Assembly (NCBI GenBank): GCA_947476295.1
Contig: CANJQC010000043.1
Span: 1-38,700, forward strand
Direction: 5' to 3'
DNA from: Planctomycetaceae bacterium
GTDB lineage: Bacteria; Planctomycetota; Planctomycetia; Planctomycetales; Planctomycetaceae
DNA length: 38,700 nt
Positions 1 to 38,700 of this stretch are shown here, piece by piece. Under the pieces are notes generated by a model that worked only from the letters and a program-made list of their open reading frames with translations, ran no database searches and had not been told where the DNA came from. Both the position numbers and the translations under genes were made by a program. Every line of letters starts with the position of its first letter. Position 1 is the first letter of the stretch.

Positions 1-410
1 AAATGAAGAAGCACTTTGAGCTGACGATCACGAAAAACAGTTTCTCATACGCGCGTCGTCAGGACGACATCGCGGCGGAGGCAGCGCTGGATGGCTTGTA
101 CGTGATTCGCACGTGCGTGTCGTCCGAACGAATGAGTTCGGACAGTGTCGTGCTGACGTACAAGAGCCTTGCGAAGGTTGAGCGTGCATTTCGAAGTCTG
201 AAGTCGATTGATCTGCACATTCGCCCGATTCGCCATTGGAACGATGATCGTATTCGATCGCATGTGTTCCTGTGCATGCTGGCGTATTACGTCGAATGGC
301 ACATGCGTGATACGATCCGCTTCGAATCCAGTGCCTCTGAGCTTCATCAATTAACCGAATCGACACCTCTGCAACGCCGCGCCCTCGAACTTCTTTCACC
401 CCATGCGTAG
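1..410 (+). CDS. IS1634-type transposase, C-terminal part (cut by window edge)
   Basis: About 135 residues are visible and the frame is open to the left edge, so the gene very probably begins outside the window. The motif V-E-R-A-F-R-S-L-K near residue 60 matches the region carrying the last catalytic acid (E) of the DDE triad in IS1634/IS4-like transposases. It is followed by the family-typical stretch with H-W-N-D-D-R-I-R-S-H-V-F-L-C-M-L-A-Y. The protein would catalyse cut-and-paste transposition of its own element. It ends at a TAG. I could not recognise the right terminal inverted repeat in the roughly 120 bases that follow, so the boundary of the element is not fixed. Whether the element is intact cannot be judged here. 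Confidence 0.75.
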   Translation, partial: MKKHFELTITKNSFSYARRQDDIAAEAALDGLYVIRTCVSSERMSSDSVVLTYKSLAKVERAFRSLKSIDLHIRPIRHWNDDRIRSHVFLCMLAYYVEWHMRDTIRFESSASELHQLTESTPLQRRALELLSPHA

Positions 411-834
411 CCAGACATCGCATTTTCTTTTCAAGGTTTCATGACGGCCTTTCATTGAAAAACACTGGGTTCCGCTGCGGATTTTTATCTGAGTGGCGGT
501 TCAAGTTCGGGTTAGTAGTCCAATATGCCGCTTTCGGCTGAGGACGGCACTTCCAATGATCTGCCTCTGCAGCCGAGGCATGCCAGCGGGCTCGGGCAGA
601 GTACCGTCCAGACGTCAGGAATTCCCTCAGCTATTCAGGCGAGTCTGAAGATTGGCGACACGTTCATCCAGTTCAGACAGTGTCAGACCTGCCAGTTTAT
701 GATCTTCGCTTTGCTGTTCATTCAGGAACTGCTCAATTCGCCGGATCGCCAAATGTCAGCCGAAACACGTAATCATTTGTTGGATCGATTCCCAATCCCA
801 TCGACCTGGCATCCTCAGCAGAATTCAGCAGAAT
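411..834. other. Stretch without a recognisable gene, next to a transposase end
   Basis: No reading frame here looks like a real gene. The longest plus-strand frame (525-890) has atypical composition and no recognisable family. On the minus strand, roughly 630-810, a frame broken by internal stops reads like a helical charged protein (…LNEQQSEDHKLAGLTLSELDE…) and may be debris of a gene downstream of the small ORF at 835-1089. The stretch probably holds the end of the IS element plus decayed sequence. Confidence 0.4.
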
Positions 835-851
835 TCAGCAGAATTCAGCAG
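816..851. repeat. 10-bp tandem repeat, about 3.5 copies of GAATTCAGCA
   Basis: Three exact copies of GAATTCAGCA occupy 821-850 and a partial copy (CAGCA) precedes them. The tract covers the 3' end and stop codon of the small minus-strand ORF at 835-1089. That placement suggests slippage or a rearrangement that replaced the original C-terminus of that ORF. Confidence 0.9.
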
Positions 852-1089
852 TTAAAAAATCCGTCCGACAACAGTCCCGAAAGCCATTGAGCGTCCGCTC
901 GGCATCAGTCGGGTTGACTAGGCCGCGAAACTCGGTCTGGTACTGACGGAAGTTGTCGTCCTTCACCTCCTGATACACCCGGCTGCGAATCAGTTCACGC
1001 ACGGTGACGTGCTCGGTCAGAAAGTCGAGCGAGAATTCGTGGATCGTTTTTCCGGTTAACTCTTCGTCGCGGATTGTGAGCATGGACAT
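835..1089 (-). pseudogene. Small conserved planctomycete protein, C-terminally truncated
   Basis: The frame gives 84 residues beginning M-S-M-L-T-I-R-D-E-E-L-T-G-K. The start at 1089 is chosen because GGGAG lies six bases upstream. The N-terminal 65 residues (…HEFSLDFLTEHVTVRELIRSRVYQEVKDDN…FRGLVNPTDAERTLNGFR) resemble a small conserved protein family that I recall from planctomycetes, often beside a MolR/DUF4132-like protein. From memory, that family continues for about 40 more residues. Here the similarity stops after NGFR and the frame runs through unrelated residues into the 10-bp tandem repeat, ending at a TGA inside it. It follows the amidohydrolase by 44 bp. Function is unknown. The family recollection is not verified, so 'truncated' is an inference. 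Confidence 0.5.
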
Positions 1090-1133
1090 GGTTGACTCCC
1101 GATGACGTAGAATAAGCCGTGCGGCTCGGCCAT

Positions 1134-2117
1134 TCAAATCCCATAGAACCTCGCGGCGTTGTCGTAGAAGAGTTGTTTTTGGAAGGCGACGGGGCGGTCT
1201 TTCACGATGTGCTTGAGCGTGCTGACCCACTGCGAGAACGAAGCGCGTAACGTGCAGACCGGCCAGTCGCCCGCAAACATCACCCGGTCGTCGCCGAAAG
1301 TGTTGATCGTGTCGTTGATGTTCGGGGCGAGGTCGTCCGGCTTCCAGTCCTTGTTGGCGGTGACGATGATTCCTGACACCTTGCAGACGGTGTTCTTGCG
1401 CGCGGCCATTTCCTTCATTCCCTGTAGCCATTTGGCGCGGGCGGCCTGATCAATGGAAGTGACGCTCATGTTGCCGCAGTGGTCAATCACAAATCGCGTC
1501 TTCGGGCACTGGTCAACCAGTTTGACGGCATCGAGCACCTCGCCCGAGCGCAGGCAAAGATCGAAACAGAGGCCCAGTTCACCAAGCAGTTGAATACTCT
1601 CGACAAAATTCGGTTGCAGGCAGAAGCCGGGCGGGTCCGTGTCACCGTGCAGCACCTGACGGACTCCCTTGATGTACTTGCTCTTCGCCAGCTTACGGAT
1701 GTACGGCTCAAATCCCGGCGTACCGGGTCGGCCTGAGATCACGGCAGCCTTCATCGGGTTGTCGCCTCGCTCGCAGAGATCGATCACGTATTCGGCTTCG
1801 GCCATCTGCTGCTCGGGAGCGACATCGACTTCCATGTACACCGTCTTCACGACGTTCAGTCCCTTTGTCGCTTCTAGGTAGTCGGCCATGACGAAGCTGC
1901 GATGGAGCGGCTTAGTGTCCTCGCCCTTGTGCCACGGCAGTTTGAACTTAGTCACATCCCACAAATGCTGGTGGGTATCGATGATCGGCAGTTGGTCAGT
2001 CACGGCGGCGTCCTCGGCAGAGGCGTCTTGGTCGGAAGGAGGCCCTGCGGCGCCGACAACTGCAGCGGCTCCAAGCAATTGCAGAAACTGACGACGGTTG
2101 GATGGCACACGATTCAT
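1134..2117 (-). CDS. Tat-exported amidohydrolase, L-fuconolactonase-like (amidohydrolase 2 family)
   Basis: The protein has 327 aa. Residues 7-30 form a Tat signal: an R-R-Q-F-L core, then the hydrophobic run LQLLGAAAVVGAAG. The mature part begins with I-I-D-T-H-Q-H-L-W-D (about 45-54), the metal-binding D-x-H-x-H strand of COG3618 (L-fuconolactonase and related lactonases). Further family features are …VIDHCG… near 215, and …FAGDWPV… near 280, where the D is the usual metal or catalytic aspartate. COG3618 proteins hydrolyse lactones or decarboxylate aromatic acids inside a TIM barrel. Export points to a periplasmic role in sugar-acid use. The true substrate is not deducible; fuconolactone is suggestive because the same window carries a fucose/rhamnose-type microcompartment, but that operon lies 24 kb away. 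Confidence 0.85.
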   Translation of the reverse strand: MNRVPSNRRQFLQLLGAAAVVGAAGPPSDQDASAEDAAVTDQLPIIDTHQHLWDVTKFKLPWHKGEDTKPLHRSFVMADYLEATKGLNVVKTVYMEVDVAPEQQMAEAEYVIDLCERGDNPMKAAVISGRPGTPGFEPYIRKLAKSKYIKGVRQVLHGDTDPPGFCLQPNFVESIQLLGELGLCFDLCLRSGEVLDAVKLVDQCPKTRFVIDHCGNMSVTSIDQAARAKWLQGMKEMAARKNTVCKVSGIIVTANKDWKPDDLAPNINDTINTFGDDRVMFAGDWPVCTLRASFSQWVSTLKHIVKDRPVAFQKQLFYDNAARFYGI

Positions 2118-2239
2118 GAAGAGGGCTCCTGAAAAGACGGGAAGGGATTGATGTTACTCGTTGCTGCTGTTGGCAAAGATCTCTGGATTGCTTTGAAATC
2201 CGTTACAACGATCAGAATATGAATGACATCATGAGTTTC

Positions 2240-2269
2240 AACATAACTTCACGATCATGTGGAAGTCAA
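2240..2269 (-). promoter_or_regulatory. Candidate promoter for the amidohydrolase
   Basis: Read leftward, TTGACT (2264-2269) and TATGTT (2240-2245) are separated by 18 bp, which would give a leader of about 115 nt before the ATG at 2117. Both hexamers are imperfect. This is pattern matching only. Confidence 0.3.
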
Positions 2270-2394
2270 AAGTCACTTCCAAAGCGGTGCGGGCGGTCGC
2301 CGGGATGTTGTGGTCAGCAATGGCATCGAGTCAATTGAGTTCTGCCACCAGTGATGGCAGCGAGTGATAGCGGGTGCAGGTTACACCCATGAAG

Positions 2395-2424
2395 AAAGCC
2401 GTCTGAGGCGAATCAGGCGGCTTT
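2395..2424. terminator. Hairpin, possible terminator downstream of tRNA-Leu
   Basis: AAAGCCGTCT (2395-2404) pairs with AGGCGGCTTT (2415-2424) with one G-U pair, and short T-rich runs flank it on both strands. It lies about 150 bases past the 3' end of the leftward tRNA and could terminate it. The T-tract is weak. Confidence 0.4.
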
Positions 2425-2459
2425 TCGTATTTCATACTCCGAACTCACTACACCCGACT

Positions 2460-2477
2460 TACACCCGCTTGGGTGTA
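2460..2477. repeat. Short perfect hairpin TACACCC/GGGTGTA
   Basis: Seven base pairs close a GCTT loop, with TTTT following on the plus strand and a direct repeat of ACACCCG just before it (from about 2450). It sits between the tRNA and the 2395 hairpin. It could be a terminator or the remnant of an element once integrated beside the tRNA. No integrase gene is present. Confidence 0.35.
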
Positions 2478-2573
2478 TTTTGAGCAGTTTTGGCGACGTT
2501 CTGAACTCTTCCAGAATTGACGCCCAATCGGCGCAAATTCGATTCTATCAATGGTTTTACTGGTATTTTCAAT

Positions 2574-2659
2574 TAGCCAGGACGGGGGTCGAACCCGTAC
2601 GACCCGTTGGGGTCCCGGGATTTTAAGTCCCGTGCGTCTGCCTGTTTCGCCACCTGGCC
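2574..2659 (-). tRNA. tRNA-Leu(UAA)
   Basis: The minus strand folds as a complete type II tRNA. The acceptor stem is GGCCAGG/CCTGGCT with a G-U first pair, and the D-stem is GCG/CGC. The anticodon arm is CGGGA-CTTAAAA-TCCCG with anticodon UAA, followed by a long variable arm. The T-arm is ACGGG-TTCGACC-CCCGT and the discriminator is A. The 3' CCA is not encoded. The long variable arm and UAA anticodon fit leucine. It stands alone between two unrelated minus-strand protein genes. Confidence 0.95.
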
Positions 2660-2669
2660 AAGTTAGAGA

Positions 2670-2698
2670 AGGGTAGAGGTTAAACGAGCCCATGGCAA
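2670..2698 (-). promoter_or_regulatory. Candidate promoter of tRNA-Leu
   Basis: Leftward TTGCCA (2693-2698) and TACCCT (2670-2675) are separated by 17 bp and end 10 bases before the mature 5' end of the tRNA. The spacing is ideal and the -10 is weak. Confidence 0.35.
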
Positions 2699-2742
2699 CC
2701 TCGTGCGGCATAACATAAGCAATCGGCTGGAGTTTAGACGCC

Positions 2743-4365
2743 TCACTCACTACCGTTTGCGGCAGACTTCGGTACAGTCAACCAATACTCAGAGACCTGT
2801 GTTTCGTCTGCGGTCGTGAATGTCACCGGCTGCAGGTCCTTTGATTCTGCCGATTCAGCCACAATGCGAATTGGGCCTTGAAATGGCTCCGTCGTAGAGC
2901 CGCTGATTTTCAGTATCACTGACGTTGATGTCGCACCGTCTTTTTCGGAACGCGGACATTCAAAGGTCATTCCGTCCGGAAGTCCTTCCACTCGCACATC
3001 CATCGGTTCGGAAAAACCGTGTTTGCGACCAATAGTAATCGGAATCTCGAGCGTGCTTTCCGGTTTGAGCATTCCAGCAGTGGAAGCGAACGTGGCAGTA
3101 ACCGCAGCGTGAGTTTCTTCGCAGCGAAGCACGTAGAAACAGCGATCACCATAATTCTGAAACCGATCACGGATGATTACCCGATACTGTCCATCGACCG
3201 GCATGGTGAGATGCAACTCCGCGTCACAGTTGTCGCCGCTAATGTCATCGGATTCATTGACGACCTTACCATCGGGGCCTTCCACGATCAGCACTGGGTC
3301 CAGCATTGAACCGATGCTCCGGGAACGGACGCTCAGGCTGAGCATCCGGGACATGGTCGCGTTGAGCAGAAATGCGACATCGTCGGCTGATGTGACTCGT
3401 CCGGTCACGGCGACTGGAAGTGTCAGCATTCGCTCTGCTGTCAGCTGTGATTCAACGATGGACGGCACGTCGCTGCGCGGGACGAGATACGGCAGTGCAT
3501 ATGGTTCCATCATCGCATTTTGATCGCGATTGATTGACGCCGTCGGTGTCTGGATGTTCCAGCCGAAAACTGCCAGTGATGTTTCATTTTCCTGCTCAAA
3601 CCGGACGGCAGGCTCCGTGTGCTCCACGACGGCAGCTGTCGTCAGGGTCAGTCGATATACATAGTCTGCACCGCCGGCGAAGCTGATGGTGCTGTTTGGG
3701 GTGGCGGGAAATGCAAACGTGCGTACGAACCACTTACCGTCTTCAGGTGCAGTGAAGGCAATTCGTGGATCAAAACTGATGTCATCGTCATTCTGTGCCA
3801 TCACAGTTCCGCGAGCGTCCGCGATCTGAAGCACAGCATCCATTGGCGAACCAATAACAACTTTGGCCTGCATCGCACAGACCATCGTCTGGCCCTTGTT
3901 CAGCGCAACAGCAAACGTATCGACGTCACCGGAAGTTTCAAGCACACCGTTTACAGTGACCGACGGTAAACCAACACTGTTGGCTTCGACGATTCTTGCA
4001 TTGGGTTCTGATTCCGTCACTTCCGGAATCATCCCGACAATGAATGGTTTCAGCTCTGTCGCTCCATCGGCGTTGCAGAATCGCAGCCAATGCGTTCCCG
4101 GCCGCGCGGTTTCGCTGATTGCGACGCTGGCTGAGTCTTTCTTTTCGTTCAGCGTAAACACAATCGTGTCATTTTCGGTGACGACTCGCAAATCCCCGTC
4201 GCCTGGCTTCCCGACCAGCTTAACATCCACCTTCGTCCCGCGCTGCCCACCGGCTGGAATCAGTCGCTCGATCGCTGGCGGATCTCCAGCCCGACATGGG
4301 TTGAAAGCAATCAATGTCAGACCAGCCATAAACCTTGTCATTACCCACATCTTCAATGTGTCCAT
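2743..4365 (-). CDS. Secreted protein with pre-peptidase C-terminal-type domains
   Basis: The protein has 540 aa. The N-terminus (MDTLKMWVMTRFMAGLTLIAFNPCRAGD) is a Sec-type signal with possible internal starts at codons 6 or 9. After it comes the segment PPAIERLIPAGGQRGTKVDVKLVG, seen at the start of many planctomycete secreted proteins found with DUF1549/DUF1553/DUF1501 genes. Residues around 120-240 (ESEPN-A…GDVDTFAVALNKGQTMVCAMQA…DAVLQIADARGTVMAQNDDD…PEDGKWFVRT) have the beta-sandwich pattern of a PPC (pre-peptidase C-terminal) domain. A second copy appears near 300-410 (DDVAFLLNATMSRMLSLSVRSR…LDPVLIVEGPDGKVVNESDD). No catalytic motif is visible. It is the last gene of a three-gene minus-strand group and lies 92 bp after the DUF1501 gene. 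Role: probably envelope-attached, function unknown. Confidence 0.8.
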   Translation of the reverse strand: MDTLKMWVMTRFMAGLTLIAFNPCRAGDPPAIERLIPAGGQRGTKVDVKLVGKPGDGDLRVVTENDTIVFTLNEKKDSASVAISETARPGTHWLRFCNADGATELKPFIVGMIPEVTESEPNARIVEANSVGLPSVTVNGVLETSGDVDTFAVALNKGQTMVCAMQAKVVIGSPMDAVLQIADARGTVMAQNDDDISFDPRIAFTAPEDGKWFVRTFAFPATPNSTISFAGGADYVYRLTLTTAAVVEHTEPAVRFEQENETSLAVFGWNIQTPTASINRDQNAMMEPYALPYLVPRSDVPSIVESQLTAERMLTLPVAVTGRVTSADDVAFLLNATMSRMLSLSVRSRSIGSMLDPVLIVEGPDGKVVNESDDISGDNCDAELHLTMPVDGQYRVIIRDRFQNYGDRCFYVLRCEETHAAVTATFASTAGMLKPESTLEIPITIGRKHGFSEPMDVRVEGLPDGMTFECPRSEKDGATSTSVILKISGSTTEPFQGPIRIVAESAESKDLQPVTFTTADETQVSEYWLTVPKSAANGSE

Positions 4366-4457
4366 TCAGAAAAGGTCGCCTGTTTCCTGACAAATCGCAG
4401 TGGTGATTGTTTTACCCGTGGCTTAGCAATGACATAGATTCTTGATTGCAACATGTT

Positions 4458-5801
4458 TCAAATCAACTCCGTAATCGGAGTTGAATTACTCACCAGGTGC
4501 GTCGGTCGACCTTCCGGCGTGTAGACGATCTTTCCGGGATCGATGCCCAGTTTGTGATAAACAGTGGAGACAAAATTCTCCGGCGAGAGTACTCGATCGA
4601 CTGCCGAGAACCCCTTGCGATCCGTCGCGCCAACTACAGTTCCCCCTGGAGTACCGCCGCCCGCCATCAGCACCGACATCGCATTCGCCCAGTGATCACG
4701 ACCGGGTGTCGATGAACCGGCCAGCGTTGACAGCTTTGGCGTGCGACCAAATTCACCCAGCGCCACAACCAACGTGCTGTCCAGCAACCCGCGTTCCTTC
4801 AGATCCTGGATCAATGTGGCCACGGAATTATCCCAGTCAGGCAGCCGTTTTCGCAATGCTCCGAAGATATTGCTGTGATGGTCCCAGCCGCCGTCATAGA
4901 CAGTCACAAACGGCACACCGGCCTCAACCAGTCGTCGGGCGAGCAGACATCGCTGGCCAAATCCGTTTCGGCCATATCGATCGCGAATTTCGAGCGATTC
5001 CTGTTCAATGTCAAAGGCCTTCTGCGCTTCCGGTGAAGTGACCAGGTTATGACCCTGCTGGAAATATTCGTCGAACGCCAGCAGCGGATCACCGGCGGAT
5101 TCATCGTTGATACGAACCATGTTGTCGATCTTCGCCCTCAGGTCCGTGCGCGATCCAAATCGCAAGTCGGTCAAATCCCGAGGCAACGCGACATCGCGCA
5201 CCTTGAATTTGTCTCGATTGGGATCATCATCAACTACAAACGGGGCGTACTTTGCGCCCAGAAAACTGGGCCCGCCGGATCGTGCCATTTGTGGCATACT
5301 GAAGTAAGGCGGCAGTCCGTTGTCCTTTCCGAGCTCTTTCGCCACAACAGAACCCATGCTAGGATGGAAACTCACAAAAGCTCCGCAGCCGACTGGAATT
5401 CGTGGCGGCGCACCGGTCGTCATGTAGTGATTTCCGGCACCGTGATTTCCCTGATCATGGCGAATGGATCGGATCATCGCATAGTCATTCAGACTGGCAG
5501 CCAGCTTGACCATGTGTTCCGAATATGCGACGCCCGGAACCGCTGTTTCGATGTCGGAAAACTCACCGCGATATTCCAGCGGAGCATCGGGTTTGGGGTC
5601 GAATGTCTCAAAATGCGTCGGTCCACCGTCCATCCAGATCAGAATGCAGCGATTCGCTTTCGCAATGGGCCCGCGACCCGCATGCTGTGACTCCCCAACA
5701 GCACGCAGGCTGTCAACGAAGCCCGCACCAAGCATCGCTCCCAGCCCGAGCTGCAAGGAATTTCGTCGCGTGAATCCATCGCATCGTGGTTGATTTCTCA
5801 T
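4458..5801 (-). CDS. DUF1501 family protein (sulfatase-like fold)
   Basis: The protein has 447 aa. The N-terminus contains T-R-R-N-S-L-Q-L-G-L-G, a Tat-type twin-arginine signal. The core R-C-I-L-I-W-M-D-G-G-P-T-H-F-E-T-F-D-P-K-P (about 51-71) is the hallmark of DUF1501. Later family motifs are …GNHGAGNHYMTTG… (about 128-140), V-Y-D-G-G-W-D-H-H-S-N (about 300-310) and …LGEFGRTP… (about 347-354). The fold is related to alkaline phosphatase/sulfatase, but the biochemical role in planctomycetes is not known. The start overlaps its ribosome site with the upstream stop: eight bases separate the stop of the DUF1549/DUF1553 gene from this ATG, and AAGGTG covers that stop. The two are therefore almost certainly one transcript and translationally coupled. 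Confidence 0.92.
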   Translation of the reverse strand: MRNQPRCDGFTRRNSLQLGLGAMLGAGFVDSLRAVGESQHAGRGPIAKANRCILIWMDGGPTHFETFDPKPDAPLEYRGEFSDIETAVPGVAYSEHMVKLAASLNDYAMIRSIRHDQGNHGAGNHYMTTGAPPRIPVGCGAFVSFHPSMGSVVAKELGKDNGLPPYFSMPQMARSGGPSFLGAKYAPFVVDDDPNRDKFKVRDVALPRDLTDLRFGSRTDLRAKIDNMVRINDESAGDPLLAFDEYFQQGHNLVTSPEAQKAFDIEQESLEIRDRYGRNGFGQRCLLARRLVEAGVPFVTVYDGGWDHHSNIFGALRKRLPDWDNSVATLIQDLKERGLLDSTLVVALGEFGRTPKLSTLAGSSTPGRDHWANAMSVLMAGGGTPGGTVVGATDRKGFSAVDRVLSPENFVSTVYHKLGIDPGKIVYTPEGRPTHLVSNSTPITELI

Positions 5802-5809
5802 ACGTCACC

Positions 5810-8101
5810 TTAATTCTGAACTACAAACTCCGCTGAATTCACCATCGCCCAAATCACATCTTCAATCATCTGCTGGCGAATCGCGCCCTCGGCACCAAGT
5901 TGTGCTGTGACCAACGCGGACTCATCCGCCGTCGGTTCGCGCCCGAAGATAAGGCGATACAATTCTGAGGAAATCTCTGCAGCCGACTTTTCACTGTTCG
6001 CAATCGCTCGCGCTTTGCCCTGTTCATGGCCAATGTCGCGGAAAATATTTTCTGAATTCATCAGATGCAGGCTCTGCACGACAGTCGAGTCATTCGTTCG
6101 CTCGCAGGGAGGATTCAGATTTGGATCTGGTCTCCCGAACGTATCAAGGAATACCGAATCCGTACGAACCGTCCAGATCTGCTTCGCGGAAGAATCAGGC
6201 GGCATGGCTTTGAATTCCTGGGGCACGCCGGTCACTTGAGTCACCGCGTCCAGAAGCACCTCCGCACGCAGACGGTGTCGATAGTGCCGCGAGTAATTGC
6301 GAGTGTCTGAAACATTAGTTTCATTCGGCAGTGAACTGAGTTGATAAACATGCGAATTCGCAATGACTCGTACTAGTTCCGTCAGCGAGAATCCGGAATC
6401 CCGAAAGTGCTCACCCAGCGCCTTCAACAGCGGCCCATTGGTCGGCGGATTAGTCGCCCGCATGTCATCCACAGGTTCCACGAATCCACGCGTCATCAGG
6501 TCTGCCCAGACGCGATTGGCCATGACCTGAGCAAACATATGATTCTGCGGCGACGTAATCCACGTCGCCAGCGCTTCGCGCTGGTCATCTCCTTCAGCAG
6601 CGGCCGGTGCTTCGCCGAACAAAGGACGAGGTTTCATGACTTCTCCGGTCACGGGATGCGAAACGCTCCCATGATTGCCCGCAAAAATTAATTCCTCCGA
6701 CCCCGAAATCGGCGCGGAAATTCCTGATCCTTTTCGACCGATCTTTGAAAAATAGGCCGCAAAACTGTAAAAATCATCCTGTCCCCAAACTTCGAATGGA
6801 TGGTGATGGCACTTCGTACAATCCAGACGCACGCCGACAAACAGCTGACTCACCAAAGTCGTAAGCTCTTCCGGCTCGCGACGATCTCGAAACATCGTCA
6901 CTGCTCCATTATGAAACGTGCTTCCTCGTGCAGTGATGAGTTCACGAACAAACTGATCCCAAGGCTTGCGATCGTGAAACGACTGGCGAATCCAGTGATC
7001 ATAGTTAAACGTCGCCTTGATGCCGACGTGATAGGGGTTCGGCCGAAGCAGGTCAGCCCACTTGTTGGCCCAGTGTTCGGCGAACTCCGGCTCAAGCAAC
7101 AAGCGATCGACAAGTCTGGAGCGTCTGTCGGGGGCCGCGTCAGCCAGGAACTCACTCACTTCACCGACAGTCGGAATACGACCGCCAATGTCTGTGGTAG
7201 CACGCCTGAGAAAAGTGTGATCGTCACAGACTGGCGACGGAGTGATGTTCAGTTGCTGAAGTTTCTGCCAAACAAGGTCGTCAATGAAGTTGTTTCGCGG
7301 AAGTTGAGCGTAAACATCCGATGCGATCGTTTCCGTGCGAGGAATCAACACGTTACAGACTGCGATGTGTCCCATGAACCGAGCCATGATGGCTGCGTCG
7401 CCGGTGATTTGTCCGGCAGTAATAAGTCCCGATTCATCAACGGCAGCAATGGGAGCTTCGTTCGATTGAAACGTTGTCAGTCGAGTCACATCGCGTTCTG
7501 TTCCGTCGGAGTATTTTGCCGTGACGACAAGGGTCTGTGTCTGATTCGGAGCTGAGACAATTGATGACGGTGAGACTATGATCGACTTCAACGTCGGGGC
7601 ATCAGGAGCTTTTCGTGGCATTCCCTGGCGAATCCAGTTGAGCATCGTTTGATACTCAGGGCCACCGGCTTCGAGTCGTCGGCCGCCACCATGAGGGACT
7701 TTAGCAGAGGGCTTGGCAAGCAGCAGACTGTGTTCCGGAGATGCCGGAAAGATTCGTCGTCCTCGGCCCTCTTTCGCAATCGCGTCGTAGTCCTGTTGAG
7801 CATCAAAACCCAGCAGCGACAACTGAAACCCGCCCTGCCCGCGAGCCTTCCCGTGACATGGCCCGCTGTTGCATCCCATCCGGGTGAATATCGGTTGAAG
7901 ATCGTTCTGAAAATCGACGATGGAAATTGCTGCAGCATCGTCGGCGCGGACCACCCGCAAGGCCATCGCCTGGATGGCAATAATGGTCAGCGTCAGCATC
8001 AATGACGGACGCAGCAGGATAAAACTTTGGTAATGCACGGCGTCAGTCGGGGAAGGAAAAAAATGGGCGGGAAGCAAAGGTAGCACAATTCGGGGATGCA
8101 T
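5810..8101 (-). CDS. DUF1549/DUF1553 protein with cytochrome-c-like and Ig-like (BIG2) domains
   Basis: The protein has 763 aa from the first possible ATG. A more natural signal peptide begins at the internal ATG at 7999 (MLTLTIIAIQAMALRVVRADD), so the start is uncertain; neither has a clear Shine-Dalgarno. Near residues 70-100 the motif G-C-N-S-G-P-C-H-G-K-A followed by GGFQLSLLGFD is the planctomycete-specific cytochrome-like segment. Residues about 185-255 form a BIG2 beta domain. DUF1549 follows (…NNFIDDLVWQKLQQLNITPSP… to …DCTKCHHHPFEVW…, with a C-x-x-C-H haem-type motif), then DUF1553 (…NRVWADLMTRGFVEPVDDMRATNPPTN…). It is paired with DUF1501 downstream, as is usual in this phylum. These proteins are exported; a role in polysaccharide use has been proposed but not shown. 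Confidence 0.92.
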   Translation of the reverse strand: MHPRIVLPLLPAHFFPSPTDAVHYQSFILLRPSLMLTLTIIAIQAMALRVVRADDAAAISIVDFQNDLQPIFTRMGCNSGPCHGKARGQGGFQLSLLGFDAQQDYDAIAKEGRGRRIFPASPEHSLLLAKPSAKVPHGGGRRLEAGGPEYQTMLNWIRQGMPRKAPDAPTLKSIIVSPSSIVSAPNQTQTLVVTAKYSDGTERDVTRLTTFQSNEAPIAAVDESGLITAGQITGDAAIMARFMGHIAVCNVLIPRTETIASDVYAQLPRNNFIDDLVWQKLQQLNITPSPVCDDHTFLRRATTDIGGRIPTVGEVSEFLADAAPDRRSRLVDRLLLEPEFAEHWANKWADLLRPNPYHVGIKATFNYDHWIRQSFHDRKPWDQFVRELITARGSTFHNGAVTMFRDRREPEELTTLVSQLFVGVRLDCTKCHHHPFEVWGQDDFYSFAAYFSKIGRKGSGISAPISGSEELIFAGNHGSVSHPVTGEVMKPRPLFGEAPAAAEGDDQREALATWITSPQNHMFAQVMANRVWADLMTRGFVEPVDDMRATNPPTNGPLLKALGEHFRDSGFSLTELVRVIANSHVYQLSSLPNETNVSDTRNYSRHYRHRLRAEVLLDAVTQVTGVPQEFKAMPPDSSAKQIWTVRTDSVFLDTFGRPDPNLNPPCERTNDSTVVQSLHLMNSENIFRDIGHEQGKARAIANSEKSAAEISSELYRLIFGREPTADESALVTAQLGAEGAIRQQMIEDVIWAMVNSAEFVVQN

Positions 8102-8257
8102 AGATTAACAAGATAAAACACCCGTTGTCACGGAAGATGTGGAATTCGCACGATGCTTCCTGCTGTAAAGTCGGCATATTCCGGCGTTCAGCTGTGTCAG
8201 CATTGATGCAGGCTATTGTTCATTTGTTCATTTTGCGTATCGGGACCACTTCATTTT

Positions 8258-8266
8258 TGTTATACT
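8258..8266 (+). promoter_or_regulatory. Extended -10 promoter element
   Basis: TGtTATACT is a near-perfect extended -10 box and needs no strong -35. Transcription would start near 8273, giving a leader of about 90 nt before the proposed AUC start at 8362 of the small basic protein. Confidence 0.45.
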
Positions 8267-8361
8267 GGGGTTTCGGGGGCCATCGAGGCAGTTCATGCGG
8301 AACCATAGGGGTGCTGCGTTCTGTGGTTAATGGAGCCCTTGGATTTCATACGGAGCCTACG

Positions 8362-8535
8362 ATCGCAAAGAATCAGAACACCTACGCCAAGCGTCAACGA
8401 GAACAAGAAAAAAAGCAACGAGCCGACGACAAGCGGGCGAAGCGTGACAGGAAGAACGGCGGCGGCGGCAATACACCCGCACCAATGCACAGATTCTTTA
8501 CTCGACCCGACGATCAGGACAACCAAACGGAATGA
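8362..8535 (+). CDS. Small basic conserved protein, probable AUC start
   Basis: A 57-residue product is proposed: (M)AKNQNTYAKRQREQEKKQ…, then GGGGNTPAP and an acidic tail. The first 35 residues are very lysine/arginine-rich and match a small protein widespread in bacteria that begins MAKNQNT(F/Y)xKRQRExxKK(R/Q)KA; its function is unknown to me and nucleic-acid binding is likely from composition. The residue before A-K-N-Q-N is encoded by ATC, not ATG. A GGAG at 8352-8355 lies six bases upstream of that ATC, which is ideal spacing. The frame stays open upstream to 8125 and contains GTG codons, but the translated upstream residues do not look conserved. The gene converges on the minus-strand hypothetical at 8651-9310. 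Confidence 0.6.
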   Translation: MAKNQNTYAKRQREQEKKQRADDKRAKRDRKNGGGGNTPAPMHRFFTRPDDQDNQTE

Positions 8536-8604
8536 CCTGCAAGTGACACCGGGCGCGCCGGTGCTGAATGGTTGTAACTTCTGCGCCGTTGGCGTGAGCG
8601 TGGA

Positions 8605-8635
8605 TTCGAAGTCGCACATCTGTTGCGACTTCGAA
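8605..8635. terminator. 12-bp perfect hairpin between convergent genes
   Basis: TTCGAAGTCGCA (8605-8616) and TGCGACTTCGAA (8624-8635) form a perfect 12-bp stem with a 7-nt loop. No U-tract follows on either strand. Its position, 70 bases after the plus-strand stop and 16 before the minus-strand stop, suggests a shared transcript end or RNA-stabilising hairpin. Confidence 0.5.
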
Positions 8636-8650
8636 CCAGTTAACATAGCA

Positions 8651-9310
8651 CTACTTCTTCGCTTCAGCCGGAGTCTCTGATTTTTCATTCTCCGTGACTG
8701 GCTCTGGAGTCACATCTGGCTCAGTCGGAGCGGCCGATGGCTGGCCCTCAGTTCCTGCAGGTTCTGTCGCAGTGGCATCTGTTGCAGCGGGGACGCTCTT
8801 ATCTTCCAGCGGAGGACGATCACTGGTATCACCTGAAGCATCGCCCGTCTCCATCGCCCCGCCCGGAGGCACAGTTTGGGCAGGAGCATTGCGATCGCTT
8901 GGCAGATCAACCGATTCATCTTCGATCGACGTGTAAAAGCTCAAAGCCATGGGCGCCGGATCACTATGATCCGACGTCAGGTAAAGTTCAGGAGCCTTTT
9001 GACCCATCAACGGACGAAGCAGGCTGTACCAATAGTAGTGATGCTCGTCTACAGTCTCGCCGGCTTTCACCTTAGATTTTGACGGGAACGCAGCAATCAT
9101 CCCTTGCGCATCCGCGAGTGAGACGTTCTTAAAGGCACTTTTCTCCGACACTTCGTTAAATGAACGCAGAGTCAGAAACTGTCCAAGTCCGGCTCGCATC
9201 TCAATTGCGCAAACGACAACCGCTATGACTAGGACAATCAGTGAGATAAATCTGCGGGTGCCCGAGACTTTAGGACCAGTCGGTACCTTAGCAGGCGGAT
9301 TTTCAGCCAT
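8651..9310 (-). CDS. Hypothetical membrane-anchored protein
   Basis: The protein has 219 aa. Residues 1-18 are a short cytoplasmic tail rich in P and K. Residues 19-42 (RRFISLIVLVIAVVVCAIEMRAG) form one transmembrane helix. Residues 43-125 are a small globular part with …SLADAQGMIAAFPSKSK…HHYYWYSLLRPLMGQ…PELYLTSDHS…. The last 80 residues are low-complexity, rich in P, A, T, E and D. A GGAA lies eight bases before the ATG. I recognise no named domain; the central segment resembles planctomycete-only hypothetical proteins. It is divergent from the large coiled-coil gene at 9610. Confidence 0.7.
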   Translation of the reverse strand: MAENPPAKVPTGPKVSGTRRFISLIVLVIAVVVCAIEMRAGLGQFLTLRSFNEVSEKSAFKNVSLADAQGMIAAFPSKSKVKAGETVDEHHYYWYSLLRPLMGQKAPELYLTSDHSDPAPMALSFYTSIEDESVDLPSDRNAPAQTVPPGGAMETGDASGDTSDRPPLEDKSVPAATDATATEPAGTEGQPSAAPTEPDVTPEPVTENEKSETPAEAKK

Positions 9311-9609
9311 GAGTATTTTCCATTCAGAAACAAAGATTTCAGAGCAAAAGAAGTAGAGACAACACGCGGGAATCTCGAAGAGCGAACACTAAAATACGCA
9401 GAATCACGCCAGTTGTCACCTGATGTAAGGAAAGCGGCTTCAAAAATCTACCGGCATTTCGGGTCTGAACGTGGCGGCATCAGGACTGAATTCGGGCTTT
9501 TCGTGCCTTTAAACCCTCACAAACTTGAGAGCCCCGGCTTGCAAATGCGGTGGAGTTGCGGCGACAATCGCACCCCACACGCCTGCATATCGTAGTCCGG
9601 AGTTCATTG

Positions 9610-12600
9610 ATGATTGGAACTATTCTGGAGCGTAGCCTGCGCAAGGTGATCGCACGGTTGCAGAAGTTACGAATTCTTCGACGACAGACTGTTTGCTGGC
9701 TGTTGCTGCTGGTGCCAACGATTGCGGTGACCTTATGGTTACCTGCATCGTTTGGATACATCGGCCCGGAATTGCCCGTCCTGTTCGGTGCCACAGTTCT
9801 CGGTTCGATTCTGTCTCGCCTGCTGACGAAAACGCCTTCGATCAACGATGCTGCACGACTAGTTGAACAGACACATCCGGACTTTAATGACGCTGTGCTC
9901 ACTGCTGTGCAGGTCTCCCAGCGTCCCAGCCAACGACCGTCGGTGCTTTCCGAAATTGCGCTGCAGGAAGCCGATCACCTCGCCGGGCAACGGGACTGGT
10001 CGAGCGCTGTACCGGGCGGGAAGCTGGCAAAGTGGACGCTCTTGAGTTTCTTGTCGTTCTTGGTAATGGTATCGAGCGTGATGGCCGCCAGCCGTTACGG
10101 CCGCGATCTGATCAATCCAGCCAGCAGTGCCTCTCCCGGCTCACAGAAGATTCGCACTGCACAGGTGACGGAATTGGTGATCGAACCGGGCGACACTGAA
10201 ATTGAACGCGGCTCTTCACTCACAGTCGTTGCGAGATTTCCCGGCGTCGTGCCGATTCTCGCTGTGCTGGAGTTTGTAGATGCTCAAAATCACGTTCGTC
10301 AGTTGGCGATGACTGAAACCGTTGATGTTGGAGTCTTCGCGGCACGTATTGAAGGAATTTCCAGTGACGGCATCTATCGAGTGCTTTATGACGAAGGCGA
10401 AACTAGGTCAGATGAGCCAGAGAGTTCACGCGACTTCAATGTCGTGACCTACGTGCGGCCTCGGATGGAGCAGATGGATGCGATTGTTACGCCGCCGATG
10501 TGGTCGGGCCGACCTCAGGAAACGATTGAAGATGTCGTGCGGTTGACTGTGACAGAAGGTTCAACGCTTGTCCTGAAGCTACGACTTAACAAACCCGTTG
10601 CACTGGCGAAACTGCTTCCGAAGGACGGGCCTGCCATTGTTCTGGTGCCAACCGCCAATGATCCGACGATCGTAGAAACGACAATGGTGGCCACCGATAG
10701 TGATGCCTGGATCGTGCAGTTAGAGGACGCTGATGGGCGAATGCCGGCGGATGAAGAGCAAATCTCGATCAAAGTAAGTCGCAATCAACCGGCAGATTTG
10801 AAAGCCACGTTCCCCGGTCAAGACACCAGCGTCTCACCGTTACAGGAATTCTTGATCGAAGCCAAAGCGAGCGACGATTTCGGCATCGTTGGTTTTGGTG
10901 TTCAGTATTCTCTGTCGGGGGCTGAGCTGCTGGATGTCGTCTTACAACACAACGATGGAAGCCAGGGCGCGAATCCTGGATCTTCCGAAAAGGTCGCAGC
11001 CACCGGAGTTCAGGCGATGTTGCTCAACGTTGTTTTCTCGCATCAAATCGAACTGGAATCGCTCAACGCGGCACCGGACGACCTAGTCACATATTCCTTC
11101 TGGGCCGCTGACATTGCCCCCGACGGCACGGAGCGCCGCAGTTACAGTGACATCATGTTTGCCGAAGTACGGCGTTTTGAAGAGATCTTTCGCGAAGCAC
11201 AGCAGAGCGGCCAGCAACAACAACAGAATCAGCAACAACAGCAGGGTAGTGCGATTGATGACGTGCTGAAGTTGCAGAAAGAGATTATCTCAGCGACATG
11301 GAATACGATTCGCATGGAGACTGAAAAACGCAAAGACGGTTCGTTTGCGGCAGACGTCGGCGTCATCTCAGAATCGCAGGGTCAAGCGATTCAGCAACTT
11401 GAAACGTCGATGGAAGAACCTGCCGGCAATCCACAAACGGCCGCATTGGCTGAAAAAGCTGTGCAGGAAATGACCGCGGCTCGTCAAAACCTGGACAATG
11501 TTCGCCAGGGCACAGAATCAGCTCGCCTGGCCGAGGCGATGCGGATCGAAGAATCCGTCATAGAGACGCTTTTGAAAATGCGCGCCGCTGAGTTCCAGGT
11601 GCAACAGCAGCAGCAGGGTGGCGGTGGAAGTGGTGGCAGCAGTGCGTCTCAGGAGCAGTTGCAGCAACTGGAACTGGACAACAAACGCAATCGTTACGAA
11701 ACCGAAAAGCAGGCTCAACAGCAGCAGGAAGAGCAGACTCAGCAGCAGCGTGAACAGGTTCAGGTATTGAACCGCCTTAAAGAGCTGGCGCGCCGTCAGC
11801 TGATGGTCAATGAACGACTCAAGCAACTGGAATCCGAACTTCGTGCCGCGACGAGCAATAAAGAGCGGGAAGAAATCGAACGTGAACTCAAACGCCTTCG
11901 CGACGAACAACGCGAAATGCTGCGCGATGTTGATGAATTGAGCGAGAAAATGGATCAGGCAGCGGATCGCCAAAAGCCAGAATCGGCTCAAATGCAACAG
12001 CAGATCGAGCGTGCTCGCGAGAACGTCCAGCAGGCGTCGCGAGCGATGGACGAAGGCAAACTTGCCGAAGCGATTTCTGAAGGAACTCGTGCAGAACGAC
12101 AATTCGAGGAGTTGAAGGAAGAGTTTCGCAATCAGACGTCATCTCAGTTCGACGAATCCGTACGTGATCTGCGCGATCAGGCTCGGGACGTGAGTGAACG
12201 TCAGGAAAAGCTGGCTCGTCAGCTGACCGGAGAAGAACCGAGCGACCAACAGAGCAAACAACCATCACTGCGAGCTGATCGTGATCGCGAAAAATTGCGA
12301 CAGGATATTAGTGAACAGCGAGATCGGCTGGATCGAGTGGTCGAGCGGACAAGACAGATGGTCGAGCAAACGGAACAGAACGAACCGCTGCTGTCGAACA
12401 AGTTGTATGATACGCTTCGAGATCTGAAGGATTCAAAGCCGGACGAAGCGTTGCAGGCGACGGAGTTGCTCACAAGCCGCGGCATGTGGTCACAGTCTCA
12501 GCACGCCGAGCAGGCAGCGCGGAAGGGCATCGAACAACTGAAGCGCGGGATTGAACAGGCAGCGGATTCTGTGCTGGGCAGTGAAGCAGAATCCTTGCGG

Positions 12601-13275
12601 CGAGCACAATCACAGCTTCAGGACGCAACAGAAAAACTTGCCAGCGAAGTCCAGAACGCCACCGGTAAAGACCAACAATCCAGCGACAGACTCGGCAACG
12701 ATTCCGGCGAGCGGGGCGGCGTCAGCCCCCCGGTACAAAACACACAGCAAGGCGATCCGGGTAACGGCAGCACACGGACACAAGGCGATGGTCAACAGCC
12801 GACCGATGGTCAACAGCAAGGCGATGGTCAACAGCAAGGCGACTCACGAGGCGGCGGTGGCCAACAACAATCATCTCTCCTTGGCGGCGGACGTGAGAGT
12901 AACAATGGTCGAGCCGCCGATAACGACTCCGGTCCATTAACGGGCAACGAATTCACTGAATGGTCCGATCAACTGCGGGACATTGAAGAAATGCTCGACG
13001 AACCGGAATTACGCAATCGGGTCGCCCAGGTTCGCGATCGGGCGCGAGCGATGCGAGCTGAATTCAAACGACACGGGGAACAGCCTCAATGGAATCTGGT
13101 GAAGTCGCAGTTGTTGGGTGAAATGCAGGTACTTCAGCAACGCATCATACAGGAACTTGCAAAACGTGAATCCGACCGCGCGATGGTACCGATCGATCGA
13201 GAACCTGTGCCGGAAGAATTCGATTCACTTGTGCAGAAATATTATGAATTACTGGGCCGCGAACGGGACAATTGA
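9610..13275 (+). CDS. Large membrane protein with Q-rich coiled coil (DUF4175-like)
   Basis: The protein has 1221 aa from the ATG at 9610; GGAG at 9599-9602 lies seven bases upstream, so this start is preferred over the in-frame ATG at 9550. Two membrane segments lie near residues 23-70 (CWLLLLVPTIAVTLWLPAS… and …PVLFGATVLGSILSRLL) and a third near 142-165. Residues about 180-540 are beta-rich, with Ig-like stretches. From about 545 to 1000 the protein is a highly charged Q/E/R coiled coil with polyglutamine runs. A low-complexity DGQQQG repeat follows, and a conserved C-terminal block (…WSDQLRDIEEMLDEPELRNRVAQVRDRARAMR…FDSLVQKYYELLGRE). It overlaps the DUF58 gene by one base. Function unknown; probably part of a DUF58-linked envelope complex. 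Confidence 0.82.
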   Translation: MIGTILERSLRKVIARLQKLRILRRQTVCWLLLLVPTIAVTLWLPASFGYIGPELPVLFGATVLGSILSRLLTKTPSINDAARLVEQTHPDFNDAVLTAVQVSQRPSQRPSVLSEIALQEADHLAGQRDWSSAVPGGKLAKWTLLSFLSFLVMVSSVMAASRYGRDLINPASSASPGSQKIRTAQVTELVIEPGDTEIERGSSLTVVARFPGVVPILAVLEFVDAQNHVRQLAMTETVDVGVFAARIEGISSDGIYRVLYDEGETRSDEPESSRDFNVVTYVRPRMEQMDAIVTPPMWSGRPQETIEDVVRLTVTEGSTLVLKLRLNKPVALAKLLPKDGPAIVLVPTANDPTIVETTMVATDSDAWIVQLEDADGRMPADEEQISIKVSRNQPADLKATFPGQDTSVSPLQEFLIEAKASDDFGIVGFGVQYSLSGAELLDVVLQHNDGSQGANPGSSEKVAATGVQAMLLNVVFSHQIELESLNAAPDDLVTYSFWAADIAPDGTERRSYSDIMFAEVRRFEEIFREAQQSGQQQQQNQQQQQGSAIDDVLKLQKEIISATWNTIRMETEKRKDGSFAADVGVISESQGQAIQQLETSMEEPAGNPQTAALAEKAVQEMTAARQNLDNVRQGTESARLAEAMRIEESVIETLLKMRAAEFQVQQQQQGGGGSGGSSASQEQLQQLELDNKRNRYETEKQAQQQQEEQTQQQREQVQVLNRLKELARRQLMVNERLKQLESELRAATSNKEREEIERELKRLRDEQREMLRDVDELSEKMDQAADRQKPESAQMQQQIERARENVQQASRAMDEGKLAEAISEGTRAERQFEELKEEFRNQTSSQFDESVRDLRDQARDVSERQEKLARQLTGEEPSDQQSKQPSLRADRDREKLRQDISEQRDRLDRVVERTRQMVEQTEQNEPLLSNKLYDTLRDLKDSKPDEALQATELLTSRGMWSQSQHAEQAARKGIEQLKRGIEQAADSVLGSEAESLRRAQSQLQDATEKLASEVQNATGKDQQSSDRLGNDSGERGGVSPPVQNTQQGDPGNGSTRTQGDGQQPTDGQQQGDGQQQGDSRGGGGQQQSSLLGGGRESNNGRAADNDSGPLTGNEFTEWSDQLRDIEEMLDEPELRNRVAQVRDRARAMRAEFKRHGEQPQWNLVKSQLLGEMQVLQQRIIQELAKRESDRAMVPIDREPVPEEFDSLVQKYYELLGRERDN
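12784..12843 (+). repeat. In-frame 18-bp tandem repeat GATGGTCAACAGCAAGGC
   Basis: Three consecutive units, the first diverged, encode D-G-Q-Q-Q-G repeats in the low-complexity tail of the coiled-coil protein. Copy number may vary between strains. Confidence 0.8.
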
Positions 13276-14171
13276 TGACCGCCACTGCCGATTTAATGAA
13301 TCCCAGCATTATCATGGCCATTCGTTCGCTGGAAATGCGCGCGAAGCTGGTTGTCGATGGATTTCGAATGGGTCTGAACAAAAGCCCCCGGCACGGATTT
13401 TCTGTCGAGTTTTCTGAGTACCGTCCGTACACCCAAGGCGACGATCCTCGTTTTTTGGACTGGAAGCTTTACGCTCGCACGGATCGCAGCTACATACGTC
13501 TGTTTGAAGACGAGACGAATCTGCGATGTTATATCGCCCTCGACATCAGTCGTTCGATGTCTTTTGCATCGGGGGATTATTCAAAACACGATTATGCGCG
13601 CACGATGGCAGCGTCGCTCGCATGGCTGCTCAATCGCCAGGGCGATGCCGTGGGACTAACGCTGTTTGATAAGCATGTGCAGAGCGTTGTTCCGGCTCGA
13701 TACCGTCCGGGACAATTGCACAGACTGTTTGTTGCACTGGAGCAGCCCCCCACAGGCACTGATACACAGCCTGCCATCGCAATGGAAGACCTAGCACAGC
13801 GTCTCCGTAAACGCGGCCTGGTTGTAATGATTTCGGATATGCTGGCACCGATTGATCAGATTGCAAATGGCCTGCAGTTGCTGCGGGGATGTCTGCACGA
13901 TCTGGTTGTGTTTCAGGTGCTTGATCGCGCGGAAAAATTGCTGTCGTTTGATGGGCCAAAACTGTTCGTAGATCTGGAAAGCGGTCAGAAAATCTACAGC
14001 GACCCTAAAACTGTGCGGTCTGCGTATCTGCAAAAACTGTCAGTGCACAATCGAGCCGTAAAGTCTGCCTGTGAATCCGTCGGTGCCGCGTTTCGTCAGG
14101 TCACGACTGATGAACCGCTCGAACTGGCTCTGGGCGAATTTTTGCAGACCCGACGTCAACGGCGTACGTAG
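13275..14171 (+). CDS. DUF58 domain protein (vWA-like)
   Basis: The protein has 298 aa from the ATG at 13275, whose A is also the last base of the previous stop (TGATG), giving translational coupling. The N-terminal part (…LVVDGFRMGLNKSPRHGFSVEFSEYRPYTQGDDPRFLDWKLYARTDRSYIRLFEDE) is the DUF58 signature. It is followed by A-L-D-I-S-R-S-M-S near residue 95, a D-x-S-x-S metal-ion-dependent adhesion motif of the von Willebrand A fold. DUF58 proteins usually sit with MoxR-type AAA ATPases and vWA/Bat proteins. No MoxR gene is next to it here; its partner is the coiled-coil membrane protein. Role: probably scaffolding of an envelope-associated complex. The family call is firm and the role is not. 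Confidence 0.9.
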   Translation: MTATADLMNPSIIMAIRSLEMRAKLVVDGFRMGLNKSPRHGFSVEFSEYRPYTQGDDPRFLDWKLYARTDRSYIRLFEDETNLRCYIALDISRSMSFASGDYSKHDYARTMAASLAWLLNRQGDAVGLTLFDKHVQSVVPARYRPGQLHRLFVALEQPPTGTDTQPAIAMEDLAQRLRKRGLVVMISDMLAPIDQIANGLQLLRGCLHDLVVFQVLDRAEKLLSFDGPKLFVDLESGQKIYSDPKTVRSAYLQKLSVHNRAVKSACESVGAAFRQVTTDEPLELALGEFLQTRRQRRT

Positions 14172-14240
14172 TCCAACGTGGCGTTGCTATACTCCGACCC
14201 AACCGCATGATTTGAGATTACTCGTTATAGGAAAATACTC

Positions 14241-15113
14241 GTGAAACTGGCTCGCATTCGGCTCAATGATGGTTCTCACCGCGTCGCTGCCGTCCATGAC
14301 ACGACTGTGCAGCCGCTCGATCTGACTCAAATCGATGAGTGCCATTCGCTGATGGACATTCTGAACTCCGCCGATCCTGCCGGGCTCGCCCGATTTCTAT
14401 TGAAACCCGACACAAAACTGCTGGCATTTTCTGATGTTCAGTTTCAGGCACCTATCGATGAGCAGGAAGTCTGGGCAGCGGGCGTTACCTACAAACGCAG
14501 CCAGGTCGCGCGGATGGAAGAGTCAGAATCCGCTGCATCACATTATGACAAAGTTTATACGGCGGACCGTCCGGAATTGTTCTTCAAGGCTACGCCAAAT
14601 CGAGTCTCTGGTCCTGGCCAGCCTTTGAGAGTTCGATTCGACAGCAAGTGGAGTGTCCCGGAGCCGGAGTTTACGCTGGTCATCAACAGGGACGGCAGGA
14701 TTGTCGGCTATACGATCGGCAACGATATGTCAGCACGCGATATTGAAGGAGAAAATCCGCTCTATCTGCCTCAGGCGAAATCGTACAGGCAATGTGCCGG
14801 ACTTGGACCATGCGTATTGCTGGCGGAAGGACCATTGGAGCCGGATGCGATCGATATCCAACTGGAGATTCGCCGCAACGGGCAAGTCGCATCAACTGAC
14901 GGAACCAAACTGAGTCAGATGAAAAGGACTCCGGAAGAACTTGTCGCGTGGCTGTTTCGAGAAAACGAATTGCCGAACGGTGCATTTCTGATGACCGGAA
15001 CTGGCATCGTTCCCGACGACAATTTTACATTGGAAGACGGCGACGAAGTTTCGATCACCATCACCGGCATCGGTCGTCTGACGAACCCGATCGTTAAGGA
15101 CCGTGTAATGTAG
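14241..15113 (+). CDS. FAH-family enzyme, 2-keto-3-deoxy-D-arabinonate dehydratase-like
   Basis: The protein has 290 aa. The start is GTG, with AGGA eight bases upstream. The segment [10 protein letters not shown] (about 77-86), the block [12 protein letters not shown] (about 110-121), then [11 protein letters not shown] (about 136-146) and [18 protein letters not shown] (about 162-179) follow closely the archaeal 2-keto-3-deoxy-D-arabinonate dehydratase (KdaD) pattern. The E-x-E-…-D metal ligands of the fumarylacetoacetate hydrolase fold are present. KdaD-type enzymes dehydrate 2-keto-3-deoxy sugar acids to 2,5-dioxopentanoate in oxidative pentose pathways. No other pathway gene adjoins it, so the substrate (pentonate, fuconate or rhamnonate derived) is open. 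Confidence 0.82.
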
Positions 15114-15432
15114 ACATTCATGTCCGTCGCATCGCCACGAGGCGTTGTCGAAACGATAAGGCATTTGTGTCTCACAAGTCGCTCGACAATTGGGATCTGT
15201 TTTCCGAGGACTCGGACAAGAATGTCCAAGGTACATGAATTGCAAACCAACCGGCAGAATCTGCTGCTGTGATCACTGTGTCTGAGGTAGATGACGATTT
15301 TTCCGACTGTTTCGATTTTTCAGGTTTTAACATCAATGACGGCAGTCCCTGCTCTCCGATATTGGATACGGGGCATTGTCTTAGGAAGACAGTGCTGATG
15401 TCCTGTATGCCTTCACGATGTGAGTCCAGGAA
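15114..15432. other. Non-coding spacer of 319 bases
   Basis: No convincing gene is seen. A 9-bp stem with a three-base loop (CATTGTCTT/AAGACAGTG, 15374-15394, one G-U pair) lies about 40 bases before the thioredoxin-like gene. It has no U-tract, so it is more likely a leader hairpin than a terminator. Confidence 0.4.
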
Positions 15433-16542
15433 ATGTCCGTCAACTTCAGTCGAAGCCTAGCCGTTGTTGTTCTTGCAGTTGCAATGGCTCTCTCCAGGAG
15501 CGGCGCAGCAGCCGAGATTCCCTGGTCCACCGATATCGAAGACTCACTCCACAGAGCCGACTCAAACTCCCAGTTGGTATTCATGGAGTTTACGGCAGAC
15601 TGGTGCGTGTTCTGCAAGAAGATGGAAAAGAACACATTTACAAATGATGAAGTTACCCAGCGAATCTCCAGCAACTTTGTAGCTGTCAAAGTCGATGCAG
15701 ATCAGAACAAGGATCTGGTGAAGGATCTGGGAATCAAGGGATTGCCCGCGATCCTGATCGTCTCACCGGATCTCAAGGTCATTGAACGGATCTCGGGATT
15801 TCAGACGCCGGAAGCGCTCATCACGAAACTGGACGCTATCACGGCAGCTCATCCAAACCGAGGCAAACACAATGCGCTGGTCAGTTCCGGGAACTCACCA
15901 CAACGCTCGATGAACAGGCCGTCGCAGCCGGAGCAGTTTGAGCCGGATGCCGTCGCATCATCACGTCCAGCGACCAAAGAACTGGAATTTGAGGCTATTA
16001 CTCAGGACGAAGCGCCTCGCGTCGGAAATCGACAGACTGCCAATCCTTCGAAGCGTCCGTTAATCGACGATGCAAGTGGTCAGCAACCGAAACCAGCAAT
16101 TACCGAGACCGTCAGCGCGGACTCTGAATCGTTTTTCAAAACCATTAGTCGCGAACAGGAGTCAGGAGAAGAAGCACCAGAAAAATCCGGCCCTGCTTTC
16201 AACGGACTTTGCATCGTGAGCGCAGTCGAGGGACGCGAACTGGTGAATGGCACGGCTGACAATCAAATTAACTATCGCGGTCACACGCTTTATTTCTCCA
16301 GCACTGAGAACAAAGAACGCTTCATCTCCGAACCTGATGCCTTCTGGCCAGTTCTGGATGGGACGTGTGCAATGACATTGCTCGCGGATGAACGGCGAGT
16401 TGAAGGAAGTCTCGAATTTGCTGCCGTGTTTCGCAAACGAATCTGGCTTTTCACAAGCCAGGAAGCGATGCGAGAGTTTCTGCACGACCCGGTCGATATT
16501 GCGGAAGAAGCAACGGAAGTCGTTGCCGAACTTGAACGCTGA
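15433..16542 (+). CDS. Exported thioredoxin-fold protein with C-terminal YHS-like domain
   Basis: The protein has 369 aa. Residues 1-27 are a Sec signal ending …SRSGAAA. Residues about 30-135 are a thioredoxin fold with W-C-V-F-C-K-K-M-E (about 56-64), a C-x-x-C redox site, and the cis-proline segment G-L-P-A-I-L-I. This is DsbD-gamma/thioredoxin_7-like and probably a periplasmic disulfide reductase. Residues 140-250 are a disordered linker. Residues about 255-355 (…NGLCIVSAVEGRELVNGTADNQINYRGHTLYFSSTENKERFISEPDAFWPVLDG…) resemble a YHS-type domain: one cysteine, then Y-R-G-H-T-L-Y-F-S and F-I-S-E-P-D-A-F. YHS domains are linked to metal binding. The fusion suggests metal or copper-protein maturation, which is inference. 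The ATG has AGG only three bases away. Confidence 0.8.
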   Translation: MSVNFSRSLAVVVLAVAMALSRSGAAAEIPWSTDIEDSLHRADSNSQLVFMEFTADWCVFCKKMEKNTFTNDEVTQRISSNFVAVKVDADQNKDLVKDLGIKGLPAILIVSPDLKVIERISGFQTPEALITKLDAITAAHPNRGKHNALVSSGNSPQRSMNRPSQPEQFEPDAVASSRPATKELEFEAITQDEAPRVGNRQTANPSKRPLIDDASGQQPKPAITETVSADSESFFKTISREQESGEEAPEKSGPAFNGLCIVSAVEGRELVNGTADNQINYRGHTLYFSSTENKERFISEPDAFWPVLDGTCAMTLLADERRVEGSLEFAAVFRKRIWLFTSQEAMREFLHDPVDIAEEATEVVAELER

Positions 16543-16557
16543 TATTTCGAGCCACGC

Positions 16558-17793
16558 TTGAGCAACCGCCCTCACAATCTATCGATGGTCCTTGTGATTT
16601 CGTGTACGCACGCAATGGTTCATCTGGCCGAGCAGTCGTTTTCGAGTGTCGAACAGGTTGTCTGCGGTGAGTTTCACCTGACAATGCAGCAATCCGGCCA
16701 GTACGGTTCCATTCTGCGAGTTCCGTTCGGCTTCGGAGCTTTTCTGACCGGGATTCTGGCTGATCGGCTGGGTGCCTCCCGTGTGCTGACGCTGTATCTG
16801 GTCGGGACGGCAGTGGTCTGTTTGTCGTTTGTGTTCACCACTACGACTCAGATTATGGCGCTGCAGTTGTTCGCACTGGGCGTCTTTGCCAGCATGTATC
16901 ATCCGGCGGGCTTGTCGTTGATGACTTCGATTACGACGCCGAACGATCGAGCGCGCGCGTTGGGAATTCATGGTGTGTTCGGCTCGTTGGGACTGGCTGG
17001 CGCCCCGTTGCTGGTGGGATTGATTCTGCTGAATCCGGACGCAACATGGCGAAACTTTTACATGGCGATTGGTGTCATCGCGGCCGTTCTTGTCTTTGTA
17101 TTCCGCTGGGGCGTGACCAGATTCAGTGCGAACGCGGTGGCCAGCGCTGCAGTCTCGACAATTGCCCGGAGTCCCGGTGACCTTGCGCGATTAAAGCTGT
17201 TCTCTCCCGCGCAACTGCAAATTAGACCGTTCATCATCCTGATGACCTCGTCAGCCTGTTCCGGAATTGTGTATGGCGGCTTTCTGCATTTTCTGAAACG
17301 GTATCTCAGTGATATGAAGAGTTTCGACTTCCTTTCGACGAATCCCGATTCTGTCGCAAGTTATTTGGCATCGCTTGTCCTGTTCTGTGGCGTCGCCGGA
17401 CAGTGGGTGTCTGGACGGATCGCCAGTCCACGCCGATTGGCGCCGATGCTCTCGCTGGTGTATTTGGCCAATGTGCCGCTGTTGTTTTGGATCTCAGTCG
17501 CCAGCGGCACGATGCGACTGATCCCCTGTTGCCTGCTGGGTTTCGTTCATTTCATGAACCAGCCGGTCTTCAACAGTCTGCTGCCCGACTATGTACCCGC
17601 GAAAACAAGAAGCACATGGTTTGGATTCAGCCAGATGATGACGTTTGGAGTCGGTGCGCTGGGGCCGTCGCTGGTCGGCTGGTGCAGCAATTTCCATCTT
17701 GCCTTTGCCGTGCTGGCGGGAATTTCACTCGTCGCTGGTCTGCTGGCAATTCCTATCTGGCGAGAACGAAAGCGACAGTTTGCAAATCCCTGA
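16558..17793 (+). CDS. MFS transporter
   Basis: The protein has 411 aa with about 12 hydrophobic segments. The loop after TM2 has G-I-L-A-D-R-L-G-A-S-R, the A-type motif of the major facilitator superfamily. The pattern …YHPAGLSLMTSITTPNDRARALGIHGVFGSLG… resembles the fosmidomycin-resistance/Fsr-like branch, in which H-P-A-G is typical. Substrate not deducible. The start is uncertain: TTG at 16558 or ATG at 16585 are both possible and neither has a strong ribosome site. It lies 15 bp after the thioredoxin-like gene, so co-transcription is likely, and is convergent with the ATPase gene, with only 11 bp between stops and no terminator hairpin there. Confidence 0.85.
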   Translation: MSNRPHNLSMVLVISCTHAMVHLAEQSFSSVEQVVCGEFHLTMQQSGQYGSILRVPFGFGAFLTGILADRLGASRVLTLYLVGTAVVCLSFVFTTTTQIMALQLFALGVFASMYHPAGLSLMTSITTPNDRARALGIHGVFGSLGLAGAPLLVGLILLNPDATWRNFYMAIGVIAAVLVFVFRWGVTRFSANAVASAAVSTIARSPGDLARLKLFSPAQLQIRPFIILMTSSACSGIVYGGFLHFLKRYLSDMKSFDFLSTNPDSVASYLASLVLFCGVAGQWVSGRIASPRRLAPMLSLVYLANVPLLFWISVASGTMRLIPCCLLGFVHFMNQPVFNSLLPDYVPAKTRSTWFGFSQMMTFGVGALGPSLVGWCSNFHLAFAVLAGISLVAGLLAIPIWRERKRQFANP

Positions 17794-17804
17794 AGATTTA
17801 AAGT

Positions 17805-20800
17805 CTACGCGACAGAATCGCTGCTGGTAGGCTGATCCCAGGAATCATCGAGCAATGCATCGGAATCTGAAACCACATTCGCTCCTTCAATACGATGGGG
17901 GTCGCTGGAGTTTGAAGCATCCTGTTCAGGCTTCATCGCATCGTAAGCGACCTTGTGACCGGGCAACCATAACGGTTCAACTTGCTTCTGCTGGAACAGC
18001 TGAGCGATGTGTTCGTGGCAGGTAAAGAACAGCACCTGCTGCCCTTCGCGGGCGACGTCCAACAGACAGTCCGCCGCAGCTTCAGTCCGTTCTTGGTCAA
18101 AGTTGACAAACAAATCGTCCATCACAAGCGGCAGTTCGACACCTCGTTTCGCGAACTCACGCACGAGTGCAAACCGGATAGCAAGAAACAACTGTTCCCG
18201 TGTACCACCGCTGAGTTGTTCCACTCGAAACGTCTGACCATATTCATCGTCAATGCACAGAAAGTCATCTCCCAGCGGTGCCCAGATTCGATGGTAGCGA
18301 CCGGATGTCATGCGGTGCATGTATTCAGACGCCGTCACCAGTGTTCCGGAGATATTTTCCTGTTCAAAGCGGCGACGAATCTGCACGACGGCATCGTGTT
18401 CGATCTGCAAGGCGAACCAGTCTTCCGCTGCGCGGTAGACTTCCGAGGCCACACGAGCTTTCTGGAAAAACTCTGCATGGGAATCACGGCTGGATTCCAG
18501 CAGTCGGATTTCCTGTTTCAAACTGCCCAGCTCTTCGTGATTTCTGTTCAAACGTGATTCAACATCGGCAAGTTCCGAAGTTCGCAGTTGAATCGTCTCC
18601 CGAGCGTTGAGAGGATCGAATCGAATCAAATCGTCCTCCACGATCGCCAGCTCGGTCTCCGCAGATGACGCTTCGAACAATTCCTCGTTGGCTTTCTTCA
18701 GCTGAGATTCAAGTTGAACACGGCGAGTTTCGGACTCCTGCTGCTTAGTCAATTCCTCGCGCGACGAAACGCCTGATCTGGCAAGCACGGCGCTCCGCCG
18801 CAATTCAGCAGCTTCCATCTGATGCTGCGCATGAGATCCATCGCGATGCCGCGCATCGCTGTCCGAAAGCAGCCGATTCTTCTCAGTGCGGTCCCGATCA
18901 TGAGTTTTCAGCTCCTGATGCCATGACGTAAGGACCTCCAGCGGTCGCGTGAAATTCAGCTTCCCGGCATTGGTGAGCCGACTTCCCAGCTGCTCGACTC
19001 GCACTCGCATCGCTTCGAACATCCGCCGCAGGCCTTCAACCTCCGGAGCTGAATTGCGCCATTGCGTAAGCATTTCCCGCACCTCCTGAATGCGGCGCCA
19101 CCAGTCAAATGCCTGCTCAATGCGCACTGTCTCGTCCATCCCCAGTGAAGTCAGCAGCCGACACCATTCCTGTCGCTGCGCGTTGACGGTCTGCTGAGCC
19201 GATTTATACCGGTCTCGCAGCAACTGCAAACGCATACGTCGAGACGCTGTACGCGTCTGTTTGCGCTGCAGCACCTCCAGATCGGCAATGCGTGTCGAAC
19301 AGTCACCAATGCGATCAACCATTTCTGCCGTGGATGATTTCCAATTTTCCGCGTTGTCGTGGCGTCCTGCAAAGCGATCGGCCAGAGACATCTTGGCAAT
19401 GCGTTCCTGGAGCAATCGCAATTGTCGATCAGCCTGCCGAGCTTCGTCCGCAATGTCATCGAGCTTGATACCAACCTTCGCGTCGAAGTTGTTTCGCAGG
19501 CCGTTGCGAACGCCCCACCACATGATGCCTGCGAAACCAAACGCCGCTGCCGCCAAAGCACCGCCGAGGGCGCGGCGTGGTTCCCCGCCAAGGGAGAAAG
19601 TTGCGATCCCGAAAAGACACAGCGCTGCACCGATCCAGCCCATCGTGGTAATCGTCTTATCAACCCAGGCTGGGATCGATTCATCCGTATCGACGCGATC
19701 GATGACTCGACGCACGGTTTGAATTTTCAACGCCAGTTGTTCTTCCTGGAGTCGCAGGCGTCCGAGATTCTCAAGTTCCTTTAGCCGCGTCTGTTCGAGA
19801 TCAATCGCTTCCGATACTGGAATCCCGACAACGTCCAACTGCGTGTTGAGCTCCACCAGCTCCCTCTGGCTGCGCCTGGTCATGCTCCGCAGCCAGCGTC
19901 GGAGTTTGCCACGCCGCTGAAGTGCATCCTGATAGCTTCGCGCGGCTTCAAGCAGACGATGATGAGCCGCCGGTGAAGTGTCAACAGAATTCAGACGTTC
20001 AACCGACCAGCCGTTGCCGAGTTGCGTCATCTGATGATTGAGTTCACGCCTTAATTCGGATGAACGGTCTTCTGCATTCCGAATTTGTTCTTCTATCTGA
20101 CGCAGCCAGTCGCTTTGATCGACAAGACTTTGAATCGCGTATCTCTCTTTGTCGAACATCTGATCGGTCTGCAGTCGTTCGGCCTGAGATCGCAGCTGAG
20201 CCGCCTGTTCAGTCAGTTTATCGCGGCGGCTGGAAGCTTCCTGAATGTCCTTTTCAGCTGCGGTAAACAGTTTCAAGGCCTCGGTCGGATTGGTGGGCAC
20301 CACCGGCAGCCGGGACTGTTCTTCCTGCAGATTCCTGATGCGTTTCCACGGCTTGTGACAATTCTGAAGAAATCGCAGACCATGCAATTCGTTGTTGACA
20401 ACGCCTTCCCGCTTCTGAAGCTCTTCGATCTCCAGAAGCAGCTCCTGACGCCGCCGCGTCAGTTTGGCATGTTTATCGCGGGCCAACCCGGAGTTGCGAC
20501 GACTGCCCGACATACTCGCGTACTTATCGAACAATTCCGGAATTCCACCAGACCGATTGTCCTCAGCAAACATCGACGTACGTCGTGCCTTCACGTCGGC
20601 GAGTGCATCTAAAATCTGTCGCCCCTGTGGCCCAAGCGACAAACCATAGATGTACTCAGCTACCTGGTGCGTTCCCAGAGTCGCCAGTTGCTGCAGCTCG
20701 CGGACACCGACGGCAAAGATGTCAGCGTAAACTTCTTCGCTGGTGCCTGACAGAATGTTGTTCAGCGCGGCACTCTTTTCAATGCCTTCCTGACCGCCGG

Positions 20801-21095
20801 AAATTCTCAGACGACCGCGACCCGTGAGTTCAGCACGGCGATGAATTCGCCATGTGCGACCGCCATGCTCACACCGCACGGCTCCACGCCAAGGCTGTTC
20901 CGCGTCCGGGCCATGAAATGCCGGTTCTGTAGCCAGCGGTTCGTACCCGTACAGAGTCGATCGAATAAAACGCATCAGCGTCGTTTTACCGGCCTCATTG
21001 GGACCGTAGATGACGTTGAGCCCTTTCGGATCAAGACGCAGCAACAGATTGCGCCAAATGCGAAAGCGATCGATGTCTATTTCAGTCAGCTTCAT
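17805..21095 (-). CDS. YhaN/SbcC-like AAA ATPase with central membrane hairpin
   Basis: The protein has 1096 aa. The N-terminus carries Walker A G-P-N-E-A-G-K-T-T (31-39) after V-I-Y, as in RecF/SMC/Rad50-like ATPases. Residues about 170-450 and 560-960 are coiled coil. Near 470-530 two hydrophobic segments (TMGWIGAALCLFGIATFSLGG and ALGGALAAAAFGFAGIMWWGV) mirror the membrane hairpin of Bacillus YhaN. The C-terminus has L-S-G-G-T-R-E-Q-L (ABC signature) and L-P-L-V-M-D-D-L-F-V-N-F-D (Walker B). The start has AAAGGA six bases upstream. It follows the phosphoesterase-like gene by 42 bp, the usual YhaO-YhaN order. Role: DNA-end or chromosome processing, by family analogy. Confidence 0.9.
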   Translation of the reverse strand: MKLTEIDIDRFRIWRNLLLRLDPKGLNVIYGPNEAGKTTLMRFIRSTLYGYEPLATEPAFHGPDAEQPWRGAVRCEHGGRTWRIHRRAELTGRGRLRISGGQEGIEKSAALNNILSGTSEEVYADIFAVGVRELQQLATLGTHQVAEYIYGLSLGPQGRQILDALADVKARRTSMFAEDNRSGGIPELFDKYASMSGSRRNSGLARDKHAKLTRRRQELLLEIEELQKREGVVNNELHGLRFLQNCHKPWKRIRNLQEEQSRLPVVPTNPTEALKLFTAAEKDIQEASSRRDKLTEQAAQLRSQAERLQTDQMFDKERYAIQSLVDQSDWLRQIEEQIRNAEDRSSELRRELNHQMTQLGNGWSVERLNSVDTSPAAHHRLLEAARSYQDALQRRGKLRRWLRSMTRRSQRELVELNTQLDVVGIPVSEAIDLEQTRLKELENLGRLRLQEEQLALKIQTVRRVIDRVDTDESIPAWVDKTITTMGWIGAALCLFGIATFSLGGEPRRALGGALAAAAFGFAGIMWWGVRNGLRNNFDAKVGIKLDDIADEARQADRQLRLLQERIAKMSLADRFAGRHDNAENWKSSTAEMVDRIGDCSTRIADLEVLQRKQTRTASRRMRLQLLRDRYKSAQQTVNAQRQEWCRLLTSLGMDETVRIEQAFDWWRRIQEVREMLTQWRNSAPEVEGLRRMFEAMRVRVEQLGSRLTNAGKLNFTRPLEVLTSWHQELKTHDRDRTEKNRLLSDSDARHRDGSHAQHQMEAAELRRSAVLARSGVSSREELTKQQESETRRVQLESQLKKANEELFEASSAETELAIVEDDLIRFDPLNARETIQLRTSELADVESRLNRNHEELGSLKQEIRLLESSRDSHAEFFQKARVASEVYRAAEDWFALQIEHDAVVQIRRRFEQENISGTLVTASEYMHRMTSGRYHRIWAPLGDDFLCIDDEYGQTFRVEQLSGGTREQLFLAIRFALVREFAKRGVELPLVMDDLFVNFDQERTEAAADCLLDVAREGQQVLFFTCHEHIAQLFQQKQVEPLWLPGHKVAYDAMKPEQDASNSSDPHRIEGANVVSDSDALLDDSWDQPTSSDSVA

Positions 21096-21137
21096 GCCAA
21101 ATTCCTTTGGTAGACCGCTCTTCCTGTAACCCCGTGT

Positions 21138-22823
21138 TCAGTCATCGAATTCCTCCTCAGCGTCGTCATCATCGACGTATTCAGATTCAAAGTCTGCGGC
21201 GCTGTCAAGGTTGCCAGCAAGTTTGCTCGCCCCGGATTCACTCTGATCTGCATCGACGTCATCAAGCAAATCTACGTCGCCCGATTCGTCGTCGGTCATG
21301 CCAAAGTTCGGTACAAACCATGTTGCCCCGTCAGTCCGCAGCCTTGCCAAAATCTGTTCCGGATCAATCGATGGCAACAAGGAAGTTAATCGCTGCTTCC
21401 ACCCGGTGGTGAGTTCTCTGTTGGTGTCGATCAAAGTCTGGAGGGCATCGTCTGTGAGAACTCGGGGCCGCCCCGCGATCTGTAGATACTGATCGGCGAG
21501 GGACGTCGGTGGATCGCCCAGCGGCCAAGCGCTGGGGAATGACCGAATGTCGTGCAAGAGTCGAATTGTGCGACCGCTGAGTTTGAGTTCATCAAGTTCC
21601 ACTGCTGCTGCGCCGTCCAGATCATTGCGAGCCAGTTGCTGCAGCACGGGTAACGCACCGCGCAGAATCCACTGCACCGACCAGATGCGGTCGGCTGCTC
21701 CAGGTTTCTGTCCCAGCAATAGTGTCTTCATCTGCTGCAGTATCGATGACAGATTGGTATGCGATGCGACGTTGACTTCAATCTGTTTCCAATCGACACA
21801 ACTGGAATCGACAGAAGAAATCCGAATCTCGCCCGATTCCGAAACCTCAACCAGCGAGCATGCGCCGCCGGAGGCTTCCATCTGACTGCGTGGTTGTGTG
21901 GTGCCGGGACAGTGAATAACGCCCTCATCCCGCCATAGCGTCGTGCGCGCCAGCTCTCCGGTCAGTGCCAGAAAATTCAATTGACCCTCGTGCAGCATTT
22001 CATCGACGTATCGAATAAATCCCGGATCAAGCGATGGATGTGCGTCGGACGGTCCGGCTTCCAAAGTTTCCAGAGATCGCTTTATACTTCGACGACCGGC
22101 GTCGGCTGCTTTACGGGGTTGTTCGCCATTTTCGGCATCGATCGAACGCCACACGCGAGTCGATTCATCGTCGTCGGAATCGGCCGACGAAGTGGGTCCG
22201 TTGATTTGCTCGCCTGACACTAGGTTCTGCAGCGACGCAGCGAGCGTTTCGTCGGACGCTGAAGCAGCCATCGCCGCCATCCGTCGAGATTCTTCATATT
22301 TCGCTTTGCTCACCACGCCGATACGAAACGGCTTAATGCCGTCACTGCCTTTGGCGAGCACGCGAATGCCAAACGCATCCGCTTCACCAAACCACATGGA
22401 CGACGAAAGCGTCGTGGCAAGACGATCTCTGACGTATAGTTCCTCAGGTTCGGGGTTTGAGCTATAACAAACAACAACGTTGTCGGGCATCTCGGGAATT
22501 GCACGCCAAGCTTCGGGCGGATCTGAATCGCCAGGAAGCACGAAGACCTGAATATCGTGTTCCGCAAGTCGTTTGACACCCCTTAGCAGAGTCAATCGTG
22601 CGCGAAGACTGCGATCAGCTTCGACAAACACGTTGCCGGACAAAAGCAGAAAATCAACATCGTGACGGACGGACGCTTCGATGACTTCTTCAAATGCGTG
22701 CAACGTGGCATCTTCAAATGCAAATCGCAGCTCGTCGGTCAGACTTTCCGCAGTTTGTACACTCACAGGAACATCCAGCCGAATATTGGCAGCATGAATA
22801 AATCGTTGCGGTTCAAACGCCAT
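21138..22823 (-). CDS. YhaO/SbcD-like metallophosphoesterase homologue lacking metal ligands
   Basis: The protein has 561 aa; ATG at 22823 is preferred, with GGGAG eight bases upstream. The fold is recognisable: F-I-H-A-A-N-I-R-L-D at 8-17, L-L-L-S-G-N-V-F at 59-66, V-F-V-L-P-G-D-S-D at 93-101, and F-L-A-L-T-G-E-L-A-R at 284-293. In active SbcD/YhaO enzymes these read D-x-H, G-D, G-N-H-D and G-H-x-H; here they are N-x-R, G-N, G-D-S-D and G-E-L-A. Nearly all Mn-binding residues are therefore replaced. The tail (about 520-561) is very acidic. It is the first gene of the pair with YhaN. It is probably a structural or regulatory pseudoenzyme rather than a nuclease, but the frame is intact, which argues against simple decay. 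Confidence 0.82.
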   Translation of the reverse strand: MAFEPQRFIHAANIRLDVPVSVQTAESLTDELRFAFEDATLHAFEEVIEASVRHDVDFLLLSGNVFVEADRSLRARLTLLRGVKRLAEHDIQVFVLPGDSDPPEAWRAIPEMPDNVVVCYSSNPEPEELYVRDRLATTLSSSMWFGEADAFGIRVLAKGSDGIKPFRIGVVSKAKYEESRRMAAMAASASDETLAASLQNLVSGEQINGPTSSADSDDDESTRVWRSIDAENGEQPRKAADAGRRSIKRSLETLEAGPSDAHPSLDPGFIRYVDEMLHEGQLNFLALTGELARTTLWRDEGVIHCPGTTQPRSQMEASGGACSLVEVSESGEIRISSVDSSCVDWKQIEVNVASHTNLSSILQQMKTLLLGQKPGAADRIWSVQWILRGALPVLQQLARNDLDGAAAVELDELKLSGRTIRLLHDIRSFPSAWPLGDPPTSLADQYLQIAGRPRVLTDDALQTLIDTNRELTTGWKQRLTSLLPSIDPEQILARLRTDGATWFVPNFGMTDDESGDVDLLDDVDADQSESGASKLAGNLDSAADFESEYVDDDDAEEEFDD

Positions 22824-23225
22824 CAATCAGACTCCCTTCCGACATCCAAAACAGCGGACGATTGCATCCTGATTCCTGAAGAATTCGCTCAATACGAACA
22901 GACGTCGAGCAACATTCAGCGGAATTCAATCCATAAATTGATGGCACGTCACGAAGGTTCGGTAAGCTGCCAGTGACTGCGAAGTCTAATGAACCTGCGA
23001 ACCTGGGGAAAGCCTTCCCGTCTGGCAGAATTAGTACTTTTTTTGACTTCGCCCTGCAGCGGCATCGCCGTGAAGCATCCTGGACTGCCATTCACGCAGG
23101 GAACGGTCGGCCTTGCCTTGCAGTGAAACCTTTTCGATATTTTCGCTACAATCATGACAGAAGTGAAATGCACGAAACATCAAATGGAATGTCCATCCGA
23201 TTGACGATGTCAGTGAAGGTCCGAT
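22824..23225. other. Spacer between divergent yhaO-like and xer genes
   Basis: No gene is recognised. A possible rightward -10 (TACAAT, 23147-23152) has only a weak -35 about 17 bp upstream. The leftward promoter of the yhaO/yhaN pair should also lie here, but no clear boxes are seen. Confidence 0.3.
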
Positions 23226-23338
23226 AAGAGCCGCGGCTCTTCCCGGCAATCTTTTGTAAGAATACCGTTTTCGAACGGTTTCCAGCTGTCGCCGTCATCG
23301 TTCATTCCCCCTCTGAACAGTGACGGCGACTTTTTTTT
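23226..23338 (+). ncRNA. Structured leader or small RNA ending in an intrinsic terminator
   Basis: Three consecutive hairpins are visible: AAGAGCCGCGGCTCTT (23226-23241, palindrome), ACCGTT-TTCG-AACGGT (23264-23279, UUCG tetraloop), and a terminator (23288-23338). Together they look like the 3' part of a structured transcript whose 5' end may be near 23159. It could be a free small RNA or an attenuating leader of the recombinase gene that starts 13 bases after the U-run. No known RNA family was recognised. Confidence 0.4.
23288..23338 (+). terminator. Strong rho-independent terminator just upstream of xer
   Basis: GTCGCCGTCA (23288-23297) and TGACGGCGAC (23321-23330) form a perfect 10-bp GC-rich stem followed at once by eight T (23331-23338). 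It faces the recombinase gene, whose ATG is at 23352. Confidence 0.85.
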
Positions 23339-23351
23339 GCAGAACGAATCT

Positions 23352-24308
23352 ATGACGCGCCGCAAACGTCCTCCTGAAGGCCGTTCGTTTGCAGTCTCAA
23401 CCTTTCGAGATCCTGCGAGCTGGCTTCCTGGTTTTATTACCTACCTGGACGCTGAATGCGGCATGGCGCAGAACACGCTAGTCGCGTATCGTCATGATCT
23501 GGAACGATTTTTTGCATGGAATCGCGACACTGGTAAAGTTGGAATTCACGACATTGGCGTCCCTACGATCACTGCGTTCCTCGACTTCCTGCAGAACCTG
23601 GGGCTTGCTGCAAGCAGTGTCGGACGCAATCTTGTCGCAGTGCGAATGTACTTCCGTTTTCTGATGCTGGAGGGTGTCGTTGCGGAGAGCACGGTTGATC
23701 TTGTAAGTTCACCCAAACTCTGGGAACGCCTCCCGAAAGTTCTAAGTCCGGAGATGGTCGATGCATTGTTGATGGCACCGATTGGCTCGGTCGATCGGTA
23801 TTACCTTCGCGACCGTGCGTTGCTGGCCGTCATGTACGCGACTGGCTGCCGTGTTTCGGAAGTTGTGGGGTTGAAGCAGCAGGACGTGCAGTTAGCCGAA
23901 AACTATTGCCGCTGTACAGGCAAAGGGAACAAGCAACGACTTGTCTCACTGAATCCCGTTGCCACCAACGCGATACGAAAGTACCTCGACCTTGAACGCC
24001 CCGACCTGGTAACGGTGGCTGGAATCGAGAGCGGGTATCTGTTTCTAACTCGCAGCGGCCGGATCATGAATCGCGAATCTGTCTGGGGACTAGTACAGCG
24101 GTATTCCGCCCGCGTCGGATGTGCACGGGAAGTCAGTCCGCATACGTTGCGGCACAGTTTTGCCACGCACTTACTTGCAGGCGGTGCGGATATCCGAGCC
24201 CTCCAAGAAATGCTGGGGCACTCCAGTATCCGCACCACGCAGGTTTATACACACGTCGAACACAGCCGACTGAAGTCTGTTCACAAGCAATGTCATCCGC
24301 GCGGCTAA
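23352..24308 (+). CDS. xerD: Tyrosine recombinase XerC/XerD type
   Basis: The protein has 318 aa from the ATG (an upstream TTG at 23337 overlaps the terminator U-run and is less likely). The N-terminal SAM-like DNA-binding domain (…FITYLDAECGMAQNTLVAYRHDLERFFAW…) is followed by the catalytic domain. The active-site residues are R in T-G-C-R-V-S-E, K in T-G-K-G-N-K-Q-R, H-x-x-R in H-T-L-R-H-S-F-A-T-H-L-L, H in L-G-H-S-S-I, and nucleophile Y in Q-V-Y-T-H-V. The length is typical for Xer. It would resolve chromosome dimers at dif; XerD versus XerC cannot be fixed without comparison. No Shine-Dalgarno is evident. Its TAA interlocks with the stop of the convergent dehydrogenase gene. Confidence 0.92.
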   Translation: MTRRKRPPEGRSFAVSTFRDPASWLPGFITYLDAECGMAQNTLVAYRHDLERFFAWNRDTGKVGIHDIGVPTITAFLDFLQNLGLAASSVGRNLVAVRMYFRFLMLEGVVAESTVDLVSSPKLWERLPKVLSPEMVDALLMAPIGSVDRYYLRDRALLAVMYATGCRVSEVVGLKQQDVQLAENYCRCTGKGNKQRLVSLNPVATNAIRKYLDLERPDLVTVAGIESGYLFLTRSGRIMNRESVWGLVQRYSARVGCAREVSPHTLRHSFATHLLAGGADIRALQEMLGHSSIRTTQVYTHVEHSRLKSVHKQCHPRG

Positions 24309-25543
24309 TTCGCATCAACCCCTGAGCGGAATCGGAACAGGCTGCCGAAGGGGGTGGTGAAGTAGAGGTCGCCGGTCTCGTCTTCACCAAAACTCATCAC
24401 AGGCAGCTTGTCGCCGGTCAGTGAGTAATTCGCAATGACGCTGCCTGCCGCTTCGTCGTAGTCAAGTGCCCAAAGAAGCCCGGTGACGTAGTCGGCATAG
24501 ACGTACTTGCCGACCAGTTCAGGCACGCGAGTTCCTCGGTAGACCGATCCGCCGGTGATCGATTTTCCAATGTCGTGATGGTACTCCAAGATTGGGTCGA
24601 TGAGATCCGGACGGACAGCGTCGTTGCCGTCCGGGCGGAACCAGTGCTTCGCTTCACGAATGTTCCAGCCATAGTTTCCGCCGGACTTGATAATGTCAAT
24701 TTCTTCCCACAAACCCTGACCGACGTCACCGGCCCACAGTAATCCTGTCTTGCGATCGAACGCCATCCGCCAGACATTGCGCAGTCCGTAGGCGTAAATC
24801 TCTTCGCGAACGGGAATCATTTTCCCACGCGGACCAGCCGGAACGGTTTTGCCGATAAAAGGATTGTCCTTCGGTATGGCGTAGTTAATGCCATCGGCCT
24901 TATGGTCGATATCGATTCGCAGAATTGACCCGAGCAAAGTTGTCAGGTTCTGACCATTTCCATTCGGGTCATTGCCGCTTCCACCGTCACCGAGCGCGAT
25001 GTAAAGGAAACCGTCGTCGCCAAACAAAATCGTTCCGCCGTTATGATTCCAGAATGGTTGTGGCACGCGAAGTATGACCTCCTCAGACGCCGGATCTGCG
25101 ACATTGGGATTGTCCTTTGATACGCGAAACCGCGAAATCTTTGACAACAGGTCCGCTTCCGCTGATGTGTAATACAGGAAGAACTCGCCGTTCTGCTTGA
25201 ACTTCGGATGAAAGGCAAACCCCAGCAGCCCTTCCTCGTTTCGATTGTCCGCGTAAACACAGCGTTCGTCGATGTCAAGAAACACGGTCGCTTCCTCGGC
25301 GTCCTGATTGTTTTCGAAAACCTTGATGATTCCTTCCTGCTCCGCCACAAACACTCGGTTGCTGCCGTCTCCAGCGTGAGTCACCACGATTGGACGATTG
25401 AATTCCAGATTCGGAAATGCACGTTCGGTGCTCACAGCCAGTGGTGTGTCCGCAACAGAATCACCGGCGATCACGGCAGCGTCATGCAGACAACCCGACA
25501 GCACCCGGATTCCGAAAATTACACTCGCCAGCACTCGCTTCAC
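24305..25543 (-). CDS. Glucose/sorbosone dehydrogenase-fold lipoprotein (PQQ-type beta-propeller)
   Basis: The GTG at 25543 is the chosen start because AAAGGAGA sits five bases upstream; this gives 412 aa. The N-terminus (MKRVLASVIFGIRVLSGC) ends in a lipobox L-S-G-C, so the mature protein should be a lipoprotein. The propeller motifs are clear: F-V-A-E-Q-E-G-I-I-K-V-F, G-L-L-G-F-A-F-H-P-K-F, N-H-N-G-G-T-I-L-F-G-D-D-G-F-L-Y-I-A-L-G-D-G-G-S, Y-A-Y-G-L-R-N-V-W-R-M-A-F-D and W-A-G-D-V-G-Q. These include the catalytic H in N-H-N-G-G and the R of G-L-R-N-x-W. The family oxidises aldoses with PQQ, but many planctomycete members have unknown substrates. The stop (TAG, 24305-24307) overlaps the xer stop. 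Confidence 0.9.
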   Translation of the reverse strand: MKRVLASVIFGIRVLSGCLHDAAVIAGDSVADTPLAVSTERAFPNLEFNRPIVVTHAGDGSNRVFVAEQEGIIKVFENNQDAEEATVFLDIDERCVYADNRNEEGLLGFAFHPKFKQNGEFFLYYTSAEADLLSKISRFRVSKDNPNVADPASEEVILRVPQPFWNHNGGTILFGDDGFLYIALGDGGSGNDPNGNGQNLTTLLGSILRIDIDHKADGINYAIPKDNPFIGKTVPAGPRGKMIPVREEIYAYGLRNVWRMAFDRKTGLLWAGDVGQGLWEEIDIIKSGGNYGWNIREAKHWFRPDGNDAVRPDLIDPILEYHHDIGKSITGGSVYRGTRVPELVGKYVYADYVTGLLWALDYDEAAGSVIANYSLTGDKLPVMSFGEDETGDLYFTTPFGSLFRFRSGVDAN

Positions 25544-25548
25544 AGCGT

Positions 25549-25556
25549 TCTCCTTT
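25549..25556 (-). promoter_or_regulatory. Ribosome binding site deciding the GTG start
   Basis: AAAGGAGA is close to the perfect anti-16S complement and lies five bases from GTG 25543. It excludes the longer frame that starts at 25666. Confidence 0.8.
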
Positions 25557-25909
25557 AAAACTGCTTTGATCAGAACGGACGCCCGAGGACAGAAGCCGCA
25601 GACGTTGAGCCTAAACAACTTTGAAACCATCAGATTGTAGGCTTGTCCTGTAGAGGAGGAAGTCAACGCGGTGCAAGAAAGTCACTGAACAGAGACAACC
25701 ATGGAATCAGGTCAGGTCACCAGGGCGTGGCCCAGAAACAAGAATGTAAATCGTGCGTACAGGAACATGAATATCCGCTTCTATCGATGGCAGGACTCAG
25801 TGTGTCAGAGAAATGCGAGTGGGCGGAGCGACTTCACCTGCCTGGGAAAACCTGCAGCATTGCGCACGACACGATTGAAATCGCGGCATCATCTCGGGGC
25901 CCAATTTCC

Positions 25910-25920
25910 GTGAAATGTTG
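25910..25920 (+). promoter_or_regulatory. Candidate DeoR operator, copy 1 (GTGAAATGTTG)
   Basis: This 11-mer recurs exactly at 26006-26016, 96 bp away. DeoR-family regulators commonly bind repeated sites in front of their own operon and can loop DNA between distant sites. Confidence 0.4.
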
Positions 25921-26005
25921 GTCATTTTTTCTTTTGCCGACTGAAATAAAAAATTCTGGATTCCAATCCTCCTGAATATGCAGATCGCAGGGGTCACTGA
26001 ATTCT

Positions 26006-26016
26006 GTGAAATGTTG
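26006..26016 (+). promoter_or_regulatory. Candidate DeoR operator, copy 2 (GTGAAATGTTG)
   Basis: This is the second exact copy, ending five bases before the TTGACA box at 26021. A protein bound here would contact the -35 region. Confidence 0.4.
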
Positions 26017-26020
26017 ACTT

Positions 26021-26052
26021 TTGACAACACGCTCGCGGAAACGTGATAGGCT
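26021..26052 (+). promoter_or_regulatory. Candidate promoter of the BMC operon
   Basis: A perfect TTGACA lies at 26021-26026. The -10 is poorly defined: TGATAG at 17 bp or TAGGCT at 20 bp spacing. The leader to the DeoR ATG would be about 140 nt. Confidence 0.4.
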
Positions 26053-26197
26053 ATTTAAGCAGAACAGAATAGGACACATGCAAAGTTTGGATAGCAATCT
26101 TTCATAATCTTTCTTTTCTACGACTGTATTTGTTGCACAAATAGCCAGTTACGGTCATATTAAAACGCATAGTGAGAGTTTCTGTGGCGGAACTTAG

Positions 26198-26977
26198 ATG
26201 ATTTTGGATGAACGTCGCGCAAAAATACTGAAAATTGCTGAAGAATCTGGATTTGTGTCACTTCAGCGGCTGGTGACTGAAGTTGAAGCAAGCGAGTCCA
26301 CGATTCGACGGGATTTGGAATTTCTTGACGCGATGGGCCAGATTCAGCGGACGCGTGGAGGCGCTTCGTTTTTGGGGGATTCATTGTCTGATTTTGATGC
26401 GAGGGTTGGCCGCGCGTCTCTTGAAAAACAACAAATTGCTCGTCGTGCGGCGGACTTGATTTCGTCCGGTGAAACAGTGCTGCTCGATGGCGGGACGACG
26501 ACATTGGAGGTTGCACGTTACTTAACAGGCAAGTCCCTGCAGATTCTCACCAATTCTTTACCCATTGCTTCGCTATTGATGAACCGTCCTGAAGTGGAAT
26601 TGATTTTTATCGGCGGTTACGTCTATCCCAAGACCGGTGTTGCGCTGGGCGAGCAGGCGGTGGAAGCTTTGCGGAAAATGCACGCCAGTCGGTTGGTGAT
26701 GAGTACAGGTGGAATAACGGCGGAAGGTCTTTTCAATAGTAACGCTCTGTTGGTCGATACAGAGCGACAGATGATCCGTGCTGCGGATCGAGTGACATTA
26801 GTGGCGGACAGCAGCAAGTTCGGACAGCGAGCGTTATCGATGCTTTGTCCGTTAAGTGACGTGCATGAAATTGTGACGGACGATGGAGTGTCCGATGAGT
26901 GGCGGGCAGTGATGGAGTCCGCCAGCGTTCGCATGGAGGTTGTTGAAACTGTGGCGCATGCGGCTCGCGTGCGATAA
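26198..26977 (+). CDS. DeoR-family transcriptional regulator of the BMC operon
   Basis: The protein has 259 aa. Residues 1-57 are the DeoR winged helix ([11 protein letters not shown]…[12 protein letters not shown]), with the family signature S-T-I-R-R-D-L. Residues 75-235 are the sensor domain (DeoRC, ISOCOT fold) with [12 protein letters not shown], and I-L-T-N-S-L-P near residue 115. Ligands of this family are usually sugar phosphates. First gene of the operon, 14 bp before pduL, which matches the PVM-type locus where a DeoR gene precedes the shell genes. It probably represses the operon until fuculose/rhamnulose-1-phosphate or a related intermediate appears (inference). Confidence 0.92.
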
Positions 26978-26991
26978 AGTTGGAGCGACTT

Positions 26992-27774
26992 GTGGCGACA
27001 GCAACATTGAATCCTGCGGACGTGGAACGAGTCGTTCGTGACGTTCTCAATCGGCACCTTGCCGCCCGATCCAGTGGTTCACCAGCGAAAAGCTCAAGTG
27101 GTGATATCCCCGTGCTGCGCTCTGCACCGGCACCATCAACGAGCATGTTGAGTCCAACTGTGTCGGCGGGCAAGCGGAATCCTCTGGTTGTCAATATCTC
27201 AGCACGGCATGTGCATTTGACTCAGGAGCACGTCGAGATTCTCTTTGGCAATGGTGCTACGCTAACGCCGGAGAAGGATCTCTATCAGGACGGTTACTTT
27301 GCCGCGAAGGAAACAGTCGCTGTTGTCGGGCCGCGTCGGCGGATGCTGCCAAACGTTCGAGTCCTCGGGCCATGCCGTGAAGATTCACAGGTCGAATTGG
27401 CATTTACGGACGGCATTTCCCTGGGGATCGATTTACCAGTACGAGTCAGCGGCAACGTCAAGGGAACACCCGGTTGCGTTCTGATGGGGCCGCATGGGGT
27501 CGTCGAGTTGAAACATGGTGTCATCAGAGCGATGCGACACGTTCACATGGGGCCGGATGACCTGACCTACTACGGCGTGGCGAATGGCGATTATGTCCAC
27601 CTGCGAATTGAATCACCCGGATGCACGACGGTCCTTGAAGACCTTGCGGTGCGAGCCGCCAAAGGTATCAAACTGGAAGTCCATCTGGATACCGACGAAG
27701 GCAACGCCTGCAACCTGGAGAACGCATCGAAAGTGGAACTGGTGAAACCGGAACCGTGTCAGTGTAAACACTGA
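26992..27774 (+). CDS. pduL: PduL-type phosphate acyltransferase with encapsulation peptide
   Basis: The protein has 260 aa. GTG at 26992 is chosen because GGAG ends six bases upstream; TTG 26980 is the alternative. Residues about 6-25 ([18 protein letters not shown]) form an amphipathic helix typical of encapsulation peptides. A Ser/Pro-rich linker follows. The catalytic barrel contains two metal motifs: I-S-A-R-H-V-H-L-T (about 68-76) and A-M-R-H-V-H-M-G-P. PduL moves acyl groups from CoA to phosphate; here the expected step is lactyl-CoA to lactyl-phosphate, regenerating CoA in the lumen. The C-terminus ends C-Q-C-K-H, an unusual paired-cysteine tail. Length and helix fit other BMC PduL proteins. 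Confidence 0.93.
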
Positions 27775-27800
27775 GAGTGTTCAGCAATCGCAGGCAACAC

Positions 27801-27824
27801 ACTGAAAACTGAAAACTGAAAACT
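27801..27824. repeat. 7-bp tandem repeat ACTGAAA, 3.4 copies (pduL/BMC-H spacer)
   Basis: Three exact heptamers plus ACT fill the middle of the spacer. Related ACTGAAAACT words recur at 33616-33632 and near 35585 in other spacers of the same operon. Confidence 0.85.
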
Positions 27825-27904
27825 TTGTCACTCGGAGAGTGACGTTCCTTTGTTGCCGATCTCGTTTCAGGATGGAAGCGTGCAAAGGCTGGAGTAAATT
27901 TGAA

Positions 27905-28210
27905 ATGGCAAAGTCAATGGAAGCATTGGGAATGATCGAAACGAAGGGCTTCGTGTGCATGCTCGAAGCCATCGATGCAATGCTGAAAGCTGCCAATGTG
28001 CAGTTGGTTGCGTGGGACAAAATCGGCAGCGGATTTGTCACAGCATTCGTCTCCGGTGATGTCGGTGCAGTGAAAGCTGCTGTTGAAGCTGGAGCTGCCG
28101 CCGCATCAAAACTTGGACAGGTCGTCAGCGTAGAAGTGATTCCTCGTCCGCACGAGGAACTGTCAGCGTTCCTGCCAAAGCCAAAGTCGGCTGCTCCGGC
28201 AAAGAAGTAG
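27905..28210 (+). CDS. BMC-H shell protein 1
   Basis: The protein has 101 aa from ATG 27905; the frame extends upstream to 27839 but the added residues are not BMC-like. The single Pfam00936 domain spans [12 protein letters not shown]…A-A-N-V-Q-L-V…[17 protein letters not shown]…V-I-P-R-P-H. The pore loop reads K-I-G-S-G-F, the classical BMC-H type. The 15-residue tail ([15 protein letters not shown]) is basic. It makes hexagonal tiles of the microcompartment facets and passes small polar metabolites. It pairs with a second BMC-H 100 bp downstream. Confidence 0.95.
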
Positions 28211-28229
28211 ACATTATCCGCATTCCTTA

Positions 28230-28261
28230 TTTGAGATTTGAAATTTGAAATTTGAAATTTC
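28230..28261. repeat. 7-bp-period repeat TTTGAAA between the two BMC-H genes
   Basis: One TTTGAGA, three TTTGAAA and a TTTCGAA-like unit follow one another. The tract contains the inverted pair GAAATTTGAAATTTC and occupies almost the whole spacer, ahead of the BMC-H2 start. Confidence 0.8.
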
Positions 28262-28310
28262 GAATCCCATGAACCCGATTCAACTTGAACTTTTTTCGGA
28301 ACAACGACCA

Positions 28311-28577
28311 ATGAACGAAGCTATTGGAATGATTGAAACCAAGGGTCTGGTTGCCGCTGTGCAGGCATCAGACGCGATGCTGAAAGCTGCAAACGTCACG
28401 CTTGTGAAGCAGCTCAACATCGGTGCAGCCTATATTACGACCATCATCAAAGGCGACGTCGGCTCTGTTCGTGCTGCTGTTGATGCCGGGGCCGCTGCCG
28501 CTTCACAGTCCGGCGAACTGATATGTGCGCACCTGATCCCGCGACCAGAAGCGTCGTTGCTGGAATCGGTGCTGTAA
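28311..28577 (+). CDS. BMC-H shell protein 2
   Basis: The protein has 88 aa from ATG 28311, chosen because the BMC fold begins exactly there (M-N-E-A-I-G-M-I-E-T-K-G-L). Upstream in-frame ATGs at 28245 and 28269 add residues foreign to the family. The domain is complete, ending V-I/L-I-P-R-P-E-A-S-L. The pore loop is N-I-G-A-A-Y-I, lacking the G-S-G of BMC-H1, so the central pore should differ in size and polarity. PVM-type loci characteristically carry two BMC-H genes in tandem. Confidence 0.95.
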   Translation: MNEAIGMIETKGLVAAVQASDAMLKAANVTLVKQLNIGAAYITTIIKGDVGSVRAAVDAGAAAASQSGELICAHLIPRPEASLLESVL

Positions 28578-28598
28578 TAAAGCCCTCGGCGGTTAAGT

Positions 28599-28731
28599 TA
28601 GGTCCTGCCTGCCGGGCAGGACTTCGGAACCAGATGCAGCGGCACAGACGACAACCTTGCGACATAGAGCGGGCGTCGGTCGCATCACTGGCTCGCCTTT
28701 GGCGAAGGTCCTTTCCGGCAGAAAGGACCTA
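28599..28731 (+). repeat. MITE/REP-like element, family A, copy 1
   Basis: The 133-bp element has terminal inverted repeats TAGGTCCT/AGGACCTA. The left part folds as GTCCTGCC/GGCAGGAC and the right part as a perfect 10-bp stem AGGTCCTTTC/GAAAGGACCT. Its first 28 bases recur exactly, inverted, in copy 2 at 34679-34706, and other blocks (CGCCTT-GGCGA, GTCCTTTCCGGCAGA) are shared. It fills the spacer between BMC-H2 and acetate kinase. Confidence 0.8.
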
Positions 28732-28745
28732 CATGAAACGGTAAC

Positions 28746-29936
28746 ATGAAAGTTCTTGTCGCCAATCTGGGATCGACCAGTTTCAAGTACCGACTGTTTG
28801 ATCTATCGACCGAGTCCCAGCTTGCAAAGGGCGGTATCGATCGAATCGGACAGGCGGGTGCTCTGAGCAGTTGTTCCCTGCAGATCGGAAGCTACAAAGC
28901 AGAGACGCAGCAGTCCGTGTCCACCCATGCGGCCGCTGTCAGCATCTGCCTTGAGCAACTGACGAATGCAGAACATGGCTGTCTGAAATCGGTAGATGAA
29001 GTCGGTGGCATTGGATTCAAAGCGGTCTTTGCAGGCAATCTCAGCGGCGTTCGTATTGTCGATGAGGCATTGCTGCAGAAGATGGAAGCTTTGTCGGATA
29101 TTGCACCAGCTCACAACCCGCCGTATGTGAGGGCCATGCGACAACTGCAACAGGCGTTTCCGCAGATTCCTCTGGTAGCCGCACTGGAAACAGGCTTTCA
29201 CGAAACGATTCCATTCGAACATCGAGCCTACGCGGTTCCGTACGAGTGGTACACAGATTTTGAGATTCGTCGCTGGGGATTTCACGGTGCAAGTCATCGC
29301 TTCATCGCGGGCCGCATCGCTCAGATCCTAGGTCGAAATGATCTGAAGGTCATCAGCTGTCATCTCGGTGGCAGTGCTTCAATCTGTGCGATTCGCAGCG
29401 GCGAAAGTTTTGCAGCGTCGATGGGCATGAGTCCTCAGGGAGGTCTGCCGAACAATAATCGCGTGGGTGATTTCGATGCTTATGCAATTCCGGTAATTAT
29501 GAAACGAACGGGGCTGACATTTGAACAAGTGCTGACGGAGATGTCTTCAAAAGGTGGACTGCTGGGAATCAGCGGACTCAGCGGTGACTGCCGCGACCTT
29601 GAAGAAGCATCGGCCAAAGGTCATGCCCGTGCGGAGAAAGCTTTGAAGCTGTTCGAAGCATCGATTCGATCTTATGTTGGCTCGTACATGGCCCTTCTGG
29701 GCGGAGCAGATGTGATCGTGTTCACCGGGGGGATTGGTGAGAACAGTGAACGCATTCGTACCAACGTCTGCCGTGACATGAAATGGGCAGGCGTGGAACT
29801 GTGCGAACAGAAAAACTCAGGAATGAAGGGTGAAGCCTGCCTGAGCAATGAGACAAGTCGCGTCCAGATCTGGACGGTGCCGACAAACGAAGAACTCGTC
29901 GTGGCACGTCAGACGGCTGCGGCGATTACAAAGTAG
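28746..29936 (+). CDS. ackA: Acetate kinase family enzyme of the microcompartment (divergent active site)
   Basis: The protein has 396 aa, full family length. Conserved: N7 in V-A-N-L-G-S, H180 in W-G-F-H-G-A-S-H, the phosphate loop H-L-G-G-S near 206-210, R239 in N-N-N-R-V-G-D, G-G-I-G-E-N-S near 328-334, and E382/E383 in P-T-N-E-E-L. These align with essential residues of Methanosarcina acetate kinase almost number for number. Different: the G-H-R-V-V-H-G-G segment is G-F-K-A-V-F-A-G (Arg91 equivalent is K92), and D148 of F-D-T-A-F-H is E148 in L-E-T-G-F-H. Expected reaction: acyl-phosphate (lactyl-P) plus ADP to lactate plus ATP. The changes may reflect the larger acyl group. No encapsulation helix is seen. 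Confidence 0.9.
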
Positions 29937-30050
29937 CCATCACGCTCCGCCGTGATGAGCCCCGAGTGAACGACTTTGATCAAGTGGTTTAGGTTCCAGA
30001 ATTAACGACGTCGAGTGACAAAGGCTCCTCACGCGGAGCGTGAGGGCTAC
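29933..30050 (+). repeat. MITE/REP-like element, family B, copy 1
   Basis: The 118-bp element begins GTAGCCaTCACGCTCCGC and ends with the reverse complement type GCGGAGCGTGAGGGCTAC; the arms match over about 28 bp. Its TAG supplies the acetate kinase stop codon. AAA flanks both sides, a possible short target duplication. Copy 2 lies at 36581-36741. Confidence 0.8.
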
Positions 30051-30064
30051 AAAGGGCAACAACC

Positions 30065-30376
30065 ATGTTCTTGGCACGCATTACCGGCAGCCTTGTAGCA
30101 ACTCAGAAAGTTGAGTCGCTCGTGGGCCAAAAACTGTTGCTCGTTGAACCACTGCGAGTCGATGAAAAAGATCAGAAGAGTCTGAAGCCAACCGGCCGGT
30201 CGTTTGTGGTGGTCGATACGGTCGGAGCGGGTGAAGGCGACATCGTTCTGTGCGTTCAGGGCTCCAGTGCTCGGTTGACGCCGGGGACCAAGGAACTTCC
30301 GATCGATGCCGCGATCATCGGGATAGTGGACACGGTGCAGGTGAAACAAAAGACGGTGTTTAAGGCGGGTGAATAG
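30065..30376 (+). CDS. BMC-P (EutN/CcmL) pentamer vertex protein 1
   Basis: The protein has 103 aa. [15 protein letters not shown]…[11 protein letters not shown] is the EutN/CcmL (Pfam03319) start, followed by [23 protein letters not shown] and [11 protein letters not shown]. It forms pentamers that close the icosahedral vertices. It is the most canonical of the three BMC-P proteins here. Confidence 0.95.
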
Positions 30377-30383
30377 ATCACTT

Positions 30384-30460
30384 TGGCGAGCGGCAGGGCG
30401 TCAGCCCTCCGAGGATGAATCAAAAAGTGGTGGGCCGGCGCTTCGCTGGTCCCACCCTAC
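30384..30460 (+). repeat. Palindromic repeat units in BMC-P1/aldehyde dehydrogenase spacer
   Basis: Two hairpins occur: AGGGCGTCAGCCCT (about 30397-30410) and a longer one, GGTGGGCCGGCG/CGCTGGTCCCACC (30429-30456) with one bulge. They look like interspersed repeat units of a further family (D). Confidence 0.55.
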
Positions 30461-30487
30461 GAAACGAAAACCTACCGACGGATTGGG

Positions 30488-30671
30488 AGGCAACAGTATG
30501 CGACACGGAGTTGTCGCGAGACAAAGAGATTTCAATCGTGCAGGCGACAGCAAACGAACAGACGATCCGGAATATCGTGCAGGAAGTTCTGACTCAGCTC
30601 ACCAGCCGCAATGGTACCGCGACGAAGGTGAACGGCTCAGCAGGTCCGGACACTCGATGGGGCGTTTTTAA
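30488..30671 (+). other. Short overlapping ORF with a perfect ribosome site
   Basis: GGGAGG lies seven bases before ATG 30498, but that ATG opens a 57-codon frame ([12 protein letters not shown]…) out of phase with the aldehyde dehydrogenase, overlapping its start. It may be a leader peptide, a chance ORF, or a sign of a frameshift in the dehydrogenase N-terminus. Confidence 0.3.
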
Positions 30672-31977
30672 TACGGTTGATGAAGCCGTTGAGGCTGCTC
30701 AGAACGGTTTCGAGAAGCTGAGTCGCGCCTCATTGGAGGATCGTAAAGCGGCGATCGACATCGTCAAGCAGATCTGCGATGAGCAGGCCGAAGAATTGGG
30801 GCGGCTGGAGTTCGAAGAAACAAAGATCGGTCGCCTTGAACACAAGATTGGCAAGTTGAAGGCCATCAAGGGCGTGCCGGGCATTGAGTTCCTGCGGACA
30901 GACGCGATCAGCGGTTCACATGGGCTGATGATTACCGAGTACGCTCCGTTCGGGGTCATCGGTGCCATCACTCCGGTGACGCATTCGTTGCCAACTCTGG
31001 CTGGCAACTTTGTCAACATGGTGGCTGCCGGAAACACGATCGTCTGCAATCCTCACCCGAGCGGAGCGAAGATTGCCAGCGAAGGTGTGCGACGATTCAA
31101 CAAAGCGATTTTTGCAGCTACCGGCCTCGAAAATTTGGTCAACATCATCGGGACTCCGACAATCGAAACCGCTCAGCAGGTTTTTGATCATCGCGGCGTC
31201 AAGTTGCTGGTTGTGACCGGCGGGCCAGCGGTGGCGCGTGCAGCCCTGCAGAGTCCCAAGCGCGCAATCGTGGCGGGGCCAGGGAATCCACCGGTCGTCG
31301 TCGATGCAACAGCTGACATCGACAACGCAGCTAAGTCGATCGTGGCCGGTGCCGCGTTCGACAACAGTCTGCTGTGCATCAGCGAGAAGGAGGTTTTCGC
31401 TGTTAAGGAAATCTTCGACCAGCTGATGACTGCAGTTTCAAATCACGGCGGATATCGGCTCAACCCGGCTCAGATCGCAGCGTTCACAGCTAAAGCGTTC
31501 GGTCCTCCGAAAGAACCGGGCGGGCATCATGTGCTCAACCGAGATTTCATCGGCAAGGATGCGGCGTGGCTGGCGGCTCAGATTGGTCTGAACATTCCAT
31601 CAAGCACGCTGATTCTGTATGGCGAAACGGATGAACACAATCCTTTTGTTCCTGAAGAGCAGATGATGCCGTTCATCCCGTTCGTACGAGCCAACTGCAG
31701 CGATCACGCGATTGCTCTGGCGAAAAAGTATGAACACGGTTTCGGCCACACTGCGATTATCCATTCTCGCGACGTCCATACGATCACAAAAATGGGCCGC
31801 GTGATGAATACAACGCTGTTCGTCCAGAACGGCCCCTGCATGGCGGGACTCGGTCTTGGCGGCGAAGGCTACCTGTCGTTCAGCATTGCAACTCCCACTG
31901 GCGAAGGCGTGACGAGTCCCATGACGTTCACTCGCCAGCGACGATGTGTGACGGTGAATGATCTGAGGATTATTTAA
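30538..31977 (+). CDS. CoA-acylating aldehyde dehydrogenase (PduP/EutE-like), encapsulated
   Basis: GTG 30538 gives 479 aa starting (M)[20 protein letters not shown], an amphipathic encapsulation helix; longer in-frame starts back to 30415 run through the repeat-bearing spacer. A short linker leads to the dehydrogenase: [32 protein letters not shown] (nucleotide site), and the catalytic cysteine in [12 protein letters not shown] (about 284). The absence of the glutamate general base of hydrolytic aldehyde dehydrogenases fits acyl-CoA release. Expected reaction: lactaldehyde + NAD + CoA to lactyl-CoA. The AAAGAG before the GTG is a weak ribosome site. Confidence 0.9.
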
Positions 31978-32035
31978 AATTTTTCAGTGCTCATTTTTCG
32001 GATTAAATCTTACGATTTAGCCGCAATGCGGCGCG

Positions 32036-32187
32036 ATGTGATAGCTTGGGGCAACGCCCCAAGGAAGACGTAACAGAGTTGTCGGAGCCCTGAAGGGGCG
32101 CAATCGGAGACATCAACATTTCGCTCTTTCAGGGCTTTGTAATCTTGAGCCAAAATATACCTAGGGCGTTGACCTAGGCTATCACAT
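32036..32187. repeat. MITE/REP-like element, family C
   Basis: The 152-bp element has terminal inverted repeats ATGTGATAGC/GCTATCACAT that continue imperfectly for about 28 bp, and an inner 9-bp pair AGCCCTGAA/TTCAGGGCT (32086-32094, 32128-32136). It lies in the spacer between aldehyde dehydrogenase and BMC-P2. I recall similar AGCCCTGAAGGGGCG-containing repeats in planctomycete genomes, unverified. Confidence 0.75.
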
Positions 32188-32198
32188 TGTGGGCCTAT

Positions 32199-32221
32199 GG
32201 CCCGAAACTCAGTTTCGGGCC
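32199..32221 (+). repeat. Perfect hairpin before BMC-P2
   Basis: GGCCCGAAAC/GTTTCGGGCC forms a 10-bp stem with a 3-nt loop. It ends 20 bases before the GTG start of BMC-P2 and could modulate its translation or protect the 3' mRNA segment. Confidence 0.7.
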
Positions 32222-32241
32222 TGAACACCGAAAACTCTCCC

Positions 32242-32529
32242 GTGCAAACAGCAAGAATAATCGGACATGCGACAGCGACGCTCAAGCATTCATCTTTAAA
32301 CGGATGGAAGCTGGTGGTGTTGCAGCCTCTGGACATCAACAACGAACCGGATGAGTTTCCACAGTTAGCCATTGATCCTTTGGGGGCTCGCCAGGGCGAT
32401 CATGTCTTCTTTACAAGTGATACGAAATACATTCAGGAATTAACCAGCCGAAAGGATTCGCCGATTCGTTTTTCGGTGCAGGGGATCCTGGATCAACAAC
32501 CGAAGCCAGTGAAGAAACGTGGAAAATAG
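32242..32529 (+). CDS. BMC-P (EutN/CcmL) pentamer vertex protein 2
   Basis: The protein has 95 aa from GTG 32242; the in-frame ATG at 32197 lies inside the hairpin region and adds non-family residues. Q-T-A-R-I-I-G-H-A-T-A-T-L-K-H-S-S-L-N-G-W-K-L-V-V-L-Q-P-L-D is the EutN pattern, followed by I-D-P-L-G-A-R-Q-G-D-H-V-F-F-T-S-D-T and S-V-Q-G-I-L-D. The tail is basic (KPVKKRGK). The aspartate/threonine-rich loop differs from BMC-P1, so mixed vertices are possible. Confidence 0.93.
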   Translation: MQTARIIGHATATLKHSSLNGWKLVVLQPLDINNEPDEFPQLAIDPLGARQGDHVFFTSDTKYIQELTSRKDSPIRFSVQGILDQQPKPVKKRGK

Positions 32530-32579
32530 TCGTCAGCCGGCAGTGTTCAGTGTTGAGCAACACTCAAAAACTGACGACT
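32528..32579. repeat. Nested inverted repeats in BMC-P2/unknown-cargo spacer
   Basis: AGTCGTCAG (32528-32536) pairs with CTGACGACT (32571-32579), enclosing AGTGTT-GAGC-AACACT (32549-32564). The BMC-P2 stop codon overlaps the left arm. Confidence 0.75.
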
Positions 32580-32598
32580 GAAAACCGAAATCTAAACT

Positions 32599-33288
32599 AT
32601 GACCATCAGCGTACAATTTATTGATCAGATCGTCCAGAACGTCATGCGGGAAATGCAAACCCGCGTGCCGACGTTCGCAGCCGCCACACCGACGGTGATG
32701 AAGAAAGCGGCGGAATCAACAACGGAGTCGGTCCAGATTAGCAGCCGAGTTGTCAGTGAAACCGTGCTCATCACCGCCAACGCGGCAGGGCGCGCAATCT
32801 CGCTGCAGCCCGGAGCTGTGGTAACTCCGTCCGGTCGTGAATTTATTCGCAAGAATAACGTGCGGATGACAAGTCAGGTCAGCGGCAAGAGTTCATCTTC
32901 CATCGTCGGAACCTTCATCGTCATCGGCTCAAACACAGCAGTTCATACCGCCGCTTCGGCAGCAGGCTGGAAGACGATCGCAGCATCGACAGAATCTGAA
33001 GCCGCAACTCTCAGCCTCGCAAATCTGTCGCACAGCATCGTCGCCTGCTGCGGCGGTGAACCGTCGGTTGTGGCTTGTTTGCTGAATCGAGACTCGGCCG
33101 TGCGAGCTGCCGTAATTTCTCGCGCGACAAATCTGGTAACACTGACCACCGTGATGAGTCCTCAGGTTGTTTGCTTGGAATCATCCGGCTGGTCTTTCGG
33201 TGACATTCTGCGTCTGCTGCGGTCACTCGCGACACCGTCCGGTGCACCGGCTTACTGGAAAGAAATTTCCACAGGAAGCACACGATGA
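32599..33288 (+). CDS. Uncharacterised BMC protein, putative encapsulated cargo
   Basis: The protein has 229 aa. Residues 4-21 (S-V-Q-F-I-D-Q-I-V-Q-N-V-M-R-E-M-Q) form an amphipathic helix like the encapsulation peptides of PduL and the aldehyde dehydrogenase in this operon. After a linker, residues about 50-92 (V-L-I-T-A-N-A-A-G…G-A-V-V-T-P-S-G-R-E-F-I-R-K-N-N-V) match a short motif I recall from several BMC accessory proteins (…VTPxARD…). Residues about 100-220 contain I-V-A-C-C-G-G-E-P-S-V-V-A-C-L-L-N-R-D-S-A-V-R-A-A and later V-V-C-L-E-S-S-G, which loosely parallels the RpiB/LacAB pattern (CGTGxGxxxAANKxxGIRAA…VLCLG). So it may be a diverged isomerase-like fold. Its stop overlaps the next start (ATGA), so it is coupled to BMC-P3. 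Function unknown. Confidence 0.75.
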   Translation: MTISVQFIDQIVQNVMREMQTRVPTFAAATPTVMKKAAESTTESVQISSRVVSETVLITANAAGRAISLQPGAVVTPSGREFIRKNNVRMTSQVSGKSSSSIVGTFIVIGSNTAVHTAASAAGWKTIAASTESEAATLSLANLSHSIVACCGGEPSVVACLLNRDSAVRAAVISRATNLVTLTTVMSPQVVCLESSGWSFGDILRLLRSLATPSGAPAYWKEISTGSTR

Positions 33289-33566
33289 GAATCATGGAAT
33301 GCATCGGATTGGTAACGTTGTCTCATTGGACTCCCTCACTCAAAGGCGCGAGCTGGAAGCTGGCGGTTCCCTTGATGCACACGGGTTTGAATGGTGATGA
33401 ATCCGGACGGACGGAGCCGGTTATTGTTTACGATGACATGGGAGCGGGCATCGGTAGTTTGATGGCGGTGACAGAAAGTGCCGACGCATCGACTCCGTTT
33501 TATCCGAATTCAAAACCCATCGATGCATACAACGCCGCGATACTGGATACGGTGAGTGTTGAATAA
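33285..33566 (+). CDS. BMC-P (EutN/CcmL) pentamer vertex protein 3
   Basis: The protein has 93 aa. M-R-I-M-E-C-I-G-L-V-T-L-S-H-W-T-P-S-L-K-G-A-S-W-K-L-A-V-P is a divergent EutN start, then V-I-V-Y-D-D-M-G-A-G-I-G-S-L-M-A-V-T-E-S-A-D-A-S and P-I-D-A-Y-N-A-A-I-L-D-T-V. The insertion SHWTPSLKGASW is longer than in BMC-P1. Its ATG overlaps the stop of the unknown cargo gene (ATGA). Three different BMC-P genes and no BMC-T match the PVM-type locus. Confidence 0.92.
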   Translation: MRIMECIGLVTLSHWTPSLKGASWKLAVPLMHTGLNGDESGRTEPVIVYDDMGAGIGSLMAVTESADASTPFYPNSKPIDAYNAAILDTVSVE

Positions 33567-33571
33567 TGTCG

Positions 33572-33632
33572 AGTTTTCAGTAGTCAGTGTTCAGAAAACA
33601 CAGGAACTGCGGCTCACTGAAAACTGAAAACT
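33572..33632. repeat. Inverted repeat of ACTGAAAACT type (BMC-P3/aldolase spacer)
   Basis: AGTTTTCAGT (33572-33581) pairs with ACTGAAAACT (33616-33625), and a further GAAAACT follows. It shares its heptamer with the tract at 27801-27824. Confidence 0.8.
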
Positions 33633-33663
33633 GGCAACAAAATTTTTTTACGAAGTAAAAACC

Positions 33664-34554
33664 ATGGCAAACAAATGGAACAGCGGCATTAACGATCGAG
33701 GACTCAAAGAAGAGATCTGCGAGATCGGCCGACGTGTCTACAACAAGGGTTTCGCAGCCGCCAACGATGGCAACATCAGTATTCGAGTCGGTGAAAACGA
33801 AGTTCTGTGTACGCCGACAATGATTTGCAAAGGCTTTATGAAGCCCGAAGACATCTGTGCGGTTGACATGGAAGGCAAGCAAATCGCCGGCGTCCGCAAG
33901 CGGACGAGCGAAGTCCTGCTGCACCTGGCAATCATGAAACATCGCCCGGACGTTAAGGCTGTGGTTCACTGCCATCCCCCTCATGCGACCGCATTTGCAG
34001 TCGCCGGCGAACCGATTCCGCAGTGCATCCTGCCGGAAGTGGAAGTTTTCATGGGGGAAGTGCCAATTGCTCCTTATGAGACTCCCGGCGACGAGCGATT
34101 CGCGCAGACCGTTGTTCCGTTTCTGAAAGCAACGAATACGATCATCCTGAAGAACCACGGTACGGTTTCATTCGGTAAGGACTTGCAGGATGCATACTGG
34201 AAGACAGAGATTCTTGACGCTTACTGCCGCATTCTTCTGTTAGCCAAGCAGATTGGTCAGCCGCAATATCTCAACGAACAGAAAAGCCGCGAGTTGCTCG
34301 ACCTCAAAAAGAAATGGGGCTTCGACGATCCTCGCTTCCACAACGAAGACTGCGACCTCTGCGGCAACAGTGCATTCCGCGAAGGCTACAAAGAAAACAT
34401 TCCCGTTCAGCGCGCCTTCGACAAGGCTCCTGAGTATCCCGGCATTCTGCAAAAGCCCTGTGGCGAAGCGTGCGACACGAAGCCAGCGAATGTTAACGAA
34501 GACCTAGTGAAGGTGATTACGAATCAGGTGTTGGCGGCGCTGGGAAAAGCATAA
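33664..34554 (+). CDS. Class II aldolase (fuculose/rhamnulose-1-phosphate type), C-terminal encapsulation peptide
   Basis: The protein has 296 aa. The aldolase/adducin domain spans residues 12-210. G-N-I-S-I-R near 36-41 is the phosphate loop, E83 in T-S-E-V-L-L-H is the expected acid/base, and Zn ligands are H102 and H104 in V-H-C-H-P-P-H and H165 in K-N-H-G-T. The extra 85 residues include a C-D-L-C-G motif. The protein ends N-E-D-L-V-K-V-I-T-N-Q-V-L-A-A-L-G-K-A, an amphipathic helix of encapsulation type. In the characterised Planctopirus compartment the homologue cleaves fuculose-1-P and rhamnulose-1-P to DHAP plus lactaldehyde. It is thus the enzyme that generates the toxic aldehyde inside the shell. 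Confidence 0.94.
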   Translation: MANKWNSGINDRGLKEEICEIGRRVYNKGFAAANDGNISIRVGENEVLCTPTMICKGFMKPEDICAVDMEGKQIAGVRKRTSEVLLHLAIMKHRPDVKAVVHCHPPHATAFAVAGEPIPQCILPEVEVFMGEVPIAPYETPGDERFAQTVVPFLKATNTIILKNHGTVSFGKDLQDAYWKTEILDAYCRILLLAKQIGQPQYLNEQKSRELLDLKKKWGFDDPRFHNEDCDLCGNSAFREGYKENIPVQRAFDKAPEYPGILQKPCGEACDTKPANVNEDLVKVITNQVLAALGKA

Positions 34555-34556
34555 AG

Positions 34557-34706
34557 TAGATCCTTATCTGCCGGAAAGGACTATCGCCGCAAGGCGAACC
34601 GCCATGGGACGAACGTCCGCTCAACGGCATCGGGTTGCCGTATTGTCCGTGTCAATTGGTCGCAGTCGCGGCGTGCCGCGAAGTCCTGCCCGGCAGGCAG
34701 GACCTA
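34557..34706 (-). repeat. MITE/REP-like element, family A, copy 2 (inverted)
   Basis: The 150-bp element has ends TAGATCCT and AGGACCTA. The right 28 bases (34679-34706) are the exact reverse complement of the first 28 bases of copy 1 (28599-28626). It starts two bases after the aldolase stop. Confidence 0.8.
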
Positions 34707-34749
34707 CCTAAGACCGCCACCGGCGGGCATAACCCACATGCGGCAATCT

Positions 34750-34758
34750 TGTTATGAT
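34750..34758 (+). promoter_or_regulatory. Extended -10 promoter of the DUF4058 gene
   Basis: TGtTATGAT lies 29 bases before the ATG, with no clear -35. It resembles the TGtTATACT box at 8258. It suggests the DUF4058 gene has its own transcription inside the BMC operon. Confidence 0.45.
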
Positions 34759-34787
34759 AAGGACTCCCTCGATTGAAGGAGAATGAT

Positions 34788-35558
34788 ATGCCGATACATG
34801 ACTGGACAAAGATCTTCGATGGTGCGTTTCACCATTTTCATCAGACTTGGGTTGTAGCAATCTCAAGAACACTGAACGCTGGGTTGCTTCCAGACGGCTA
34901 CTACGCCGCCGCAGAGCAAGTCGTCGGAGGACCAAACGCGGATGTTGTGACACTCGATGCATGGCAGCCGGTTGACGAAAACGGACAAGGTGAACGGTTA
35001 CCGGATTCTATGTCGGGCGGAGTTGCCCTTGCCGACCATCCTCCAAAGGTCAAATATCAGTTTGAAACGGATCGACGTCACTACGCGGGCAAAGCAGATC
35101 ATATTGCGCTGAAACATGTCAGCAGCCATCGATTAATCGCAGTCATCGAAATCATTTCCCCCGGCAACAAGAACAATAACCGCGCGTTAGAGAGTCTTCG
35201 TAAGAAGGTGAACATTTTGCTTGATGAAGGAGTTCATTTGTTGTTGGTCGATATTCTTCCTCCGGGACCTGTCGATCCGCAAGGGTTACCGCTGGCTCTC
35301 TCTATCACTGATCAGTCTGAGGTTCCGAGTGCGACCGAAGCCGAGCCGTTTACGCTGTTTTCGGTTCGATGTGCGGAGGCGGGAGATATTCTCAGTGGAT
35401 TTGTTGAATTGGTTTCTCGTGAGCAGACTCTTCCGGACATGCCATTGTTTATGAACGAAGAGCGTTACATCTCGGTCCCGTTGGAATCGACATATCAGGA
35501 TGCGTGGCGCGATGTGCCAGCACCGTGGAAGAAGATGATCGAATCAAAGTCGGCGTGA
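34788..35558 (+). CDS. DUF4058 family protein inserted in the BMC operon
   Basis: The protein has 256 aa; ATG 34788 is preferred because AAGGAG lies six bases upstream (TTG 34773 is the alternative). M-P-I-H-D-W-T-K…G-A-F-H-H-F-H-Q-T-W is the DUF4058 start. The core I-A-V-I-E-I-I-S-P-G-N-K (about 110-121) has the E-x-x-S-P-x-N-K pattern resembling PD-(D/E)xK nuclease-like active sites. DUF4058 is frequent in planctomycetes and cyanobacteria; its function is unknown. It is not a known part of BMC loci. It is preceded by a MITE-like element and its own extended -10 box, and probably entered the operon as a passenger. Confidence 0.88.
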   Translation: MPIHDWTKIFDGAFHHFHQTWVVAISRTLNAGLLPDGYYAAAEQVVGGPNADVVTLDAWQPVDENGQGERLPDSMSGGVALADHPPKVKYQFETDRRHYAGKADHIALKHVSSHRLIAVIEIISPGNKNNNRALESLRKKVNILLDEGVHLLLVDILPPGPVDPQGLPLALSITDQSEVPSATEAEPFTLFSVRCAEAGDILSGFVELVSREQTLPDMPLFMNEERYISVPLESTYQDAWRDVPAPWKKMIESKSA

Positions 35559-35603
35559 CACTGCCGACTGGCCTTTCTGATAAACTGAAAACTTGAGGCT
35601 CAT

Positions 35604-36533
35604 ATGAAAGTCAGCATCATCGGTGGTGGTGGATTGGTGGGTTCCTGTGCTGGGTTTGCCCTGCAGGCCGGGAAGATTGTCAGCGAGATTGCTCTTGTTG
35701 ACGTTAATCAGGATCTGTGTGAAGGGCAGGCTCTGGACTTGCTGCACGGTGCGTCATTGATGGCACCGCAGCGGATCACAGCGGGCGGGACGGAGGCTTG
35801 TAAGGACAGCGACGTGATCGTAATCACCGCTGGCCTGCGACGCAAGCCGGAGGAAAGCCGACTTGATTTGATCAATCGCAACGTTGCGCTGTTCCGGGGG
35901 ATTCTGGCGGACGTCAAGAAGCATGGATACAAGAAAGACGCGATTGTCTTTGTGGTCTCCAATCCGGTTGACGTGCTTACGTATCTGGCTGTGAAGGAAC
36001 TTGGTCTGCCTGCGTCACAGGTCATCGGACTTGGTACCGTTCTTGATACGACCAGACTCCGCAGTCTGCTGGCTCAGCGACTGAATGTCCCGCCGACTCA
36101 GGTACATGTGACGATCTTTGGCGAACACGGCGACAGCATGGTACCGATCTGGTCGATGGCCCAGATCGCCAATCTGCCGCTCGACAAATACCCCGGCGTC
36201 ACAGCCAGCCTCATCGCTGAAATTGAAACGAAGACGCGAGGCAGCGGTGCGGAAGTGATCAAGAAAAAAGGCGGCGCAGGATTCGCGGTTGGCGTTTCGA
36301 TTGCCGATGTCGTTCACAGCATTGCCTTGGACGATCAACGCATTCATCCCGTCAGTTCCCTAATGAACGGTGCCTACGGAATCCGCGATGTCTGCCTGTC
36401 AATTCCGACCGTCATCGGCCGCAGCGGTGTAAAGAGCCATATCGAAGTCGAGCTGTGGTCCAAAGAAAAGACGGCTCTGGTGCAAAGCAGCAACGTGCTG
36501 AAGGAGACAATCAGCAAAGTACTGAAGGGGTAA
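35604..36533 (+). CDS. L-lactate/malate dehydrogenase family enzyme of the BMC operon
   Basis: The protein has 309 aa. G-G-G-G-L-V-G-S (7-14) is the NAD loop; D33 in A-L-V-D-V-N binds the adenosine ribose. Catalytic residues are R151 (D-T-T-R-L-R), D123 in N-P-V-D-V and H175 in G-E-H-G-D-S. The substrate-specificity loop reads T-A-G-L-R-R-K-P with R80 where lactate dehydrogenases have Q (Q102) and malate dehydrogenases R. The PVM locus homologue is usually called lactate dehydrogenase and proposed to recycle NAD. The arginine favours a dicarboxylate, so the true substrate is open. GAGG is seven bases before the ATG. No encapsulation helix is evident. Last gene of the operon. Confidence 0.9.
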   Translation: MKVSIIGGGGLVGSCAGFALQAGKIVSEIALVDVNQDLCEGQALDLLHGASLMAPQRITAGGTEACKDSDVIVITAGLRRKPEESRLDLINRNVALFRGILADVKKHGYKKDAIVFVVSNPVDVLTYLAVKELGLPASQVIGLGTVLDTTRLRSLLAQRLNVPPTQVHVTIFGEHGDSMVPIWSMAQIANLPLDKYPGVTASLIAEIETKTRGSGAEVIKKKGGAGFAVGVSIADVVHSIALDDQRIHPVSSLMNGAYGIRDVCLSIPTVIGRSGVKSHIEVELWSKEKTALVQSSNVLKETISKVLKG

Positions 36534-36540
36534 TTGTCGT

Positions 36541-36557
36541 CTTTCGCTCCGCGAAAG
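36541..36557 (+). terminator. Short hairpin after the last BMC gene
   Basis: CTTTCG-CTCCG-CGAAAG forms a 6-bp stem eight bases after the dehydrogenase stop. No U-run follows, so it is a weak terminator candidate or a repeat unit. Confidence 0.35.
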
Positions 36558-36580
36558 AAACGCCGCGTTTGCAGAGCAAA

Positions 36581-36741
36581 GTAGCCGTCACGCTCCGCCG
36601 TGACGAGCCTGGAAGTGGGCCACTTGGATGAAGCCCCCGCGCTGCTTGTCCATCAGCCCATCACGGGCAGATCGTGAAACTCTGTCGCGGTGGATGGATG
36701 TCGATCGACAAATGCTCATCACGGCGGAGCGTGATGGCTAC
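36581..36741 (+). repeat. MITE/REP-like element, family B, copy 2
   Basis: The 161-bp element starts GTAGCCgTCACGCTCCGCC and ends with GGCGGAGCGTGATGGCTAC. The arms match those of copy 1 (29933-30050) but the centre differs. It is followed by a GCGGGC-GAA-GCCCGC hairpin (about 36751-36765). It ends the BMC operon and fills the spacer to the convergent epimerase gene. Confidence 0.8.
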
Positions 36742-36828
36742 TTTGGGTTGCGGGCGAAGCCCGCGGCAAGTTCGATTTGTGATTGAATCGCAACGTACCG
36801 GCAAGCTGACGCATGCCGCTCACCGGTT

Positions 36829-37788
36829 TTACAGCATGTGTGACGGTTCGACACTTAGCAAATCTGACAGTGCATCCGCCAAATTCGGAAAGCTGAATTG
36901 AAAGCCTTCTTCCTTTAGCCGCTTCGAAATCACATATCTCCCATACAGTGCCAGTTCTGGATCGGTACGCATCAGAAGTGGTGCGCCGATTCGGACCATC
37001 CAGGTGAATGCAGGCAACCCGATCGGCATTCTGACAGCACGTCGCAGCGTTCGCATGAACTCTCGCTGACTTACGGGGTTTGGTGATGACGCGATAAATG
37101 CGCCAGCCATCCCGTCATCGGTCAAAGCTCGCTCAAATAAGCGATTCATGTCTTTCTCATGGATCCAGCTCATTCCTTGTTTGCCTGAGCCAACGGTGCC
37201 TCCCAAGCCCAGCTTGACCAACGTCAAGAGTCGTGACAGCGCTCCGCCACCAGATCCACGGTCCCGGCCGACCACAAAGCTGGTCCGCAAAATTACGCTT
37301 CGCTGTGACGGCAGAACACTGGACCGGAAAGCGTCTTCCCACGCTCGCCCCACGTCAGGAGCCAACCCGTAGCCAAACGACGACTCTTCGTTGCATTCTA
37401 CGGCAGGCGGATCACCATAAATATGCGCCGTACTCATTTGAACCCAAACGGGAGGAGGCGATTCGACAGAGCGCATTGCCGCACCAAGCACGTTGACCGA
37501 TTCTACTCGGGAACGAAGAATCTCATCACGATGATCAGGAGTCTTAATGCAATCAACGGTGCGCCCCACAAGATTTACGACGCCTGCAGCACCATTCAAC
37601 GCATGTCGCCAGTCACCAACCGTTCTGGCGTCCCACGCAACATGCTGAGACAACCCACAATTCCCTGGCCTGTTTCGCGACAGGACAATGACAGAACGAC
37701 CAGCCGCCGTAAGATGTCGTGCAAGCGAACTACCGAGAAATCCGCTGCCACCAACGATCACGACCGGAGGATTTGACGAAACAGCCAC
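36829..37788 (-). CDS. TIGR01777-type NAD(P)-binding epimerase/dehydratase
   Basis: The protein has 319 aa with a GTG start; GGGGG lies close upstream. [13 protein letters not shown] (about 10-22) is the nucleotide-binding loop, and [10 protein letters not shown] near 70 and S-T-A-H-I-Y-G near 118-124 are family features. The usual SDR Y-x-x-x-K is absent, as in many TIGR01777 members. Residues about 245-300 (…[55 protein letters not shown]) match the DUF1731 C-terminal cap. Relatives include cell-division inhibitor-like SulA-named proteins; the actual substrate is not known. It is convergent with the BMC operon. Confidence 0.88.
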
Positions 37789-37895
37789 AACGCACCCCCG
37801 ATCAAACGAAAGTTTCTGTCGGTCCCGTGATTACGACCGCAGTGGCTGTGTGGACTTAACATGGATGCCAGCGTTTCCCTGCCATCTCCGCTCAA

Positions 37896-38700
37896 TCACG
37901 CCTGCTTGAGCAACCAGTCTACGACTGCAGAATCGTCGTCGCTTGTCGGCAGAAAATCCATACTGGCGGTGCTGGCAGCGTAAGCGGATTTCATCAATCC
38001 GACGGAATTCGCTGTCTCGCCCGTGACGGCAATTTTCGTCGGCGAACACAGAGCCAGAACAGCGGGCACGTCCCCATACTTCACTGCACCAGGCAGAAGA
38101 TTGACGTCGCGAATCTCTGTGATGGATTCGAAACGGAAGCCGCTCGTATCGACCGCAATCGAACTGACCGCATTGCCAGCCACAGCACCCGCGGCAGCCG
38201 CAATGACACCGGCTCCGTTGACGCCGACGATATGAACTTTTGAAGGATTTTGTTCGTGGTACTTCGCAGATGAAAGGCATGTCAGGACATCATGCACGCG
38301 TTGAGCAAACAAAGGGTGATTGTAACCCAGCGTGAATCCCGCAAATTCTCGTGGGTTCTTGACCACAGGCATCTGAGCCACCGGTTCATGATCATCGGCA
38401 AAGTCGCCGGTGAGAAATAAGTCCGCGCTGCCGATTGCGAAGCCTGCGTTGACCAGTCTGGAAATCTGTTTGTTGGGCTTTCCATCAGCCACAAAGAGCC
38501 GACTTTTGCCTTCAAGGTCGAACCAAAGTACTACCTGTCGATTCCAGTTCTGCGGCAACAAAAATACGGTTGGCAACTCTTCGCCGTGCGATTTCAACGT
38601 CAACGCACCTTTGAATTCAAGAAATCCGTTGCGAGACGTCTCATCGGACTTTTCAAAGTGCGTCGATCCGGCGGGAGGCAGAGAGCGGCCGCCAATCATC
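37896..38700 (-). CDS. Alpha/beta-hydrolase-like protein, 3' part (cut by window edge)
   Basis: 267 residues are visible, and the true start lies probably beyond the right edge. The sequence has an alpha/beta-hydrolase layout: V-V-L-W-F-D-L-E-G-K-S, A-G-F-A-I-G-S-A-D-L-F-L-T-G, F-T-L-G-Y-N-H-P-L-F-A-Q-R-V-H-D, then V-H-I-V-G-V-N-G-A-G-V-I-A-A-A-A-G, and D-V-P-A-V-L-A-L-C-S-P-T-K. It resembles planctomycete acetyl-xylan-esterase-like proteins. The nucleophile elbow expected as G-x-S-x-G is G-V-N-G-A, so the serine is absent. A catalytic esterase role is therefore doubtful. Secretion cannot be judged without the N-terminus. Confidence 0.65.
   Translation of the reverse strand, partial: MIGGRSLPPAGSTHFEKSDETSRNGFLEFKGALTLKSHGEELPTVFLLPQNWNRQVVLWFDLEGKSRLFVADGKPNKQISRLVNAGFAIGSADLFLTGDFADDHEPVAQMPVVKNPREFAGFTLGYNHPLFAQRVHDVLTCLSSAKYHEQNPSKVHIVGVNGAGVIAAAAGAVAGNAVSSIAVDTSGFRFESITEIRDVNLLPGAVKYGDVPAVLALCSPTKIAVTGETANSVGLMKSAYAASTASMDFLPTSDDDSAVVDWLLKQA

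Follow-up and report, generated by a model that had tools for sequence, protein, structure and literature searches.

An isomerase-derived protein that probably ties the enzymes of PVM microcompartments to their shell

A planctomycete locus for a PVM bacterial microcompartment (BMC) carries, between two genes for vertex proteins (BMC-P), a gene for a protein of 229 residues (P0001) to which no Pfam family could be matched at E ≤ 1. This raises the question of what the protein contributes to the compartment. The window, that is the whole stretch of DNA analysed, comprises 38,700 nucleotides of a Planctomycetaceae bacterium (assembly GCA_947476295.1, contig CANJQC010000043.1, positions 1 to 38,700).

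PVM compartments, encapsulation peptides, linkers between enzymes and shell, and the presence of RpiB in SPU loci are already known, and 285 PVM representatives had been catalogued in 2021 (PMC8217296, available part). Ties between the enzyme core and the shell are known for few compartments, and P0001 gives the PVM type a concrete candidate. It is probably a protein derived from an isomerase which ties the compartment enzymes to the shell via two parts that it has retained.

The PVM locus and the slot between vertex protein genes

The neighbours of P0001 make up a PVM (fucose/rhamnose) microcompartment locus. Upstream start the genes for DeoR (26198), PduL (26980; PF06130, E 1.7e-69), two BMC-H proteins (27839 and 28245), acetate kinase (28746), a first BMC-P (30065), aldehyde dehydrogenase (30415) and a second BMC-P (32197). 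P0001 is followed by a third BMC-P gene (33285), a class II aldolase (33664; PF00596) and an L-lactate/malate dehydrogenase (35604). The vertex protein genes and the gene under study are:

30065..30376 (+), first BMC-P gene of the PVM locus
32197..32529 (+), BMC-P (EutN_CcmL), upstream flank of P0001
32599..33288 (+), P0001, 229 codons, open reading frame devoid of internal stops
33285..33288 (+), ATGA overlap of the P0001 stop with the start of the third vertex protein gene
33285..33566 (+), BMC-P (EutN_CcmL, PF03319, E 5.9e-13), downstream flank of P0001

A DUF4058 protein (PF13267, E 6e-11) is encoded at 34773-35558 (+), between the aldolase and the dehydrogenase. A dehydrogenase also follows soon after the aldolase in several other PVM loci.

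The ATG at 32599 is the earliest start in frame, with a stop codon two codons upstream; further in-frame ATGs occur at codons 16 and 19. The first-pass annotation had described the reading frame as start-stop coupled to a vertex protein gene, and the ATGA overlap, which is preceded by AGGAAG a few bases 5', bears this out. Going by the letter series of the pvm genes, P0001 is probably PvmL: the series reads pvmABDEGHIJKLMNO in the accessible text of PMC11958385, and that of PMC6620236 assigns PvmB (PTAC), PvmG (kinase), PvmJ (aldehyde dehydrogenase) and PvmO (alcohol dehydrogenase).

Among 99 relatives, a search with the single sequence detected homologues of P0001 in 59. BMC-P genes occur in 86 of this set, and the other 13 genomes yielded no homologue in that search. 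A search that started from the aldolase was confined to the best 80 of 519 relatives, whose titles are all planctomycetal. Five loci were set aside, four because they are cut by a contig end (L139, L154, L169, L208) and one in which no BMC-P gene was shown (L175). A homologue is present in 74 of the 75 informative PVM loci, L209 being the exception. It is flanked by BMC-P genes on both sides in 72 of these 74 loci (in L203 and L206 the gene is at a contig edge) and in 50 of the 56 loci of the first family set. Two homologues (G200, L046; G045, L047/L219) have no BMC-P gene within 1.5 kb; the BMC-P positions reported are on other contigs in G045 and far off in G200, which may be read as a dispersed PVM locus.

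The gene is missing from seven PVM loci (G061, G063, G066, G068, G072, G082 and L209), the rest of which is present as far as it could be followed, including three BMC-P genes each. The homologues of P0001 are therefore accessory rather than indispensable. Partial copies also occur: in G078 the slot is filled by a protein of 116 residues with the N-terminal helix and the adjoining module only, and in G095 by one with the RpiB-like domain only, so that the two halves can be lost separately.

Where the gene is present, it is under purifying selection. For the whole protein, dN/dS is 0.12-0.22 (five pairs), for the C-terminal domain 0.09-0.29 (four pairs) and for the module 0.05-0.10 (three unsaturated pairs). 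The low values for domain and module indicate that the protein is maintained, and the whole-protein values rule out a decaying pseudogene.

Aldolases that are 98, 77 and 76% identical to that of the window were found in L130, L174 and L183, in records titled Candidatus Kuenenia stuttgartiensis; these record names are probably wrong.

The N-terminal helix and the TPxAR module

P0001 consists of well-supported parts, which are listed here together with the related motifs of other proteins encoded in the locus.

32611..32661 (+), amphipathic helix resembling an encapsulation peptide, residues 5-21, motif at 8-19 (AlphaFold2, motif)
32662..32727 (+), fast-changing linker predicted with low confidence, residues 22-43 (pLDDT, dN)
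32728..32877 (+), TPxAR module, residues 44-93 (alignments; EutT, EutQ and PduM matches; dN/dS)
32905..33234 (+), RpiB-derived domain devoid of the RpiB active site, residues ~103-212
33076..33090 (+), CxxNR signature, residues 160-164 (among PVM copies C160 102/103, N163 103/103, R164 103/103)
27022..27060 (+), encapsulation-peptide motif of PduL, residues 15-27 (regular expression)
30565..30600 (+), encapsulation-peptide motif of aldehyde dehydrogenase, residues 51-62 of the longest open reading frame (the actual start codon might be further downstream)
34507..34542 (+), C-terminal encapsulation-peptide motif of class II aldolase, residues 282-293

The N-terminal helix had been likened in the first-pass annotation to those of PduL and the aldehyde dehydrogenase. 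Both carry the motif, as does the C-terminus of the aldolase, which the annotation had not named. The regular expression did not match AckA, LDH, DeoR or the three BMC-P proteins of the locus; its background is 5 of 114 ORF N-termini and 13 of 834 internal windows of 45 residues. The annotation had made its reading depend on conservation of the helix among PVM homologues, and the helix proved to be conserved: the strict motif occurs in 62 of the 74 homologues from the aldolase-seeded loci, and V12 and V15 are kept in 94 and 100 of 103 PVM copies, respectively. The linker behind it has pLDDT values below 50 at residues 26-30 and 32-40 and a dN of 0.8-1.0, compared to 0.06-0.1 for the helix in the same two pairs. 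P0001 thus shares with other cargo of the locus an amphipathic helix at one terminus that is joined through a disordered linker. When the PDB was searched with the family profile, encapsulation helices and one unrelated ribosomal protein were obtained, and RpiB was not among the matches. The top three, which are weak (E 0.073, 0.096 and 0.29), correspond to known encapsulation peptides, namely the N-terminal ends of EutC (two sequences) and of PduD.

The second part was named the TPxAR module. It is predicted to consist of strands and short helices (mean pLDDT per block 93-97 for residues 51-90 and 81 for 41-50) and has no Pfam family of its own. The first-pass annotation had pointed to a VTPSGREF block. 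This block is found at residues 75-82, with T76 and P77 present in all 103 PVM copies and residue 81 being D in 99 and E in four; what had been missed is that it belongs to a separate module which is common to EutQ, EutT and probably PduM.

The only NCBIfam match of P0001 is a weak one to TIGR02536, an ethanolamine utilization protein of unknown function (E 0.0093, residues 42-90). Neither in Pfam nor in NCBIfam does a EutQ or PduM model match P0001. Among 51 family members, TIGR02536 matches 41 (best E 1.6e-6), the PduM model 10 (best 0.0023) and the EutQ model six (best 6.7e-4). In matches reported with positions, TIGR02536 and PduM end with the shared block, and EutQ begins with it. The last ~45 positions of TIGR02536 correspond to the module in such matches, but P0001 scores 15.6 bits against a cut-off of 152.6, over profile positions 158-204 of 207, and no match outside the module was seen. 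Simple membership of P0001 in the PduM, EutQ or TIGR02536 families is ruled out, as the match is confined to the module.

A module HMM was built devoid of Eut and Pdu rows and compared to 49 proteins from the eut and pdu regions of E. coli. The first three ranks are EutT (23.0 bits, residues 3-45), EutQ (20.7 bits, residues 2-47) and PduM (10.4 bits, best-matched stretch 134-161). The fourth protein has 1.8 bits, 9800 shuffled decoys reach at most 10.3 bits and reversed proteins at most 1.9 bits. On these profile scores, the module is homologous to EutT and EutQ; the PduM match is borderline because it hardly exceeds the best decoy. An earlier HMM made from PVM sequences only missed PduM (-0.2 bits) and placed EutQ merely level with the top decoy (8.3 bits).

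The genomic distribution of the module follows that of vertex proteins. At E ≤ 0.01 it is found in 88 of 294 planctomycete genomes, 82 of which have BMC-P; at E ≤ 1e-4 it is found in 80 of 294, 79 of which have BMC-P, the exception being a genome that is 67% complete. The stricter count leaves out eight weak genomes (E 2e-4 to 1e-2). BMC-P is present in all 56 of the 80 strong-module genomes that had contributed no row to the profile, and 12 of the 94 BMC-P genomes have no module match; the genomes are related, so that these counts are not independent draws. At least 46 of 75 module places are within 3 kb of a BMC-P gene. A further match (L230) is due to chance and was excluded from the module alignments.

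The RpiB-derived C-terminal domain

According to the first-pass annotation, residue spacing in the C-terminal region loosely parallels RpiB/LacAB (PF02502). The resemblance is well beyond chance. In hhalign, the C-terminal domain of the PVM copies against planctomycete RpiB has a score of 43.9 (probability 91.9), whereas controls reach at most 20.4 (200 column shuffles), at most 33.7 (100 block shuffles) and 12.0 (reversed profile). P0001 itself does not reach the gathering cut-off of PF02502. Among the 51 family members, PF02502 matches 21 at E ≤ 1, with values down to 8e-57 in fusions described below.

The predicted structure is RpiB-like, as the annotation had anticipated. Foldseek ranks 3c5y first, followed by 2ppw, 6fxw and 3s5p (TMt up to 0.66; E 1.1e-3 or worse). 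The likeness is not an artefact of RpiB rows in the alignment, since a second model made in the absence of such rows has the same elements and the same top matches. For this model, PDB ranks 1-2 and 24 of the first 50 matches are named ribose-5-phosphate or galactose-6-phosphate isomerases, with E values of 2.7e-3 and worse, none below 0.001. In the Foldseek searches, rank 3 goes to other alpha/beta folds such as KdpE. The relationship of the C-terminal domain to RpiB is thus well supported, and the annotation's suggestion of a diverged sugar-phosphate isomerase fold gains further support from bridging proteins (see below).

The active site is lost. It was scored in an alignment of 103 PVM copies, four fusions with an intact RpiB, four intermediate (MID) proteins and 29 true RpiBs; for the PVM set, identical sequences were removed and 60 of 74 new ones retained. 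The catalytic Asp is found in four and the catalytic His in one of the 103 PVM copies, the pair in none. The Asn of the HND motif occurs in no copy and its His in seven. The loop Cys is present by position in four PVM copies compared to 28 of 29 RpiBs (the fusions have Asp), and the second and third loop Gly (Gly69, Gly71) are absent throughout. The two C-terminal Arg are found in three copies and one copy, respectively, and never together. The positions of the Asp-His pair, HND Asn, loop Gly and C-terminal Arg are kept in all 29 RpiBs and all four fusions. As far as sequence can tell, a working isomerase is ruled out, since no PVM copy keeps the active site. The host genome encodes a separate, ordinary RpiB elsewhere.

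Position 160 is Cys in all four MID proteins, Met in all four intact fusions and Ile in 28 of 29 RpiBs. Because the Cys is shared by PVM and MID proteins and not by the intact ones, it arises alongside the loss of the old site. N163 is invariant in true RpiBs too, in which residue 164 is Lys or Arg; neither position is known to be catalytic there, and the two residues may therefore be structural. Three divergent copies (G079, G085, G097) keep the TP motif and by eye have no CxxNR.

In handling these alignments, L053 was scored as MID even though it is inside a PVM locus (L127). Its start is late, as are those of rows L020 and L027, from which the helix is missing. Profile A2 excludes L058, L059 and L062, and in addition L036, L037, L040 and L049 as copies or near-copies; alignment A3 further excludes L053-L057, L060, L061 and L063. 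Profile A2, with four intact RpiB fusions among its rows, matched 95 of 99 genomes at E ≤ 0.01, including genomes that have no BMC-P; it was not used for distribution because it also matches ordinary RpiB.

Ten bridging proteins from deeper branches of the phylum (L057, L060, L061, L063, L222-L224, L227-L229) carry a complete RpiB, with the motifs (S/A)DH(G/A)G and DG(A/V)G(I/V)G, after the helix and the module; in L222 and L227 the module was identified by eye. Nine of their ten genes are located between BMC-P genes. In L121 and L123, the bridging gene is followed by two BMC-P genes and then by a DeoC-family aldolase (PF01791, E 5.8e-16 and 4.5e-18). In the available part of PMC8217296, SPU loci are defined by the enzyme pair PF01791 and PF02502. 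The SPU-type RpiB thus resembles the PVM copies in its helix, its module and its position between BMC-P genes; the downstream aldolase is of the DeoC family in the two SPU-type loci tested and of class II in PVM. On the grounds of this shared architecture and gene order, the PVM protein may descend from an SPU-type protein in particular. The PVM branch of the C-terminal domain is very long.

Two further slot proteins with BMC-P neighbours (L054 and L055, from G290 and G277) have CTGDYSKF in the linker and a degenerate RpiB domain with CxxNR. They perhaps represent another lineage with an inactivated RpiB.

A proposed link between cargo and shell

The first-pass annotation had left the choice between a lumen enzyme and an assembly factor. 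We favour the latter because the RpiB active site is gone. By analogy to EutQ and PduM, we consider it rather probable that P0001 is a shell-cargo linker of the PVM microcompartment which is built on an inactivated isomerase. The N-terminal helix would join the enzyme core that is built by the encapsulation peptides of PduL, aldehyde dehydrogenase and aldolase. The TPxAR module, beyond the flexible linker, would attach to the shell from the inside. The C-terminal domain, which putatively goes back to the ribose-5-phosphate isomerase B (RpiB) of an SPU-type protein that combined helix, TPxAR module and working RpiB, would be kept as a folded and probably self-associating platform, resulting in a linker with more than one arm. 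In this proposed division of labour, the helix serves the cargo, the module the shell, and the inactive isomerase is the platform.

The comparison with EutQ rests on its dissected segments. According to the available text of PMC12487888, EutQ devoid of residues 9-41 remains with the cargo, EutQ devoid of residues 62-99 remains with the shell, residues 1-99 direct sfGFP to compartments, and EutQ dimerizes via a C-terminal domain that is dispensable for assembly. The shell-associating segment 9-41 is contained in the stretch of EutQ that matches the module (residues 2-47), which makes the module of P0001 homologous to that segment. Both proteins have amphipathic helices, and the C-terminal domain of P0001 would likewise not be required for assembly. 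They differ in this domain, which is a cupin in EutQ (PF06249 in the available text of PMC12487888) and RpiB-like in P0001, and in part order (module, helices and cupin in EutQ; helix, module and RpiB-like domain in P0001). Moreover, acetate kinase activity is reported for EutQ, and eutQ is apart from eutN in E. coli K-12.

PduM (PF15953, TIGR04493) has a known role in joining core and shell: its loss partly splits the two, and it has an N-terminal signal helix (PMC9132943 and PMC12108088, available parts). Like P0001, it combines an N-terminal encapsulation helix with a module-like region, here at the C-terminus, and pduM is directly 5' of a BMC-P gene in E. coli E24377A. PduM is devoid of an RpiB-like domain, and its borderline module match is without the TP proline. 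Another parallel is the defunct second aldehyde dehydrogenase of GRM1 loci, an inactivated enzyme in a BMC locus for which a role as scaffold or regulator was suggested (Axen 2014, PMC4207490); it belongs to another enzyme family, and no such module is mentioned in the available part of that paper.

Several observations count against a linker: the seven PVM loci devoid of the gene, the G095 copy with the RpiB-like domain alone, the failure of EutQ and PduM models to match P0001, the borderline PduM score and the weaker outcome of the PVM-only module HMM, the part order that differs from EutQ, the 12 BMC-P genomes without a module match, and the Foldseek E values of 1.1e-3 or worse.

The best-surviving alternative is that P0001 is an ordinary passenger. 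Helix and module would then import a non-catalytic RpiB-like domain that binds a ligand or regulates, e.g. a sensor of sugar phosphate or lactaldehyde, with no structural role. As the module is also carried by working RpiB, triosephosphate isomerase (TIM) and ACT domains, it is usable as a cargo tag, and the gene is dispensable. We nevertheless regard this as unlikely: the phosphate-binding Arg and His of RpiB are missing, the G078 copy retains helix and module alone, and EutQ and PduM, which have the module (borderline in PduM), are linkers.

Less probable still is a lumen enzyme, i.e. a diverged isomerase or another fucose/rhamnose pathway enzyme whose active site has formed anew around Cys160, Asn163 and Arg164. 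These three residues are nearly or fully invariant in PVM copies, the C-terminal domain is under purifying selection, and G095 retains this domain alone. Against this stand the loss of the catalytic and phosphate-binding positions of RpiB, the possible structural nature of N163 and R164, the three copies that have no CxxNR and the seven loci that have no gene; the pathway as described in the available part of PMC6620236 requires no extra enzyme.

A chaperone or partner of vertex proteins, which would bind pentamers and cap vertices or time their insertion, could explain the slot between BMC-P genes, the translational coupling of P0001 and the position of pduM, but it is very improbable, given that gene adjacency is not binding, that the seven loci devoid of the gene retain three BMC-P genes each, and that the G045 and G200 homologues have no BMC-P gene nearby.

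We thus prefer the linker reading. No paper naming the P0001 protein was among the literature matches listed. Among the papers listed, BMC loci with RpiB are treated in PMC4207490 and PMC8217296. In the parts of the literature available, which did not extend to the PVM founding paper (Erbilgin 2014) or to supplements, nothing says that EutQ, EutT and PduM have a module in common or that an RpiB derivative is encoded in PVM loci; the available text of PMC12487888 mentions neither PduM nor RpiB. If the reading is correct, the series from working RpiB via inactive RpiB and module alone to gene loss would show clearly how an enzyme became a structural component.

The data suggest that one small module may underlie the linkers of Eut, Pdu and PVM compartments and direct other enzymes as well. 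In planctomycetes, it is fused to intact RpiB, triosephosphate isomerase, ACT domains and short unassigned tails, some of them Cys-rich. A broader proposal, for which we see about even chances, is that TPxAR is a general shell-anchoring domain of BMCs, uniting EutQ, EutT, PduM, TIGR02536, SPU-type RpiB and triosephosphate isomerase, ACT-domain proteins and the PVM protein. It would act beside or without encapsulation peptides and position enzymes on the inside of the shell; in PVM, the tethered enzyme would have died and the tether been kept as a dedicated linker. If so, compartment engineering would gain a second targeting tag in TPxAR, one directed to the shell side.

Fusions of an N-terminal TPxAR module to triosephosphate isomerase (PF00121) are complete in L232:501-1394(-), L274:1325-2224(+) and L285:183-1082(-) and partial in L231. 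No encapsulation helix was seen in the three complete fusions. The genomes of L274 and L285 carry BMC-P genes, and none was found in G305 (L232, 67% complete). These fusions suggest a shell-tethered TIM of SPU-type compartments.

The TPxAR module also forms the N-terminus of ACT-domain proteins encoded at L234:1274-1828(-), L268:768-1271(-), L272:795-1370(-) and L284:933-1397(-) and in L059 and L062 (the latter by eye), with vertex genes nearby in L059, L062 and L234. A ligand-sensing BMC component is possible. Short proteins consisting of the module and a Cys-rich tail, which might bind a metal or an iron-sulfur cluster, match no Pfam family and are encoded at L234:1843-2205(-), L235:1673-2014(+) and L269:1065-1373(-).
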